From contig REGP01000004.1 in NCBI GenBank assembly GCA_004134995.1, forward strand, positions 186,001 to 250,000: DNA of 64,000 bases. Reading direction: 5' to 3'. Below are positions 1-64,000 of the stretch, piece after piece. The position numbers and the translations under genes are program-made. Origin of the DNA: Oxalobacteraceae bacterium CAVE-383 (lineage in GTDB: Bacteria > Pseudomonadota > Gammaproteobacteria > Burkholderiales > Burkholderiaceae_D). Position 1 is the first letter of the stretch, and the number at the start of each line of letters is the position of its first letter. The notes beneath the pieces are model-generated. The model was not told the origin of the DNA and ran no database searches. It was given only the letters and a program-made list of their open reading frames with translations.

Positions 1-681
1 GGGGAAGCGCTGAGCCAGGAAGCCAGCGGCGCGCCGGCGCCGACCGCGGCCAGCCAGCGCATGATCGCCTGTCAGGCCTGCGGCACGGTCTGGCGCGACG
101 CCTGCGACGGCGAAGCCTGCGACCGCTGCGGCGCCGAGCTGCATAGCCGCAAGCCCGACAGCGTCCAGCGCACTTGGGCCTTCCTGATCGCCGCCTGCAT
201 TCTGTATGTCCCCGCCAATCTGCTGCCGGTCATGATTACTTCGACGCTGCTGGACGAGCAGCGCGACACCATCATGAGCGGCATTATCTATTTCTGGGTC
301 AGCAACGAATGGGGATTGGCGGCGATCGTGTTCATCGCCAGCTTCATGGTGCCGCTGTTCAAACTGGCATCGATGACACTGATGGTGCTCAGCGCGCAGC
401 ACGGCACGACTTGGCGCCTGCTGCAGCGGGCCCGGCTGTACCGGCTGGTGGAATTCATCGGACGCTGGTCGATGCTGGATGTATTCGTGGTGTCGCTGCT
501 GGCGGGGCTGGTGCAGATTCAAGGCTTTGCGACCATTACGCCGGGGCCGGGCGTGGCCGCATTCGGCGCGGTCGTGGTGCTCACCATGCTGGCGTCCATG
601 AGCTTCGATCCGCGCCTTGCGTGGGATCATCTGCACAATAATGCATTGGAAACAGGAACGGAAAGCGATTGCCATGAGTGA
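1..681 (+). CDS. pqiA: Paraquat-inducible protein A, C-terminal domain (5' end outside window)
   Basis: Inner-membrane PqiA protein of the PqiABC (MCE-type) envelope lipid transport system. The reading frame is open from base 1 without a stop, so the ATG at 61 is probably internal and the gene starts upstream of the window. Visible are a zinc-ribbon-like CxxCG...CxxCG pair near the left edge and then four hydrophobic segments (about 183-245, 290-400, 445-530, 540-610), ending in the family-typical MSFDPRLAWD. The stop overlaps the start of pqiB by 8 bp, so the two are translationally coupled. Only one PqiA domain is visible; a full two-domain protein is about twice this long. Confidence 0.88.
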   Translation, partial: GEALSQEASGAPAPTAASQRMIACQACGTVWRDACDGEACDRCGAELHSRKPDSVQRTWAFLIAACILYVPANLLPVMITSTLLDEQRDTIMSGIIYFWVSNEWGLAAIVFIASFMVPLFKLASMTLMVLSAQHGTTWRLLQRARLYRLVEFIGRWSMLDVFVVSLLAGLVQIQGFATITPGPGVAAFGAVVVLTMLASMSFDPRLAWDHLHNNALETGTESDCHE

Positions 682-2317
682 AGAAAATCCACAACTGCCG
701 GCGGTTCCTCCCGCCGCGCCCCGTCCGCGCCGCGTGCGCCGGCGCAATTGGCTGCCTTCGCTGGTCTGGCTGATTCCGCTGATTGCCGCGATCATCGGCG
801 TGACGCTGGCGGTCAGGATATTGTCCGATCGCGGTCCGCAGATCACCATCACTTTCCGTTCCGCCGAAGGACTGGAAGCCGGCAAGACCCGCGTCAAATA
901 CAAGGACGTGAATATCGGCACGGTGCAGAGCATCCGCCTGAGCCCGGATCGCACGCATATCCAGGCCAAGGTGCAGTTGAGCAAGGAAGCCAAGAGCTTC
1001 ACTGCCGACGACACGCGCTTCTGGGTGGTGCGGCCGCGGGTGGCGGCGTCGGGCGTATCGGGCATCGGCACCTTGTTGTCCGGCGCCTTTATCGCGGCCG
1101 ATGCGGGCACCTCGGAAAATACCGTGGACGAATTCACCGGGCTGGAAGCGCCGCCGATCATTACGCGCGACGCTTCCGGCAAGCAATTCGTGATTCACGC
1201 CGACGATCTGGGTTCGCTCGATATCGGATCGCCCGTGTATTACCGGCGCATCGCGGTCGGCCAGGTGGCGGCCTACGAACTGAATCCGGATGGCAAGGGC
1301 ATTACCTTGCGGCTGTTCGTGAACGCGCCGTATGACAAATTCGTCGGCCTCAACACACGCTTCTGGCACGCCAGCGGACTGGATGTCGAACTCAATGCCA
1401 GCGGTTTCAAACTGCGCACGCAAGCGCTGGCGACCATATTGCTGGGCGGTGTTGCGTTCCGCGCGCCGGACGACGATTTCGGCGCTGCCGCCGGCGAGAA
1501 TACCGAATTCCAGCTGGCCGCCGACGAGGATACCGCGCTGAAGCCGCCGGATGGGCGCGCCGAAACCTTGCTGCTGTACTTCAAGCAATCGTTGCGCGGC
1601 CTGGCGCCGGGCGCGGCGGTCGATTTCCGCGGCGTGACGCTGGGCGAAGTCAAGTCGATCGGGGTCGAATACGATGCCAAGGCGCGTGAGTTCGTGATGC
1701 CGGTGCTGGTGCAGATTTATCCGGACCGCCTGGGGCGCAAGCTGTTGTCGGGCGCGCGCAGCGAAGTGAGCAATTACAACGACAGGCAGCGCTTCGAATT
1801 CTTCGTCAAGCGTGGATTGCGGGCGCAATTGCGGACGGGGAATCTGCTGACCGGACAGAACTATGTGGCGCTGGATTTCTTCCCGCAGGCGGCGCCGGCG
1901 CCGTTCGATCCGAATGCGTCGCCGCTGGTTTTGCCGACCATTCCCGGCGCGCTGGATGAATTGCAGACGCAGATCGGCGAGATCGCGCGCAAGCTGAGCA
2001 AAGTGCCGTTCGACCAGATCGGCGCCGATTTGCGGACCACGCTGAAGACCCTGGACCGCACCTTGAACAGCGCGGAGCAGCTGACACAGCATCTGAATAA
2101 CGATGTGGCGCCGGAAGTGACGGCGGCGATGAAGGACGTGCGCAAGACCTTGGATTCAGCCAACAAGACGCTGGCCGAAGATGCGCCGCTGCAGCAGGAT
2201 CTGCGCCAGACGCTGGAAGAAGTATCGCGCGCCGCGGGTTCTCTGCGCGTGCTGACCGATTATCTTGAACGCCATCCGGAATCGTTGATCCGAGGCAAGC
2301 CGGAGGATGCAAAATGA
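674..2317 (+). CDS. pqiB: Intermembrane transport protein PqiB (MCE domain protein)
   Basis: 547-residue MCE-family protein that forms the periplasm-spanning tunnel of the Pqi lipid transport system. The start is ATG 674 (MSEENPQL), inside the end of pqiA; an in-frame start further upstream would run deep into pqiA. A short basic cytoplasmic stretch (PRPRRVRRRNW) precedes one transmembrane helix (about residues 30-50), then repeated MCE modules, e.g. ITITFRSAEGLEAGKTRVKY and later EGLEAG/LAPGAAVDFRG-type motifs. The C-terminal third is a predicted helical/coiled region (LRTTLKTLDRTLNSAEQL), as expected for PqiB. Its end overlaps pqiC by 4 bp (ATGA). Confidence 0.93.
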   Translation: MSEENPQLPAVPPAAPRPRRVRRRNWLPSLVWLIPLIAAIIGVTLAVRILSDRGPQITITFRSAEGLEAGKTRVKYKDVNIGTVQSIRLSPDRTHIQAKVQLSKEAKSFTADDTRFWVVRPRVAASGVSGIGTLLSGAFIAADAGTSENTVDEFTGLEAPPIITRDASGKQFVIHADDLGSLDIGSPVYYRRIAVGQVAAYELNPDGKGITLRLFVNAPYDKFVGLNTRFWHASGLDVELNASGFKLRTQALATILLGGVAFRAPDDDFGAAAGENTEFQLAADEDTALKPPDGRAETLLLYFKQSLRGLAPGAAVDFRGVTLGEVKSIGVEYDAKAREFVMPVLVQIYPDRLGRKLLSGARSEVSNYNDRQRFEFFVKRGLRAQLRTGNLLTGQNYVALDFFPQAAPAPFDPNASPLVLPTIPGALDELQTQIGEIARKLSKVPFDQIGADLRTTLKTLDRTLNSAEQLTQHLNNDVAPEVTAAMKDVRKTLDSANKTLAEDAPLQQDLRQTLEEVSRAAGSLRVLTDYLERHPESLIRGKPEDAK

Positions 2318-2973
2318 AGCGGACAATAAAGCGAAGCGGCGACAAGGGCAGTGCGGCCGCGGTGGTGGCCGGATTTGCGGCGGTATTTTTGCTGGCCGCC
2401 TGTGCGTCCGCGCCGCCGCTGCGGTTCTACAGCCTGGCGGCGCCCGCCTCGTCCGCGGCCATGGATGCGGCGCCGGTCCGCAGCGCCGGCATGTTTATCG
2501 ACGTATTGCCGGTAGGCGTGCCGGAACGCCTGGCGCGGCCGCAACTGGTGGTGCGCAAAGGAAACGGCAGCGACGCACGCATGGATGTGCTGGAGCAGGA
2601 CCGCTGGACCGCGCCGTTCAATAATGAATTGCACGACGCCCTCGCCGACGGCATCGCGGCCCGGCTGGGCGCGGTCGATGCCCGGCACGGCGGCCGCCAG
2701 GCCGGGCAGCCGGTCTATCGCATCGCGGTCAATCTGCGGCAGTTCGATGCCATCAGCGGCGAGCGCGTGGACGCGGCGTTCGGCTGGACTGTGACGCGTG
2801 CCGAAGACGGCCGTTCGGCCTCCTGCCAGGCGGCATACTCGGTGCCGGCAGGCGGCGTGGGCGGTACCGGGGCATTGGTGGCCGCGATGCAGAAGACGGT
2901 GGCGCTGGCGACCGTTGCGATTGCCGCCACGGTCGACAGTGTGAAGAACGGCACGGCGCCGGCTTGCGGATAA
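2314..2973 (+). CDS. pqiC: PqiC-like outer-membrane auxiliary lipoprotein
   Basis: 219-residue lipoprotein of the PqiC/YmbA family (ABC-type transport auxiliary lipoprotein). A basic N-terminus and hydrophobic segment end in a lipobox-like LLAAC near residue 30, followed by the family hallmark RFYSL. It would anchor to the outer membrane and contact PqiB. It starts in a 4-bp ATGA overlap with pqiB and is followed by a strong bidirectional hairpin at 3000-3037, which closes the pqiABC operon. Confidence 0.88.
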   Translation: MKRTIKRSGDKGSAAAVVAGFAAVFLLAACASAPPLRFYSLAAPASSAAMDAAPVRSAGMFIDVLPVGVPERLARPQLVVRKGNGSDARMDVLEQDRWTAPFNNELHDALADGIAARLGAVDARHGGRQAGQPVYRIAVNLRQFDAISGERVDAAFGWTVTRAEDGRSASCQAAYSVPAGGVGGTGALVAAMQKTVALATVAIAATVDSVKNGTAPACG

Positions 2974-2999
2974 AGAGATGTGAGGTACCTGAGGGCATG

Positions 3000-3037
3000 A
3001 AAAAAGCCGCTACGGAAATTTCCGTAGCGGCTTTTTT
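3000..3037. terminator. Bidirectional intrinsic terminator
   Basis: A perfect 13-bp inverted repeat (3006-3031, GCCGCTACGGAAA and its complement) is flanked by an A-run (3000-3005) and a T-run (3032-3037), so it can terminate both the rightward pqiABC transcript and the leftward helicase transcript. Confidence 0.93.
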
Positions 3038-3085
3038 ATTGGAGCACCGCGAGTTTCAGCGGTGTTTTTACGATGCAGCCGGCAA

Positions 3086-4492
3086 TCAACGATCGCCGTA
3101 CGAACGGCGTGCGCCGTCAGGGCGTGCATTCGCACCCTTGTAACCGCCGCCGCTGCCGCCGTCCTTGCGCGGTGCGCCCGGCTTGCTGAACGTGCGGCCG
3201 GCCGGCCGTGGTGCGCCGCCGCGGTTGTCGCCCGGCTTCCAGCCGCCCGGACGATGGCTCGAACGCGAGGTCGACGCTGTTTTCTTCGGCTCGAAGCCTT
3301 CCACGACATCGACCGGAATCAGTTGCTTGGTAAAGCGCTCGATCCGTTTGACGTTCATGCCTTCGGCATGGTTGACCAGCGATACGGCGACGCCGTTGCG
3401 GCCGGCGCGGCCGGTACGGCCGATGCGGTGAACGTAATCTTCAGGGAATTTCGGCAGATCGTAGTTGAACACGTGCGTGATCGCCGGGACGTCGATGCCG
3501 CGCGCGGCAACGTCGGTGGCCACCAGTACGCGGATCTGGCCGCGGCGCAGGCTGTCCAGCGTGCGGTTGCGCGCGCCCTGGTGCATGTCGCCATGCAATG
3601 CGGCGGCGGCGAAACCGGCGATGTTCAGGCGGTCGGCAATGGTGTCGGCGTCGCGCTTGGTGGCGGTGAAGACCACGGCCTGGTCCATCGATTCGTCGCG
3701 CAACAGATGATCCAGCAGGCGGTTCTTGTGCGACAGATCGTCGACGAACAGAACGCGCTGCGAGATGTTTTCGTGCTTGGTGGCGGAACCCTGGATCTGG
3801 ATGACCAGCGGATTGCTGGTGATGCGCTTGGCCATATTGCCGACCACGCCGTCGAGCGTTGCCGAGAACAGCATGGTCTGGCGCGTTTCCGGCGTCGCCG
3901 CGACGATTTTTTCGATGTCGTCGATAAAGCCCATGTCCAGCATGCGGTCGGCTTCGTCCAGCACCAGGATTTGCAGTTGCGAGAAATCGATCTTGCCCGA
4001 ATCCATATGGTCGATCAGGCGGCCGGGCGTGGCCACCAGGATTTCAGGGTTTTTCGCCAGCAATTGCATTTGCTTCGGATAAGGCATGCCGCCCAGGATC
4101 GAAATGGCGCGGATGCGGCGCATGTACGAACCGTATTTTTCGGTCGCGGTGGTCACTTGCAGGGCCAGTTCGCGGGTCGGCGTCAGCACCAGCATTTTCG
4201 GTTGCGCAGGCTTGAAACGGGGACGGTCGCCGCGTGCGCGGGCAGCCTGGTTTTCCTGGTTCGGTGTTTTGCCGCCGACAGGCGCTTCGACCGGGGCGGA
4301 TGCGAATTTGTGCAATGCAGGCAGCATGAATGCGGCGGTTTTGCCGGAACCGGTCTGGGACGAGACCATCAGGTCGCGGCCGGCGATGGCGGCAGGAATC
4401 GCTTGTTCCTGCACACCGGTTGGCTTGGTATAGCCGGCTTCGGTCAGTGCTTTCAGAACGGATTCGTGCAGGCCAATAGCTTCAAAAGTCAT
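3086..4492 (-). CDS. rhlE: DEAD-box ATP-dependent RNA helicase, RhlE type
   Basis: 468-residue DEAD-box helicase. In order: Q-motif region (F3 to Q30), motif I SQTGSGKT (45-52), PTRELA, GG, TPGR, motif II DEAD (LVLDEADRMLDMGF), SAT, ARGID and HRIGRTGR. The C-terminal ~65 residues are basic and Gly/Arg/Pro-rich, a typical RNA-binding tail of RhlE-like proteins. A hydrophilic insert (VGGKTPNQENQAARARGDRP) sits between motifs I and Ia. The ATG at 4492 (MTFEAIGL) is preferred over an upstream in-frame start because it is preceded by GAAAGAA and begins at the conserved F-x(n)-Q motif. Likely involved in mRNA turnover or ribosome assembly; the subfamily name is a family-level call. Confidence 0.9.
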   Translation of the reverse strand: MTFEAIGLHESVLKALTEAGYTKPTGVQEQAIPAAIAGRDLMVSSQTGSGKTAAFMLPALHKFASAPVEAPVGGKTPNQENQAARARGDRPRFKPAQPKMLVLTPTRELALQVTTATEKYGSYMRRIRAISILGGMPYPKQMQLLAKNPEILVATPGRLIDHMDSGKIDFSQLQILVLDEADRMLDMGFIDDIEKIVAATPETRQTMLFSATLDGVVGNMAKRITSNPLVIQIQGSATKHENISQRVLFVDDLSHKNRLLDHLLRDESMDQAVVFTATKRDADTIADRLNIAGFAAAALHGDMHQGARNRTLDSLRRGQIRVLVATDVAARGIDVPAITHVFNYDLPKFPEDYVHRIGRTGRAGRNGVAVSLVNHAEGMNVKRIERFTKQLIPVDVVEGFEPKKTASTSRSSHRPGGWKPGDNRGGAPRPAGRTFSKPGAPRKDGGSGGGYKGANARPDGARRSYGDR

Positions 4493-4951
4493 ATTATTTC
4501 TTTCGTAAAGATCAGCGCCCGGCATTTGTTATGCAAATGCGCAGGACGCAAAATAGCAACGCCAACCAAGAACGAAATGACTAATGACTGACAAAAGAAA
4601 TTTCGGCACAAAAGCTTTGCGCCGGGACGGTGTCAGGATCGACACACAAGGCGGGAGGGCTTTTACAACACAATGTCCAGTGGGGGACATGTTAAGGCTT
4701 GCGAAGCTGCTGTTCGAAGCGCCTGCAGTCATCGGGTGAACGATCGGAAGCGGCGCATTCAGGGTTGTGCGCTGTGTATTGCAACGCACAAAGCGCATGA
4801 TACATGAATTCCTGATGGCATGGATAAATCTTCATCAGGAATTCAAATATCTGACGCTTTCCGACAGCGCCGCCGCTTATGGCGATTCCTGCGGTTTGGC
4901 GGAATTTAACCGAATTTTCCGCAGGATTGCCCCATTTTTACGCGGTAATAC
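4493..4951. other. 459-bp non-coding gap, leftward leader of the helicase gene plus fabI 3' region
   Basis: No convincing gene: the only ORF (leftward, about 4529-4798) has no ribosome binding site or recognisable product. It holds several dyads: ATGTCC/GGACAT (4673-4690), TTGTGCG/CGCACAA (4765-4791) and the 13-bp inverted repeat at 4805-4845. Because both neighbours are leftward, it must contain the helicase promoter and the end of the fabI transcript. Long leaders are common for cold-inducible DEAD-box genes, but no conserved leader motif was recognised. Confidence 0.6.
4805..4845. repeat. 13-bp perfect inverted repeat with 15-nt loop
   Basis: TGAATTCCTGATG (4805-4817) is exactly complementary to CATCAGGAATTCA (4833-4845). 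It lies about 107 nt downstream of the fabI stop on the leftward strand. No T-run follows on either strand, so it is not a classic intrinsic terminator; it may stabilise the fabI mRNA 3' end or be an operator. Confidence 0.7.
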
Positions 4952-5734
4952 TTACTCTGTGATGCCGCCGACGATGCGCGAAAAACCGCCGTCGACGTAG
5001 GTGATTTCACCGGTGATGCCGCCGGCCAGATCCGATAACAGGAACGCCGCGGTATTGCCGACGTCTTCCTGCGTCACATTCCGGCGCAGGGGCGAATTGG
5101 CCGCCACGAAGCCGAGAATCTTGCCGAAGCCCTTGATGCCGCTGGCGGCGAGGGTCTTGATCGGGCCGGCGGAAATGCCGTTGACCCGCACGCCCTTCGG
5201 CCCCAGCGATTCGGCCAGATAGCGCACGCTGGCTTCCAGCGAAGCCTTGGCCAGGCCCATGGTGTTGTAGTTCGGCACGACGCGCTCGGCGCCCAGGTAG
5301 GTCAGCGTGAGCAAGGCCGAATTGGGCCGCAGCAGCGGCAGCGCGGCCTTGGCCATCGCCGGAAAGCTGTAAGAGGAGATGTCGTGGGCGATCTTGAAGC
5401 CTTCGCGCGACAGGCCTTCGAGGAAGTCGCCGGCAATCGCTTCGGATGGCGCGAAGCCGATCGCATGCACCAGGCCGTCGAGCTGGTCCCAGGATTTGCC
5501 CAGATCGGCAAACAGGGCGTTGATCTGGTCGTCGCTGCCGACGTCGCAGTCGAAAATCAGCTTGCTGCCGAATTCCTCGGCAAATTTGGTGATCCGTTCC
5601 TTGAAGCGCTCGCCGACGTACGTGAAGGCCAGTTCGGCGCCTTCGCGCTTGCACGCTTCCGCAATACCGTAGGCGATCGAGCGATTCGACAGCAGGCCGG
5701 TGATCAGGATTTTTTTACCTTGCAGAAATGCCAT
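4952..5734 (-). CDS. fabI: Enoyl-[acyl-carrier-protein] reductase (NADH)
   Basis: 260-residue FabI, the last reductive step of each fatty-acid elongation cycle. It begins [21 protein letters not shown], the cofactor-binding segment of FabI, and carries the Y(x6)K catalytic pair at Y156 and K163 ([11 protein letters not shown]), the same numbering as the E. coli enzyme; the substrate-loop [14 protein letters not shown] follows at 187-200. Length is normal for the family. Transcribed leftward from a probable promoter at 5806-5834. Confidence 0.96.
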
Positions 5735-5805
5735 AAGGACTCCGAGTGTGTTGCACCGATATATGAGATGCGTTCCATGGGATGACTTCTCCCAAAACTG
5801 CCGAG

Positions 5806-5834
5806 ATTGTAGGGGCTAGCGCAGAGTAGGGCAA
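5806..5834 (-). promoter_or_regulatory. Probable sigma70 promoter of fabI
   Basis: On the minus strand TTGCCC (5834-5829) and TACAAT (5811-5806) are separated by 17 bp, about 75 bp upstream of the fabI start. Inferred from consensus similarity only. Confidence 0.5.
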
Positions 5835-5967
5835 CTTTTCGCTTGTTGCAATGCGGAGGGCTGATTATGCGAGGTCTTATTATTTATAAGGTCGTCCTAA
5901 TTTTCCGTAGGGCACCTTATAGGCTTTGTGTACAATAATTCAACGCAACTCCACCCAGCCCGGGCGC

Positions 5968-7782
5968 ATGGTCAAATTTATCCTCTCCGTCATCCTGACG
6001 AGTCTGTTATTGCCATTTGCCGCGCCGACCAGCTACGCCGAACATGCGTTTTCGCTGTACGGCACGCCGAAATATCCGGCCGGATTCAGCCACTTCGATT
6101 ACGTCAATCCGGACGCGCCCAAGGGCGGCACGCTGTATCTCGCCAATCCCGACCGCCGCACCAGCTTCGACAAATTCAATCCGTATTCGCTGAAAGGCAA
6201 TGCCGCCGCCGGCGTCGGCTCGCTGATGTTCGAGACGCTGGCGGTCGGGTCGATGGACGAGGTCACCTCCATGTACGGCCTGCTGGCCGACGACATGCAA
6301 TTGGCGCCGGACCGCATGGCGATGACCTTTCATCTGAACAGCAAGGCGCGCTTCAATAACGGCGATCCGGTGCTGGCGGCGGACGTCAAGTATTCCTACG
6401 ACACGCTGCTGGCCTATGGCGCGCCGCAATTCAGATCGATTTTCGCCGACGTCAGGCAATGCGTGGTGGTGGATCCGCAGACCGTGCGTTTCGAGTTCAA
6501 GACCAAAAACCACGAGCTGCCGCTGATCGTGGGCGGGGTGCCGATATTCTCGCGCAAATGGGCGCCGGGCGTCCGGTTCGACAAGATCCAGCTGACCCCG
6601 CCGATCAGTACGGGGCCGTACCTGATCGAAAAGTTCGACGTCGGCCGTTCGATCATCTACAAGCGCAATCCCGATTATTGGGCCGCCGACCTGCCGTCGC
6701 GCAAGGGCATGTACAACTTCGGCCGCATCCAGTACCGCTTTTATTCCGATAACGTGGCGCGGCTGGAAGCGTTCAAGGCCGGCGAATTCGACGTCTCGGT
6801 CGAGTACGCCGCCAAAAGCTGGGTGCGCGATTATCACGGCGCCAAATTCGACAGCGGCGCGATCGTCAAGCGCGATTTCGTCCACTCGAACGGCGCCGGC
6901 ATGCAGGGTTTCGTGATGAATCTGCGCCGTCCGCAATTCCAGGATCTGCGGGTGCGCCAGGCTCTGGGCCTGGCGCTGGATTTCGAATGGCTGAACCGGC
7001 AATTGTTCTATAACCAGTACCGGCGGATCTATTCGTATTTCAACAACAGCGAGATGGCCGCCACCGGCGTGCCGCAGGGCGCTGAACTGGCCTTGCTGCA
7101 ATCGCTGCAGGCCGGCGGCGTGAAACTCGATCCGGCGGTTTTCGGGCCGGCGCCGCTGCCGCCGAACACCAATCCGCCCGGTTCCCTGCGCGCCAATCTG
7201 CTGAAGGCGCGCGCCTTGCTGGAACAGGCCGGCTGGGTGTATCGCGACGGCGCCTTGCGCAATGCCAAGGGCGAACAGTTCCGTTTCGAAATCCTGGACG
7301 ATGCGGGGCCGATGTCGCGCATCATCAGCGCCTATGCACGCAATCTGGCCAAGCTCGGCATCGAAGTCGACCAGCGCACCGCCGATTACGCCTTGCTGGC
7401 CAAGCGCATGGACGATTTCGATTTCGACATGACCAGCGTGCGCTTTCCGGATGTGTCCAGTCCGGGCAACGAAATGTTCGACCTGTTCGGCTCGAAGGCG
7501 GCCGATCAGCCGGGCTCGAACAACGCATGGGGCCTGAAGGATCCGGCGGTGGACCGCATCATCGAGGCGCTGGTCGCGGCCGACACCCGGCCGGCATTGA
7601 ACGCCGCGGCGCGCGCGCTGGACCGCGTGCTGCTGCACAAGGCGATCACGATTCCGCAATGGTATTCGTCGACGCACCGGATCGCCTATGCCAACCGGTT
7701 CGGCATGCCGGCCGTGCTGCCGCTGTATTACCAGGCCGATCCGTATGTGATTTCGACCTGGTGGCAGGTCAAGCCGAAATAA
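5968..7782 (+). CDS. yejA: Extracellular solute-binding protein, family 5 (YejA-like)
   Basis: 604-residue periplasmic binding protein of the peptide/oligopeptide ABC class. The N-terminus from ATG 5968 (MVKFILSVILTSLLLPFAAP...SYAEH) is a clear Sec signal peptide. HAFSLYGTPKYPAGFSHFDYVNP is characteristic of YejA-like proteins, and the body has the family 5 layout with FNPYSLKGN, LSTGPY-like and RNPDYW segments. An upstream in-frame TTG at 5926 is rejected: a -10-like TACAAT lies at 5931-5936, inside that extension. First gene of yejABEF, which in other bacteria imports peptides, including microcin C. Confidence 0.88.
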   Translation: MVKFILSVILTSLLLPFAAPTSYAEHAFSLYGTPKYPAGFSHFDYVNPDAPKGGTLYLANPDRRTSFDKFNPYSLKGNAAAGVGSLMFETLAVGSMDEVTSMYGLLADDMQLAPDRMAMTFHLNSKARFNNGDPVLAADVKYSYDTLLAYGAPQFRSIFADVRQCVVVDPQTVRFEFKTKNHELPLIVGGVPIFSRKWAPGVRFDKIQLTPPISTGPYLIEKFDVGRSIIYKRNPDYWAADLPSRKGMYNFGRIQYRFYSDNVARLEAFKAGEFDVSVEYAAKSWVRDYHGAKFDSGAIVKRDFVHSNGAGMQGFVMNLRRPQFQDLRVRQALGLALDFEWLNRQLFYNQYRRIYSYFNNSEMAATGVPQGAELALLQSLQAGGVKLDPAVFGPAPLPPNTNPPGSLRANLLKARALLEQAGWVYRDGALRNAKGEQFRFEILDDAGPMSRIISAYARNLAKLGIEVDQRTADYALLAKRMDDFDFDMTSVRFPDVSSPGNEMFDLFGSKAADQPGSNNAWGLKDPAVDRIIEALVAADTRPALNAAARALDRVLLHKAITIPQWYSSTHRIAYANRFGMPAVLPLYYQADPYVISTWWQVKPK

Positions 7783-7806
7783 CTTGAACAGGAAAATGGG
7801 CTGGCG

Positions 7807-8886
7807 ATGAATATCTGGTCTTATATATTGAAGCGCGTGCTGCTGATGATTCCGACCTTGTTCGGCGTGGTCGCCATTACCTTCGCGGTGATTCAGTTCG
7901 TGCCGGGCGGACCGGTCGAACAACTGCTGCTGGAGATGAAGGGGCGCAGCAACGGCGCCGAATCAGGGGGAGGCGGCGCAGGCGCTGCCGCCGGCGCATC
8001 GAACAGCCAATACCGCGGACGGCAGGGCATGGACGCCGAGCAGGTCAAGGAAATACAGGCGCTGTACGGTTTCGACAAGCCGGTCGGCGAACGCTTCTGG
8101 CAAATGCTGAAGGGCTTCGCCCGCTTCGATCTGGGCCAGAGTTTTTACCATCATGCGGATGTCTGGACACTGGTGGTTTCGAAGCTGCCGGTTTCGATCA
8201 CGATCGGGCTGTGGACTTTTTTCCTGACCTATCTGATCTCGATTCCGCTCGGCATCGCCAAGGCGGTGCGCGCCGGCAGCCGTTTCGACGCGGTCAGCGG
8301 CGCGGCGGTATTGATCGGCTATTCGATTCCGGGTTTTGTGCTGGGCGTATTCCTGTTGGTGATGTTCGGCGGCGGCAGCTTCGTGCAATGGTTTCCGCTG
8401 CGCGGCCTGACCTCGGACAACTGGGCCGATCTGTCCCTGTTCGGCAAGGTTACCGATTACCTGTGGCATATCGCCATGCCGGTGACGGCCTCGGTGGCCG
8501 GATCGTTCGCGGTGATGACGATGCTGACCAAGAATACTTTTCTCGACGAAATCCGCAAACAGTATGTAATGACGGCGCGCGCCAAAGGGCTGAGCGAACG
8601 CGCGGTGCTGTACAAGCATGTATTCCGCAATGCGCTGATCCCGCTGGTGACAGGGTTTCCGGCGGCCTTCATCGGCGCCTTCTTCGCCGGCAGCCTGCTG
8701 ATCGAGACGCTGTTTTCGCTCGACGGGCTGGGTTTGCTGTCGTATGAATCGGTCATCCGGCGCGATTATCCGGTGGTGATGGGCACGCTGTATCTGTTTA
8801 CGCTGATCGGCCTGGTGGTCAAGCTGCTCGGCGACCTGTGCTACGTCTGGGCCGATCCGCGCGTGCAATTCGAAAGCCTGGCATGA
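7807..8886 (+). CDS. yejB: Peptide ABC transporter permease YejB
   Basis: 359-residue inner-membrane permease (BPD_transp_1 family). It starts MNIWSYILKRVLLMIPTLFGV, the normal first helix of DppB/YejB-type permeases, and contains the coupling (EAA-like) loop ARAKGLSERAVLYKHVFRNALIPLVT. Residues about 45-75 are a Gly/Ala/Ser-rich periplasmic insertion (SGGGGAGAAAGASNSQYRG), a low-complexity linker. It overlaps yejE by 4 bp (ATGA). Confidence 0.92.
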   Translation: MNIWSYILKRVLLMIPTLFGVVAITFAVIQFVPGGPVEQLLLEMKGRSNGAESGGGGAGAAAGASNSQYRGRQGMDAEQVKEIQALYGFDKPVGERFWQMLKGFARFDLGQSFYHHADVWTLVVSKLPVSITIGLWTFFLTYLISIPLGIAKAVRAGSRFDAVSGAAVLIGYSIPGFVLGVFLLVMFGGGSFVQWFPLRGLTSDNWADLSLFGKVTDYLWHIAMPVTASVAGSFAVMTMLTKNTFLDEIRKQYVMTARAKGLSERAVLYKHVFRNALIPLVTGFPAAFIGAFFAGSLLIETLFSLDGLGLLSYESVIRRDYPVVMGTLYLFTLIGLVVKLLGDLCYVWADPRVQFESLA

Positions 8887-9929
8887 GCGCGGAATTGAAT
8901 ATGCCCCCCACCGTTTCGCCGGGCCGCGCGCTGTGGCGCGATTTCCGCAAGACCCGCAGCGGCTACTGGAGCCTGGTGATTTTCCTGGCGCTGTTCGGCA
9001 TCAGCATGATGGCCGAACTGGTCTCCAACGACAAGCCGCTGATCGCGCGCTACAACGGCGAGATCGTGCTGCCGATCCTGTCCGATTTTTCGGAGAAGCG
9101 TTTCGGCGGCGATTTCGATTCGCCGGCCGATTACCACGATCCCTTCATTCGCGATCAGTTCCGCAAGAACGGCAACTGGGCGATCTATCCGCTGAATCAA
9201 TACCGTTTCGATACGCTCAATTATTTCTCGGCGCAGCCGAATCCGGCGCCGCCTTCCGCCGAAAACCGGCTCGGCACCGACGACCGCGGCCGCGATGTGC
9301 TGGCGCGGCTGTTGTACGGTTTTCGGGTATCGGTGCTGTTCGGCCTGGCGCTGACGCTGACCGGCGTCGCGCTGGGCGTGCTGACGGGGGCAATCCAGGG
9401 CTACTTCGCCGGCCCCACCGATTTGCTGTTTCAGCGTTTCATGGAAATCTGGGGCGCCATGCCGGAACTGTATCTGTTGATTATCTTTTCCTCGATTTTC
9501 CAGCCCGGCCTCGGCCTGCTGCTGATCCTGCTGTCGCTGTTCGGCTGGATGGGGCTGTCGGATTATGTGCGCGCCGATTTCCTGCGCAACCGGCATCTCG
9601 ACTATGTGCAGGCCGGCCGCGCGCTGGGGCTGTCGAACCGGCAGATCATCTGGCGGCATATCCTGCCGAACAGCCTGACGCCGGTGGTGACCTTTCTGCC
9701 GTTCCGCATGAGCGCGTCGATCCTGGCATTGACCAGCCTCGACTTCCTCGGCCTGGGCGTGCCGCCGTCGACGCCGAGCCTGGGCGAATTGCTGGCGCAG
9801 GGTAAAAACAATCTGGATGCCTGGTGGATCGCATTGTCGACCTTCATCGTGCTGACCGTCACGCTGCTGCTGCTGACCGGCATCGGCGATGCGTTGCGCA
9901 ATGCGCTCGACGTCAGGAGGCGCAATTGA
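8883..9929 (+). CDS. yejE: Peptide ABC transporter permease YejE
   Basis: 348-residue permease partner of YejB. The start is ATG 8883 in an ATGA overlap with yejB; the longer reading frame upstream lies inside yejB and is dismissed. It has the family's long periplasmic region with KPLIARYNGEIVLPIL and FGGDF(D)SPADYHDPF, typical of YejE, then LGTDDRGRDVLARLLYGFRVS and the EAA loop AGRALGLSNRQIIWRHILPNSLTPV. Ends in a TTGA overlap with yejF. Confidence 0.93.
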   Translation: MSAELNMPPTVSPGRALWRDFRKTRSGYWSLVIFLALFGISMMAELVSNDKPLIARYNGEIVLPILSDFSEKRFGGDFDSPADYHDPFIRDQFRKNGNWAIYPLNQYRFDTLNYFSAQPNPAPPSAENRLGTDDRGRDVLARLLYGFRVSVLFGLALTLTGVALGVLTGAIQGYFAGPTDLLFQRFMEIWGAMPELYLLIIFSSIFQPGLGLLLILLSLFGWMGLSDYVRADFLRNRHLDYVQAGRALGLSNRQIIWRHILPNSLTPVVTFLPFRMSASILALTSLDFLGLGVPPSTPSLGELLAQGKNNLDAWWIALSTFIVLTVTLLLLTGIGDALRNALDVRRRN

Positions 9930-11545
9930 GCACGCCATTGATACAGATACAGAATCTGTCGGTCGCATTCGGTGCCGATACCGCGAACGCGCCGAAGGCG
10001 GTGCATGACGTCAGCTTCAGCATCGCGCCGGGCGAAAAATTCGCGCTGGTCGGCGAATCCGGTTCCGGCAAGACGGTCACCGCGCTGTCGCTGCTGCGGC
10101 TGAACCAGGACGTGCGCTACGACGGCAGCATCCTGTTCGACGGCAAGGATTTGCTGCGGCAATCCGAACGCGCCATGCGCGGCGTGCGCGGCAACGACAT
10201 CGCCATGATTTTCCAGGAGCCGATGACGGCGCTCAATCCGCTGTTTTCGATCGGCAACCAGATCGCCGAGGTGCTGCGGCTGCACGAGGGCCTGGGCAAC
10301 CGCGCCGCGGCCTTGCGCGCGGTCGAGCTGCTGGACCATACCGGCATCGCCGAGCCGGCCCGGCGCGCCAATGCGTTTCCGCATCAATTGTCGGGCGGGC
10401 AGCGGCAGCGCGCCATGATCGCCATGGCGCTGGCATGCCGTCCCAGGCTGCTGATCGCGGACGAGCCGACCACGGCGCTGGACGTGACGATCCAGGTGCA
10501 GATTCTTGAATTGCTGAACCGGCTGCAGCGCGAAGAAAACATGGCCGTGCTGATGATTTCGCACGATCTGAACCTGGTGCGGCATTTCGCCGACCGGGTC
10601 GGCGTAATGGAGCATGGCCGCCTGATCGAGGCCGCGCCCGGCGCCGAGCTGTTCGACCATCCGCGCGAGGCCTATACCCGAAAATTGCTGGCCAGCCATC
10701 CGCAACGCCTGGTCGAGGCAATCGATGAAGGCGCCGAAGCCGCGCCGCTGATCCGCGCCGCCGGCTTGCGCTGCACGTTCAAGATCAGCCGCGGCTGGCT
10801 GCGCAAGGAAAATTTCGTCGCCGTCGACAACGCCGGTCTGGCGCTGGCGCGCGGCAGGACGCTGGGCATCGTCGGCGAATCGGGCTCGGGGAAATCGACT
10901 TTGGGCATGGCCCTGCTGCGCTTGTCCGCGGCCAATGTGCAAGGTGAAATCGATTTTCAGGGCCGGCGGCTCGATCGTCTCTCCAGCGCGGCCATCCGGC
11001 CGTTGCGGGCCGGCATGCAGGTGGTATTCCAGGATCCGTTCGCGTCGCTCTCGCCGCGCCGCACGGTCGAGCAGATCGTCGGCGAAGGCCTGGCGCTGCA
11101 CCAGCCGCGATTGCCGGGCGGCGCATTGCGCGCGGCGATCGTCGAGGCCTTGCGCGACGTGGGGCTGGAAGCGGATATTCTGGCGCGCTATCCGCATGCA
11201 TTTTCCGGCGGCCAGCGGCAACGCATCGCGATCGCCAGGGCGCTGGCGCTGAAGCCGGCGCTGCTGCTGCTGGATGAGCCGACCTCGTCGCTGGACGTGT
11301 CGGTGCAGCAGCAGGTATTGCGGCTGCTGGCCGATCTGCAGCGCAAATACGGGATGAGTTATTTATTCATCAGCCACGATCTGGCCGTGATACGCGCCAT
11401 GGCGCATGAAGTGATGGTGATGCAGGAAGGCAAGGTGGTCGAACGCGGACCGGTGGAAATCGTACTGGCGCAGCCGTCGCATCCCTACACGCAACGGCTG
11501 CTTGAAGCTAGTTCTTACGGGAGGTCCGCTCCGAGGCCAGCGTAA
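9926..11545 (+). CDS. yejF: Peptide ABC transporter ATPase YejF (two fused ABC domains)
   Basis: 539-residue duplicated ATPase. Each half has Walker A ([17 protein letters not shown]), a signature ([16 protein letters not shown]) and Walker B (LLIADEP, LLLLDEP). The start is a TTG at 9926 ([11 protein letters not shown]), chosen because a perfect AGGAGG (9915-9920) stands 5 bases upstream and because it overlaps the yejE stop as the other operon junctions do; an upstream ATG at 9824 is inside yejE and has no site. The last 38 bp overlap the convergent mltD gene. Confidence 0.92.
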
Positions 11546-13040
11546 TGCCCCGCTTCGGCGTAGCGGCCACATGCGTGCGGATCGGCGCGGCGGCGGCGCG
11601 CCGCACCGTCACCTGCCTGGCACGCTGCGGCTGCACCACGCGGTCGACGCCGCGGTAGTTGCTGCGGTAAGGGACTTCCAGCTGCAGCTTCTGCCCAGTC
11701 GCCAGGGTATCGTGATGGAGGTCGTTCCATTGCTTGACCTGCATGATGGTGACATTGAAGCGCTTGGCGATGCCGGCCAGCGTATCGCGTTTGCCGGCGT
11801 GCACGTAGATGCGCTTGGTGTCGGGTTCGTCCGGCGCGATCAGCATCTTCGCGCTATCGGCCAGCTGCTGCGAGATATCGGTGTCGGCCGAGGTCATTTC
11901 GGTCGACATCTTCGGCACCAGGATGGTGGAGCCGGCGCGCAGAACCATCTTCGGCGGAATCTGGTTTACCGAGCGGATTACTTCCGGCGAGGTATGGAAT
12001 TTGCTGGCGATGGTTTCAATGCGTTCGCGCGCGCTCAATACCGTATGCGCGGTCCAGGACGACAGCGCCTGCGTCCATTTGCCCAGGTTGGCCTTGAATT
12101 TTTCGGCATTGCTTTGCGGCAGCAGGATTTGCGTATCGTCGCCGCCGATGATGACGGGCCGGTTGAACTGCGGATTGAGCTGCTTGAATTCATCCACGGA
12201 CAGTTCGGCCAGTTGCGCCGCGACCTTGACGTCGATATTGCGCGTCTTGCCGATGGTGACGAAATACGGCTGGTTGTCGACGATCGGCAGCGCGATGTTG
12301 TAATCGGACGGCGCCGCGATGATGTTCTTGACCGCCTGCAGCTTCGGATAGTAATTGCGGGTTTCCACCGGCATCAGCGCCGACAGGCTGTTGTAGTCGG
12401 TCGGCAGGCCGGCGGCTTCCTGTTTCTTGACCGCGCGCTGCACATTGCCTTCGCCCCAGTTATAGGCGGCCAGCGCCAGTTGCCAGTCGCCGAACATGCC
12501 GTACAGCTTTTGCAGATAGGTCAACGCGGCGTCGGTGGAGGCCAGCACATTGCGGCGCTCATCGGTGAACATGTTCTGGGTCAGGTTGTAATCCAGGCCG
12601 GTGGACGGAATGAATTGCCACATGCCGGCCGCCTTGGCGGTGGAATACGCTTGCGGATTGAAGGCCGATTCGATGAACGGCAACAGCGCCAGTTCGGTCG
12701 GCATGCCGCGTTTTTCGAGTTCTTCCACCACATGATAAAGATAGCGCGACGCACGCGTGGTGGTGCGCTGGATATAGTCCGGCCGCGAGCTGTACCATTC
12801 CGTCTGGGAGGTCACCAGCGGGCTTTCCAGGTTCGGAATGCCGAAGCCCTTGCGGATGCGGGCCCAGACGTCGACGTCGTCCATGCGCATGATTTGCGTC
12901 GGATCGGACGGATTCTGGGCGCTGGCGAGGGAATTGTAGGGAGCCGGGTAAATCGAGATGTCGTTGGCGGCGGCGGGGACGGTAGCGAAGGAGAGCGCTA
13001 GCAGGGAAGCTGTGGCGAGCTGTTTCAGTAATCGCTGCAT
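11508..13040 (-). CDS. mltD: Membrane-bound lytic murein transglycosylase D with LysM domains
   Basis: 510-residue peptidoglycan lytic transglycosylase. From ATG 13040 (preceded by AGAGGACA) a signal peptide (MQRLLKQLATASLLALSFAT...AAAND) is followed by a goose-type SLT domain with the catalytic Glu in LLPFIESAFNP, then AAGMWQFIPSTG and LALAAYNWGEGNV. The C-terminal part carries two LysM-like modules (about residues 310-360 and 405-455) that would bind glycan. The ORF can be extended to 13076, but that lacks a better site. The gene overlaps yejF tail-to-tail by 38 bp. Confidence 0.93.
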   Translation of the reverse strand: MQRLLKQLATASLLALSFATVPAAANDISIYPAPYNSLASAQNPSDPTQIMRMDDVDVWARIRKGFGIPNLESPLVTSQTEWYSSRPDYIQRTTTRASRYLYHVVEELEKRGMPTELALLPFIESAFNPQAYSTAKAAGMWQFIPSTGLDYNLTQNMFTDERRNVLASTDAALTYLQKLYGMFGDWQLALAAYNWGEGNVQRAVKKQEAAGLPTDYNSLSALMPVETRNYYPKLQAVKNIIAAPSDYNIALPIVDNQPYFVTIGKTRNIDVKVAAQLAELSVDEFKQLNPQFNRPVIIGGDDTQILLPQSNAEKFKANLGKWTQALSSWTAHTVLSARERIETIASKFHTSPEVIRSVNQIPPKMVLRAGSTILVPKMSTEMTSADTDISQQLADSAKMLIAPDEPDTKRIYVHAGKRDTLAGIAKRFNVTIMQVKQWNDLHHDTLATGQKLQLEVPYRSNYRGVDRVVQPQRARQVTVRRAAAAPIRTHVAATPKRGITLASERTSRKN

Positions 13041-13107
13041 GGGTTGGGTGTCCTCTGACCTCTCACCGGAGGTCATATTCCGGTAATGTAAATAATCGTA
13101 ATGTCGC

Positions 13108-13137
13108 AGTGTACGTAAGCCGCTTTCCTCGCGTCAA
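13108..13137 (-). promoter_or_regulatory. Possible sigma70 promoter of mltD
   Basis: Minus-strand TTGACG (13137-13132) and TACACT (13113-13108) are 18 bp apart, about 70 bp upstream of the mltD start. An 11-bp direct repeat TGTAAATAATC (plus-strand orientation) at 13087-13097 and 13154-13164 flanks it on both sides. Confidence 0.45.
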
Positions 13138-13225
13138 GTAAAAATTGACTGTTTGTAAATAATCTAAGTCTTTGATTCAGATGATATTTTTTAATCCCGG
13201 CCCGAGAGGAATCCGCAAGGGCCGT

Positions 13226-14017
13226 CTAAAAATTGTTTTTCCATTCGCGCAGTGCAGCAAAAGCCTCCACCGGCGTTGCATTCGCCGCCAGTCCGCGCTC
13301 CCGGAGCGTTTTTACAACGCCGCCGGTTTGATGGCGCAGGAAGGGATTGGTTTCGCGCTCCAGGCCGATGGTGGACGGCACGGTGGGCTGGCCGCGGTCG
13401 CGCTTGGCCTGGTCGTCGGCGATGCGCTGCCGCAGGGCCGCATTATCGGGTTCGGCGGCAATCGCGAAGCGCAGATTGGCCATCGTATATTCGTGCGCGC
13501 AATACACTTGCATGGAGGGCGGCAAGGCGCCCAGTTTTTGCAGCGAGCGCATCATCTGCGCCGGCGTGCCTTCGAACAGGCGGCCGCAGCCGCCGGCAAA
13601 CAGGGTATCGCCGCAGAACAGCCAGCCCGCCTCCTGTGCGACGTAGGCGATATGGCCGCGCGTATGGCCGGGCACGTCCAGCACCGACAATTGCAGCGGC
13701 AATGCGGGCAGGTCGACCAGGTCGCCTTCGGCCAGCGGCACGGTGACCGCGCCGATTGCATCGTTGCGCGGTCCGTAGACCGGGACTTTGGTATGCTGCA
13801 ACAAGCGCGGCACGCCGCCGACATGGTCAGCGTGATGATGTGTCAGTAGAATAGCGGCCAGCGTAAGCTTGTGCTGCGCCAGCGCATCCAGGATGGGCGC
13901 GGCATCGCCGGGATCGACGGCGGCGGCGGTAACGCCGTTATGGATCAGCCACAGGTAGTTGTCCTTGAAAGCCGGGACGGCAAGCACGCGCAATGAGTCA
14001 TTCAAGAGGGCAGGCAT
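13226..14017 (-). CDS. gloB: Hydroxyacylglutathione hydrolase (glyoxalase II)
   Basis: 263-residue metallo-beta-lactamase-fold enzyme that hydrolyses S-lactoylglutathione in methylglyoxal detoxification. Metal ligands are seen in [17 protein letters not shown] and the [17 protein letters not shown] loop, with [14 protein letters not shown] for glutathione binding, all GloB signatures. The start is ATG 14017 ([21 protein letters not shown]); the ORF's extra 27 upstream residues run into the divergent methyltransferase gene. Only 7 bp separate the two divergent start codons. Confidence 0.95.
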
Positions 14018-14024
14018 AGGCAAT

Positions 14025-14963
14025 ATGTTGGATTCGTCATCGGCAAAAGCACCGCAAAGCGCCATTATAGACCTCGGCGCCTGGCTGCAATCGGACACCG
14101 GAATCTACGTCCGGGACTGGGAGCAGGCGCATCTGAACGCCTTGACCGCCGACATATTCGGTTTTCATGCGGTGCAGATCGGCTTGCCGCAAATCTGCAC
14201 CCTGCAGGCCAACCGCATGCCGTATCGCTGGCTGACCGACAAGCACATTCCGCCGCAGCGGCAAGCGGGGGATATTACGCCCGAGGCCGGCGCCGGGCAG
14301 CGCTTCAGCTGCGGCGCCGCGGACGATCCGGACGCGGAGGCGATTCCGGTGGTGGTCTCGCACGATTTCACCGAACTGCCGTTCGCCTCGCAGAGCCTGG
14401 ATCTGGTGGTATTGCCGCATTTGCTTGAATTCGCGGCCGAACCGCACCAGGTATTGCGCGAAGTCGAGCGGGTGCTGATTCCGGAAGGGCAGATCATCAT
14501 CAGCGGCTTCAATCCGGCCAGCCTGTGGGGCATGCGCCAGGCCGCCAGCCGCCTGACCGGCGCCTCGTTCCTGCCGCGCGACGGCGAATTCATTTCGCTG
14601 CCGCGGCTCAAGGATTGGCTCAAGCTGCTGAACATGGAAGTCGGGCGCGGGCATTTCGGCTGTTATGCGCCCCCTTGCGCGACGCAGAAATGGCTGCATC
14701 GCTTCGGCTTCATGGAACCGGCCGGCACGCGCTGGTGGCCGTATTTCGGCGCGGTATACGTGGTGCGGGCGATCAAGCGGGTGCAGGGCATGCGCCTGAT
14801 CGGCCCGGTATTGAACAAGCGCCCCGCCGCCTCGGCGCGGGCGGTGCCGGCCGCGAATCGCGTTCCGACGGCGCAAAACAGCCAGCTCATGCAAGGCCTG
14901 CACGGCCTGCCGGAGCGGCAATCGGATAATCAAACGGAAAGAGAAGCAAGAACAGATGGATAA
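14025..14963 (+). CDS. SAM-dependent class I methyltransferase (YafS-like)
   Basis: 312-residue protein with the methyltransferase 11-type segment [22 protein letters not shown] followed by [25 protein letters not shown]. The substrate is unknown. Position between gloB and rnhA matches E. coli yafS, which is why the comparison is made. The chosen ATG 14025 leaves just 7 bp to gloB; the conserved part begins around [13 protein letters not shown], so a later start cannot be excluded. Its 3' end overlaps rnhA by 8 bp. The C-terminal ~45 residues are poorly conserved and polar. Confidence 0.82.
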
Positions 14964-15396
14964 AGTGGAAATTTTTACCGACGGCGCATGCAAGGGCAAT
15001 CCGGGACCGGGCGGCTGGGGCGCGCTGCTGATGGCGGGCACGCATGAAAAGGAATTGTTCGGCGGCGAACTCGGCACCACCAATAACCGCATGGAATTGC
15101 TGGCGGTAATCGAAGCGCTGAAGGCCTTGTCGCGGCCTTGCGACGTAATCGTGCATACCGACAGCCAGTACGTGCAGAAGGGCATCAGCGAATGGATACA
15201 CGGCTGGAAGGCGCGCGGCTGGAAAACCGCGGCCAAGGCGCCGGTCAAGAATGAAGACCTGTGGCGCCAGCTGGACGAAGCGCAGGGGCGCCACAAGATC
15301 GAATGGCGCTGGGTGCGCGGGCATAACGGGCACGTCGAAAACGAACGCGCCGATGCGCTCGCCAATCGCGGCGTTGAAACAGTAATGCACTCTTGA
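14956..15396 (+). CDS. rnhA: Ribonuclease HI
   Basis: 146-residue RNase HI that degrades RNA in RNA-DNA hybrids. The catalytic acidic residues are in place: D9 ([12 protein letters not shown]), E47 (NNRMELLA), D69 (HTDSQYV) and D133 (NERADALA), with H123 in RGHNGH. Normal length. The start ATG overlaps the methyltransferase end by 8 bp and the gene is followed at 16 bp by dnaQ, a common pairing. Confidence 0.97.
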
Positions 15397-15412
15397 CAGG
15401 AACGGCTTGAAC

Positions 15413-16135
15413 ATGCGCCACATTATTCTCGACACCGAAACCACCGGCCTGAATCCGCGCAGCGGCAACCGCATCATCGAAATCGGCTGCGTCGAAATGC
15501 TGAACCGGCAATTGACCGGCAATAATTTCCATCGCTATCTGAATCCGGGCCGCGATTCCGAAGAAGGCGCGCTGAACGTACACGGCCTGACCACCGAATT
15601 TCTGAGCGACAAGCCGGCCTTCGCTGAAGTCGCCGCCGAATTTCTCGACTATATCGCCGGCGCGGAAATCATTATCCATAACGCGCCGTTCGATATCGGC
15701 TTCCTGGATATGGAGCTGAACCTGCTCGGCCATCCCGAATTCGCCAGGCATGTGGACGGCGTGATCGACACGCTGCCGATGGCCAAGGAAATGCATCCCG
15801 GTAAACGCAACTCGCTGGATGCGCTATGCGATCGCTACGGCATTTCAAACGCTCATCGGACCTTGCACGGCGGCCTGCTGGATGCGGCGCTGCTGGCCGA
15901 AGTCTATCTGGCGATGACGCGCGGCCAGAACAGCTTGAGCATGGACCTCGGCATCGACGAACGGCAGGACGCGCAGGGCAATGCGATTGCGCTGGCGCCG
16001 CTGGCCGGCATCATCGTGCGCAGCGCGACCGCGGAAGAACTGGCGCTGCACGAAGCGGCGCTGGCCGGACTGGACAAGGATTCGAAGGGCAAAACCATCT
16101 GGCGCGCACTGGAAGCGGCGCCGCCGCCAAATTAA
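15413..16135 (+). CDS. dnaQ: DNA polymerase III epsilon subunit (3'-5' proofreading exonuclease)
   Basis: 240-residue DnaQ. Exo I is ILDTETTGL (D7, E9), Exo II NAPFDIGFL, Exo III is represented by the HGGLLDAALLAEVYL region. The C-terminal tail (LAGIIVRSATAEELALHEAAL) matches the part that contacts the polymerase alpha subunit. ATG 15413 is preferred by family N-termini (MRHIILDTETTGL); an in-frame TTG at 15407 is better spaced from AGGAAC (15398-15403) and remains possible. Confidence 0.95.
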   Translation: MRHIILDTETTGLNPRSGNRIIEIGCVEMLNRQLTGNNFHRYLNPGRDSEEGALNVHGLTTEFLSDKPAFAEVAAEFLDYIAGAEIIIHNAPFDIGFLDMELNLLGHPEFARHVDGVIDTLPMAKEMHPGKRNSLDALCDRYGISNAHRTLHGGLLDAALLAEVYLAMTRGQNSLSMDLGIDERQDAQGNAIALAPLAGIIVRSATAEELALHEAALAGLDKDSKGKTIWRALEAAPPPN

Positions 16136-16240
16136 TATAGGAAATTTCGCAGTCAATTATCGGCCGTTTTGCAACAGCCTGGACGGGATGCATGTGGAAT
16201 ACTGCAAGTCCCGTTTTCGCTTGTATGGTTGATAAATATT

Positions 16241-17557
16241 ATGACGATCCCTTCCGCATCAGTTGCCATAAGTACGCCCGTAAATTACACAATCGCATCT
16301 TCAGGCGGAATGCCGTTGAGCGAGCCGCCGACCGAGTCCAGCATATATATGGTGGACAGCCTAGCCGAATATATATGCGAGAGCGGCGAGTACAATGATT
16401 GCAGCCTGGAACTGGGAGCGCTGGTCGATATCGCGACCTACAGGAATGTAGAAGCCGATGCCGTCTCGCGCCAAGCGGAATGGCAATTGCTGAGTCTGTT
16501 TTCCGATCCGACCCTGCCGCCCGTAATGCGGTCTCAGATCGTTGATCTGCTGTTTGAATCCGAAGCCATCCTCATGCGGGGAAACAGTCCCGATGCCAAG
16601 GAGTTCGTGATGCCGGCTTCCTTGAAGCATTTGATGGCGCAATGCATGCATCGTCAAATCGCTTCGGAAGCAGCGAATGAAGCTGCTTTGGAGGAAGTAA
16701 AAGTCACCGCCGATGCCGTGCATCTGGAAGTAATCAAACGCGGGCTGGAAGAGGCATCAGGATTGGATGACGAAATGGATATAGCCGATCCGAATCGTTT
16801 CGTCACGACTGACGAGATGTTGGCGAGCTTTGCCGAACTGCCTGATACCTGTGGGCACGTTATCAACTTGAGCGAAGGGGTGACGGCGGACGCTGCACAA
16901 ATGCAGATGACGTATCTCCTGGAAAAGGTGCCCGATGTCGGTGTCGCTCTGGCGCCATTGCTGGTGGATGCGCATTTCATGCTGATCACGGCGGAAAAAA
17001 GTGCGGTGCCGGGCAAGTATGCATTGACGATCGCCAATACCTACTTGCCGATCAGTCAGGCTGCCGTCAATGCGCTGGCGATAGTGCAGCATGAGGATGC
17101 TCTGCCGGCCATCGGTGTATCGCCCACAGTGCCGCGTGCGAATCGCAATCATTTTCTCAATTTGAAAGATGCCATGGGCGATCGGTTCGCCAAGCAGATT
17201 TTCGCGAAATTATCCCCGGCATTGGCCGGAAGGGTGGATGCAATGAAAATGGTTAACAACCATTTGCAGGCACATGCCCTTAACAGCTGCGGACCACTTG
17301 TTTCCATGATGGCCGAAAATATCGCGGAACATAAACCCAGAGGCAAAGCGGTGGGCGAATTGATGGAGCGCATGGCCCATGAGTGGCAAAGTCTGGAGCC
17401 GCAGCAGCAGAAAGACGCCGTTATCGCGCATCGCGCCAAAATGATCGGTCATACCGTTGAATGGCATAGGTGCGGATTGCCCGATGGAGATCGTTTCATT
17501 GATTCCCATGTGTTTTTGCCGCGGCCGAGTGCACAATCCGGGGTTTCGCATCCGTAG
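16241..17557 (+). CDS. Orphan protein, candidate secreted effector with YopJ-like His/Asn/Cys pattern
   Basis: 438 residues, no confident family. Residues 1-35 are rich in Ser/Thr/Pro/Ala with no hydrophobic signal peptide, as in type III secretion signals. Residues 241-266 (LVDAHFMLIT...GKYALTIAN) and 340-363 (NHLQAHALNSCGPLVSMMAENI) resemble the catalytic His and Cys surroundings of C55/CE-clan enzymes such as YopJ (there H109, E128, C172); here they would be H245, N266, Q343 and C350. ATG 16241 has no good ribosome site; codons such as ATA (Ile) stand out against the neighbours. It lies between dnaQ and tRNA-Val. Coding status is fairly secure, function is speculative; no hrp-type promoter box was seen upstream. 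Confidence 0.7.
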   Translation: MTIPSASVAISTPVNYTIASSGGMPLSEPPTESSIYMVDSLAEYICESGEYNDCSLELGALVDIATYRNVEADAVSRQAEWQLLSLFSDPTLPPVMRSQIVDLLFESEAILMRGNSPDAKEFVMPASLKHLMAQCMHRQIASEAANEAALEEVKVTADAVHLEVIKRGLEEASGLDDEMDIADPNRFVTTDEMLASFAELPDTCGHVINLSEGVTADAAQMQMTYLLEKVPDVGVALAPLLVDAHFMLITAEKSAVPGKYALTIANTYLPISQAAVNALAIVQHEDALPAIGVSPTVPRANRNHFLNLKDAMGDRFAKQIFAKLSPALAGRVDAMKMVNNHLQAHALNSCGPLVSMMAENIAEHKPRGKAVGELMERMAHEWQSLEPQQQKDAVIAHRAKMIGHTVEWHRCGLPDGDRFIDSHVFLPRPSAQSGVSHP

Positions 17558-17558
17558 C

Positions 17559-17580
17559 GCATTTGTAGTGCATTTGTAGT
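17559..17580. repeat. Tandem 11-bp duplication
   Basis: GCATTTGTAGT occurs twice back to back (17559-17569, 17570-17580), immediately after the stop of the orphan gene and touching the possible -35 of the tRNA promoter. Confidence 0.9.
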
Positions 17581-17609
17581 TGTATATCTTGCACCGAGTA
17601 TGCGATAAT
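17580..17609 (+). promoter_or_regulatory. Possible promoter of tRNA-Val
   Basis: TTGTAT (17580-17585) and GATAAT (17604-17609) are 18 bp apart, about 45 bp before the tRNA. A 10-bp direct repeat ACGGGCCGTT (17624-17633, 17639-17648) lies in the leader. Consensus match is moderate. Confidence 0.35.
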
Positions 17610-17653
17610 GCGATCCGCTTTAAACGGGCCGTTCCAATACGGGCCGTTTAAAT

Positions 17654-17728
17654 GGAAGGTTAGCTCAGGGGTAGAGCACTGCATTCACACTGCAGGGGTC
17701 GCAAGTTCGAAACTTGCACTTTCCACCA
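17654..17728 (+). tRNA. tRNA-Val (anticodon CAC)
   Basis: A 75-nt cloverleaf: acceptor GGAAGGT pairs with ACTTTCC (one G-U), D arm GCTC...GAGC, anticodon arm CTGCA-TTCACAC-TGCAG giving anticodon CAC (reads GTG), T arm GCAAG-TTCGAAA-CTTGC, and an encoded CCA (17726-17728). A terminator follows at once. Confidence 0.95.
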
Positions 17729-17734
17729 GAATTT

Positions 17735-17764
17735 AAAAAGCCAGCATCCGTGCTGGCTTTTTTC
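17735..17764 (+). terminator. Intrinsic terminator of tRNA-Val, likely bidirectional
   Basis: Hairpin AGCCAGCA (17739-17746), loop TCCG, TGCTGGCT (17751-17758), followed by a T-run to 17763. An A-run upstream lets it act also on the leftward mechanosensitive channel transcript. Confidence 0.9.
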
Positions 17765-17804
17765 GTTTTTCAAAGTGGAAAAGCATTTTCGCGCTTGACC
17801 GTAT

Positions 17805-20333
17805 TCAGGTATGCGGCGGAATCGGCAGCGTCTGCTGGCCGGGCTGGTCCGTCGGATTCGTGTCCGTTGCCGTCTGCACCGGCGCCAGCGCGGACGGCGT
17901 GCCGATCAGCATGGTGGTCGGTTGCCGGGAGATCGAAATTTCCGCTTCGCCGAGGCGCTTCAGGATGTCGAACAGCAGATCGCTGCGTATGCCGTAGGCC
18001 AGCCGCGGCGACGACGCAAAACCGGTGGCGTTGAAGATCAGGTTATTGTTGTCGATGCCGTCCAGCTGCACATTCGGCGCCGGATCGTCGAGAATGCCCG
18101 GATTGGCCTGGAAGGCTTCCAGCAACAGTTTTCTCGCCTGTTCCGCATCGGTGCCCAGCGGCACCGGCAGCTTGATCTGCACCAGTCCCAACGGGTTGGT
18201 ATGCGTGACGTTGCGCACCGTCGACGTGATGAATTGCGAGTTCGGCACAATGACGGTGGAGCGGTCGCCCATCTGGATTTCCGTCGCGCGCACGTTGATG
18301 CGGCGGATATCGCCTTCGACTCCGCCCAGCGATACCCAGTCGCCGACCTTCACCGGCCGTTCGGCCAGCAAAATCAGACCCGAAACGAAATTCTGCACGA
18401 CCGCCTGCAAGCCGAAGCCGATACCGACCGACAGCGCGCTGGCGACCCAGGCGATCCGTTCCAGCCCGATGCCGAGCGCCGACAGCGCCAGGGCAACCGC
18501 CACCACGCCGCCGGCATAACCGAAAAGCGTTGAGGTCGAGGTCTGCATGCCCGGATCGAGGCTGGTGGTCGGCAGGAAGCGATCGACCAGCCAGCGTTTC
18601 AACACACGCAATCCCAGCAAGGCCAAACCGAGCACCAGCAGGGCCTGGAATACCGACCCCGGCTTGATGGCGATTTCGCCTATGGAAATGCCGTCGTGCA
18701 GTTGGTCGGCGCGATGCAGCAATTCGAGCGGCCCTTCGCCGAAGGGCGCAGCCAGCAGCATCAGCGCGACCAGCGCTATCAGCAGCCGGGCAACGCCGGA
18801 CAACAGGACTGCGGCCTGATCGCGGATCCGCGGCGGCGGCGCCTGCGCGTCGGACGATGCGTCGGCCCGCTGCGCCGCCGAACCGATCGCGGTGCATGCA
18901 TCGTCGATCAGCACCGCCAGCAGGTAGCTCGAACTCAGCACGATCAGCGTCCATGCGACCTGTTTGACCACAAAACTGCCAAATGCCACGTAGCCGGTCA
19001 GCAGGCTGAGCAGGCTCAGGGTCAGGATCAGCCATTGCACGATGATGATGCCGCGCAGCCACAGCTCATGGGCCGGTTTGCCGGGCACATAACCGGCCGG
19101 CTGCTCGCCCCGCGCTGCCTGTGCGCGCAGTTTGCGCCACAGGCGCGCGCCGCGCAGCAGCCAGAATGTAATGGTGACTCCCACCAGCAATGCGACGATG
19201 CAATTGATTGCCACCTCGGTGGCCAGGCCGACATTGATCAGCACCGCCAGCCGCGCGGCCAGGCCGGCGCCGACCAGGACCAGCGCCAGCGTGACAGGAA
19301 AGCCGCGCATGCGCCGCGCCAGCGGATCCGATAGCGGCAGCAGCCGCCACGAAGGACGGCCCGGCATCAGCAGCGCATGCCCCAGTCCGTCCACATAGCC
19401 GCCGAAGGCCACCAGTCCCAGCACGGCCAGCATGAAGGTATCGGTCTCGTCGGGCAGGCCGGCGGTCCAGCGCAGCCCGGTCAGCAATACCAGCACGATG
19501 GAAGCCGGGGTCGCCACCGACAGCAGCACCAGCGTGACGGCATGCAGCGAACGCCGCAGCCGGCCCGGCGGGACTTTGGTCGCGGTCAGATTGAACAGGA
19601 CGCGCCCGGCGTAGACGCGCAGTATCAGCAGGCCAAGCGCAGCCAGCACGATAACGGCCCATACCGGCGCCGGAGTGGCCCCGGCAGTGGCGCGCAACTG
19701 GCCGCTCAGGGCGCGCAGCCGGGCGATGTCCTCCGGAACGTCGCCACGCAGTTCGTTCCAGAAGGCCGGCGCCAGGATGGAAGGCGTGCGTTGGCCCATG
19801 CTGGCCTGGAAGCGGTCGCGCCGCAGAACGGATATCTGGGCTGCAAGCTGCTTGGCTTCCACCGACAACAGATTGGCGAGTTTGATCTGGTCGTCGAGAT
19901 CGCCATGCATCTTGGTGATCTGGGCGCGCTGGGTGATGATGTCGCGCGCTTCCGGCGCGCCCGCCGGCGGCGTGCCAAGTTCTGCCTGGCGCGCCTTCAC
20001 CCGCGCCAGCGCCGGCGCCAGCGCGGTCGCGGCATCGTCGGCCTTGCCCGCATCCGCCAGCGCGCGGTCGCGCATGGCCACCAAATCGGCATCGGCCGGT
20101 TTGCCGGGCAGGGCGGCCTGGATGGCGGCAAGGTCCTGGCGCACGCCATCCAGGGTTTCGGCCAATGCGGCGGGGGTGGCCAGCGCGGCGTCCGCCGCAT
20201 GCGCCGGCGCGCTCGTGCCGGCCAGGACGGCCAGCAGCGCGAGGATGGCGATGGCAAATGCCGCGCCGGCGCGGGGCAGTCGGGAAAAGCAGCGATGGAG
20301 GAAACGGGAAGGCGTCGGCTCGGGCGATTTCAT
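17805..20333 (-). CDS. DUF3772 / MscS-type mechanosensitive ion channel family protein
   Basis: 842-residue multi-domain membrane protein. Signal peptide (residues ~20-47, ending APAHA), a periplasmic alpha-helical region (50-225, DUF3772-like), roughly ten hydrophobic segments (230-640), then the MscS core: the pore helix VASALSVGIGFGLQAVVQNFVSGLILLAERP, the beta domain KVGDWVSLGGVEGDIRRINVRATEI and VIVPNSQFITS. Expected role is relief of hypoosmotic stress from the inner membrane. The start ATG 20333 has a weak ribosome site. C-terminal tail is Thr/Pro-rich and unconserved. Confidence 0.88.
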   Translation of the reverse strand: MKSPEPTPSRFLHRCFSRLPRAGAAFAIAILALLAVLAGTSAPAHAADAALATPAALAETLDGVRQDLAAIQAALPGKPADADLVAMRDRALADAGKADDAATALAPALARVKARQAELGTPPAGAPEARDIITQRAQITKMHGDLDDQIKLANLLSVEAKQLAAQISVLRRDRFQASMGQRTPSILAPAFWNELRGDVPEDIARLRALSGQLRATAGATPAPVWAVIVLAALGLLILRVYAGRVLFNLTATKVPPGRLRRSLHAVTLVLLSVATPASIVLVLLTGLRWTAGLPDETDTFMLAVLGLVAFGGYVDGLGHALLMPGRPSWRLLPLSDPLARRMRGFPVTLALVLVGAGLAARLAVLINVGLATEVAINCIVALLVGVTITFWLLRGARLWRKLRAQAARGEQPAGYVPGKPAHELWLRGIIIVQWLILTLSLLSLLTGYVAFGSFVVKQVAWTLIVLSSSYLLAVLIDDACTAIGSAAQRADASSDAQAPPPRIRDQAAVLLSGVARLLIALVALMLLAAPFGEGPLELLHRADQLHDGISIGEIAIKPGSVFQALLVLGLALLGLRVLKRWLVDRFLPTTSLDPGMQTSTSTLFGYAGGVVAVALALSALGIGLERIAWVASALSVGIGFGLQAVVQNFVSGLILLAERPVKVGDWVSLGGVEGDIRRINVRATEIQMGDRSTVIVPNSQFITSTVRNVTHTNPLGLVQIKLPVPLGTDAEQARKLLLEAFQANPGILDDPAPNVQLDGIDNNNLIFNATGFASSPRLAYGIRSDLLFDILKRLGEAEISISRQPTTMLIGTPSALAPVQTATDTNPTDQPGQQTLPIPPHT

Positions 20334-20495
20334 CAGTCGATTCTGTTATGGATTGCGGGCAAAGAGAGTATAGAGCCTCCCGGCGCTTTCCTGTAGGACC
20401 GAAGAACCGATCGGAAAGCGGGCAGTCCAATCGAAAACGCCAAAACGCACCCGATGCAGGACGGATCCACGATACACGTATTCACGGAGAAGCAA

Positions 20496-20714
20496 ATGAC
20501 CGATCGCATTCTACAGAGCGGCACCCATATCGCCCGCATCACCGCCGTGCAAATGCCGGATGACACTTATGAAGCGCAGGTGTTCGTGCGGCTGGTGCGC
20601 GAGCCGGAAATTGCCGAAACCTATATTCCGGCGGGTATCTTTCCCACCCTGGACGAAGCCATGCAAGGGGCGCAATCGCGCGCGCAAAGAGCGCTGGATG
20701 AAAAGGAATTCTAG
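20496..20714 (+). CDS. Small protein of unknown function
   Basis: 72 residues (MTDRILQSGTHIARITAVQMPDD...). Not assigned to a family here. Soluble, mixed charge, ending in an amphipathic helix-like stretch (LDEAMQGAQSRAQRALDEKEF). ATG 20496 is preceded by GGAGA at a good distance, which favours it over the ATG at 20454. Divergent from the mechanosensitive channel gene. Confidence 0.65.
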   Translation: MTDRILQSGTHIARITAVQMPDDTYEAQVFVRLVREPEIAETYIPAGIFPTLDEAMQGAQSRAQRALDEKEF

Positions 20715-20755
20715 CGAAAGGAAAACGGCCTGGCGGCCGTGTGCAGCGCTTTGCG

Positions 20756-21133
20756 TCAGTCGTTTTCGATTTCGTCGATGTCCAGGTTCAGGTCACGGAT
20801 TTGTTCCTCCTCGCTGAGCGCCGGATCGTCTTCATCGGTATCTGCCGGAATATCGGGGTCGATTTCGTCGTTCTCGGCAAAGTCGTCGCCGACGTCGGTG
20901 GATTCGATATCGTCGTCATCGATGTCGGCGTTGAGGCGGCTGTTCTCCGGATCCACCGAAGCCCGTTCGCCGGTGCCCTGCGAATCGGTGTCCTCGCCGA
21001 ACGCATGCAGGCCGCTCAGATCGCTGCCGCTGTCCGAACTGTCGCCATAGCCGAGGGCTTCGTTATCGTGTCCGAGGCCCAGGCGGCGGTCGCTGCCTCT
21101 GATCAGATCAGGGTCCAATGTGCTGGTTACCAT
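20756..21133 (-). CDS. Highly acidic protein of unknown function
   Basis: 125 residues, strikingly rich in Asp and Glu from residue ~70 (e.g. DIDDDDIESTDVGDDFAEND), with Ser/Gly-rich spacers and essentially no hydrophobic core; probably intrinsically disordered. A strong AAGGAGA site stands 6 bases before ATG 21133, so it is likely translated. The opposite-strand frame is considered a shadow. No function assigned. Confidence 0.65.
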   Translation of the reverse strand: MVTSTLDPDLIRGSDRRLGLGHDNEALGYGDSSDSGSDLSGLHAFGEDTDSQGTGERASVDPENSRLNADIDDDDIESTDVGDDFAENDEIDPDIPADTDEDDPALSEEEQIRDLNLDIDEIEND

Positions 21134-21288
21134 GAGATTCTCCTTCGCCGTTAGGTAAGCACAAGCGTAGTGGCTGGACAGGGATCAAACAGTAGGACGT
21201 CCGCTTATTCTGTTGTAAGAAGATTGATAGCCCTTACAATATGCAGCGCGGCATTACCGCTTCAAAACAAAAAACAGGGGGTTTTTCC

Positions 21289-22581
21289 ATGGCATATTTT
21301 CCCAAGTGGCGTCTGCGCAGCGCATCTCTCGCGGGCGAAGCGCAAGTAGTGGCGGCCGACGAGCGCCTGCCTGCACCGCAGACCGTGGCAATGGGCGTCC
21401 AGCACGTGGTCGCCATGTTCGGCGCGACGGTATTGGCGCCGCTGCTGATGGGTTTCGACCCGAATCTGGCGATTTTCATGTCCGGCATCGGCACTTTGCT
21501 GTTTTTCGTGCTGGTCGGCGGCCGCGTGCCCAGTTATCTGGGTTCCAGCTTTGCCTTCATCGGCCTGGTGATTGCCGTGACCGGCTACAGCGGACAAGGC
21601 CACAACGCCAATCTCGGCGTGGCGCTGGGCGGCATTATTGCCTGCGGCGCGGTGTCGGCGCTGATCGGCGTGATTGTCATGGCGGCCGGAACCGCCTGGA
21701 TAGAGCGCCTGATGCCGCCGGTCGTCACCGGCGCGGTGGTGGCGGTGATCGGACTGAATCTGGCGCCGATTGCGGTCAAGGGCGTCACCGCGAACAATTT
21801 CGACGCCTGGATGGCGCTGTGCACGGTATTGTGCGTGGGCCTGGTCGCGGTGTATGCGCGCGGCATGCTGCAGCGGCTGCTGATCCTGGTCGGGCTGGCG
21901 CTGGCCTACCTCATCTATGCGTTGCTGACCAACGGCGCGGGCCTCGGCAAAGCCATCGATTTCAGCATTATCGCCAACGCCGCATGGTTCGGCGTGCCGG
22001 CGTTCGCCAGCCCGGTATTCAAACCGGAGGCGATGACGCTGCTGGCGCCGGTGGCGATTATCCTGATTGCCGAAAATCTCGGCCATATCAAGGCGGTCAG
22101 CGCGATGACCGGGCAGAATCTGGACCCCTATATGGGACGCGCCTTTGTCGGCGACGGCCTGGCAACCATCGTTTCCGGCATTTTCGGCGGCACCGGCCTG
22201 ACCACCTATGCCGAAAATATCGGCGTCATGGCGGTCACCAAGATTTATTCGACGCTGGTATTCGTGGTCGCCGCCCTGATTGCGATCGTCCTGGGGTTTT
22301 CGCCCAAATTTGGTGCGGTGATCCAGACCATTCCAGGCGCCGTGCTGGGTGGCGTATCCATCGTCGTGTTCGGTCTGATCGCGGTATCGGGCGCCCGCAT
22401 CTGGGTTCAGAACAAGGTCGACTTTTCGAACAACCGGAATCTGATCGTGGCTGCCGTCACGCTGGTGCTGGGCGCCGGCGACTTTACCTTGAAACTGGGC
22501 GGTTTTGCGCTGGGCGGCATCGGCACCGCGACTTTCGGCGCAATCATCCTGCATGCCATATTACGGCCGGCGAAGTCATGA
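21289..22581 (+). CDS. NCS2 family uracil/xanthine permease (RutG/UraA-like)
   Basis: 430-residue inner-membrane nucleobase transporter. Starts at ATG 21289 with AGGGGG upstream; an ATG at 21241 adds 16 unsupported residues. Features: QTVAMGVQHVVAMFGATVLAPLLMG (first helix, nucleobase transporters), the half-helix PSYLGSSFAFI, the substrate-binding ENLGHIKAVSAMTGQNL region with Glu, and GGTGLTTYAENIGVMAVTKI, closest in style to RutG/uracil permeases. Around 12-14 hydrophobic segments. Probably uracil:proton symport; substrate not provable from sequence alone. Confidence 0.88.
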   Translation: MAYFPKWRLRSASLAGEAQVVAADERLPAPQTVAMGVQHVVAMFGATVLAPLLMGFDPNLAIFMSGIGTLLFFVLVGGRVPSYLGSSFAFIGLVIAVTGYSGQGHNANLGVALGGIIACGAVSALIGVIVMAAGTAWIERLMPPVVTGAVVAVIGLNLAPIAVKGVTANNFDAWMALCTVLCVGLVAVYARGMLQRLLILVGLALAYLIYALLTNGAGLGKAIDFSIIANAAWFGVPAFASPVFKPEAMTLLAPVAIILIAENLGHIKAVSAMTGQNLDPYMGRAFVGDGLATIVSGIFGGTGLTTYAENIGVMAVTKIYSTLVFVVAALIAIVLGFSPKFGAVIQTIPGAVLGGVSIVVFGLIAVSGARIWVQNKVDFSNNRNLIVAAVTLVLGAGDFTLKLGGFALGGIGTATFGAIILHAILRPAKS

Positions 22582-22670
22582 ATTTGCAACACTGGAAGTT
22601 TATTCTTCCTTCAGCGGCCTCCGAGGCCGTCTATCATTCCGATCAATTCAACTAACGCACAGGCTCAGCA

Positions 22671-23702
22671 ATGTCCGAAGAAGTCGCATTGTCCCCGGCG
22701 CTGTCAGGTATTCTCGCTTCGGCTTATGAGCCGGGCGGGCTGATTTGCGCTTATCGTTTCGATAACGGGGTCCCGAGCGCGATGCGCTGGCGCGATGTGC
22801 AGCACGCCGATCTGGAAGTCGCGGCGCCGTCGTTTTCCTGGCTGCACGCCAAATCGGTGGACGGCAAGATCCGCCACTGGCTGGAGACGGAAGAGGCGAT
22901 CCCGGAGCACATCCGCGAATTCCTGTTGAGCAGCGACATCACGCCCTGCCTCAACGCCACCGAGAATGGGGTGTACGGCACGCTGGCCGATATCAAGATG
23001 GAAATCAGCGATACCGGCACCGAAAAGGGCGCGCTGCATTTTTTTCTCGACAGCCGGCGTTTGCTGACCTTGCGCAATCAGGCCCTGTGTTCCACCAATC
23101 TGCTGCGCCAGGAAGTCGCCGCGGGCGAAACCTTTGCCAATACCACGGAACTGTTCGCCGGACTGTTGCGTTGCCTCGGCGACGGTTTTACCGACCGCAT
23201 TGAAATCCTGAATGACGAAGTCGACGACATCGAGGAGTCGGTGCTGTCCGATCGCCGCAGCGAGGACCGCGCGGCGCTGAGCGCGATCCGCCGCCAACTG
23301 GCCGAGCTGCGCCGCCATATCAATCCCGAACGCCGGCTGCTGCAGCAATTCAACCGGCTGCGTCCGGCCTGGATCACGCCCGCGGCGCAGGAGCAATTGA
23401 CGCAATCGATGGATGCATTCAACGAGTTGCATCTGACGCTGGAAGCCTTGTACGAGCGCGCCAAGTTGCTGCAGGAAGAGATCGCATCGCAAATGTCGGA
23501 GCAGATGAACCGCAATTTGATGGCCTTGTCGATCCTGACCGCATTGCTGATGCCGGCCACGCTGGTGTCGGGAATTTTCGGGATGAACGTGGCCGGCCTG
23601 CCCGGCTTGCACGACGAATATTCGTTCCTGGTCGTGATGGGCGTGATGCTGGTCATGGGCCTGGCGACCGTCGGCCTGCTGAAGTGGATAAAGATCTGGT
23701 AA
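22671..23702 (+). CDS. zntB: Zinc transporter ZntB-like (CorA family)
   Basis: 343-residue CorA/MIT-family divalent cation transporter. A long soluble N-terminal domain with coiled helices (EILNDEVDDIEESVLSDRR and beyond), two C-terminal transmembrane helices, and between them the GMN signature (IFGMNVAGLPGL). In ZntB proteins this mediates zinc transport. The normal short C-terminal tail WIKIW closes the gene. No partner genes nearby. Confidence 0.88.
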   Translation: MSEEVALSPALSGILASAYEPGGLICAYRFDNGVPSAMRWRDVQHADLEVAAPSFSWLHAKSVDGKIRHWLETEEAIPEHIREFLLSSDITPCLNATENGVYGTLADIKMEISDTGTEKGALHFFLDSRRLLTLRNQALCSTNLLRQEVAAGETFANTTELFAGLLRCLGDGFTDRIEILNDEVDDIEESVLSDRRSEDRAALSAIRRQLAELRRHINPERRLLQQFNRLRPAWITPAAQEQLTQSMDAFNELHLTLEALYERAKLLQEEIASQMSEQMNRNLMALSILTALLMPATLVSGIFGMNVAGLPGLHDEYSFLVVMGVMLVMGLATVGLLKWIKIW

Positions 23703-23725
23703 AGAAGATAAGCACCCGCGCCGGA

Positions 23726-24115
23726 CTATAGATTCTGCGCCATGTCTTCCAGGGCGATTTCGATCGCCTTGGTGCTGATGGCAATTTCCCACAACGACAG
23801 GATCAGCGACAGCACCAGCAGGAAAATGCTGGCGCCGAATACCAGTTGCCCGGACAGGATCATGTCGACGAAGACCAGGAACATGGCGATCGCGCACAGG
23901 ATGAAACTGCTCACGCCCAGCATCTGCATATTGCGGATCAGCGTGATGCGCCGGCGCAGGTTCTGCATCTGGCGGATGATGATGTCGTGCCGATGCTCCT
24001 TGGCCTGTCCCTGCAGATGGCGTATCAGGCTGGCCAGCACCATGAAGCGGTTGGTGTAGGCCAGCAGCAGCAGCGAAATGGCGGGAAACAGCAGGGCGGG
24101 GGTGGTCAGATTCAT
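23726..24115 (-). CDS. DUF2721 family membrane protein
   Basis: 129 residues with three hydrophobic segments (about 7-30, 60-85, 90-115) separated by a basic, Gln/Arg-rich cytoplasmic loop (HRHDIIIRQMQNLRRRITLIRNM). LLFPAISLLLLAYTNRF is typical of DUF2721. Function unknown. ATG 24115 is preferred on family N-termini; an ATG at 24124 would add three residues. Convergent with zntB, 23 bp apart. Confidence 0.8.
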   Translation of the reverse strand: MNLTTPALLFPAISLLLLAYTNRFMVLASLIRHLQGQAKEHRHDIIIRQMQNLRRRITLIRNMQMLGVSSFILCAIAMFLVFVDMILSGQLVFGASIFLLVLSLILSLWEIAISTKAIEIALEDMAQNL

Positions 24116-24218
24116 CGCTGGCATTCTAATTCAATCGGCCGAGGCGGCCGGATAACTCAAACACAGCAAAGAGCGTGCCAGATTTCGCGAGAAATCCGGC
24201 ACGCGGCATGATGCCATA

Positions 24219-25763
24219 TCAGTCGGCGACGGCCACCGGTTCGGTGGTATCGCGCAATTTCAGTTCCGGCATGCAAAGCAGCAGCAGCGGCGAAATCAGC
24301 GACACTGCCGCGGTCAGCAGGGTCACCTGGCGGAAGGCGCCGTCGGCCGCGAGGCGCAGCGCCGCGCCGTTGGCGTCGGCACTGGCGGAGATGACCGCGC
24401 GGAATATCTGCATCATGGCGTCGCCGCCGTCCGGTGCATTGCCCACATGGAAATCGCCCAGCGCATTGCGCAGCAGGGCGATCGTCACGGCGGTCATGAC
24501 CGCGACGCCGATCGCGCCGCCCAGCAGGCGCGAGAACGACGTCAGCGCGGTCGCGATGCCGACCTGCGAGCGCTGCACGGCATTCTGCGTGGCGACCAGG
24601 GCCGTCGGGAATTGCGTGCCCAGGCCGAGGCCCATGACCGCCATGATCAAGGTCATCAGCAGATCGTGCTGCGGCGAAATCAGCACCAGCACGAAGCCGG
24701 CCGCCGACGCCACCAGGGAGCCGGTCAGCATCACCTTCTTGTAATGGCCGTGGCGGCCCATCAGGCGGCCGGCGGTCCAGGCGCCGATCGGCGTGGTCAG
24801 CGTCAGGGGCAGCAGGCGCAGCGCCGATAATTCCGGCGACAATCCCGCCATTTGAAGACGCAGCGGCAGCAGCACCGATACCGAGATCAGGATGAAGAAG
24901 CCCATGAACAGCGCGCTGCAGCAGATCGCCACGGTCGGAATGCGCAGCATCGGCAACGGAATGATCGGCGCGGCGGTGCGGCCTTCGTGCCAGAAGAAGA
25001 CGGCCATCACCAGCAGGCCGCCGGCCAGCAGCGCCGCGTTCAGCGATTCGAATACCGGCACGCCCTGGCCGATGCGGGTGATTGCCATGAGCACGCCGGT
25101 CAGGCCGGCTGCCAGCAGCACGGCGCCGACATAGTCGATCACGCGGCGCGTATCGCGCGGCGGCAGCGGCAGCAGGCGCAGCGAGCTGCGCACCATCATC
25201 AGCGCGATGACGCCGACCGGCAGGTTGATCCAGAAAATCCAGTGCCACGACAGATAATGGGTCAGGTAGCCGCCGACGATGGGGCCGGTCATGCTGGCGG
25301 CGACCCAGACGCTGCTGAAATAGCCCTGGATGCGGCCGCGTTCGCGCGGCGCGACGACGTCCGATACGGCGGCCTGCGCAATCGACAGCAGCCCGCCGCC
25401 GCCAATGCCTTGCAGCACCCGCATCAGGACCAGTTGCGGCATGCTTTGCGACAGCGCGCAGCCGGCCGAGGCAATAACGAAGATCGCGACCGAGCAGGTC
25501 AGCATCGTGCGCCGGCCATACATGTCGCTGAGCTTGCCGTAGATCGGCGTGACCACGGTGGACGCCACCAGATAAGCCGATACCACCCACGCCATCAGCG
25601 TGAAGCCGTTCAACTCGGAAGCGATCACCGGTAATGCCACCGCGGTGATGGATTGCTCCAGCGCGCCCAGCAGCACCACCAGCATCATGGCGGCCAGCAA
25701 AGGCTTTATGGGAACGGCGGGTGCGGTAGCAGCAGTAGCGGTAGCGGTTGATGGATTAGGCAT
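24219..25763 (-). CDS. MFS multidrug exporter, DHA2 (EmrB/QacA) family
   Basis: 514-residue drug:H+ antiporter with about 14 transmembrane segments. Motif D1-like LGALEQSITAVALPVIASEL in helix 1, motif A GKLSDMYGRR between helices 2 and 3, motif C-type GPIVGGYLTHYLSWHWIFWINLPVG in helix 5. N-terminus is Ala/Thr-rich and unconserved. It follows the DUF1993 gene by 30 bp on the same strand. Substrate unknown; no adjacent membrane fusion protein. Confidence 0.9.
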   Translation of the reverse strand: MPNPSTATATAATAPAVPIKPLLAAMMLVVLLGALEQSITAVALPVIASELNGFTLMAWVVSAYLVASTVVTPIYGKLSDMYGRRTMLTCSVAIFVIASAGCALSQSMPQLVLMRVLQGIGGGGLLSIAQAAVSDVVAPRERGRIQGYFSSVWVAASMTGPIVGGYLTHYLSWHWIFWINLPVGVIALMMVRSSLRLLPLPPRDTRRVIDYVGAVLLAAGLTGVLMAITRIGQGVPVFESLNAALLAGGLLVMAVFFWHEGRTAAPIIPLPMLRIPTVAICCSALFMGFFILISVSVLLPLRLQMAGLSPELSALRLLPLTLTTPIGAWTAGRLMGRHGHYKKVMLTGSLVASAAGFVLVLISPQHDLLMTLIMAVMGLGLGTQFPTALVATQNAVQRSQVGIATALTSFSRLLGGAIGVAVMTAVTIALLRNALGDFHVGNAPDGGDAMMQIFRAVISASADANGAALRLAADGAFRQVTLLTAAVSLISPLLLLCMPELKLRDTTEPVAVAD

Positions 25764-25793
25764 CGATCGGCTCGGTTCGGATCAAATGCGCAA

Positions 25794-26303
25794 TCAATAT
25801 CCGCCCATGTAATCGCGTTTGCCGATTTCGACGCCGTTGTGGCGCAGGATGGCGTAAGCCGTCGTGACGTGAAAGAAGAATTGCGGCAGGTTGTAGTTGC
25901 GCAGATAGGCGCTGCCGTTCAGCTTGCGCTCTTTCGGCGTGCCGGGGCGCAGCACGATTTCGCGGTCGTCGGCGCCTTCGAACTGCTTGGGATCGAGCGT
26001 GTCGATGAACGCCAATACCGTGGTGAGCAGTTCCTGCAGCTCCTTGAAGGTTTTTTCGGTGTCCGGATAGGACGGCATCGGCGTGCCGCTCAGGCGCGCG
26101 GCGGCGCCTTTGGCGAAATCGACGGCGATCTGCACCTGGCGCACCAGCGGGAACATGTCGGGATACAGGCGCGCTTGCAGATAGGCGTCGTGATCGATAT
26201 TTTTTTCGGTCGCGTGCGCTTCGGCCTTGCGCAGCACTTCCGCCAGGGCGTTCAGCATTTGCTTGTAGACGGGAATTGACGAGGTGTAGATGGAGACGGT
26301 CAT
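25794..26303 (-). CDS. DUF1993 family protein
   Basis: 169 residues, starting MTVSIYTSSIPVYKQMLNALAEVLRKAEAHA, typical of DUF1993, a DinB-like four-helix-bundle family. DMFPLVRQVQIAVDFAK and FFFHVTTAYAILRHNGVEIGKRDYMG are the conserved parts, with His residues that could bind metal. Function unknown. Lies 33 bp downstream of glnS on the same strand. Confidence 0.85.
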   Translation of the reverse strand: MTVSIYTSSIPVYKQMLNALAEVLRKAEAHATEKNIDHDAYLQARLYPDMFPLVRQVQIAVDFAKGAAARLSGTPMPSYPDTEKTFKELQELLTTVLAFIDTLDPKQFEGADDREIVLRPGTPKERKLNGSAYLRNYNLPQFFFHVTTAYAILRHNGVEIGKRDYMGGY

Positions 26304-26336
26304 GATGTGTGCTTTCAGTTGATCGATAAATGGAAA

Positions 26337-28106
26337 TTACTTGACCCAGGAATCCTTGAGGGTCACGGCGCGGTTGAAGACCGGCTTGCCTGGCGTCGAA
26401 TCGATGCGGTCGGCGACGAAATAGCCGTGCCGTTCGAATTGAAAGCGCTGGTCCGGCAAGGCCGCCGCCAGCCCCGGCTCCAGATAGGCCTGTATGACTT
26501 CCTTCGAGGCCGGATTCAAGGCCAGCTTGAAATCCTTGCCGCCGGCGTCCGGATGCGGGTCGCTGAACAGGCGGTCGTACAGCCGCACTTCGGCCTGCAG
26601 CGCATGCGGCGCGCTGATCCAGTGGATGTTGCCCTTGACCTTGTAGGTCGCGGAGCCTTCGGTGCCGCTCTTGCTGTCCTCGAAATAATTGCAATGCACC
26701 GCGGTGACATTGCCGTCGGCATCCTTGTCGTAGCCGGTGCATTCGATCACGTAGCCGTAGCGCAGGCGCACGCGGTTGCCGGGCGCGTCGCCGATCGGCG
26801 GGAACAGGCGGAAATAGCCCTTGACCGGCGTTTCCATGAAATCTTCCTGTTCGATCCACAGCGTTTTCGAGATCGGAAAATGGCGCAGGCTTTCGTTGTG
26901 CTGCGGATGCGACGGCGGATATACCGGCGCGGTGCAGTCCACTTCGAGGCCTTCGGGGAAATTGTCGATGATCAGCTTGAGCGGGCGCAGCACGGCGGCC
27001 GCGCGCGGCGCCTTGGCGTCGAGATCGTCGCGCAGCGAGCCTTCCAGCGTGGACATGTCGATCCAGCTGTCGGATTTGGCCACGCCGATGCGTTCGCAAA
27101 ACAGTTGAATCGATTCCGGCGTATAGCCGCGGCGGCGGATGCCGACGATGGTCGGCATGCGCGGGTCGTCCCAGCCGTCGACGATGTTTTCTTCCACCAG
27201 TTGCAGCAGCTTGCGCTTGCTGGTGATTGCATAGGTCAGGTTCAGGCGCGCGAATTCATACTGATGCGGCACCGGCTTGCTGAAGAAGCCGCCTTCGCTC
27301 AGTCGTTCCAGGATCCAGTCGTAGAACGGGCGATGGTCCTGGAATTCCAGCGTGCAGATCGAATGGGTGATGTTTTCCAGCGCGTCCGAAATCGGATGCG
27401 TGTAGTCGTACATCGGATAAATGCACCAGGCGTCGCCGGTACGGTGATGATGCGCATGGCGGATGCGGTAAATGGCCGGATCGCGCATGTTGATGTTGGG
27501 CGAGGCCATATCGATCCTGGCGCGCAGGATGTGTTCGCCGTCCTTGAATTGGCCGGCCTTCATGCGCCGGAACAGATCCAGCGATTCGGCCGCGGGGCGT
27601 TCGCGGAACGGCGAATTGCGGCCCGGTTCGGTCAGGTTGCCGCGGTTGATGCGCATTTCTTCGGCACTCTGGCTGTCGACGTAGGCGTGGCCGGCCTGGA
27701 TCAGGTATTCGGCCATCAGATACAGCTGGTCGAAATAATTGCTGGCGAAATACAGATGTTCGCGCCCGCCTTCATGCCAGTCGAACCCCAGCCATTTGAC
27801 GCTGTCGATGATGGTGTCGACGTATTCCTGGTCTTCCTTGGCGGGATTGGTATCGTCGAAACGCAGGTTGCAGCGTCCGGCGTAATCGCGCGCCAGGCCG
27901 AAATTGAGGCAGATCGATTTGGCGTGGCCGATGTGCAGATAGCCGTTCGGTTCAGGCGGAAAACGGGTGACCACCTGCGGCAGCGCATGACCCTGCTTGT
28001 CCTGTCGGCCGGCATAGGCGCCGCTGGCAAGATCGTGTTCGACGATGCCGCGCAGGAAATTCGAGGTTGCGGGAGGGGTAGGACCGTTTTTTTGTTCTTT
28101 GCTCAT
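26337..28106 (-). CDS. glnS: Glutaminyl-tRNA synthetase
   Basis: 589-residue class I aminoacyl-tRNA synthetase charging tRNA-Gln. HIGH motif in [23 protein letters not shown]-type motif as [24 protein letters not shown] and the C-terminal anticodon-binding beta barrels ([19 protein letters not shown]). Slightly longer than the E. coli enzyme. Probable promoter lies in the 138-bp gap shared with divergent coq7. Confidence 0.97.
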
Positions 28107-28244
28107 GTAGGCTGATCGACAGGACGATGTGATGTATGGCCTGCATTTTACCGTACAGCCACGATCGGTGGCGGCGCAAGCGCATTACAAGTGCGTAAGC
28201 ATTTATACTGCAAGGCAATTTACTCTTTTCGACAGGCGCGCATC

Positions 28245-28889
28245 ATGGATTTCCTGGACCGCTGCATTACCGATTTCGATAAAGCTCTCAAAGCGATCGC
28301 CGGCATCGGCTCGGCCGCGCGCGCCAGCCCGGCCCAGGGCGTACTCGAGCCGGCCGACCAGGCCGAACAGGTTCTCAGCGGCGCCGAGCAGCGCCACAGC
28401 GCCGCGCTGATGCGGGTCAATCATGTCGGCGAAGTGTGCGCGCAGGCCCTGTACGATGCGCAAGGCCGCTTTTCGCGGCGCGAGGAAACGCGCCGCCAGT
28501 TCGAATTGGCGGCGCGGGAAGAAGCCGATCATCTGGCCTGGACCGTGCAGCGCGTGCAGGAACTGGGATCGCATGTCAGTCTGCTTAACCCCTTGTGGTA
28601 TGGCGGCGCCTATCTGTTCGGCACGCTGGCCGCGCGCATGGGCGATGCCCGCAATCTGGGGTTTGTAGCCGAAACCGAACGCCAGGTCGCCGCGCATCTG
28701 AGCCGCCATCTGGAAGCGCTGCCGGCGCGGGACGCCAAGTCGCGCGCGATCGTGGAACAGATGCGCTCGGATGAAATCGCGCACGGCGACGCGGCCAGGG
28801 CGCTGGGGGCGGCCGAGATGCCGGCGCCGGTGCGCGGCGCCATGCGGGCCGCGTCGAAGGTGATGACTACCGTGGCTTACTATATTTAG
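28245..28889 (+). CDS. coq7: 2-polyprenyl-3-methyl-6-methoxy-1,4-benzoquinone monooxygenase (Coq7)
   Basis: 214-residue di-iron carboxylate hydroxylase of ubiquinone synthesis. Iron ligands are seen in [16 protein letters not shown] (E-x2-H type), REEADHLAW and [15 protein letters not shown] [12 protein letters not shown] motifs. Starts at ATG 28245; the ORF extension to 28191 lacks a site. TATACT at 28204-28209 is a plausible -10. Its Burkholderiales context (next to OsmC and rplM) fits. Confidence 0.94.
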
Positions 28890-28893
28890 GCCT

Positions 28894-29340
28894 TCACGCA
28901 GGATCGGCCAGCTCGCCGAGGTCGTCGACGATTTCATAGGTGTGCGTCATTTCGGCCGTCTTTTCCAGCATGATCGAGGCCGAGCAGTATTTTTCGTGAG
29001 ACAGCTTGATTGCGCGTTCAACCAGGTTCGGTTTCAGCTTGCGGCCGGTGACGATGAAGTGGAAATGGATTTTGGTGAAGACCTTCGGATCCTTTTCCGC
29101 GCGCTCGGAGCTGAGTTTGACCTCGCAGCCACGTATGTCCTGGCCGCTTTTGCGCAGGATCAGCACGACGTCGTAGGCGGTGCAGCCGCCGGTGCCGGCC
29201 AGCACGACTTCCATCGGGCGCGGCGCCAGGTTACGGCCGCCGCCATCCGGGGCGCCGTCCATGGCAACCAGATGGCCGGAACCTGTTTCCGCCAGGAAAG
29301 ACATGCCGGACAAGCCGGTCCAACGTACGGTGCACTCCAT
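28894..29340 (-). CDS. OsmC/Ohr family protein (YhfA-like)
   Basis: 148-residue OsmC-fold protein. The two family cysteines are visible in GTGGCTAYDVVLIL and SHEKYCSASIMLEK, the arrangement of redox-active OsmC/YhfA proteins. Likely reduces organic peroxides or acts on a thiol substrate in the cytoplasm. Stop lies 4 bp from the convergent coq7 stop, without a terminator between. Confidence 0.88.
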   Translation of the reverse strand: MECTVRWTGLSGMSFLAETGSGHLVAMDGAPDGGGRNLAPRPMEVVLAGTGGCTAYDVVLILRKSGQDIRGCEVKLSSERAEKDPKVFTKIHFHFIVTGRKLKPNLVERAIKLSHEKYCSASIMLEKTAEMTHTYEIVDDLGELADPA

Positions 29341-29423
29341 GAGAATCTCGCTAACGGTTTAAAGGCGGATATTGTAAAGGAGTCGGTCAATGTTGTTTAA
29401 ATTCCTCTCTTTGCATCCGCCAA

Positions 29424-29453
29424 TTGACGCCAAGTCATTGAAAAGGCTATAAT
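29424..29453 (+). promoter_or_regulatory. Strong sigma70 promoter of rplM-rpsI
   Basis: TTGACG (29424-29429) and a consensus TATAAT (29448-29453) with 18 bp spacing, about 130 bp upstream of rplM. Confidence 0.85.
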
Positions 29454-29459
29454 TTCCGG

Positions 29460-29580
29460 CTTTCCGTTTGCTCAGGGAAGAATATAAGGCCGAGTCCGTC
29501 CGTGCCGGCGCCATGAAACTGGCGGCGCGCATCGGGGGGAACCACCAATTGAGCGAGTTAATTTTTATTAGGAAGTCATC
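29460..29580 (+). promoter_or_regulatory. rplM: Leader of the rplM-rpsI mRNA, possible autoregulatory region
   Basis: About 120 nt of untranslated leader follow the promoter. L13 represses its own operon through a leader structure in other bacteria, so this stretch may do the same; no specific conserved leader motif was recognised. Confidence 0.35.
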
Positions 29581-30012
29581 ATGCAGAAAACCTTTTCCGC
29601 AAAAGACCATGAGGTCGAGCGCGACTGGTTCGTGATTGACGCGACGGACAAAGTCCTCGGACGTGTTGCCAGCGAAGTGGCACTCCGATTGCGCGGCAAG
29701 CACAAACCGGAATTTACCCCTCACGTCGATACCGGCGATTTCATCGTTGTCGTCAACGCAGGCAAGCTGCGCGTGACCGGCACCAAGGCGACTGAAAAAA
29801 CATACTATCGCCACTCCGGCTATCCGGGCGGCATCTATGAAACCAATTTCCTGAAAATGCAACAGCGTTTTCCAGGTCGCGCGCTCGAGAAAGCGGTCAA
29901 GGGCATGCTGCCCAAGGGCCCGCTCGGCTACGCGATGATCAAGAAGCTGAAAGTGTATGCGGATGCAACCCACCCGCACGCCGCGCAGCAACCTAAACCA
30001 CTCGAACTCTAA
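29581..30012 (+). CDS. rplM: 50S ribosomal protein L13
   Basis: 143 residues, starting [21 protein letters not shown], with the conserved [28 protein letters not shown] and GMLPKGPLG segments. Early assembly protein of the large subunit. Followed at 9 bp by rpsI, the universal pair. Confidence 0.98.
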
Positions 30013-30021
30013 GGATCTGAC

Positions 30022-30414
30022 ATGATCGGTAATTACAATTATGGAACCGGCCGTCGCAAGAGTGCAGTGGCGCGCGTGTTCATCAAATCGGGCTCCGGCC
30101 AGATCATCGTCAACGGCAAGCCTGCGAACGAATATTTTTCGCGCGAAACAGGCTTGATGGTGATTCGTCAACCGCTGGAACTGACCAACCATGTCGAAAC
30201 ATTCGACATCAAGGTCAACGTCAACGGCGGCGGCGAATCCGGCCAGGCCGGCGCGGTCCGTCACGGCATCACCCGTGCACTGATCGACTACGATGCGACC
30301 CTGAAATCGGAGCTGTCGAAAGCCGGTTTCGTGACACGCGATGCGCGTGAAGTCGAACGTAAAAAAGTCGGCCTGCGCAAAGCGCGTCGCGCAAAGCAAT
30401 TCTCCAAACGCTAA
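30022..30414 (+). CDS. rpsI: 30S ribosomal protein S9
   Basis: 130 residues with [13 protein letters not shown] at the start, [15 protein letters not shown] in the middle and the basic C-terminal tail ending [10 protein letters not shown] whose last Arg contacts P-site tRNA. Terminated by the hairpin at 30432-30466. Confidence 0.98.
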
Positions 30415-30431
30415 TCGCGTTGTGCGTACGC

Positions 30432-30466
30432 AAAAAGCCGCCGGCATCAAGCCGGCGGTTTTTTTT
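30432..30466 (+). terminator. Intrinsic terminator after rpsI
   Basis: CCGCCGGC (30438-30445), loop ATCAA, GCCGGCGG (30451-30458), then eight T (30459-30466). Confidence 0.93.
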
Positions 30467-30560
30467 CGCCGGTTTTCGCTGTTATTTCCGTTGTTGTGCA
30501 GCGTAGGCGCGCGTGCTGTTAAAATCCTTAATTCTTTCAGTTTTGGCAGGGGAAGTGGAA

Positions 30561-31598
30561 ATGATCAAAGTCGGCATTGTTGGCGGGACCGGATATACGG
30601 GCGTTGAATTGCTTCGTCTGTTGGCGACACATCCCGAAGCGCGCGTGCAGGCAGTGACATCGCGCAAGGAAGACGGCATGCCGATCGCCGACATGTTTCC
30701 CTCGCTGCGCGGCCGCATCACGATCCCGTTTTCCGCCCCCGAAAAGGCCGATCTGAAGGCTTGCGACGTGGTTTTCTTTGCGACGCCGCACGGCGTCGCC
30801 ATGGCGCAGGCGCCCGAACTGCTGGCAGCCGGCGTCAAGGTCATCGATCTGGCCGCCGATTTCCGCCTGCAGGACACTGCGATCTTTGAGAAATGGTACA
30901 AGATGGCGCATAGCTGTCCCGACCTGCTGAAAGAAGCCGCATACGGGCTGGTCGAACTGAATCGCGACGCCATCAGGAAGGCGCGCCTGGTCGGCAATCC
31001 GGGATGCTATCCGACCACCATTCAATTGGGCCTGGCACCGCTGCTCAAGGCAGGCGTGGTGGATGCATCGCATTTGATCGCCGATTGCAAATCCGGCGTG
31101 TCCGGCGCCGGCCGCAAGGCCGAAGTCGCGACGCTGTTCTCGGAAGCTTCCGATAATTTCAAGGCGTATGGCGTATCGGGCCATCGTCATTTGCCGGAAA
31201 CAACAGCGCAATTGCAGCGCATGACCGACAGCAAGGTCGGCCTGTTGTTTACGCCGCATCTGGTGCCGATGATCCGCGGCATGCAGGCGACCATCTATGC
31301 GCGCCTGACCAGGGAAATCGGCAACGATGCGTTGCAGGCGCTGTTCGAAGACGCTTACCGCAACGAAGCCTTCGTCGACGTGATGCCGTTCGGATCGACC
31401 CCGGATACGCGTTCCACGCGCGCTTCGAATATGCTGCGCATCGCCTTGCATCGTCCGGACGACGGCGATACGCTGGTGGTGCTGGTGGTGCAGGATAATC
31501 TGGTCAAGGGCGCGGCCGGGCAGGCGGTGCAATGCATGAATCTGATGTTCGGCATCGATGAAACCGCAGGCCTGATGCATGTACCGGTGTTGCCTTAA
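30561..31598 (+). CDS. argC: N-acetyl-gamma-glutamyl-phosphate reductase
   Basis: 345-residue NADPH-dependent reductase, third step of arginine synthesis. N-terminal [21 protein letters not shown] binds the nucleotide; the catalytic Cys is in [14 protein letters not shown] and the C-terminal [12 protein letters not shown] segment complete the family pattern. ATG 30561 has AGGGGAAG upstream; the ORF extension to 30513 is not supported. Confidence 0.97.
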
Positions 31599-31649
31599 AT
31601 ATAATAATTATCGATCACTAACGTGAAATATAAATTATGGGTCAGGCGC

Positions 31650-32369
31650 ATGTCGATTTCGGCGCCGAAGATGACGATCAAGAGCCACCTGCCATGGAGC
31701 GTGAAAATCGTTTTCATGGTGATTGGCGCGCTTGTCGTCGGTGTGGTCGCGTATTTGGTCTTCAGTCAGGAACAGAGTTTTGTCCCGGGCAATTCTTCCG
31801 GGGCAGAGGCCAATGACGAGCGCGTCGCCGCGCTGACGGCCCAGGTAAAACAGCTGACCGAGGAGCGCGACAGTTACTCGACTACCGTGAATGCCTCGGA
31901 AAGCCAGCGCAATATTCAGCGCGCAACCGAAAACCAGATGGCCAGCCAGGTCAAGACGCTGGAAACCGAGAATGCCAAGCTGAAGGAAGATCTGGCTTTT
32001 TTTGAAAGCCTGCTGCCGACCAATATCGGGGTGCAGGGCATCACAATACAACGTTTCAAAGCAGAGCTAGGCGATTCCGGTCGATTGCGTTATCGTTTAC
32101 TCGTGATGCAGGGCCAGAATCCGAACGGCGCGCATCTTTTTGCGGGGAATCTGCAATTATCTGTTACTGTACTGCAACAAGGTCAGAGCAAAACCATCAA
32201 TTTCCCGGCCCCAGGGGGGGCCGATGCGGGCACTTTCGCACTATCGTTCAAATATTACCAACGGCTGGAAGGCGATCTGACATTGCCGGAAGGCGCTACG
32301 GTTAAATCCGTTCAAGCCCGGGTGTTGGAAAAAGGGCAACTGCGTGCACAGCAGGCAGTGAATCTGTAA
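31650..32369 (+). CDS. DUF6776 family membrane-anchored coiled-coil protein
   Basis: About 239 residues. One N-terminal transmembrane helix (IVFMVIGALVVGVVAYLVF), then a predicted periplasmic coiled coil (roughly residues 55-120: RVAALTAQVKQLTEERD... VKTLETENAKLKEDLAFFESLL), then a compact beta-rich domain. Position directly before bactofilin suggests a shared envelope or cytoskeletal role. Start uncertain: GTG 31623, ATG 31650 (AGG four bases upstream, chosen) or ATG 31671. Confidence 0.75.
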   Translation: MSISAPKMTIKSHLPWSVKIVFMVIGALVVGVVAYLVFSQEQSFVPGNSSGAEANDERVAALTAQVKQLTEERDSYSTTVNASESQRNIQRATENQMASQVKTLETENAKLKEDLAFFESLLPTNIGVQGITIQRFKAELGDSGRLRYRLLVMQGQNPNGAHLFAGNLQLSVTVLQQGQSKTINFPAPGGADAGTFALSFKYYQRLEGDLTLPEGATVKSVQARVLEKGQLRAQQAVNL

Positions 32370-32381
32370 GGGGTACCTATC

Positions 32382-32816
32382 ATGTTCGGACGCAAAAACA
32401 AAAGCACCATCGACAGCCTGATCGGCATCGCCACGCATATCAGGGGCGATATCCAGTTCAAGGGCGGCCTGCGCATCGACGGCCAGGTGATCGGCAATCT
32501 CAATGCGGAAGCCGATCAGCCCAGCGTGCTGGTCATTTCGGAGCACGCCAAGATTGTCGGCGAGGTGCGGGCTTCGCATCTGATTGTCAACGGCGAAATT
32601 GTCGGCGACGTTTATACGACGGAACTACTTGAATTGCAGCCGAAAGCCCGCATAACAGGTAATGTCTACTACAAGGCACTGGAAATGCACGGGGGCGCCC
32701 TGGTGTCCGGCCAATTGAGCCATGGCCATGTCGTGGAGCCAATCCTGAAGCTGGCTGCATCCAGCACCATTGCCGCCAGCGCCACCACAATGCATGAAAA
32801 TCTGGCAAGCGTATAA
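32382..32816 (+). CDS. Bactofilin (polymer-forming cytoskeletal protein)
   Basis: 144-residue bactofilin. The beta-helix core shows in repeats such as [63 protein letters not shown]. Bactofilins polymerise without nucleotide and scaffold cell-wall or envelope machinery. Short unstructured N- and C-termini are normal. 12 bp after the DUF6776 gene. Confidence 0.9.
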
Positions 32817-32848
32817 TTGCCTTATTGTTTTCCCCAGCAGGAGCCGAA

Positions 32849-33217
32849 ATGAATGCAATAGCAGAAGCAACCAGTCTTGAAACCATGCCCGCGCCTATCG
32901 TTTTTAGCGATAATGCGGCGCAAAAAGTCGCCCAATTGATCGAGGAAGAAGGCAATCCCGACCTGAAATTACGCGTTTTCGTTCAGGGCGGAGGCTGTTC
33001 CGGTTTCCAGTACGGTTTTACTTTCGATGAAGTCGTCAATGACGACGACACGACCATGGTCAAGAACGGCGTCCAGCTGTTGATCGATTCGATGAGCTAC
33101 CAGTATCTGGTCGGCGCCGAAATCGATTACAAGGACGATCTGGAAGGCGCGCAATTCGTGATCAAGAATCCAAATGCCACGACTACCTGCGGCTGCGGAT
33201 CCTCGTTTTCTGCCTGA
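32849..33217 (+). CDS. erpA: Iron-sulfur cluster insertion protein ErpA
   Basis: 122-residue A-type Fe-S carrier. The three cluster ligands are C50 ([11 protein letters not shown]), C114 and C116 ([11 protein letters not shown]), at ErpA-like spacing. ATG 32849 is preceded by AGGAG; an upstream ATG at 32825 is ignored. Delivers Fe-S clusters to apo-proteins such as those of isoprenoid synthesis. Followed by a terminator and repeat element copy 1. Confidence 0.95.
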
Positions 33218-33232
33218 TTTCGATACGCCAAA

Positions 33233-33262
33233 CAAAAAAAGGACGCTGCGGCGTCCTTTTTT
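33233..33262. terminator. Bidirectional intrinsic terminator after erpA
   Basis: A-run (33234-33240), GGACGC, loop TGCG, GCGTCC (33251-33256), T-run (33257-33262). Confidence 0.9.
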
Positions 33263-33296
33263 CATGGGCGATTCCTTTTACGTCGCTTTCTTTAGA

Positions 33297-33420
33297 GGCT
33301 GTTGCGAAATTCGGCGAGGCGGGGCGTTGTACTGCGTTCGTGTCCCCCGCCGGCCTGCGGCCGCTCCTCCTTTACCTCACTTCGCACAACACCCCGCCTC
33401 GCCGAATCCCGCAACAGGCC
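33297..33420. repeat. Structured dispersed element, copy 1
   Basis: Left arm 33297-33330 and right arm 33386-33420 are complementary over about 32 bp with two A-C mismatches (33307, 33308), one C-A mismatch (33325) and one bulge. The 55-bp core (33331-33385) starts ACTGCGTTCGTGTCCCCC and ends CTCCTCCTTTACCTCACTTCGC around a small hairpin CGGCC-TGC-GGCCG. It lies between the erpA terminator and the hemL stop codon (2 bp away). Confidence 0.93.
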
Positions 33421-33422
33421 GC

Positions 33423-34739
33423 TCAGGCAATGGCTGCGAATGCGTCGCGCGCCGCTTCCAGCGTGGCTTCGATCACGGCATCGTCATGCTGGGCCGATAC
33501 GAAACCGGCTTCGAATGCGGATGGCGCCAGGTACACGCCGGCATCCAGCATGGCATGGAAGAAGCGGTTGAAGCGCTCCTTGTCGCACTGCATCATGCTG
33601 TTGAAATCCTTGGGCGGCCGCTCGGTAAAATACAGGCCGAACATGCCGCCGACGCTGTCGCCGCAGAAGGCGATGCCTTTGTCTTTGCCCGCGCCTTTGC
33701 CCGCATCTTGCGCGATTTTTACCAGTCCATTCACCAGTTTGTCCGTCTGCGCCCCCAGCGATTCGTAGAATCCCGGCGCCTGAATCAATTTCAGGGTGCT
33801 CAGGCCGGCCGCCACCGCCACCGGATTGCCGGACAGCGTGCCGGCCTGATAGACGCCCCCCAGCGGCGCCATGTGCCGCATCAGATCGGCCCGGCCGCCG
33901 AATGCCGCCACCGGCAAACCGCCGCCGATGACTTTGCCCAGCGCGGTAATATCGGGCGCGATGCCGTACAGCGCCTGCGCGCCCCCAAGCGCGACGCGGA
34001 AGCCCGACATCACTTCGTCGAACATCAGCACGGCGCCGTATTCGGTGCAGAGGCGCCGCATGGTCTGCAGGAATTCCTGGCTTGCGCGCAGCAGGTTCAT
34101 GTTTCCGGCGACCGGTTCCACAATCACGCAGGCGATTTCATTGCCCCAAGCCTTGAAGGCGTCTTCCAGCTGCTGTGTGTTGTTGTAATCGAGGACCAGC
34201 GTATGCTTGGCGAAATCTTCCGGCACCCCGGCCGAGGTCGGATTACCGAAGGTCAGCAGCCCGCTGCCGGCCTTCACCAGCAGCGAATCCGCATGGCCGT
34301 GATAGCAGCCTTCGAATTTGACGATCTTGTCGCGTCCGGTCGCGCCGCGCGCCAGGCGCAGCGCGCTCATGGTCGCTTCGGTACCGCTGGAAACCAGGCG
34401 CACCTGTTCGATCGACGGCACCAGCTTGCAGATCTCTTCGGCCATCAGGATTTCGCCTTCGGTCGGCGCGCCGAAGCTGAGTCCGTTCAGCACGGCCTGT
34501 TGCACCGCCGCGATGACTTCCGGATGCGCATGGCCCACGATCGCCGGTCCCCAGGAGCCGATGTAATCGATATAGCGGCGGTCGTCGGCATCCCAGAAAT
34601 AGGGACCCTGGGCGCGTTTGATGAAGCGCGGCGTGCCGCCGACCGAGCGGAATGCGCGCACAGGCGAATTGACCCCGCCGGGCGTGGTCAGCTGGGCGCG
34701 GGCGAAGAGGGTGTCGTTATTGGATGGCGTTGTCGTCAT
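33423..34739 (-). CDS. hemL: Glutamate-1-semialdehyde 2,1-aminomutase
   Basis: 438-residue PLP enzyme forming 5-aminolevulinate in the C5 pathway of tetrapyrrole synthesis. Motifs: [10 protein letters not shown] near the N-terminus, [31 protein letters not shown] and the PLP lysine K269 in [20 protein letters not shown] short Lys/Gly-rich insertion ([11 protein letters not shown]) precedes the C-terminal domain. Followed downstream by repeat copy 1. Confidence 0.97.
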
Positions 34740-34760
34740 GATGCAGAAAGTGAATCCGTA

Positions 34761-35678
34761 TTAAAGCTTTGGAAGGTCGAGCGAGGAAATGCTGTCGGTG
34801 GCGCCGGCCGTGCCGTCGGCGCCGTTGGCTTCCGCCGATTCCCGCGCCCAGAAGTAGCGGTCCGGAATCAGGCGGCCCATGCCCATGCGCTGGGCATGCG
34901 TCAACGCGGCCACGGTGAATTCCTGCGCTTCGGATACCGCTTCCGGCACTTCCAGGCCGTTGGCCAGCATGGCCGCGATCGCCGCCGACAGCGTTGAGCC
35001 GGCGCCGGCGAATGCGCCCGAGATGCGCTGCCACGGGTCGTGGCGGACGATGCCGCTGGAGTCGAAGAGCGTATTGGCGACCTGATTGATTTCGCAAGGC
35101 GTGCCGGTCACGAACAGGAATTCGGCGCCCAGTTCGATGATGTGCATGGCGTCCATCGCCAGCGTATCTTCATTGGCGTCGGTGATGGGTTCGCGCCAGG
35201 TTTCGGCCAGCCGCGACAGTTCGTCGGCCGACAGCAGCAGCACCGTGGTTTGCGGAATCAGCAGTTCGCGAATCGCGATCAGGATGTCTTCGCCGTCGAT
35301 GCCCGGATCCGGCATGGCGGTAATGAAAGGATCCAGGATCAGCGGAATGTCGGGATAGTCGGAAACGATTTCGGCGATCGCCGAGACGCTTTCGATGCTG
35401 CCGACATAGCCGACCTTGAACGCCGTCACCGGCATGTCTTCCAGCACCACGCGCGCCTGGTCGGCGACCCAGTCGACATCGATATCCTGGGTATCCTCGA
35501 TGCGCGCGGTGTCGCCGATCAGGATTGCGGTAATCACGGTCAGGCCGTGGCAGCCCATGGCGGCAAATGTCGCAAGGTCGGCCTGGATGCCGATCGCACC
35601 GACCGGATCGGTAACGCCGAAAGTCAAAATGAGCGAAGAAGTTTGGTTTTGCACGTTGGGTAGATTAAGATATGCCAT
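34761..35678 (-). CDS. thiD: Hydroxymethylpyrimidine/phosphomethylpyrimidine kinase-like protein
   Basis: 305-residue ribokinase-fold ThiD-family kinase of thiamine pyrimidine phosphorylation. TDPVGAIGIQADLATFAAMGCHG matches the substrate region of ThiD, but the usual AGSD-S/P-GGGAG is altered (FGVTDPVGAIG) and the usual GTGCT anion-hole motif reads GAGST. DPFITAMPDPG and LLSADELSRLA (instead of TPN) are also atypical. The start is ATG 35678 (MAYLNLPN); a much longer ORF would overlap the divergent rubredoxin. It may have shifted substrate; the name is a family-level call. Confidence 0.75.
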   Translation of the reverse strand: MAYLNLPNVQNQTSSLILTFGVTDPVGAIGIQADLATFAAMGCHGLTVITAILIGDTARIEDTQDIDVDWVADQARVVLEDMPVTAFKVGYVGSIESVSAIAEIVSDYPDIPLILDPFITAMPDPGIDGEDILIAIRELLIPQTTVLLLSADELSRLAETWREPITDANEDTLAMDAMHIIELGAEFLFVTGTPCEINQVANTLFDSSGIVRHDPWQRISGAFAGAGSTLSAAIAAMLANGLEVPEAVSEAQEFTVAALTHAQRMGMGRLIPDRYFWARESAEANGADGTAGATDSISSLDLPKL

Positions 35679-35781
35679 TTTGCGACGGCCTCTCGGGAGC
35701 TGAAGCGCGCCGCTGCGTTTGGGGATTGACCGGGCCTGCGGATTTGGTATTTTACTTGATTGAATTGAAGGATAGTCAGAC

Positions 35782-35988
35782 GTGAGCGATAACTTGAATG
35801 CGAATGAAAGCGGGAAGCCGGAATTCAAGACCTGGATGTGCCTGATTTGCGGCTGGGTCTATGACGAAGAAGCCGGCTTGCCGGACGAGGGCATCGCCGC
35901 CGGCACCTTGTGGGAAGACGTTCCGATGAACTGGACTTGCCCTGAATGCGGGGCCCGCAAGGAAGATTTTGAAATGGTGGCGATTTAA
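35782..35988 (+). CDS. Rubredoxin
   Basis: 68 residues; the iron is bound by C20, C23 (CLICGWVYDEEAG), C53 and C56 (CPECGARK). One-electron carrier in the cytoplasm. GTG start at 35782 with AAGGAT upstream. Divergent from the thiD-like gene. Repeat copy 2 begins 8 bp after the stop. Confidence 0.95.
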   Translation: MSDNLNANESGKPEFKTWMCLICGWVYDEEAGLPDEGIAAGTLWEDVPMNWTCPECGARKEDFEMVAI

Positions 35989-35995
35989 GGTCTGG

Positions 35996-36123
35996 GAAGC
36001 TGTTGCAAAATGGGGCGAGGCCGGGTGTTGTACTGCGTTCGTGTCCCCCGCCGGCCTTCGGCCGTCTCCTCCTTTACCTCACTTCGCACAACACCCGGCC
36101 TCGCCCCATTTTGCAACAGCTTC
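35996..36123. repeat. Structured dispersed element, copy 2 (perfect 36-bp arms)
   Basis: Left arm 35996-36031 and right arm 36088-36123 are perfect 36-bp inverted repeats. The 56-bp core (36032-36087) is nearly identical to copies 1 and 3, with inner hairpin CGGCC-TTC-GGCCG. It fills the whole gap between the convergent rubredoxin and sseA genes and includes the first base of the sseA stop triplet. Confidence 0.96.
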
Positions 36124-37025
36124 TAAGTTACACCCGTTGCCACCGGCCTGGCCGGATCGGCGCACCATTCGCTCCATGAGCCGGGATACAGCGCAGCGCC
36201 CGGCAGTCCCGCGATTTCCAGGGCCAACAGGTTATGGCAGGCGGTAACGCCGGAACCGCATTGCATGACGCGCTGCCGCGCATCCCCGCTTATATTTCCC
36301 ACGACCTGATTCCATTCGCGCTGCAGATCGGCGGCGGATTTGAAGCGGCCGTCGGCCTGCAGATTATCCTTGAAGAAGCGATTTTTGGCGCCCGGGATAT
36401 GGCCGCCGATCGGATCCAGGGTTTCGTTTTCGCCGCGGAAGCGGTCCGGGGCGCGGGCGTCGATCACCAGGTTTTTGCGGGCTTCAGCCAGCGGATGGGT
36501 CGCGATGTCGAGCAGCAGATCGTCGGCGCCGACGGTTTTGACCAGTGAAGGCCGGTCGCTGATGGCGCCTGGGGAAGGTTGCGGCACGACACTATCGGAC
36601 AGGGCATAACCCGCCTGTTGCCATGACGCCACCCCGCCGTCGAGCACCGCCGCGGCTTCATGCCCGGCCCAGCGCAGCATCCACCACAGACGGGCGGCGA
36701 ACATGCCGCCGTGGGCATCATAGGCCACCACTTGCGTATCGTTGCCGATGCCCCAGCCGGCCAGGGTCTTGAGCCATTGCTTGCGTTGCGGAAGCGGATG
36801 GCGGCCCTTGAAGCGGCCGTCGGCGGCAGGCGCATGGCTTGCCAGATCGTGATCCACGCTGGCGAATAAAGCGCCGGGCAGATGCCCGGCATCGTAGGAC
36901 AGCCGGCCGGCGTCGGCTTGCATAAGATCATGCCGGCAATCGATGACGATGGCGCCGGGCGGCGTCTGATCCAGCAGCGATGCCAGTTCCTGTGCGGAAA
37001 TGAGGGTGGTATAAGGCATGGGCAT
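36123..37025 (-). CDS. sseA: 3-mercaptopyruvate sulfurtransferase
   Basis: 300-residue two-domain rhodanese-like enzyme. The C-terminal active loop is CGSGVTAC with catalytic C256, the 3-mercaptopyruvate (not thiosulfate) type; the N-terminal domain has DGGVASWQQAGY and VIDCRHDL. ATG 37025 (MPMPYTTL) has AGGA five bases upstream, better than the ATG at 37019 or the TTG at 37046. The ribosome-site region is duplicated (37025-37055). 28 bp downstream of the Rieske gene on the same strand. Confidence 0.93.
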   Translation of the reverse strand: MPMPYTTLISAQELASLLDQTPPGAIVIDCRHDLMQADAGRLSYDAGHLPGALFASVDHDLASHAPAADGRFKGRHPLPQRKQWLKTLAGWGIGNDTQVVAYDAHGGMFAARLWWMLRWAGHEAAAVLDGGVASWQQAGYALSDSVVPQPSPGAISDRPSLVKTVGADDLLLDIATHPLAEARKNLVIDARAPDRFRGENETLDPIGGHIPGAKNRFFKDNLQADGRFKSAADLQREWNQVVGNISGDARQRVMQCGSGVTACHNLLALEIAGLPGAALYPGSWSEWCADPARPVATGVT

Positions 37026-37055
37026 CGCAATCCTGTTTTGTCGCAATCCTGTTTT
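37025..37055. repeat. Tandem 15-bp duplication carrying the sseA ribosome site
   Basis: TCGCAATCCTGTTTT occurs at 37025-37039 and 37041-37055, one base apart. On the minus strand each copy contains AGGATTGCGA; the downstream one serves sseA. Confidence 0.93.
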
Positions 37056-38154
37056 ATAACTGGCGCGCCCGATACCACTCGTGGAAATGCTGCATGCCGT
37101 CTTCCATCGGCGACTGGTAGGGGCCGGTTTCGTTGACGCCGCGCGCCATCAGGATGCGGCGGCCGGCATCCATGCGCAGCGCGATTTCATCGTCCTCGAT
37201 GCAGGTTTCCATGTAGGCGGCGCGTTGCGCCTCGACGAATTCGCGTTCGAACAGTGCGATCTCTTCCGGATAATAAAATTCCACGACATTGGTGGTTTTT
37301 TGCGGGCCGCGCGGCCACAAGGTCGATACGATCAATACTTCCGGGTACCACTCGACCATGATGTTCGGATACAGCGTCAGCCAGATTGCGCCGTGGCGCG
37401 GCGGTTCGCCTTCGCGGAACTTGAGCACCTGTTCCTGCCATTTGCGATAGACCGGCGAGCCGGACCTGGCCAGCCGGTTATTGACGCCGACTGTCTGCAC
37501 GCTGTAGCCCGCGCCGAATTCCCAGGTCAGGTCGTCGCAGCTGACGAAGCTGCCGAGTCCCGGATGAAACGGCTCGACGTGGTAATCCTCCAGATAAACC
37601 TCGATGAAGGTCTTCCAGTTGTAATCGCATTCATGGACTTCGGTGTGATCGTACATGTAACCTGAAAAATCCAGGTCCCTGGTCACGCCAAGCCGTTTCA
37701 GCATGGCGGGAATATCGGCGCCATTGCGTTCGAACAGCAGGCCGTTCCAGTTTTGCAGCGGCGTCCTGGACAGGTTCAGGCACGGCGTTTCGCCGAAATG
37801 CGGTGCGCCGATCAATTCGCCTTTCAGGTCGTAAGTCCAGCGATGCAGCGGACAAACGATATTGCGCGCATTGCCGCGGCCGTCCAGCATCTTGGCTTGA
37901 CGGTGGCGGCAGACGTTGGACATCAGTTCAATCCCGGAATCCGGGTTGCGCACCAGCATCCGGCCTTCGTTTTCGGAAGCCAGAGTGGCATAGTCGCCGG
38001 CGTTCGGCACCATGAGTTCATGGCCGACGTAACGCGGACCTGACTGAAAAAGCTGTTGGATTTCGCGCTGCAGCAGCGCTTCGTCGAAATAGACGTTTAC
38101 CGGTAGCTGCGCATCGGAGCGCGCCAGCTTGGCAAAACTAGCAAGATCGGACAT
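37054..38154 (-). CDS. Rieske-type aromatic ring-hydroxylating oxygenase, large subunit-like
   Basis: 366 residues. The Rieske [2Fe-2S] ligands are C82, H84, C101 and H104 (CRHRQAKML...CPLHRWTYD). The mononuclear iron region is visible as WKTFIEVYLEDYHVEPFHPGL (H192, H197). Closest in style to single-component or two-component Rieske oxygenases of the SRPBCC type; the substrate cannot be told, and no reductase gene is adjacent. ATG 38154 is preceded by GGTAGGG. Upstream is an A+T-rich 262-bp gap (38155-38416) shared with divergent xseB. Confidence 0.88.
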   Translation of the reverse strand: MSDLASFAKLARSDAQLPVNVYFDEALLQREIQQLFQSGPRYVGHELMVPNAGDYATLASENEGRMLVRNPDSGIELMSNVCRHRQAKMLDGRGNARNIVCPLHRWTYDLKGELIGAPHFGETPCLNLSRTPLQNWNGLLFERNGADIPAMLKRLGVTRDLDFSGYMYDHTEVHECDYNWKTFIEVYLEDYHVEPFHPGLGSFVSCDDLTWEFGAGYSVQTVGVNNRLARSGSPVYRKWQEQVLKFREGEPPRHGAIWLTLYPNIMVEWYPEVLIVSTLWPRGPQKTTNVVEFYYPEEIALFEREFVEAQRAAYMETCIEDDEIALRMDAGRRILMARGVNETGPYQSPMEDGMQHFHEWYRARQL

Positions 38155-38416
38155 CCCTACCCCCCAAATTAATTCGCACCAACCTAAGAGAGAAAGAATC
38201 CGCAAAAACCTTTGTTCAAACTATTGTCTAAAATAATATGAAGAGGAAATTTTGGACAGAACTCGAAATTATGCCACGTTTGATGTGGATTTGCTCTAAA
38301 TTTGCTCGACTTTGCGGAATACAAGAGGGTTTTAAGCAGTATCAGCGGCGGCCGGGAGCGGATTGTTTTAGAATAACCGGTTATATTTCTCGATAGATTC
38401 AGCAGATCCAAGCCAT

Positions 38417-38680
38417 ATGCCAAAAAATTCCGTGAACACCGCTCAGCCGGCATCGTTCGAGCAGGCCATGCAAGAGCTGGAGCTGCTGGTGGCCCAGATG
38501 GAGGCCGGCGAATTGCCGCTGGAAGCCTCGGTCGCCGCCTACAAGCGCGGTTCGGAACTGGTCAAGTTCTGCAGCAGCCAGCTCGACAAGGTGGATCATC
38601 AGGTCAAATTGCTGGAAGGCGGCATGCTCAAGCCGTTCACGCCGGATGGCGATGGCGGCGGTGAAGAGGAGCCGCAATGA
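38417..38680 (+). CDS. xseB: Exodeoxyribonuclease VII small subunit
   Basis: 87 residues, FEQAMQELELLVAQMEAGELPLEASVAAYKRG is the family signature, with a disordered Gly/Glu-rich tail. Pairs with XseA (not in the window). Stop overlaps ispA by 4 bp (ATGA), the classical xseB-ispA-dxs order. Confidence 0.95.
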   Translation: MPKNSVNTAQPASFEQAMQELELLVAQMEAGELPLEASVAAYKRGSELVKFCSSQLDKVDHQVKLLEGGMLKPFTPDGDGGGEEEPQ

Positions 38681-39606
38681 GCGCGGTGGAACGGGCGCTC
38701 GAAGCGGTGCTTCCGGAAGCCGAATTCTCGGTCTGGATGAAGCGGGTGCAGGAAGATATTGAAACCGCGCTGGATCATTTCCTGACGCCGTCCGGGACGG
38801 TGCCGGCACGTTTGCACGAGGCCATGCGTTATGCGGTGTTGGGCGGTGGCAAGCGCGTTCGTCCGCTGCTGGTGTTCGGCGCGGGCAGCCTGTTCGATGC
38901 GCCGCCGCCATTGCTGGCGCGCGCCGCGGCGGCGCTGGAAATGATTCACGTTTATTCGCTGGTGCATGACGACATGCCTTGCATGGATGACGATGCGTTG
39001 CGCCGCGGCAAGCCGACGGTGCATGTGCAATACGACGAAGCGACCGCGCTGCTGGTCGGCGATGCGTTGCAGGCGCAGGCGTTCTGGCTGCTGTCGGAAC
39101 CCGGCGGCCTGATCGATCCGGCGCGCCAGCTGGCGATGGTCAATCTGCTGGCGCAGGCCGCCGGCTCGCTCGGCATGTGCGGCGGCCAGGCGATCGATCT
39201 GGCCAGCGTCGGATTGCAACTGTCGCTGCCGCAGCTTGAACAGATGCACCGCCTGAAAACCGGCGCCCTGCTGCGCGCTGCGGTACTGTTGGGCGCTTCC
39301 TGCGGCAGCCGCCTGACGCCGCCGCAGCACGAGGCGCTGGAGCGCTACGCAGGGGCGGTCGGACTGGCGTTCCAAGTGGTTGACGATATACTCGATGGGA
39401 CCGCCGATTCGGCGACGCTGGGCAAGACCGCCGGCAAGGACGCGGTCGACAACAAGCCGACTTATGTGTCGATACTCGGGCTCGAACAGTCCCGCGTGCT
39501 GGCGCTCAAATTGCGCGACGACGCCCATCAGGCGTTGCAGCCGTTCGGCGACGGCGCCCTGCGCCTGCGGCAACTCGCGGACCTGATCGTCCGGCGGCAG
39601 GCCTGA
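38677..39606 (+). CDS. ispA: Farnesyl diphosphate synthase
   Basis: 309-residue prenyltransferase condensing isopentenyl diphosphate to farnesyl diphosphate. First Asp-rich motif in [13 protein letters not shown], second in FQVVDDILD, with [10 protein letters not shown] and [10 protein letters not shown]. Slightly long at the N-terminus. Co-transcribed with xseB and probably dxs, 46 bp downstream. Confidence 0.95.
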
Positions 39607-39652
39607 GCCGAGGCGGATTCGCGCCCGGCACTTACTTCTAATACGGCACAGC

Positions 39653-41524
39653 ATGCTCAAAACAATTAACTCACCCGACGATTTACGACTGCTCTCGCGC
39701 AAGGAACTGATTCCGCTGGCCGACGAGCTGCGCCAGTTCGTGCTCGAATCGGTCGCCAAGACCGGCGGCCACCTGTCGTCCAATCTGGGCACGATCGAAC
39801 TGACGATCGCGCTGCACTACGTATTCAATACACCTGAAGACCGTATCGTATGGGACGTCGGCCATCAGACCTATCCGCACAAGATACTGACCGGCCGCCG
39901 CGATCTCATGGGCAGCCTGCGCCAGCAGGGCGGCATTTCCGGTTTTCCGCGCCGCAGCGAAAGCGAATACGACACCTTCGGCACCGCCCATTCGTCGACC
40001 TCGATTTCGGCCGCGCTCGGCATGGCGCTGGCCGCCAAGGCCAAGGGCGAGAACCGCCATGCGATCGCCGTGATCGGCGATGGATCGATGACGGCCGGCA
40101 TGGCGTTCGAGGCGCTCAATAACGCCGGCGTCTGCGAAGACGTCAATCTGCTGGTGATCCTGAACGACAACGATATGTCGATCTCGCCGCCGGTGGGCGC
40201 ATTGAACCGCTATCTGGCGCGGCTGATGTCCGGCCAGTTCTACGCCAAGGCCAAGCATGTCGGCAAATCCGTGCTGCCAGGACCGGTGCGCGAACTGGCC
40301 AAGCGGCTGGAAGAGCATGCCAAGGGCATGATCGTGCCGGCCACCATGTTCGAGGAATTCGGTTTCAACTATATCGGGCCGATCGACGGCCATGATCTGG
40401 ATTCGCTGATCCCGACGCTGCAGAATCTGAAAAACCTGAAGGGTCCGCAATTCCTGCATGTCGTCACCAAAAAAGGGCAGGGCTACAAGCTGGCGGAGGC
40501 CGACCCCGTGCTGTATCACGGCCCCGGCAAGTTCGATCCGGCCGAGGGCATCAAACCGGCCGCCGCGGGCAAGAAGACCTATACCCAGGTATTCGGCGAC
40601 TGGCTGTGCGACATGGCGGCGCACAACGACAGGCTGATCGGCATTACGCCGGCCATGCGCGAAGGTTCCGGCATGGTCGAATTCGAACAGCGCTTTCCCG
40701 ACCGTTATTACGATGTCGGCATTGCCGAGCAGCATGCGGTGACCTTTGCCGCCGGCCTGGCCTGCGAAGGCATGAAACCGGTGGTGGCGATCTATTCGAC
40801 CTTTTTGCAGCGCGCCTACGACCAGTTGATCCATGACGTGGCCTTGCAGAATCTGGATGTCACATTTGCGCTGGACCGCGCCGGACTGGTCGGCGCCGAC
40901 GGCGCCACGCACGCCGGCAATTACGACCTGGCTTATCTGCGCTGCATTCCGAACATGGCGGTCATGGCGCCATCGGACGAAAATGAGTGCCGCCGGATGC
41001 TTTCCACCGCTTTCCTTTACAATGGCCCTGCCGCGGTGCGTTATCCGCGCGGCGCGGGCATCGGCGCCGAAGTGCAGCGCGATCTGGCGCCGATAGCGTT
41101 CGGCACCGGCGAAATCCGCCGCGACGGACGCAAAGTCGCCATTCTGGCTTTCGGCAGCATGCTGGCGCCGGCGCTGGCGGCGGGCGACAAGCTGGACGCC
41201 ACGGTGGCCAACATGCGTTTCGTCAAACCGCTGGATATTGCCTTGCTGAAACAATTGGCCGGGCAGCACGACGCCCTGGTGACAGTGGAAGAAGGCACGG
41301 CCATGGGCGGCGCCGGTTCAGCGGTGGCGGAAGCGCTGGCCGAGGCGGGCATTGTCAAACCGCTATTGATTTTGGGCTTGCCGGACCGATTTATCGACCA
41401 TGGGGATGCGCCCAAGCTGCTGGCATCATGCGGACTGGATGCCGCCGGCATCGCTGCTTCGGTACTGCAGCGCTTCGGCGCCGAATTTTTGCAGCAGGGG
41501 CCTCGTCCGGCGAAAGTCGGCTGA
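39653..41524 (+). CDS. dxs: 1-deoxy-D-xylulose-5-phosphate synthase
   Basis: 623-residue thiamine-diphosphate enzyme, entry point of the MEP isoprenoid pathway. [20 protein letters not shown], the ThDP-binding [38 protein letters not shown] with the catalytic Glu, and the C-terminal transketolase domain are all in place. Together with ispA it links precursor supply to ubiquinone (coq7, ubiA are nearby). Confidence 0.97.
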
Positions 41525-41600
41525 AGCGGCGTCATGGATTGGCATTGAGCGGCATTGAACGATTCAGCCGGTCTGCTTTTTGATCGAATCACCGAATTAT

Positions 41601-41637
41601 AAAAAAAAGGAGCCAGGCTCCTTGCCGCCGCGGCGGC
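41601..41637. other. Two adjacent palindromes in the folE2 leader
   Basis: AAGGAGCC (41607-41614) and GGCTCCTT (41616-41623) pair, preceded by an eight-A run; GCCGCC/GGCGGC (41624-41637) follows directly. On the minus strand this is a hairpin with a T-run. On the plus strand CTCCTT could also pair with the GGAAGGAA ribosome site (41643-41650) of folE2. Confidence 0.55.
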
Positions 41638-41657
41638 CACCTGGAAGGAATAAGCAA

Positions 41658-42464
41658 ATGAATACGCGCGATACGAACCTCGTCACCATGCCCGATGTGC
41701 AGGACACCCTCGATACCCGCCACCTGGTCATCCAGCGCGTCGGCGTCAAGGGCGTGCGCTATCCGCTGACCGTCAAGACCGGCGAAGCCGTGCAGTCCAC
41801 GGTCGGCACCTGGAACATGTATGTGCATCTGCCCGAAGAGAAAAAGGGCACGCACATGTCGCGTTTCATCGCGTTGCTGGAAGGCCTGGACGGCGCATTG
41901 GACGCTGCGCGTTTCGATACGCTGATGCGCGATATGGTCAAGCTGCTGGATGCCAAAGCCGGCCGCATCGAGGTCAACTTCCCTTATTTCATCAACAAGA
42001 CGGCGCCGGTTTCGGGCGTGCAGAGCCTGATGGACTATGAAGTCGGTTTTGTCGGCGAAATCAGGAACGGCGAACTGGAAGTGTCGCTGAAGGTGCTGGT
42101 GCCGGTCACCAGCCTGTGCCCGTGCTCGAAGAAGATTTCGGCCTATGGCGCGCACAACCAGCGTTCGCATATCAGCGTCACGGCGTTGCTGGGCGGAGAC
42201 TTGCCGGTCGATGCGCTGATCGCCGCGATCGAAGCGCAGGCTTCCTGCGAACTGTACGGCCTGCTGAAGCGGCCGGACGAAAAATATGTCACGGAACGGG
42301 CTTACGATAATCCGAAATTCGTCGAAGACCTGGTGCGCGACGTCGCCGTCATGCTCAACAATGAAGCGGCGATTCTGGCATTCACGCTGGAAGCGGAGAA
42401 CTTCGAATCCATCCACAATCATTCGGCTTACGCGATGATCGAGGGCGACAAGCGCAAAAAGTAA
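41658..42464 (+). CDS. folE2: GTP cyclohydrolase FolE2 (type IB)
   Basis: 268-residue metal-dependent GTP cyclohydrolase of folate synthesis, unrelated in sequence to FolE. The hallmark is [23 protein letters not shown] (metal-ligand Cys), plus [12 protein letters not shown] and the C-terminal [20 protein letters not shown] 41658 has GGAAGGAA eight bases upstream; the ORF start at 41580 would translate through the leader palindromes and is rejected. Confidence 0.95.
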
Positions 42465-42469
42465 TCCCG

Positions 42470-42502
42470 GAAGTCCTGGCCCGGCAGGCCTGCCGGGACT
42501 TC
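42470..42502. terminator. Hairpin between convergent folE2 and PduO-type gene
   Basis: GAAGTC (42470-42475) and CCGGCAGG pair with CCTGCCGG and GACTTC (42497-42502), leaving a small bulge; the inner part CCCGGCAG-GC-CTGCCGGG is a perfect palindrome. There is no T-run, so termination efficiency is uncertain. It touches the stop codon of the leftward gene. Confidence 0.5.
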
Positions 42503-43043
42503 AATCCCTGCGCCACAGCACATCCGCGCCGCCATCGGCGCGATTCAGTACGCGCGCCAATACAAACAACAGATCCGACAGGCGATTCAGATACTGCCGC
42601 GGACCGTCGTTGACCGCTTCGCCGCGGCCGAGGCTGACCACGCTGCGCTCGGCGCGGCGGCACACGGTGCGGCACACGTGCGCCAGCGCCGCGGCGCGGG
42701 AGCCGCCAGGCAGGATGAATTCCTTCAGGGGCGGCAGATCGGCATTGTAATGCGCCAGCAGCGCGTCCAGCGCCGCTATTTGCCGCTCGCCGATCAGTGC
42801 GTATCCCGGAATGCACAATTCGCCGCCCAGATCGAATAATTGATGCTGTATGGCAAGTAATTGCAGCCGCAGCGCCGCCGGCAGCGATTCGCACAGCAAT
42901 ACGCCCAGCTGGGAATTGAGTTCATCCACATCGCCCATGGCATGCACCCGTGCGCTGTCCTTGTCCACGCGGCTGCCGTCGCCCAGGCCGGTGGTGCCGT
43001 CGTCGCCGGTGCGCGTTGTAATTTTGGAAAGCCGATTACCCAT
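42501..43043 (-). CDS. Cob(I)alamin adenosyltransferase, PduO type
   Basis: 180 residues. ITTRTGDDGTTGLGDGSRV at the N-terminus forms the ATP site, RAERSVVSL and YLNRLSDLLFVLARVLNR are the PduO-type signatures. Makes adenosylcobalamin from corrinoid and ATP. ATG 43043 (MGNRL) with GGGGTG upstream is preferred over a GTG two codons earlier. No cobalamin riboswitch was seen in its short leader. Confidence 0.93.
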   Translation of the reverse strand: MGNRLSKITTRTGDDGTTGLGDGSRVDKDSARVHAMGDVDELNSQLGVLLCESLPAALRLQLLAIQHQLFDLGGELCIPGYALIGERQIAALDALLAHYNADLPPLKEFILPGGSRAAALAHVCRTVCRRAERSVVSLGRGEAVNDGPRQYLNRLSDLLFVLARVLNRADGGADVLWRRD

Positions 43044-43140
43044 ATTCACCCCAAATCACCCATCCTAAATCGATTATCCGCCGCTGCACGAGGTAAAATC
43101 GGCAACGCGCCTTCAACACCCATTAAAAAACACGGATCAA

Positions 43141-44031
43141 ATGGCAACACGTCTTCCTCCAGTGCATGCATTGTCTGCCTTCGAAGCAGCTTCCCGACAT
43201 AACTCATTTGCCATTGCCGCCGAAGAACTCTGCATCACGCCATCCGCATTGTCGCATCGCATCCGCCTGCTCGAAGATTTCGTCGGCGAGCGCTTGTTCC
43301 ATCGCGACGGCCGCACTATCAATCTGTCCGAATTCGGCCGGCGCTACCTGGAAGTCGTGCGCAGCGCCTTGCGCACCCTGACGGATTTTCCGATGCCGAG
43401 CAGGGACGCGGTGGTGCAGCCGAAAGTCAAGATCGTGCTGCCGCCGACCTTCGCCCGCCACATGTTCATTCCGCGCCTGAAGCAGTTCACGCAGATGTAT
43501 CCGGAAATCGGCATCGAATTGTTCCTGTCGGTGCCTTTGTACGATCTGAGCCTGTCCGAAAGCGACGTCGAAATCCGCTTCGGCGCGGGCCGCTATGCCA
43601 ATCTGATTACCGAGAAACTGTTCGAGGAACCGACTTTCGCGGTTGCCAGCCCGGCTTATCTGAAAACCATCGCGCCGCTGAAAAAGCCGGCCGATCTGGA
43701 ACACGCCACTTTGCTGCGTTCGGCATTGGAGCCGTGGCAGCCCTGGTTCGAGGTCGCCGGCCTGGATTGGGCCGAGCCGTCCACCGCGCTGCGGGTCGAC
43801 GATCTGGGCCTGCTGCTGGAAACCATACGGCACGGCCATGGCGTCGGCCTGGCGCGCCAGCATTTCGCACAGGAATTGCTGGACAAGGGCGAGCTGGTGG
43901 AACTGTTCGACCAGGTGCATCTGAAAACGCCGCCGCATGCCTATTACGTGGTCTACGACAGCCGGGTGCGCGAACGGCGCGAAGTGAATGTTTTCATCGA
44001 CTGGCTGCGGGCGGCGTTCGCCAGCCTGTAA
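43141..44031 (+). CDS. LysR-family transcriptional regulator, GcvA-like
   Basis: 296 residues. The N-terminal helix-turn-helix is LPPVHALSAFEAASRHNSFAIAAEELCITPSALSHRIRLLED, the GcvA style of LysR; the C-terminal effector domain follows (about residues 95-295). It precedes glcDEF on the same strand by 283 bp, with repeat copy 3 in between, so it may regulate glycolate use, but the usual divergent LysR/target layout is absent. Target unknown. Confidence 0.9.
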   Translation: MATRLPPVHALSAFEAASRHNSFAIAAEELCITPSALSHRIRLLEDFVGERLFHRDGRTINLSEFGRRYLEVVRSALRTLTDFPMPSRDAVVQPKVKIVLPPTFARHMFIPRLKQFTQMYPEIGIELFLSVPLYDLSLSESDVEIRFGAGRYANLITEKLFEEPTFAVASPAYLKTIAPLKKPADLEHATLLRSALEPWQPWFEVAGLDWAEPSTALRVDDLGLLLETIRHGHGVGLARQHFAQELLDKGELVELFDQVHLKTPPHAYYVVYDSRVRERREVNVFIDWLRAAFASL

Positions 44032-44044
44032 GAATCAGTTTTAA

Positions 44045-44160
44045 AAGCGGTTTCAAAATCAGGCGGCGCGTTGTACTGCGTTCGTGTCCCCCGCCGGCCT
44101 TTGGCCGGCTCCTCCTTTACCTCACTTCGCACAACACGCCGCCTGATTTTGAAACCGCTT
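44045..44160. repeat. Structured dispersed element, copy 3
   Basis: Left arm 44045-44074 and right arm 44131-44160 are 30-bp inverted repeats with one mismatch. Core 44075-44130 (56 bp) with inner hairpin CGGCC-TTT-GGCCG. Begins 13 bp after the LysR stop. The rest of the gap to glcD (44161-44314) holds no other clear feature. Confidence 0.95.
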
Positions 44161-44314
44161 CTTGCACGCGTATCGGAAAATATCGGCAAATCGGCCGGAA
44201 TGCACTGAAAACATTTCATTCGGGATCGTAAATTGTTTCAAGGCCATGCGTCGCCAAAAACAGCTTCGGCGCCTGGCTTTATGGTTACACTGGACATTGT
44301 TCCGGGAGACCGCC

Positions 44315-45796
44315 ATGCCTGTTTTGACCGCATCCAACTCTGCACGCCAGCGTGAAGTCGCCGCCGCGTTGCAGGCCGCGCTGCCGCCGCATTGCGTGCT
44401 GTTCGCCGAAGAAGATACCCGTCCCTACGAATGCGACGGCCTGGCCGCGTACCGGCAGCTGCCGATGGCGGTGGTGCTGCCGGAAAACGAAGCGCAGGTC
44501 ATCGCGGCGATCGATGTCTGCCGCGAACTCGCGGTCAGCATCGTGCCGCGCGGCGCGGGAACCGGGCTGTCCGGCGGCGCGATGCCGATTGCGGATGGCG
44601 TGGTGCTGTCGACGGCGAAGCTGAACCGCATCGTCGCCATGGACCCCGCGGCGCGTACCGCGGTGGTGCAACCGGGCGTGCGCAATCTGGCCATTTCGGA
44701 AGCCGCGGCAATCCATGATCTGTATTACGCGCCCGATCCCTCTTCGCAGATCGCCTGCAGCATCGGCGGCAATGTGGCCGAGAATTCGGGCGGCGTGCAC
44801 TGTCTCAAGTACGGGCTGACGGTGCATAACGTATTGCGGGTCCGGATGATCAACATGGACGGCGAAGCGATCGAACTGGGCGGGGCCGCGCTGGATGCGC
44901 CGGGGCTGGATCTGCTGGCGGTGTTCATCGGCTCCGAGGGCATGCTCGGCGTCGTGACCGAAGTGACCGTGCGGCTGATTCCGAAACCGCAGGCGGCGCG
45001 CGTGATCATGGCCTCGTTCGATGACGTGGTCAAAAGCGGCAACGCGGTGGCCAATATCATTGCCGCCGGCATTATCCCGGCCGGGCTGGAAATGATGGAC
45101 AAGACCAGTTCGCGCATGGTCGAGCCGTTCGTCAAGGCCGGCTACGATATCGACGCGGCCGCCATTCTTCTGTGCGAATCCGACGGCACGGAAACCGAGG
45201 TGGAAGAGGAAATCGGCCGCATGCGCGCGGTGCTCAACGCCAGCGGGGCGACGGCGATCGCGGTTTCCGGCTCGGAAGCGGAGCGCCTCAAATTCTGGTC
45301 GGGACGCAAAAATGCGTTTCCGGCGGCAGGGCGCATATCGCCCGATTACTATTGCATGGACGGCACCATCCCGCGCAAGCATCTGGCGCGCGTATTGCTC
45401 GGCATCGAACAGATGGAAATCAAATACGGCCTGCGCTGCGCCAATGTGTTTCATGCCGGCGACGGCAATCTGCATCCGCTGATCCTGTTCGACGCCAACC
45501 AGCCGGGGGAATTTCATCGCGCCGAACAATTTGGCGCCGAAATCCTCGAACTGTGCGTCGAGGTCGGCGGCACCATCACCGGCGAACACGGCGTCGGCAT
45601 CGAGAAAATCAATTCCATGTGCGTGCAGTTTTCGCCATTGGAGCGGGAAGCGTTTTTCAACGTCAAGCGCGCATTCGACACGGCGTTCCTGCTGAATCCG
45701 GACAAGGCGATTCCCACCCTGCATCGCTGCGCCGAATACGGCCGCATGCATGTGCAGCGCGGGGCCTTGAAGTTTCCCGATCTGCCGCGTTTTTGA
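44315..45796 (+). CDS. glcD: Glycolate oxidase subunit GlcD (FAD-binding)
   Basis: 493-residue FAD-linked oxidase. The PCMH-type FAD domain shows in IVPRGAGTGLSGGAMP and CSIGGNVAENSGGVHCLKYG, the C-terminal domain in NVFHAGDGNLHPLILFD and GEHGVGIEK. Catalytic subunit of glycolate/lactate oxidation to glyoxylate. ATG 44315 has GGAG seven bases upstream; 51 further upstream codons of the ORF are unsupported. First gene of glcDEF. Confidence 0.94.
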   Translation: MPVLTASNSARQREVAAALQAALPPHCVLFAEEDTRPYECDGLAAYRQLPMAVVLPENEAQVIAAIDVCRELAVSIVPRGAGTGLSGGAMPIADGVVLSTAKLNRIVAMDPAARTAVVQPGVRNLAISEAAAIHDLYYAPDPSSQIACSIGGNVAENSGGVHCLKYGLTVHNVLRVRMINMDGEAIELGGAALDAPGLDLLAVFIGSEGMLGVVTEVTVRLIPKPQAARVIMASFDDVVKSGNAVANIIAAGIIPAGLEMMDKTSSRMVEPFVKAGYDIDAAAILLCESDGTETEVEEEIGRMRAVLNASGATAIAVSGSEAERLKFWSGRKNAFPAAGRISPDYYCMDGTIPRKHLARVLLGIEQMEIKYGLRCANVFHAGDGNLHPLILFDANQPGEFHRAEQFGAEILELCVEVGGTITGEHGVGIEKINSMCVQFSPLEREAFFNVKRAFDTAFLLNPDKAIPTLHRCAEYGRMHVQRGALKFPDLPRF

Positions 45797-45826
45797 GACG
45801 CCGATGATGGATTTCCGAGGAGCGCG

Positions 45827-46903
45827 ATGGAACTGATACTGCAAAATTTCAAGGAACAGATTCTGGCCGGCCGGCCGCTGCGCATACGCGGCGGCGCCAG
45901 CAAGGACTGGTACGGCCAGACGCCGCAGGGCGAACTGCTGGATACGCGCGCCTATGCCGGCATTGTCGATTACGAGCCGACCGAGCTGGTTGTTACCGCG
46001 CGTTGCGGCACGCCGTTGGCCGAGATCGAAGCGGCGCTGGCCGCCAACAATCAGATGCTGGCGTTCGAGCCGCCGCATTTCGGCCCCGGCGCAACCGTCG
46101 GCGGCATGATCGCCTGCGGCCTGTCGGGGCCGGCGCGGCAGGCGGTCGGCGCGGCGCGCGATTTCGTACTGGGCGCGGTACTGATGGACGGCGCCGGCGA
46201 TGTCCTGCATTTCGGCGGCCAGGTCATGAAGAACGTGGCCGGCTACGACGTCGCGCGCCTGCTGGCCGGATCGCTGGGCTGCCTGGGTCTGATCCTGGAA
46301 GTGTCGATCAAGGTGCTGCCGCTGCCGTTTGCAAGCGCATCCTTGCGTTTTCAGATGGGACAGGCCGAGGCGATCCGCCGGCTCAACGAATGGGGCGGGC
46401 GGCCTTTGCCGATCTCCGCCAGCGCGTGGTGCGATGAGGTGTTGACGCTGCGGTTGTCGGGCGCGCAGGCGGCGGTCGATGCGGCGTGCGTGCAACTGGG
46501 CGGCGAACGGCTGGCGCCGGAACAGGCGGCAGCATTCTGGCGCGATCTGCGCGAACAGCGGCTGGCCTTTTTCGATCCGGCGAATTTCGACGCGGCGCCG
46601 CTGTGGCGCTTGTCGGTGCCGTCGGCCGGCGTGCCGATCGCCAGTCCCGGCATGGGCCCTACGCTGATCGAATGGGGCGGCGCGCAGCGCTGGCTGCGCG
46701 AGCCGGCCGACGTCGATGCGGCACGCATGCGGGCCATTGCCGCGGCGGCGGGCGGGCATGCCGCCATGTTCAGGGGCGGCGACAAGGAGCAGGGCGTCTT
46801 TCAGCCGCTGCAGCCGGCGGTCGAAAAAATCCATCGCAAGCTGAAAGCCAGCTTCGACCCCAACGGCATTTTCAATTGCGGCCGCATGTATCCGCGGCTG
46901 TAA
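45827..46903 (+). CDS. glcE: Glycolate oxidase subunit GlcE (FAD-binding)
   Basis: 358 residues, a shorter paralogue of GlcD: LRIRGGASKDWYG and FGPGATVGGMIACGLSGPARQAVGAARDFVLG, with GGQVMKNVAGYDVARLLAGSLG typical of GlcE. Needed for activity of the GlcDEF complex. The C-terminus FNCGRMYPRL is conserved. 30 bp after glcD, 17 bp before glcF. Confidence 0.94.
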   Translation: MELILQNFKEQILAGRPLRIRGGASKDWYGQTPQGELLDTRAYAGIVDYEPTELVVTARCGTPLAEIEAALAANNQMLAFEPPHFGPGATVGGMIACGLSGPARQAVGAARDFVLGAVLMDGAGDVLHFGGQVMKNVAGYDVARLLAGSLGCLGLILEVSIKVLPLPFASASLRFQMGQAEAIRRLNEWGGRPLPISASAWCDEVLTLRLSGAQAAVDAACVQLGGERLAPEQAAAFWRDLREQRLAFFDPANFDAAPLWRLSVPSAGVPIASPGMGPTLIEWGGAQRWLREPADVDAARMRAIAAAAGGHAAMFRGGDKEQGVFQPLQPAVEKIHRKLKASFDPNGIFNCGRMYPRL

Positions 46904-46920
46904 TTTCAATCAAAACGACC

Positions 46921-48216
46921 ATGCAAACCAATCTCGCCGATTTCATTCGCGATACCGCCGAAGGCCAGGAAGCCGACGCCATCCTGCGCAGCTGCGTTCA
47001 CTGCGGCTTCTGCACCGCGACCTGCCCGACCTATCAATTGCTGGGTGACGAACTGGACGGCCCGCGCGGCCGCATCTATCTGATGAAGCAGGTACTGGAA
47101 GGCGCGCCTGCCACTGCCAGCACGCAATTGCATCTGGATCGCTGCCTGACCTGCCGCAGTTGCGAGAGCACCTGCCCTTCCGGCGTGCAATACGGCCGGC
47201 TGGTCGATATCGGCCGCAAGATCGTGGACGATCAGGTGGCGCGGCCGTTCGGGCAACGCGTGCTGCGCACGGTTCTGAAGGAAGTATTGCCGCGCAAATG
47301 GCTGTTTGCGCCGGCCATGAAAATGGGCCAGACGCTGCGTCCGCTGTTGCCGCGCACGCTGAAAAACAAGGTTCCGGCGGCGCGGCCGCATGGCGCGTGG
47401 CCGCGGCGCGAACATGGGCGCAAGATGCTGTTGCTGGAAGGCTGCGTCCAGCCGTCGATGTCGCCGAACATCAACCATGCGACGGCGCGCGTGTTCGATG
47501 CGCTGGATGTGCAATTGCTGGTCGCGCCGAAGGCCGGCTGCTGCGGGGCGATTCGCTATCATCTGGACGATCATGACGGCGGCCTGGACGATATGCGGCG
47601 CAATATCGACGCATGGTGGCCGTATATCGAAAACGGCCGCGTGGAAGCGATTCTGATGAATGCATCCGGCTGCGGCGCGATGGTAAAGGAATACGGGCAA
47701 TTGCTGATGCACGATCACGCCTATGCCGACAAGGCCAGACGCATTTCGGCGCTGGCGAAGGATATCAGCGAAGTGCTGCCGGACTTCGCGGCGCAATTGC
47801 GGCAATTGCAGCTGTTGCGGCAGTTGCGCCAGCCGGCTTCAGGCAGGGCGCGCGTCGCCTATCATCCGCCTTGCACTTTGCAGCACGGCCAGAAAATCCG
47901 CGGCAAGGTGGAGGCGATATTGCGCGATATCGGCGTGGACGTGCATCTGTGCGCCGACAGCCATTTATGCTGCGGTTCGGCCGGCACGTATTCGGTGCTG
48001 CAGCCGGCCTTGTCCTACCAGCTGCGCGACAACAAGCTGGCCAGCCTCCAGGCTGTCGCGCCCGATGTCATCGTTTCCGGCAACATCGGCTGCCTCGCGC
48101 ATTTGCAGTCCGGCACGCAGACGCCGGTGCGGCACTGGATCGAATTGATCGATCAGGCGCTGGCGGAGGGCGCGCCTGAAGCCGTGCCTGGAACCGATTC
48201 CGCCAGCAACCCCTGA
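46921..48216 (+). CDS. glcF: Glycolate oxidase iron-sulfur subunit GlcF
   Basis: 431 residues. Two ferredoxin-type [4Fe-4S] motifs, CVHCGFCTATCP and CLTCRSCESTCP, followed by two CCG domains (GCCGAIRYH, CCGSAGTYS). Transfers electrons from GlcD/E to the membrane quinone pool. ATG 46921; the much longer ORF reaches back into glcE and is rejected. Its last 64 bp overlap the convergent peroxidase gene; the terminal residues are poorly conserved. Confidence 0.95.
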   Translation: MQTNLADFIRDTAEGQEADAILRSCVHCGFCTATCPTYQLLGDELDGPRGRIYLMKQVLEGAPATASTQLHLDRCLTCRSCESTCPSGVQYGRLVDIGRKIVDDQVARPFGQRVLRTVLKEVLPRKWLFAPAMKMGQTLRPLLPRTLKNKVPAARPHGAWPRREHGRKMLLLEGCVQPSMSPNINHATARVFDALDVQLLVAPKAGCCGAIRYHLDDHDGGLDDMRRNIDAWWPYIENGRVEAILMNASGCGAMVKEYGQLLMHDHAYADKARRISALAKDISEVLPDFAAQLRQLQLLRQLRQPASGRARVAYHPPCTLQHGQKIRGKVEAILRDIGVDVHLCADSHLCCGSAGTYSVLQPALSYQLRDNKLASLQAVAPDVIVSGNIGCLAHLQSGTQTPVRHWIELIDQALAEGAPEAVPGTDSASNP

Positions 48217-48680
48217 ATGTCGCCGATCAAATCCTGCGGCTTGGTGGTCGGCGCATAGCGGTTGAAAATGCTGCCGTCGCGCCGCACCAGGAATTTGGTG
48301 AAATTCCATTTGATGGCTTGCGTGCCAAGGATGCCCGGCGCGCCGGCCTTCAGGAAATCGAACAGCGGATCGGCGTGGTCGCCATTGACGTCGATTTTGG
48401 CAAACAGCGGAAAACGCACGCCGTAATTGGTCTCGCAAAATTCGCCGATGGCCGCGGCGTCGCCCGGCTCCTGTTCGCCGAACTGGTTGCAAGGGAAGGC
48501 CAGCACCTCCAGCCCCTGCGCGGCAAATTGCGCATACAGCGCCTGCAGTCCTTGGTATTGCGGCGTAAACCCGCATTTGCTGGCTGTGTTTACAATCAGC
48601 AGGACCTTGCCGCGATATTGCGCCAGGCTGGTCCGGCTGCCGTCGGGCAGTTGCACATCGAAATCGGTGACTTTGCTCAT
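48153..48680 (-). CDS. Glutathione peroxidase family protein (Cys type)
   Basis: 175 residues. Catalytic tetrad residues visible: C36 (NTASKCGFTPQ), Q70 (FPCNQFGEQEPG), W125 and N126 (IKWNFTKFLV). The resolving-type Cys64 in FPCNQF suggests thioredoxin-dependent peroxidase chemistry, as in BtuE-like proteins. The C-terminal ~20 residues (SVPGTASGAPSASA) are an Ala/Ser-rich tail lying in the overlap with glcF. Confidence 0.92.
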   Translation of the reverse strand: MSKVTDFDVQLPDGSRTSLAQYRGKVLLIVNTASKCGFTPQYQGLQALYAQFAAQGLEVLAFPCNQFGEQEPGDAAAIGEFCETNYGVRFPLFAKIDVNGDHADPLFDFLKAGAPGILGTQAIKWNFTKFLVRRDGSIFNRYAPTTKPQDLIGDIQGLLAESVPGTASGAPSASA

Positions 48681-48728
48681 GGTGTCCTTGTGGAAAAAAG
48701 CGTGGAAAGATGGGCCGGCGAGGTAATT

Positions 48729-49841
48729 TTAAATCGGAAAGTTATCGGGATGGCGCGCCACGGCGCGCGCGGTTTCCGCCGGAATCGCCTGTTGCTGCAC
48801 CAGTTTCGCCAGATGCTGGTCCAGTGTCTGCATACCGAGGCTGCCGCCGGTTTGCAGCGCCGAATACATCTGCGCCACCTTGCCTTCGCGGATCAGGTTG
48901 CGGATCGCCGGCGTGCCGAGCATGATTTCGTAGGCTGCAATCCGGCCGGAGCCGGCGTTGGCGCCGGCGCTGCCACTGCGCCGCACCAGCAACTGCGAGA
49001 TGACGCCTTGCAGCGATTCCGACAGCATGGTGCGCACCATGTCTTTTTCCGGGCCCGGAAAGGCATCGACCAATCGGTCGACCGACTTGACCGCCGATCC
49101 CGTATGCAGCGTCGCCAGCACCAGATGGCCGGTTTCGGCCGCGCTCAGGGCCAGCCGGATGCTGTCCAGATCGCGCAGTTCGCCGACCATGATGACGTCC
49201 GGATCGGCGCGCAGGGCCGAACGCAATGCCGCGGCGAAACACGCCGTATGGCGGCCGGCTTCGCGCTGGTTGATCAGGCTGCTCAGCGGCCGGTGAATGA
49301 ATTCGATGGGATCTTCGATGGTAATCACGTGGGCGCTGCGGCGGCGGTTGATGTGATCGATCATCGCCGCCAGCGTGGTCGATTTGCCCGAGCCGGTGGG
49401 GCCGGTAACCAGGACCAGGCCGTTCTGCTTCAGCGCCAATTGGCCGAACAGCGCCGGGCAGCCGAGTTGTTCCAGTGTCGGCACGGTGGCGGCGATGTGG
49501 CGGAATACGGCCGCGGCGCCGCGCTGCTGATTGAAGGCATTGACGCGAAAGCGCGCCGGAGCATCCGTGTCCGTATTCTCGGCCGTGTCCGCAGCCGCCA
49601 TATCCGGCGTATCCCTGGCCGTAAAGGAAAAATCGCATTCCAGATGCGTGTCGTAGTGCAGGCGCTGGGCGTCGTTCATGACGTTATACAGCAGCGCATG
49701 GACGTCCTTGTGCGAGAGCGCCGGCAAATCGGTTTTTACGATTTCACCGTCTACCCGCAGCAGCGGCGGCAAGCCGGCCGAAAGATGCAGATCGGAGGCC
49801 TTGTTCAGGATCGAAAAGGCGAGAAGTTCGGCAATGTTCAT
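48729..49841 (-). CDS. pilT: Type IV pilus retraction ATPase PilT
   Basis: 370-residue hexameric ATPase powering pilus retraction. N-terminal ASDLHLSAGLPPLLRVDGEI, Walker A GPTGSGKST (147-154), Asp box ITIEDPIEFIH, Walker B VGELRDLDSIRLAL, His box GHLVLATLHT, and the C-terminal AIRNLIREGKVAQMYSALQTGGSLGMQTLD. Two insertions set it apart from the usual ~345-residue form: an acidic stretch near 77-96 and a Gly/Ala/Ser stretch after QLLVRRS. Divergent from yggS. Confidence 0.93.
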   Translation of the reverse strand: MNIAELLAFSILNKASDLHLSAGLPPLLRVDGEIVKTDLPALSHKDVHALLYNVMNDAQRLHYDTHLECDFSFTARDTPDMAAADTAENTDTDAPARFRVNAFNQQRGAAAVFRHIAATVPTLEQLGCPALFGQLALKQNGLVLVTGPTGSGKSTTLAAMIDHINRRRSAHVITIEDPIEFIHRPLSSLINQREAGRHTACFAAALRSALRADPDVIMVGELRDLDSIRLALSAAETGHLVLATLHTGSAVKSVDRLVDAFPGPEKDMVRTMLSESLQGVISQLLVRRSGSAGANAGSGRIAAYEIMLGTPAIRNLIREGKVAQMYSALQTGGSLGMQTLDQHLAKLVQQQAIPAETARAVARHPDNFPI

Positions 49842-49919
49842 TTATAATCCCAGGCTTACAGCCACGCGCCACGGCCAAGTTCATTGATGCATAACATCGC
49901 TGGAACGCATTTTCAAATT

Positions 49920-50627
49920 ATGTCCCTAATCGCTTCCAACCTGCAAGCCGTCCATCAGCAAATCGCACGCGCCGCAAGCGCCGCCGGGCGCGCCCCGGAC
50001 GGCATTCGCCTGCTCGCCGTCTCCAAGACCTTCGGCGCCGATGCCGTGCTGGAGGCCTGGCGCGCAGGCCAGCTCGCCTTTGGCGAAAGCTATCTGCAGG
50101 AAGCTTTGGCCAAGATAAACATCATCGATACCGCCATTGCGCTGGCCCGGAAAAAGGCGCCGCCGGAATGGCATTTCATCGGGCCGATACAAAGTAATAA
50201 GACCCGTCCTATAGCCGAGAATTTCTCCTGGGTGCATTCGGTGGAGCGCGAAAAGATCGCGCGGCGTCTGTCGGAGCAGCGGCCGGCGCATCTGCCGCCG
50301 CTGAATCTTTGCCTGCAGGTCAACATCAGCGGCGAAGACAGTAAAAGCGGCGCGGCGCCGGAAGAAGCGGAGGCCATCGCCAGGGAGATCGCCGCCTTGC
50401 CGAATATCCGGCTGCGCGGCCTGATGGCGATTCCCGCGCCGACCGACGATCCGCTACAGCAGCGCGCGGCCTATCGCCCCTTGCGCGAATTGTTCGAGCG
50501 CCTGAATGCGCAAGGCATGGCGCTCGATACGCTGTCGATGGGCATGTCGGCCGATCTGGCCGCGGCAGTCGCGGAGGGCTCGACCATGCTGCGCATCGGC
50601 AGCGCCATTTTCGGCGGCCGGACCTGA
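49920..50627 (+). CDS. yggS: YggS family PLP-binding homeostasis protein
   Basis: 235 residues; the PLP lysine is in IRLLAVSKTFGADAV, with GESYLQEALAKI, EWHFIGPIQSNKT and SMGMSADLAAAVAEGSTMLRIGSAIFG. Controls vitamin B6 pools; no catalytic activity known. ATG 49920 is family-consistent but has no obvious ribosome site. Upstream of proC, a common pair. Confidence 0.93.
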   Translation: MSLIASNLQAVHQQIARAASAAGRAPDGIRLLAVSKTFGADAVLEAWRAGQLAFGESYLQEALAKINIIDTAIALARKKAPPEWHFIGPIQSNKTRPIAENFSWVHSVEREKIARRLSEQRPAHLPPLNLCLQVNISGEDSKSGAAPEEAEAIAREIAALPNIRLRGLMAIPAPTDDPLQQRAAYRPLRELFERLNAQGMALDTLSMGMSADLAAAVAEGSTMLRIGSAIFGGRT

Positions 50628-50660
50628 ATTATTTTTTACTTCATTCATTAAGGATTCATC

Positions 50661-51473
50661 GTGAAAATCAGCTTCATTGGCGGCGGCAACATGGCCGGCG
50701 CACTGATCGCCGGACTGGCAAACAAACTGACCCCGGGCGCGAATATCCATGTGGTCGATCCGAATGCCGCCGCGCTGCAATCGCTGCGCACACAGTTCGG
50801 CGTAACGACGGCGCAGGATTTCGGTCAGGCGCTGGCTGATTGCGAGGTTATCGTGCTGGCGGTGAAGCCGGACAAGATGCGCGAAGTGCTGGCGGCGTTG
50901 CAGCCGTTCCTGTCGGGCCAGTTGCTGTTGTCGATCGCCGCGGGCATCCGCATCGCCGATCTGTCGCGCTGGGCCAATGGCCATCAGGCGGTGGTGCGCG
51001 CGATGCCGAATACCCCGGCGCTGATCGGGCAGGGCATTACCGGCCTGGTGGCGATGCCGGCGGTCTCGCAGGCGCAGCGCGAAGTCGCCGATCAGATATT
51101 AACGGCGGTGGGCGCGACGGTATGGCTGGAAGACGAGAATCTGATCGATGCCGTGACGGCCGTATCGGGCAGCGGCCCGGCCTATGTGTTTTATTTCATT
51201 GAAGCCATGCAGCAGGCGGCCCAGGAACTGGGGCTCAGCGCCGAGCAGGGCATCGCGCTGGCCAAGGCCACGTTCGCGGGCGCGTCGCAATTGGCGGTAC
51301 GTTCGTCCGAACCGGTTTCGCTGCTGCGCGAACGCGTGACGTCCAAGGGCGGCACCACGTATGCGGCATTGACCAGCATGGAAGAAAGCGGCGTCAAGCC
51401 GCTGATCGTCAAGGCGGTGAAGGCGGCGGCGGCGCGCGGAAAAAGCCTGGGCGATGAATTGGGGCGGGATTAA
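50661..51473 (+). CDS. proC: Pyrroline-5-carboxylate reductase
   Basis: 270-residue last enzyme of proline synthesis. Nucleotide-binding ISFIGGGNMAGALIAGL, then VRAMPNTPALIGQGITGL and the C-terminal helix signature VSGSGPAYVFYFIEAM and RERVTSKGGTTYAALTSMEE. Its stop is only 3 bp from the stop of the convergent pentapeptide gene; no terminator fits between. Confidence 0.96.
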   Translation: MKISFIGGGNMAGALIAGLANKLTPGANIHVVDPNAAALQSLRTQFGVTTAQDFGQALADCEVIVLAVKPDKMREVLAALQPFLSGQLLLSIAAGIRIADLSRWANGHQAVVRAMPNTPALIGQGITGLVAMPAVSQAQREVADQILTAVGATVWLEDENLIDAVTAVSGSGPAYVFYFIEAMQQAAQELGLSAEQGIALAKATFAGASQLAVRSSEPVSLLRERVTSKGGTTYAALTSMEESGVKPLIVKAVKAAAARGKSLGDELGRD

Positions 51474-51476
51474 GGA

Positions 51477-52481
51477 TCAGACTGCTTCCACATTGCCGGC
51501 TTCATCGTCCGTAAAATCCGTCAGGTAATCGCTGTCCGAATCGTCGCCGTGCGTCTGGGATAACGGGTGCAGAAAATGATAAATCGGATGCCGCAAATTG
51601 TCCCGGAGCATATGGTCCAGAGGCGCCGGCAATAGTCCTTTGCGGAGTGCGTAGGCGCCATCTTTTCCGACCGTGTAGGGACCTATATCCAATCCGATGT
51701 CATTCAGGTAGGCGCCATCGAAATTGGCGTCCTCCAGATTGTTTTCGTCGGTGCTGAACGTGAGGCCGCTCAAGTTGGCGCCCGCCAGATTGGCGTTGCG
51801 GAACAATGTATTTTTGACATCGCTGCCGGCCAGGTCGGCGCCCTCCATGTCCGCGTAACTCACATCCGCATGCGTCAGATCGCACTCGCGTACGACTGTG
51901 TTTTTCATATTGCAGCCGAACAGGATGGCGCCGTAAAAATCGATGCCGCTCAGATCCATACCGCTCAGGTCCGTATGAGACAGATCGGCTGCCACCATTT
52001 CCATTGTGTTGACCGCCCATGCCAGGCATTGCTTCGGCCAATGGAAGGGCGCATCGGACGGATCGATCCCGCTGGCCGGATGGCGCTGTTCCAGCAGCGC
52101 CTGCCAGTGGCCTTCGCCGCTTGCATCCACATAGCGGTCGATGTCCTGGACCAGATCGTCATCCGTATTGCCGAGAACCTTGCATATTGTGCGGTTTATG
52201 CAATCGGGATCGGGCAGCAGCGATTGATGCCGTTCGTACACACTGAATGGTCTGGTTTTGCCCGCATATATTTCCGATGCCGCGTCCGGCCAAAGATTTT
52301 TGCGGCAGACCAGCCAATGGCAAAGTTCTTCCAGTTCAGCACGCTTGTAGAAGGGTGCGCGCCGCAGCGCGTGATCCAGATCGGCGGCGAGATTTGGGGT
52401 TGATGCGGATGCGGTTGGTGAAGGGTTTGCTGGATACGGCGAAGTGACGGTAAAAAAGGAAAACAGGGATTGCCCGAGCAT
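51477..52481 (-). CDS. Pentapeptide-repeat protein, candidate secreted effector
   Basis: 334 residues. Residues 1-35 are Ser/Thr/Pro/Ala-rich with no signal-peptide architecture; 40-160 is an unrecognised helical region; 164-262 contains about 18 pentapeptide units of the A(D/N)Lxx type (DLSGMDLSGIDFYGAILFG, DLTHADVSYADMEGADLAGS, NANLAGANLSGL), which fold as a right-handed quadrilateral helix; the tail is acidic (DDSDSDYLTDFTDDEAG). Pentapeptide effectors such as PipB are the closest analogy, though pentapeptide proteins have many roles. Begins 8 bp after ubiA on the same strand; could be read through from it. Weak ribosome site. Confidence 0.8.
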   Translation of the reverse strand: MLGQSLFSFFTVTSPYPANPSPTASASTPNLAADLDHALRRAPFYKRAELEELCHWLVCRKNLWPDAASEIYAGKTRPFSVYERHQSLLPDPDCINRTICKVLGNTDDDLVQDIDRYVDASGEGHWQALLEQRHPASGIDPSDAPFHWPKQCLAWAVNTMEMVAADLSHTDLSGMDLSGIDFYGAILFGCNMKNTVVRECDLTHADVSYADMEGADLAGSDVKNTLFRNANLAGANLSGLTFSTDENNLEDANFDGAYLNDIGLDIGPYTVGKDGAYALRKGLLPAPLDHMLRDNLRHPIYHFLHPLSQTHGDDSDSDYLTDFTDDEAGNVEAV

Positions 52482-52489
52482 TGATTAAC

Positions 52490-53350
52490 CTAGGTGTGAC
52501 TAAAAAAATAATCCAGCGCAACGCCCGCGAACACCGCCGCGCCCAGCCAGTTATTGTGGCGGAACGCCTTGAAGCAGCGCATGCGGTCACGGCCGCGGAT
52601 CAGATAATAGTGATAGACGGCGCAGCCAAGCGCAACCGCGATGCCGGCAAGGAACCAGCCGCGCAGCCCGTAATGCCAGCCCACGCCCAGCGTAATGGCC
52701 AGCGTCGCCGCATAGCACAGCATGACCGCCGCGACATCGTAGCGGCCAAATGTAATTGCCGAAGTCTTCAGACCCAGCTTCAGATCGTCGTCGCGGTCGA
52801 CCATTGCATATTCGGTATCGTAAGCCAGCGCCCAGAACACATTCCCGGCCAGCAGCAGCCATGCGGCCGGCGGCAAATCGTTTTGCACGGCGGCAAACGC
52901 CATCGGAATGCCGAAGCCGAAGGCAATGCCAAGATACGCCTGCGGCAGCGCGAAAAAACGTTTGAAATAGGGATAGCTGGCCGCGATGGCGACCGCCGCC
53001 AGCGACAACTGTTTGGTCAGTGCGTTGAGCGGCCAGATCAGCGCGAACGACGCCAGCGCCAGCACGGCGGCGACCGCCACCGCTTCCCATGCCTTGATCT
53101 TGCCGGCGGTCAGCGGCCGCGCCGCGGTGCGTTTGACGTGACGGTCGAAATCGCGGTCGGCGAAATCGTTGATCGCGCAGCCGGCCGCGCGCATCAGCAC
53201 GGTGCCGACGCAGAACACCAGAAAAAGATGCGGGGAGGGATGTCCGTCCGAGGCCAGCCACAAGGCGATGAGCGTTGGCCACAGCAGCAGCAGTATGCCG
53301 ATCGGCTTGTCGAAGCGGGTCAGGTAAATATACTGTTTCAGGCGATCCAT
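52490..53350 (-). CDS. ubiA: 4-hydroxybenzoate polyprenyltransferase
   Basis: 286-residue integral membrane prenyltransferase of ubiquinone synthesis. First Asp motif NDFADRDFD (61-69), second [12 protein letters not shown] (178-189), about nine hydrophobic helices. Attaches the polyprenyl tail to 4-hydroxybenzoate. Lies 9 bp downstream of oxyR on the same strand. Confidence 0.95.
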
Positions 53351-53359
53351 TGCTTGCCG

Positions 53360-54307
53360 TCAGCCTTCGATCACCGCCGCGTCACGCAGCATCTGCGCAC
53401 CGTTCAGATTGCAGGACAGCACCGCCTGCCGCACGGCTTCGATGGCGGCATGGCGGGTGAAGCTCTTGCGCCAGGCGATCACCACGCGGCGCGACGGCAG
53501 CGGCTGGGTGAACGGCACATAGCGCAGCATGCCGTCCTTGTCGTTCATGTCCGGGATCGAGCCTTTCGGCAGCACGGTGATGCCGATGCCGGAGGCGACC
53601 ATATGGCGGATGGTTTCCAGCGACGATCCTTCGAAACTGCGCGCGATGCCGTCGCCGGCGGTGGAAAAGCGCGACATTTCGGGACAGACTTCCAGCACCT
53701 GGTCGCGGAAGCAGTGGCCATTGCCCAGCAGCAGCATGGTTTCGTTCTTCAGTTCATGCGCATCGATCGCCGCGCGACCGGCCCACTGATGATGCTTCGG
53801 CAGCGCCACCACGAATTCCTCGTCGTACAGTGGCTGCACCGTGAGGCCGTGTTCGGGGAACGGCAGCGCCATGATGGCGGCGTCGAGTTCGCCCTGGCGC
53901 AGCAGCTCGATCAGGCGCACAGTGAAATTTTCCTGCAGGATCAGCGGCATCTGCGGCACCTGCTCGATCATGGTCTTGACCAGCGGCGGCAGCAGGTAGG
54001 GACCGATGGTGTAGATGATGCCGAGCCGCAGCGGCCCCGACAGCGGATCCTTGTTCTGGCTGGCGATTTCCTTGATGGCGGCGGTCTGTTCCAGCACGCG
54101 TTCGGCCTGGGCCACGATTTGCGCGCCCAGCGGGGTGACGGAGATCTCCGTGCCGCCGCGTTCGAAGATGATGACGCCCAATTCATCTTCCAGTTTCTTG
54201 ATGGCGACCGATAACGTGGGCTGGGCGACAAAACAGGCTTCGGCGGCATGGCCGAAATGTTTTTCGCGGGCAACGGCGACGATATATTTGAGTTCGGTAA
54301 GTGTCAT
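53360..54307 (-). CDS. oxyR: Hydrogen peroxide-inducible regulator OxyR
   Basis: 315-residue LysR-family redox sensor. Helix-turn-helix in HFGHAAEACFVAQPTLSVAIKKLEDELG; the redox pair is C199 and C208 (GNGHCFRDQVLEVCPE), the same numbers as in E. coli OxyR. ATG 54307 gives MTLTELKYIVAVA; the ORF extension to 54352 is dismissed. Followed by ubiA and preceded by recG on the same strand, a known Burkholderiales order. Confidence 0.96.
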   Translation of the reverse strand: MTLTELKYIVAVAREKHFGHAAEACFVAQPTLSVAIKKLEDELGVIIFERGGTEISVTPLGAQIVAQAERVLEQTAAIKEIASQNKDPLSGPLRLGIIYTIGPYLLPPLVKTMIEQVPQMPLILQENFTVRLIELLRQGELDAAIMALPFPEHGLTVQPLYDEEFVVALPKHHQWAGRAAIDAHELKNETMLLLGNGHCFRDQVLEVCPEMSRFSTAGDGIARSFEGSSLETIRHMVASGIGITVLPKGSIPDMNDKDGMLRYVPFTQPLPSRRVVIAWRKSFTRHAAIEAVRQAVLSCNLNGAQMLRDAAVIEG

Positions 54308-54422
54308 AGCGCTTATGTTCGCACAAGCGGCGGCAAAATGTTTGAAAAGCATCGATCCGGCCGTTTTTTACCCCGGTACGCCTGGGGCTCATCCCGGCCG
54401 AATCTGATTTCTCCGATTGGCG

Positions 54423-56480
54423 TCAAACCTTCAGAAATTCTTCCCTGCCGCCCAGCCAGCGCGCGAGATGCGCGTCCACCGTGGCCGGATCGTCGCGCAA
54501 TAATTGCTGCGCCAGCGTGCGTGCCTGATCGACCAGCCATTGGTCGGCCGCCAGATCGGCGAATCGCAGCAGCGCCTCGCCGGACTGGCGCGCGCCGAGG
54601 AATTCGCCGGGACCGCGGATTTCCAGGTCGCGGCGCGCGATTTCAAAGCCGTCGGTGGTGGCGCGCATGGTCATCAGCCTCTGTTTGGCGACCCCGCCCA
54701 GCGGGCTCTGATACAGCAGCAGGCAGGCGCTGGCCGCCGCGCCGCGCCCGACCCGGCCGCGCAATTGATGCAATTGCGACAAGCCGAAGCGCTCGGCGTG
54801 TTCGATCACCATCAGCGATGCATTGGGCACATCGACGCCGACTTCGATCACCGTGGTGGCGACCAGCAAATGCGTTTCGCCGCGCACGAAGGCTTCCATC
54901 ACGGCCTGCTTTTCCTGTTGTTTCAGGCGGCCGTGCACCAGCCCGACGCGCAGATCGGGGAGGGCCTGCGCCAGCAAGGCGTGGGTATCCACCGCAGTCT
55001 GCAACTGCAGCGCTTCCGATTCTTCGATCAGCGGGCAGACCCAATAGGCCTGGCGCCCTTCCAGCGCGGCCGCATGGACCCGTTCGATGACCTGGTCGCG
55101 CCGGTTCTGGTCGATGCTGCGCGTGAGCACCGGGGTGCGGCCCGGCGGCAGCTCGTCGATGGCGGAGATTTCCAGGTCTGCGTAATAGGTCATGGCCAGG
55201 GTGCGCGGAATCGGCGTGGCCGACATCATCAATTGATGCGGCACGCTCTCGTATGCATCATTGCGTGCGCCCTTGTTGCGCAGCGCCAGCCGCTGGCCCA
55301 CGCCGAAGCGGTGCTGTTCGTCCACGATCACCAGTCCGAGCCTGGTGAATTGCACGGTATCCTGGATCAGCGCATGGGTGCCGATGATCAATTGCGCCTG
55401 GCCCGACGCGATGCGCGCGGTCGCTTCGGTTTTTTCCTTTTTCTTCAGGCTGCCGGTGAGCCAGGCCACTTCCACGCCCAGCGGCGCCATCCAGGCGCCG
55501 ATCTTGCGGAAATGCTGGTCGGCCAGGATTTCGGTCGGCGCCATCAGCACTGCCTGAAAGCCGCTGTCGATGGCCTGGGCCGCGGCCAGCGCCGCGATCA
55601 CGGTCTTGCCGCTGCCGACGTCGCCCTGCAGCAGCCGCTGCATCGGAAACGCATGCAGCAGATCGGCGCGGATTTCCTCCAGCACGCGTTGCTGCGCGGC
55701 GGTCAGCGTAAACGGCAGCTGCGCCAGAAATGCATGGGAAAGGGCGCCGATGGCCGGCAGCGGTTCGGCGGTGCGGGCGCGCCGCGCGATCTGCGCGCGC
55801 TTGAGCGAAAGTTGCTGGGCCAGCAGTTCGTCGAACTTCATGCGCACCCAGGCCGGATGGGTGCGTTCGATCAGTGCGTGTTCGTCGACGTCGGCCGGCG
55901 GATTGTGCAGCAGCCGCACCGAGGCTTCAAACGGCTCCAGATGCAGCGCCGCGCGAATGCCGTCGCTGAGCGTGTCGCGCCAGTCCAGCCGCGCCAGCGC
56001 CGCGCCGATCGCCTTGCGCAGGTAGGCTTGCGACAGGCCTTCGCCGGCCGGGTACACCGGCGTCAAGGCGGTCGGCAGCGGCGCGCCTTCCAGCACAACC
56101 TTATAGGCGGGATGCACCATCTCGGCGCCGAAGAATCCATGCCGCAATTCGCCGCGCGCGCGTATCCGTACGCCGGCCGCCAGCTGCGTGGCCTGGCTGC
56201 CATAGAAATTCAGGAAGCGCAGCACCAGTTGGCCGCTGTCGTCGGCCATCGTCACCACCAGTTGGCGGCGCGGGCGGAACTGGACGTCCGACTGGGTGAT
56301 GATTCCCTCGACCTGCACCGTCTGCATGCCGCGCATGGCGGCCTGCGCGATGCTCAGGACTTCCGTCTCGTCCTCGTAGCGCGCCGGCAAATGCAGCGCC
56401 AGGTCGATGTCGGTGCGCAGGCCGAGCTTGGCGAGTTTGTCTTCGCTTTTGACGGGGGGCTTGCGCTTCGGTGCCGGCAT
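54423..56480 (-). CDS. recG: ATP-dependent DNA helicase RecG
   Basis: 685-residue branch-migration helicase that processes stalled forks. Wedge/OB region (GIITQSDVQFRPRRQLVVTMAD), Walker A LLQGDVGSGKTVIA, DEQH-type box VIVDEQHRFGVGQR, MSATPIPRTLAMT, motif VI region QLRGRVGRG and the C-terminal TRG part (EIRGPGEFLGARQSG). Normal length. The 175-bp gap to divergent queA should hold both promoters. Confidence 0.96.
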   Translation of the reverse strand: MPAPKRKPPVKSEDKLAKLGLRTDIDLALHLPARYEDETEVLSIAQAAMRGMQTVQVEGIITQSDVQFRPRRQLVVTMADDSGQLVLRFLNFYGSQATQLAAGVRIRARGELRHGFFGAEMVHPAYKVVLEGAPLPTALTPVYPAGEGLSQAYLRKAIGAALARLDWRDTLSDGIRAALHLEPFEASVRLLHNPPADVDEHALIERTHPAWVRMKFDELLAQQLSLKRAQIARRARTAEPLPAIGALSHAFLAQLPFTLTAAQQRVLEEIRADLLHAFPMQRLLQGDVGSGKTVIAALAAAQAIDSGFQAVLMAPTEILADQHFRKIGAWMAPLGVEVAWLTGSLKKKEKTEATARIASGQAQLIIGTHALIQDTVQFTRLGLVIVDEQHRFGVGQRLALRNKGARNDAYESVPHQLMMSATPIPRTLAMTYYADLEISAIDELPPGRTPVLTRSIDQNRRDQVIERVHAAALEGRQAYWVCPLIEESEALQLQTAVDTHALLAQALPDLRVGLVHGRLKQQEKQAVMEAFVRGETHLLVATTVIEVGVDVPNASLMVIEHAERFGLSQLHQLRGRVGRGAAASACLLLYQSPLGGVAKQRLMTMRATTDGFEIARRDLEIRGPGEFLGARQSGEALLRFADLAADQWLVDQARTLAQQLLRDDPATVDAHLARWLGGREEFLKV

Positions 56481-56655
56481 TTGGGAAAGAGGTTCGAGGA
56501 TAAATTGGAGACAGCGTAAAATAGCGGGTTTGGCTTTCCCGGCCTGAACGCCGGTCCAAAAACTTTCGACGATTGTACGGGCATTGCCGGTTTTTTCGCC
56601 ATTGCTTTATTTTTCGCGTTTTCTAGTCTTCCGTTCCATTTCCGTATCCGCCGCC

Positions 56656-57714
56656 ATGCATACCCTGTCCGATTACGATTTCGATCTCCCGCAGCACCTG
56701 ATTGCCCAAACGCCGTTGCCGGAACGCGGCGCTTCGCGTTTGCTGCATGTCGACGGCGGGCGGCTGGTCGATCGTCATTTCGGCGATCTGGCCGGCCTGC
56801 TCAATCCCGGCGATCTGCTGGTCTTCAACGATACGCGGGTGCTGAAGGCGCGCTTTTTCGGCGTCAAGGCCAGCGGCGGCAAGGTGGAAGTGCTGGTCGA
56901 ACGGGTGCTCGATCCGCGCACCGTGCTGGCCCAGGTGCGGGCTTCCAAATCGCCGCTGCCGGGCGGCAGCATCCGGCTGGCCGACGCATTCGACGTACAG
57001 GTCGGCGAGCGCGCCGGCGAGTTTTTCACGCTGGTCTTTCCGTCCGATGTATTCGCATTGCTGGACGCCTACGGCAGCCTGCCGCTGCCGCCCTATATCG
57101 ACCATGCCGCCGATGCTTTCGACGAGACGCGCTACCAGACTGTTTACGCCAGGGAGCCCGGCGCGGTCGCGGCGCCTACCGCCGGGCTGCATTTCGATGA
57201 AGCCTTCCTGCGCCGATTGCAGGAAAAGGGCGTGCGAACCGCCTTCGTCACGCTGCACGTGGGCGCGGGCACCTTCCAGCCGGTGCGCGTCGAAAACCTG
57301 GCCGAACATCAGATGCATAGCGAGTGGTACACCATATCGCAGGCCACGGTCGATGCCGTGCGCGAGGCCAAAGCCGCCGGCGGCAAGGTGATCGCGGTCG
57401 GCACCACCAGCCTGCGCGCGCTGGAATCGGCCTCGCAATCCGGCGATCTGCAGGGCGGCAGCGCCGATACCAGGCTGTTCATCACGCCGGGTTATCGATT
57501 CAAGACCATCGACCGGCTCATCACCAATTTTCATTTGCCGAAATCGACGCTCCTGATGCTGGTGTCGGCCGTGGCCGGCTACGATACGATCCGTGCCGCC
57601 TATGCCCACGCCATCGCCATGCAGTACCGGTTTTTCAGTTATGGCGACGCCATGCTGCTCGATGTCGGGACATCGGCCGCATCGGGCTCCGATCCGGCGC
57701 CGGCGAACCAGTAA
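56656..57714 (+). CDS. queA: S-adenosylmethionine:tRNA ribosyltransferase-isomerase
   Basis: 352-residue queuosine-synthesis enzyme acting after Tgt. [25 protein letters not shown] at the start, [33 protein letters not shown] and the conserved end [12 protein letters not shown]. After that motif there is an unusual 17-residue tail ([17 protein letters not shown]). ATG 56656; 24 upstream codons are unsupported. The last 76 bp overlap the opposite-strand giant gene, and tgt, normally next, lies 4.6 kb away. Confidence 0.95.
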
Positions 57715-60700
57715 TCGAGATAGGCGTCTTCGTCGCGCGCCTGTTCCCGTTTTTGCGCGGCGATTTTTCTCAGGCGCTGGCAGTCCGCGGTATTGCTGGC
57801 GGAAACGGCGATCTGCACCAAGCGTTTGTTGGGAAGGATTTTTGCATCCCGCATGACCTGCTGCAATACCATATCGCTGGCCCATCCGATTGCGCCGCGA
57901 TGCTCAAAGGCCGTTTCCCGGGACGTCGCGGCGCGATCGCCGATCAATGCGGCGATCACGCCATCGAGCATTTTGCGAAGGGGTTCCATCGGCCGCAGCG
58001 AAGATGTCGGCAGCGGATGCGCCGCATCCTTCGGATTTTCCTGTATTTCAATCAGCCCCAGATAGACGTTATTTTCCGTGCCGGCGTTGATGACGCCCGG
58101 CGCCGGAATCAATTCCTCATGTCCGATTCCGCCATCGCCTGCGTAGCCGGCCGGGAAAATGGTCCATTGCTGGTCTTGCCGGCGCAGGCCGTAGTCGAAT
58201 ATTTTCTGGAACAGGGGGCTGTTTGCGTAGCATTCGCAAAAAAAATAATGGCTTGTTTCGATAAATGCATCGCCATCGCCATCCATGCCGGAAAACTGCG
58301 CCGCTTCGATGGCGAAGCGGCGCTGGAAACGCTCCAGGAAGCGGCTGCGTGAAATGCCGTGCGGCGGGGCGGCCGGTATTTCTTCCTCTGCCGCATCGGC
58401 TGTACGCGGCTGTTGGAAAAGGCCGATGCGTTCGGCCAGCGCCTTGACGGCCCTGACCGTCGGATGATTCGCGATGAGCGGAAATTTGTGGCGGCGGGCG
58501 GCAATCGGATTTTCCGGATTGACGCGTTCAAGATATTGATCTTCCAATTCCGCTGCCTCGCGTATTTTTCGATTGTCGATATGCCGGGCATGCTCCTGGC
58601 TTGGATAATAGGCGGCGTTGACGCGAAGGTCTGCGTGCGAGTCGATTTGCCGCAAAATGCGATTGGCCAGCCATATCCGAAGGCCGCGTTGGCGGCCGGG
58701 ATCGCGCGGCGCCGGATCGTTGACCGTAAATCTGGAAGTCAATGCGGCAACCACGCTTTCGATGACGGCCGCTGTAATCGATTGCCTGGCGACGTTTCTG
58801 GCGTTCATGGTGAAATGCAGGCATTCCGGATTCGCGGGAAGATCGATGACGATGGCCGAACCGTGGGGCGTTACTTCCGCCGCGATGCATTGCGTATCGA
58901 CGCAGAGCCGGATGGAACGGGGGCTGACAGGCTGTACATCGTAGGTGTTGAACAATTGCCGCATGACCGGAGAGGCATCGAATGCCTGTTCGATGATCTT
59001 GAGCGGATCGTAACGCCATGAAGGCTGCTCTATCCAAGATGGCTCGACGCCGGCGGCGAAATCGATGCGCAGATTGCTGTAAACCGCCTGGCGCTTGTCA
59101 TGGCTCTCGTCCCGGGATTTGATTTGCCACGCCATCACATCCTGCACGGTTTGACGCTCTTCCAGCGCTTGCCCGTCGCACCAGGTCAAGCCATCGGCGC
59201 TGGTCAGTCCGGTCAGTCCGGCCTGGGCGCCGGCGTTTTCCACGTTATCGTTGAAGCGCATGCCGAGCATGGCGTTCTGCGTGCTGCGGCCGAGCTGCAG
59301 CATGGCGTGGAACCGGCGCGCGTTTTGCTGCAGCGCCGGCGCGACGGCCAGCATGAAATCGAGCCAGGCATTCGGATCGATATCGCTGTTGCGCAGGTTC
59401 GCCAGCGTGGCATTGTTCGATTTATGTTCTTCCGCTATCCGGCGCGCCGCGTTGCCGCCGCTTCGGGCGCGATTGGTTTTACTCTGATAGCCGCGCGTCT
59501 GGTCGCCGATGAGTGGAATATCGTGTTGTTTTTGGGCCTGGGCCGGTTTCCGCCTCTGCCCGTCGAAGTTCACGTAGCCGAGGGAATTGGCGCGATATCG
59601 TCTGACGCTGACCATGGTTCTGGTGGGGATCATTTTCGCCGCAAGCAATGCCGATGCGCTGATGCGCATACCGGAAATAAACGGGCTGACATAGGTGGCA
59701 AAGACCATTTTCGACATGGCGGCAGTGGCAAGGATATCGCGCGCTATCAGCAAAACGTAATAGAACTTGTGATCCTTGCCGTCCAGCCAGGCGCGCGCCA
59801 ATTGCAGCGTCGGCGCGAATATCGGCAGCGATCCGAGCAGTTCGTCGGCGGCCTGGGTACCCAATTCGGTCGTGATTCTCGTCACGCGGAATTTATCGGC
59901 CGCGCGTTCGATATGTTCTTTTTTTACGGACGGCAGAAACGGCAGGCCGTTATCACGGATGTGCTGCAAGGCAGTGCCGATGACATAGGGATGCGTGAGC
60001 AGGCCGGCGTTATAGTCGTTAAACGATTTTTTGATCATGTGATACGGCTTGATGACCTTGCCCGTCGGCAGGAACAGCAATTGATCGGTGTCGACGTTGC
60101 GAATGACGGTAACGAATGCTTCGTGCACAGGGCGGGGGCGCTGGTAATGCGCGCCGGTATGCACATTGCTGTATATGCTGGCCCGGCCCTCGGTCATCTG
60201 TTCGACGCCGATGCCGTTTTCCAGCAGGATCTTGTAGGCCTCCGTTTCCACGGTCCAGAACGGCGGGGCGCGCAGCTCCAGCGCGGTTCGATAGTGCGTA
60301 TTCTCCATTTTCTGCACCAGCGTGAAGGCCGGCTTGTCGTTGTCGGCGATGACGTGTTCCATGCAGAAGGGGCCATAGTTGAACGCCTTGGCGGCCCGGC
60401 TCAAGGATATCGCGGCGTCGAAGGGGAGATTTTTCAATAGTGGATGAAATTCCGTCGTGCCAAGCGCCGTCATGGCGTCGGTCGGGACGAAGCGGGGCAA
60501 GTGGGTCGCTTGGGAGATTCGATAAAGCGCATCGACGGCATTCTCGATGGCGACGGCATACTGGCGGGTGGTAATCGTCGTATCGAAATCGCCCGAGGCT
60601 GCGTGCCATTGCGGCATATGGCGCGCCAGCCACTCCCAGGCAGCGGTTTGCGCCGCTTTATCGGCAGCGTTGGCCGACAGGGCCGTCTCGATATTCGAAA

Positions 60701-62120
60701 CCAGTTCGATGTAGTGCGTCCGGTAATGCTTGGCGGTCCACCTCTCGACGCCGTTGGCGCGTTCGTTGTATATCGCTTCGATGACCTCCAGCATATACGG
60801 CATGTTTCCCTTGCCGATTTCGTCCTGCATTCTCTGCGTCCACCGGGTTTCCAGATCGGATGCGCTGCGATACGCGACGTAGCGGTTGTCGGGCGGCTGG
60901 TTCGACGTGCGCATCAATACGGTCGCCATCGCGCGGCGGACGCTGCCGAACGGATAATCTCCCGGATACTCGCCCAATTCATAGAGCTTGCGCCTGACGA
61001 GCGCTAATTTATAGCCGCGATGCAATTGCGAGAACTGCGGCGGGGCATTCGCATCCAGATGCGACACCAGATCCAGCGGCGTTTTTCCGGCGGCGTTGCG
61101 CAATACCCAGCCATCGTGATGGATGGCCCCGGGGCTGCTGTCATCGATGAAAAGACCGGCCAGGAGGATCCGGTCGGCGGCATCGGCATCCAGCGCGCCT
61201 TCCAGGCCCTGGCGCAGCGCTGCGAGCGTGAGGGGATTGCTCGCAGGCGAGGTGCAGCGATGTTCCAGGGCCCGGTAAAGCAATGCCGACAAGTCGTTCC
61301 CGCGCTGCAGGCGACAGGGGACGGAGGAATCAGGATCGGCATCGGCCCGCAATATCTCGTTCTTTACAAATTCGCAGACGTCGCGCGGCGTGATCGCCAC
61401 GCGATTTTGAAAATAGGGGCTGTTCACGGCATTGTGTTCACGCAATATCTGCGCAAGCGCGATCAGGCAGGGCGTATCCGTTGTGCGCAGCGAAATGCCG
61501 GCGCCGTCCTCATTACCCAGGACGGCAGCCAGGCGCCGCGGAATATTTTCGGCATTGGCATAGATGAGGCCGGAGGTGCGGACCACCTCGCTCAGATCGA
61601 TCATCAGGTTGATGTCGCGCCTGGCTGTCGGGGAAATCCGCAGCCATTCCGCGGCGCGATCCGGTGGCGGCGTATCGAAAAATACGGCGCGGAGATGATG
61701 GGCGATTCGATTGAGATCGTCTTTTGCGTTCGGAATGCCATAATTTCTCAGGCGCGCCCACCATGTTGCCATGGCGGGGAGCGTCTCGGTTGCATTCCGC
61801 ATGCTGCAGGGGTTGAGGTAATTCAGCATCGCATCGAGTTCGGCCTGACCGATAGCGTATTGCCTGGCGGGTTTCTCGGCCGATGCATCGCCGGAGGAAC
61901 GGATGCCGCGCCGCAAGGTCGTGAGGTCGGCGGCGGCGGCGGCGGCGGCGTTTGCGCTGGAACGGGGCGCAAACGCGCGATAACGATAGCGGACCGGGGC
62001 GGATGCGATGGACATTGCCGACGCGGCGGCGAGCGGCCCCGCGCCTGCGAAAAGGGGGGCCGGCGCGGCTTGTGCCCCGGTCGGGGGGGCATATGCGGGT
62101 ATCGACAGGCCGGTGTTCAT
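57639..62120 (-). CDS. Giant orphan protein, candidate secreted effector or toxin
   Basis: 1493 residues, no family recognised. Residues 1-66 are Ala/Pro/Ser-rich and low in charge, including a GCC-repeat-encoded poly-Ala run near 59-64. Near residue 340-365 there is a single ankyrin-like [14 protein letters not shown]; near 790-830 a weakly hydrophobic stretch ([22 protein letters not shown]). No HExxH or other clear catalytic motif was found; [15 protein letters not shown] and the C-terminal [18 protein letters not shown] are unusual conserved-looking segments. ATG 62120 has AAAGG five bases upstream, favouring it over 62156. It sits inverted between queA and tgt. Sustained coding over 4.5 kb argues for selection; role is inference. 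Confidence 0.8.
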
Positions 62121-62239
62121 GCTGCCTTTCTTCGAAATGAGATAATCGCGGCGCATGTTATCCGGTCGCGGTGGCCGCCGCGCCTGTCAGCTTTGACCCG
62201 ATAGGATCGGCCAGGAAAGCCTTATGCAATCAATTCTAG

Positions 62240-63424
<1,185 letters not shown>

Positions 63425-63518
63425 GCTGCCGGGGCCGCTTTTGCCGAATAAGCAAAATAGCGCCCGCCGGGTGCTAAAATGCCGAGTTCTTTTTCAAATC
63501 AACCAAGTGGAGTAACAC

Positions 63519-63851
63519 GTGTTCATTTCCAACGCATATGCGCAAACGGCCGCGGCCGGCGCCGGTGGCCTGATGGGCAACCTGACAAGTTTCCTGCCGA
63601 TCATTTTGATGTTCGTCGTCCTGTATTTCCTGATGATCCGCCCGCAAATGAAGCGCCAGAAAGAAGCAAAGGCGATGATGGACGCGCTGGCCAAGGGCGA
63701 TGAAGTTGTAACAAGCGGCGGCTTGCTGGGCAAGGTGACCAAGGTCGCCGACGGCTACGTCACGGTCGAAATCGCGGAAGGCACCGAAGTTGTGGTGCAA
63801 AAAGGCGCGATCACCACATTGCTGCCTAAAGGCACGGTCAAGTCCCTGTAA
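63519..63851 (+). CDS. yajC: Preprotein translocase accessory subunit YajC
   Basis: 110-residue single-span membrane protein: LTSFLPIILMFVVLYFLMIRPQMKRQKE is the family signature, followed by LAKGDEVVTSGGLLGKV. GTG start at 63519 with GGAG upstream. Part of the SecDF-YajC complex; the secD start is 106 bp downstream. Confidence 0.96.
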   Translation: MFISNAYAQTAAAGAGGLMGNLTSFLPIILMFVVLYFLMIRPQMKRQKEAKAMMDALAKGDEVVTSGGLLGKVTKVADGYVTVEIAEGTEVVVQKGAITTLLPKGTVKSL

Positions 63852-63957
63852 GGCGTATTTGCCGCGCTTTTGCTGAATTTGCCTTCGATGCGCCCCGGCC
63901 CGAGGCCGGCATGCGCCGCATCGAAGGCGGCCGCCACAATCAATCGATGCTGACTAT

Positions 63958-64000
63958 ATGAATCGTTATCCTCTCTGGAAATATGCGCTGATGGTATTGG
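63958..64000 (+). CDS. secD: Protein translocase subunit SecD, N-terminal fragment (cut by window end)
   Basis: ATG 63958 begins MNRYPLWKYALMVL, the cytoplasmic start and first transmembrane helix of SecD, in the expected place after yajC. Only 14 codons are inside the window. Confidence 0.88.
   Translation, partial: MNRYPLWKYALMVL

Follow-up and report, generated by a model that had tools for sequence, protein, structure and literature searches.

The window, the whole 64,000-nucleotide stretch analysed here, contains three copies of a structured repeat at the positions given in the first-pass annotation, all three with the folded, purine-rich strand on minus. Copy 1 (33297..33420) lies in a convergent gene pair: an Fe-S biosynthesis gene (+) ends 79 nt before it, and the stop of a class-III aminotransferase gene (-) is 2 nt away. 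Copy 2 (35996..36123) follows the stop of a rubredoxin gene (+) at a distance of 7 nt and abuts a convergent rhodanese-domain gene (-). Copy 3 (44045..44160) is placed between two plus-strand genes; the stop of the first, which has a LysR substrate-binding domain, lies 13 nt before it, and the second, downstream, is a FAD-oxidase gene. The cores occupy 33331-33385, 36032-36087 and 44075-44130. Read on the purine strand (-), each is made of two constant loop strands, GGGGGACACGAACGCAGT (33331..33348, 36032..36049 and 44075..44092) and GCGAAGTGAGGTAAAGGAGGAG (33364..33385, 36066..36087 and 44109..44130), on either side of an apical hairpin region with a variable loop (33349..33363, 36050..36065 and 44093..44108). 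When 3 mismatches are allowed, a 19-nt segment taken from the core matches three times in the window and not once in 100 shuffles. As first described, the hairpin has 5 bp and a loop of TGC, TTC or TTT, the outer arms measure about 30-36 nt, and the centre is constant and the arms variable, the arms being nearly always complementary to each other. Folded as a single strand, copy 2 has z = -12.0 on the plus strand and -12.7 on the minus strand, and none of 200 shuffles equalled it on either.

Which strand is the folded one? When the purine strand is read, the mismatches in the outer stems of 111 elements are G.T in 199 cases and A.C in 16 (p 2e-41); the hairpins have 38 against 8, and the copies of this genome 45 against 5 with the fixed wobble at pair 6 left out. 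This excess marks the purine strand as the one that folds, so that the first-pass annotation had read the complement of the selected fold, and it bears out the proposal that one particular strand folds, be it as RNA or as single-stranded DNA. In 35 diverse copies, two-sided change occurs at 23 of the 26 pairs, and 96.1% of cells are paired compared with 69.2% in shuffled copies. Compensatory pairs exceed both the shuffled and the slid controls, a sign that single-stranded DNA would show just as RNA would. The stem has a median of 37 bp in 88 copies of this genome and of 23 bp in the 111 elements elsewhere.

Inside the stem, the annotation had placed a large unpaired internal loop. On the purine strand, GTGAG stands opposite CGAAC, and the Watson-Crick pairs flanking the tandem G.A/A.G oppositions covary from genome to genome (n = 108): C-G 79, T-A 23 and other 6 on one side, A-T 86, G-C 21 and other 1 on the other. 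Much of the supposed loop is predicted from these alignments to be a helix in which tandem G.A pairs lie between the covarying Watson-Crick pairs, the G.A oppositions probably being true pairs. A wholly unpaired loop gives way to a G.A-rich helix. The two variable positions of the constant loop (GG?GGA and GG?GG) are never both G, in 0 of 89 copies of this genome and 0 of 220 distinct others, part of the latter having been found by a pattern that required A/G there. Through this absence one GGAGG is nearly always kept; one C/G element is without it. A two-quartet G-quadruplex built from the four GG tracts would leave the absence of G/G unexplained and was discarded.

Three copies proved to be far too few. 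A covariance-model search of this genome returned 91 matches, all but one scoring more than 70 bits, which puts the family at about 90 copies. The annotation would have been refuted by a lack of further copies; they are plentiful. A pattern search of 120 genomes found 88 elements in this genome (G000), 19 in a congener (G017) and none in the other 118. Presence is patchy, with elements in 2 of the 294 genomes drawn from the family. At least 114 further stretches with elements occur in GTDB genomes, mainly of Burkholderiales and also of Pseudoxanthomonas, and the consensus is genome-specific. Searches against Rfam (release 15) gave only a tRNA for the whole window; for five element loci, with hits accepted to E = 1, nothing came up but miRNA hairpin models that scored far below their gathering thresholds. 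A known Rfam family would also have refuted the annotation, and its description as a structured repeat family without such a match holds. There were no matches in the viral contigs searched, and a phage origin was rejected on that ground. No description recognisable as this family appeared in the titles, abstracts and passages of papers searched, and an earlier description is possible. With so many stretches in GTDB, the covariance model of the family is useful for annotation. Several G017 contigs end within or beside a copy, a warning to assemblers.

The elements lie mostly just past stop codons, in this genome at 0-35 nt, and those between divergent genes are few: 8 of 88 copies here, and in other genomes none of the 30 pairs and 2 of the 43 single elements. 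Between tandem genes the purine strand shows no preferred orientation (20 vs 15 in this genome, 12 vs 11 in others). Close pairs in other genomes are inverted in 37 of 38 cases, minus then plus; in this genome the 90 strong copies all lie more than 350 bp apart, and such dimers are absent. Relative to replication, the purine strand is lagging in 56 and leading in 34 of 90 copies (p = 0.026), or in 45 and 28 where the skew is clear (p = 0.06), counts that rest on partial skew data and are too weak to use. Beside the elements of other genomes, gene families recur in at most 7 of 80 loci, and the pair that recurs so appears, by eye, to consist of common families.

Comparison of fixed sites reveals turnover. 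Among 30 loci read for copy 1, this genome alone has an element between the two convergent genes, which at 27 of the remaining 29, all congener loci, are close convergent neighbours without an element. Two Hydrogenophaga genomes compared at orthologous loci show every outcome: an element may be retained, replaced by another, inverted or missing. Retained copies, picked with the data in view, have changed less than the DNA around them, an argument that each copy has a use beyond mobility. A count over all elements had found no difference (90.3% identity vs 89.7% in flanks); retained and exchanged elements were pooled in it and partner elements scored as flank, and the later count took retained copies only. 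In G1052 two inverted pairs enclose genes, one of which encodes an Mrr restriction endonuclease, and in G1053 the contigs with the two flanks of the Mrr locus continue into other DNA. A target-site duplication of at least 5 nt was found at the stem ends in 0 of 86 copies, the ends being estimates, so that a duplication inside an arm could be missed; direct repeats of 3 or 4 nt are no commoner than in shuffles. Such an absence is what HUH-type single-strand transposition would lead one to expect.

The interpretation that we favour, and would give about an even chance of being right, is that of a REP/BIME-like extragenic repeat whose purine-rich strand is kept foldable and which has probably been spread by an enzyme recognising the folded single strand through its loop. 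The purine strand would fold into a long variable stem, the predicted G.A helix, the nearly constant purine loop and the variable apical hairpin. A putative trans-acting enzyme would recognise this strand by the constant loop, and the strand, as single-stranded DNA or an RNA intermediate, would then spread to new sites. What could such an enzyme be? The search for a mobilising gene yielded no candidate. Each of the 34 genomes of the genus has Y1_Tnp, of the HUH transposase family, and nearly all of these genomes are element-free. Its HUH motif lacks both histidines in G000 and G017 and a single one in G1052 and G1053, and the family was not found in G1055 despite the 20 elements there. About 1.5 kb around 14 Y1 loci from 10 element-bearing genomes contained no convincing element (one match of 17.8 bits). 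The lost histidines, the absence from G1055 and the bare loci count against Y1 as the mobiliser, in a test that took in the genes detectable by Pfam. A Y1/RAYT transposase is accordingly unsupported in the 34 genus genomes and the 10 further or overlapping ones; three element-bearing genomes (G698, G958 and G1054) keep an intact HUH motif, and the case against Y1 does not extend to every genome.

A structured RNA at mRNA 3' ends is possible, and we hold it only tentatively. The folded purine transcript would have its constant loop bound by a protein or the ribosome, and would protect or end the message. The loop carries AAAGGAGG, a Shine-Dalgarno core, and an inverted pair would supply one working copy to the transcript of each strand; the position just past stops, the rarity between divergent genes, the slow change of kept copies, the tolerance of G.U and the nearly constant GGAGG would all suit such an RNA. 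The lack of a clear co-directional bias between tandem genes, however, suits a mobile strand more than an RNA acting in cis at 3' ends, and the patchy presence also tells against such an RNA. A bolder proposal, which we consider rather unlikely, makes the family a new class of mobile repeat: its folded single strand would be read at the inside and not at the ends, with the constant purine loop set in a G.A-rich helix and complementary arms free to vary; machinery other than RAYT or DDE would copy and exchange it past stops, and inverted pairs would enclose and swap genes, for example those of restriction enzymes.

The integron attC site offers another model. There the structure of one strand is conserved over sequence, and sites may bound cargo. 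The present elements have the first property and possibly the second; as boundary or recombination sites they would allow the genes inside an inverted pair to be swapped, as the gene-enclosing pairs of G1052 and the diverging G1053 contigs might suggest. We think this improbable, given that the 38 scored close pairs hold only a short spacer (pairs more than 350 bp apart being uncounted); unlike attC sites, moreover, the elements form inverted pairs in place of direct arrays and have a long constant loop. A MITE of a DDE transposase, in which a lost insertion sequence would have left its terminal inverted repeats flanking filler, would agree with inverted arms and with multicopy intergenic insertion at an otherwise conserved site, but is very improbable and was rejected, since no target-site duplication was found in the 86 copies, short repeats are at shuffle level, the wobble asymmetry indicates a folded single strand, and variable arms around a constant middle, as the annotation had remarked, are the reverse of the conserved terminal repeats of a MITE.

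The contrast that the annotation drew with REP sequences holds for the sequence (constant centre, no GTAG tag) and fails for the genomic organisation. According to PMC2817692 and PMC3733652, REP/BIME elements of the GTAG superfamily have units of 20-40 nt, stems of 5-13 bp and RAYT transposases. Like them, as described there, the present family is intergenic and of high copy number, lies at 3' ends of mostly convergent or unidirectional genes and rarely between divergent ones, forms inverted dimers (in other genomes), shows compensatory stem changes and has genome-specific versions. Unlike them, it has units of about 80-125 nt, stems with medians of 37 bp here and 23 bp elsewhere, a constant loop on a variable stem, and no linked transposase or RAYT gene flanked by repeats that we could find; the tags are wanting too, GTAG being present within 8 nt of the stem ends on either strand in 0 of 86 copies, GTGG in 1 and CGTC in 8. 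CGTC-tagged REPs, for which by PMC3733652 no dedicated transposase is known, are alike in that respect and in organisation, and differ in the tag and in their shorter stems (8-9 bp) and loops (4-5 bp). The TIR repeats of TIRYT transposases (PMC3733652) carry a motif GGGGWSAS that resembles the loop GGGGACAC, its T variant excepted, and some are self-complementary and form dimers as the present elements do; they are defined, however, by a flanking Y1 gene, whereas the 14 Y1 loci here have no convincing element. The Burkholderiales-1 candidate RNA, a table entry without Rfam accession in PMC2864571, has the bacterial order in common with the present family. GTAG-type REPs are tied to RAYT; this widespread family, with no RAYT link found, has the same habits and a far richer, strand-specific fold, and it opens two questions to test: which factor recognises a fold of this kind, and why hairpins like these gather at gene ends.

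The repeat is far more abundant than the three copies counted in the first-pass annotation, whose positions for them (33297-33420, 35996-36123 and 44045-44160) agree with our reading of the sequence. In the 4.1-Mb genome (G000) the constant core has 26 exact matches (14 forward, 12 reverse; none for the reversed core, used as a control), a right-half pattern allowing up to three mismatches finds 88 copies, and a covariance model of the element (R1) yields 91 matches, all but one scoring above 70 bits. The family is, as proposed, undescribed in Rfam: the sole match of the window in Rfam 15 is a tRNA gene (17654-17725), and five element loci searched at a relaxed threshold matched only microRNA hairpin models, far below those models' gathering scores. 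No description was found in the open-access literature.

Which strand folds? Since G.T on one strand is A.C on the other, roughly equal counts are expected if neither does. Read on the purine strand, 88 copies in G000 have 3245 stem pairs with 168 mismatches and 10 gaps; G.T outnumbers A.C by 118 to 9 (41 other mismatches), and by 45 to 5 when the fixed U.G at pair 6 is left out and only gap-free stems are counted. In other genomes (119 elements found, 118 distinct, 111 used) the corresponding counts are 199 to 16 in outer stems (74 others) and, in hairpins paired gap-free over their full length, 38 to 8 (69 others); in all these counts, mismatches inherited from common descent enter more than once. 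The folded strand is the purine strand, the complement of the one read in the first-pass annotation. Of the cells in an alignment of 35 elements (the first alignment minus one wrong stretch and one decayed row), 96.1% are paired, compared with 69.2% after shuffling; the shuffles take no account of relatedness, and the structure was derived from the sequences tested. Two-sided changes occur in 23 of 26 pairs, and in slid registers pairing falls to 34-39%. Given the slid control and the effect size, the pairing signal is unlikely to be an artefact.

The internal loop supposed earlier needs to be redrawn: constant stretches are kept on either side, and within it a segment of GA facing GA sits between covarying Watson-Crick pairs. 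This segment is present in 108 of 118 usable elements. The pair outside it is C-G in 79, T-A in 23 and another in 6, and the pair inside is A-T in 86, G-C in 21 and another in 1; the collection scan constrained only the right-hand side of both flanking pairs, by class (Y or R), and the local search had an additional preference for A or G at the left-hand position of the inner one. Some elements (loci L190, L197, L398, L410) have Watson-Crick pairs in place of the segment (GAC/GTC, GAA/TTC, GGC/GCC). We infer that the G.A oppositions are true base pairs. The constant sequences of the two sides are TAAAGGRGGA and GGRGGACA, whose R positions read A/G in 38, G/A in 50 and A/A in 1 of 89 copies in G000, and A/G in 200, G/A in 14 and A/A in 6 of 220 distinct elements elsewhere, many of which came from a pattern requiring A/G. 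The folded strand here holds AAAGGAGG, a Shine-Dalgarno core (36068-36075, and in other copies too); G/G, which would abolish both GGAGG, was seen in neither set, many of the 220 having been selected for A/G.

A simple purpose-made gene caller called both neighbours for 88 of 89 copies in G000: convergent genes flank 45 of these, tandem genes 35 and divergent genes 8, and the distance to the stop codon is mostly 0-35 nt. For comparison, all neighbouring gene pairs in these loci and the window number 89 (++), 85 (--), 55 (+-) and 53 (-+). Of the tandem cases, 20 have the purine strand running with the genes and 15 against them. Elsewhere, among 138 distinct elements from named and fetched loci, some orthologous, there are 38 close pairs, of which 37 are inverted (- then +) and 32 have starts 134-173 bp apart. 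Neighbours of such pairs (n = 30) are convergent in 14, tandem in 16 and divergent in none; for single elements (n = 43), some of which may have a partner missed by the search or more than 350 bp away, they are convergent in 18, tandem in 12 and 11, and divergent in 2.

The family is broad yet patchy in distribution. A pattern search of 120 genomes, G000 included, matched only G000 and its congener G017 (19 copies). Over 294 genomes of the taxonomic family, R1 found, besides G000, a single copy in a relative (G008), its loop almost identical to those in G000 and its arms and hairpin unrelated; G017, part of whose copies were used to build R1, is absent from these matches and was probably outside the sample. 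A loop pattern matched 6 of 399 genomes of the order, namely G000 and five from one other family, whose elements have a long, unrelated hairpin. The purine-strand pattern matched at least 114 stretches in GTDB r220 genomes, 80 of them given as loci, and none in viral contigs; genera among the matches listed are Rubrivivax, Hydrogenophaga, Rhodoferax, Variovorax, Methylibium, Aquabacterium, Caldimonas, Sulfurisoma and others, together with Pseudoxanthomonas, which falls outside the group of the rest. A second covariance model (R2), under stricter filters, matched 4 of 369 genomes of the class, G000 among them; in four named genomes, picked because they were already carriers, it gave 16 to 24 copies apiece. 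At three loci (L150, L151, L152) a short GCGGTCGCGACGGTGCC-like unit stands in tandem, in differing copy number, beside elements of family f12.

The neighbours of copy 1 (33297-33420) are a gene for Fe-S biosynthesis and one for a class-III aminotransferase, which we take to be erpA and hemL; the aminotransferase was found in every one of the 34 genomes of the genus. When 30 loci were read at this site, the element was at the G000 locus and 27 of the 29 others had convergent neighbours 79-212 bp apart and no element; L301 ends too early, and in L306 the second gene is 1.2 kb off. Between the same convergent genes lies a short inverted repeat (33234-33262) that, with its runs of A and T, resembles an intrinsic terminator; most of the congener loci read have it as well, and the element was inserted next to it. 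In one pair of loci, L026 in G000 and L046 in G017, the same gene is followed by like-oriented elements with different arms. At L026 (1460-1610) the palindrome extends over 50 bp with 2 mismatches and includes the end of the adjoining gene with its stop codon, as though template switching had copied one flank onto the other.

Two Hydrogenophaga pseudoflava genomes (G1052 and G1053) are 92% identical over the compared loci. Sixteen of 19 G1052 elements were compared, the other three being without counterpart among the fetched loci. On our reading, 7 have been kept; in 3 the stem persists, with paired changes, but carries a different hairpin; 3 have been replaced in full without a change of position, one of them inverted as well; 2 are missing and 1 is ambiguous. 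The kept copies, selected after inspection, differ at 22 of 675 positions versus 183 of 1086 immediately outside, where two of five alignments include poorly aligned DNA; with these two removed the figures are 13 of 481 and 81 of 741. This slow change, a property of the kept copies, would suit an RNA role at mRNA 3' ends, which the element may have. One kept copy (L397, right element) has a 4-nt change that breaks pairs; between L390 and L403 there is a compensatory A-T to G-C change in the helix of the loop, and the stem shows a paired loss of one base. An Mrr restriction endonuclease gene (PF04471, E 5e-39) lies within the inverted pair at L397 (2688-4130); in G1053 the two sides of this locus are on contigs continuing into other DNA. 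Another inverted pair, at L398 (2570-3688), surrounds a 116-aa ORF with no Pfam match; in its G1053 counterpart the left element and intervening DNA differ.

A mobile repeat is indicated by the gain at a conserved site, by elements exchanged or inverted in place, by a genome-specific consensus and by the lack of orientation preference in tandem gene pairs, and the wobble asymmetry and covariation show that one single strand must fold. No target-site duplication of 5 nt or more was found at 86 copies (ends estimated), which is consistent with single-strand transposition. We favour a REP-like element whose folded single strand would be recognised through the constant loop by a putative mobilising enzyme, and which would spread as REPs do. 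Y1/RAYT, the HUH-type transposase family tied to GTAG-type REP repeats and the obvious candidate, is unsupported as mobiliser: such a protein occurs in all 34 genomes of the genus, and in the element-rich congeners G000 and G017 its HUH motif is replaced by DQVQ, with both histidines gone (L278:1384-2208 and L430). At other congener loci read HUH is intact in 19 of 20, the twentieth having no motif. The motif is DHFQ in G1052 and G1053 and intact in three further genomes (G698, G958, G1054); six further loci had none matched by the pattern used, and the protein was not found in G1055. No convincing element was seen at 14 Y1 loci examined.

A candidate RNA, Burkholderiales-1, is listed in a table of PMC2864571 without an Rfam accession. 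REP repeats, as described in PMC2817692 and PMC3733652, are 20-40 bp long, carry a GTAG or CGTC tag and have stems spanning 5-13 or 8-9 bp. The two genomes drawn there have mostly head-to-head dimers, and of the REPs flanked by convergent genes the majority are no more than 20 bp from each of the two 3' ends. Measured against these accounts, the genomic organisation is common to both, but the element lacks the REP tag, size and transposase link; the family works like REP, yet is not classed as REP.
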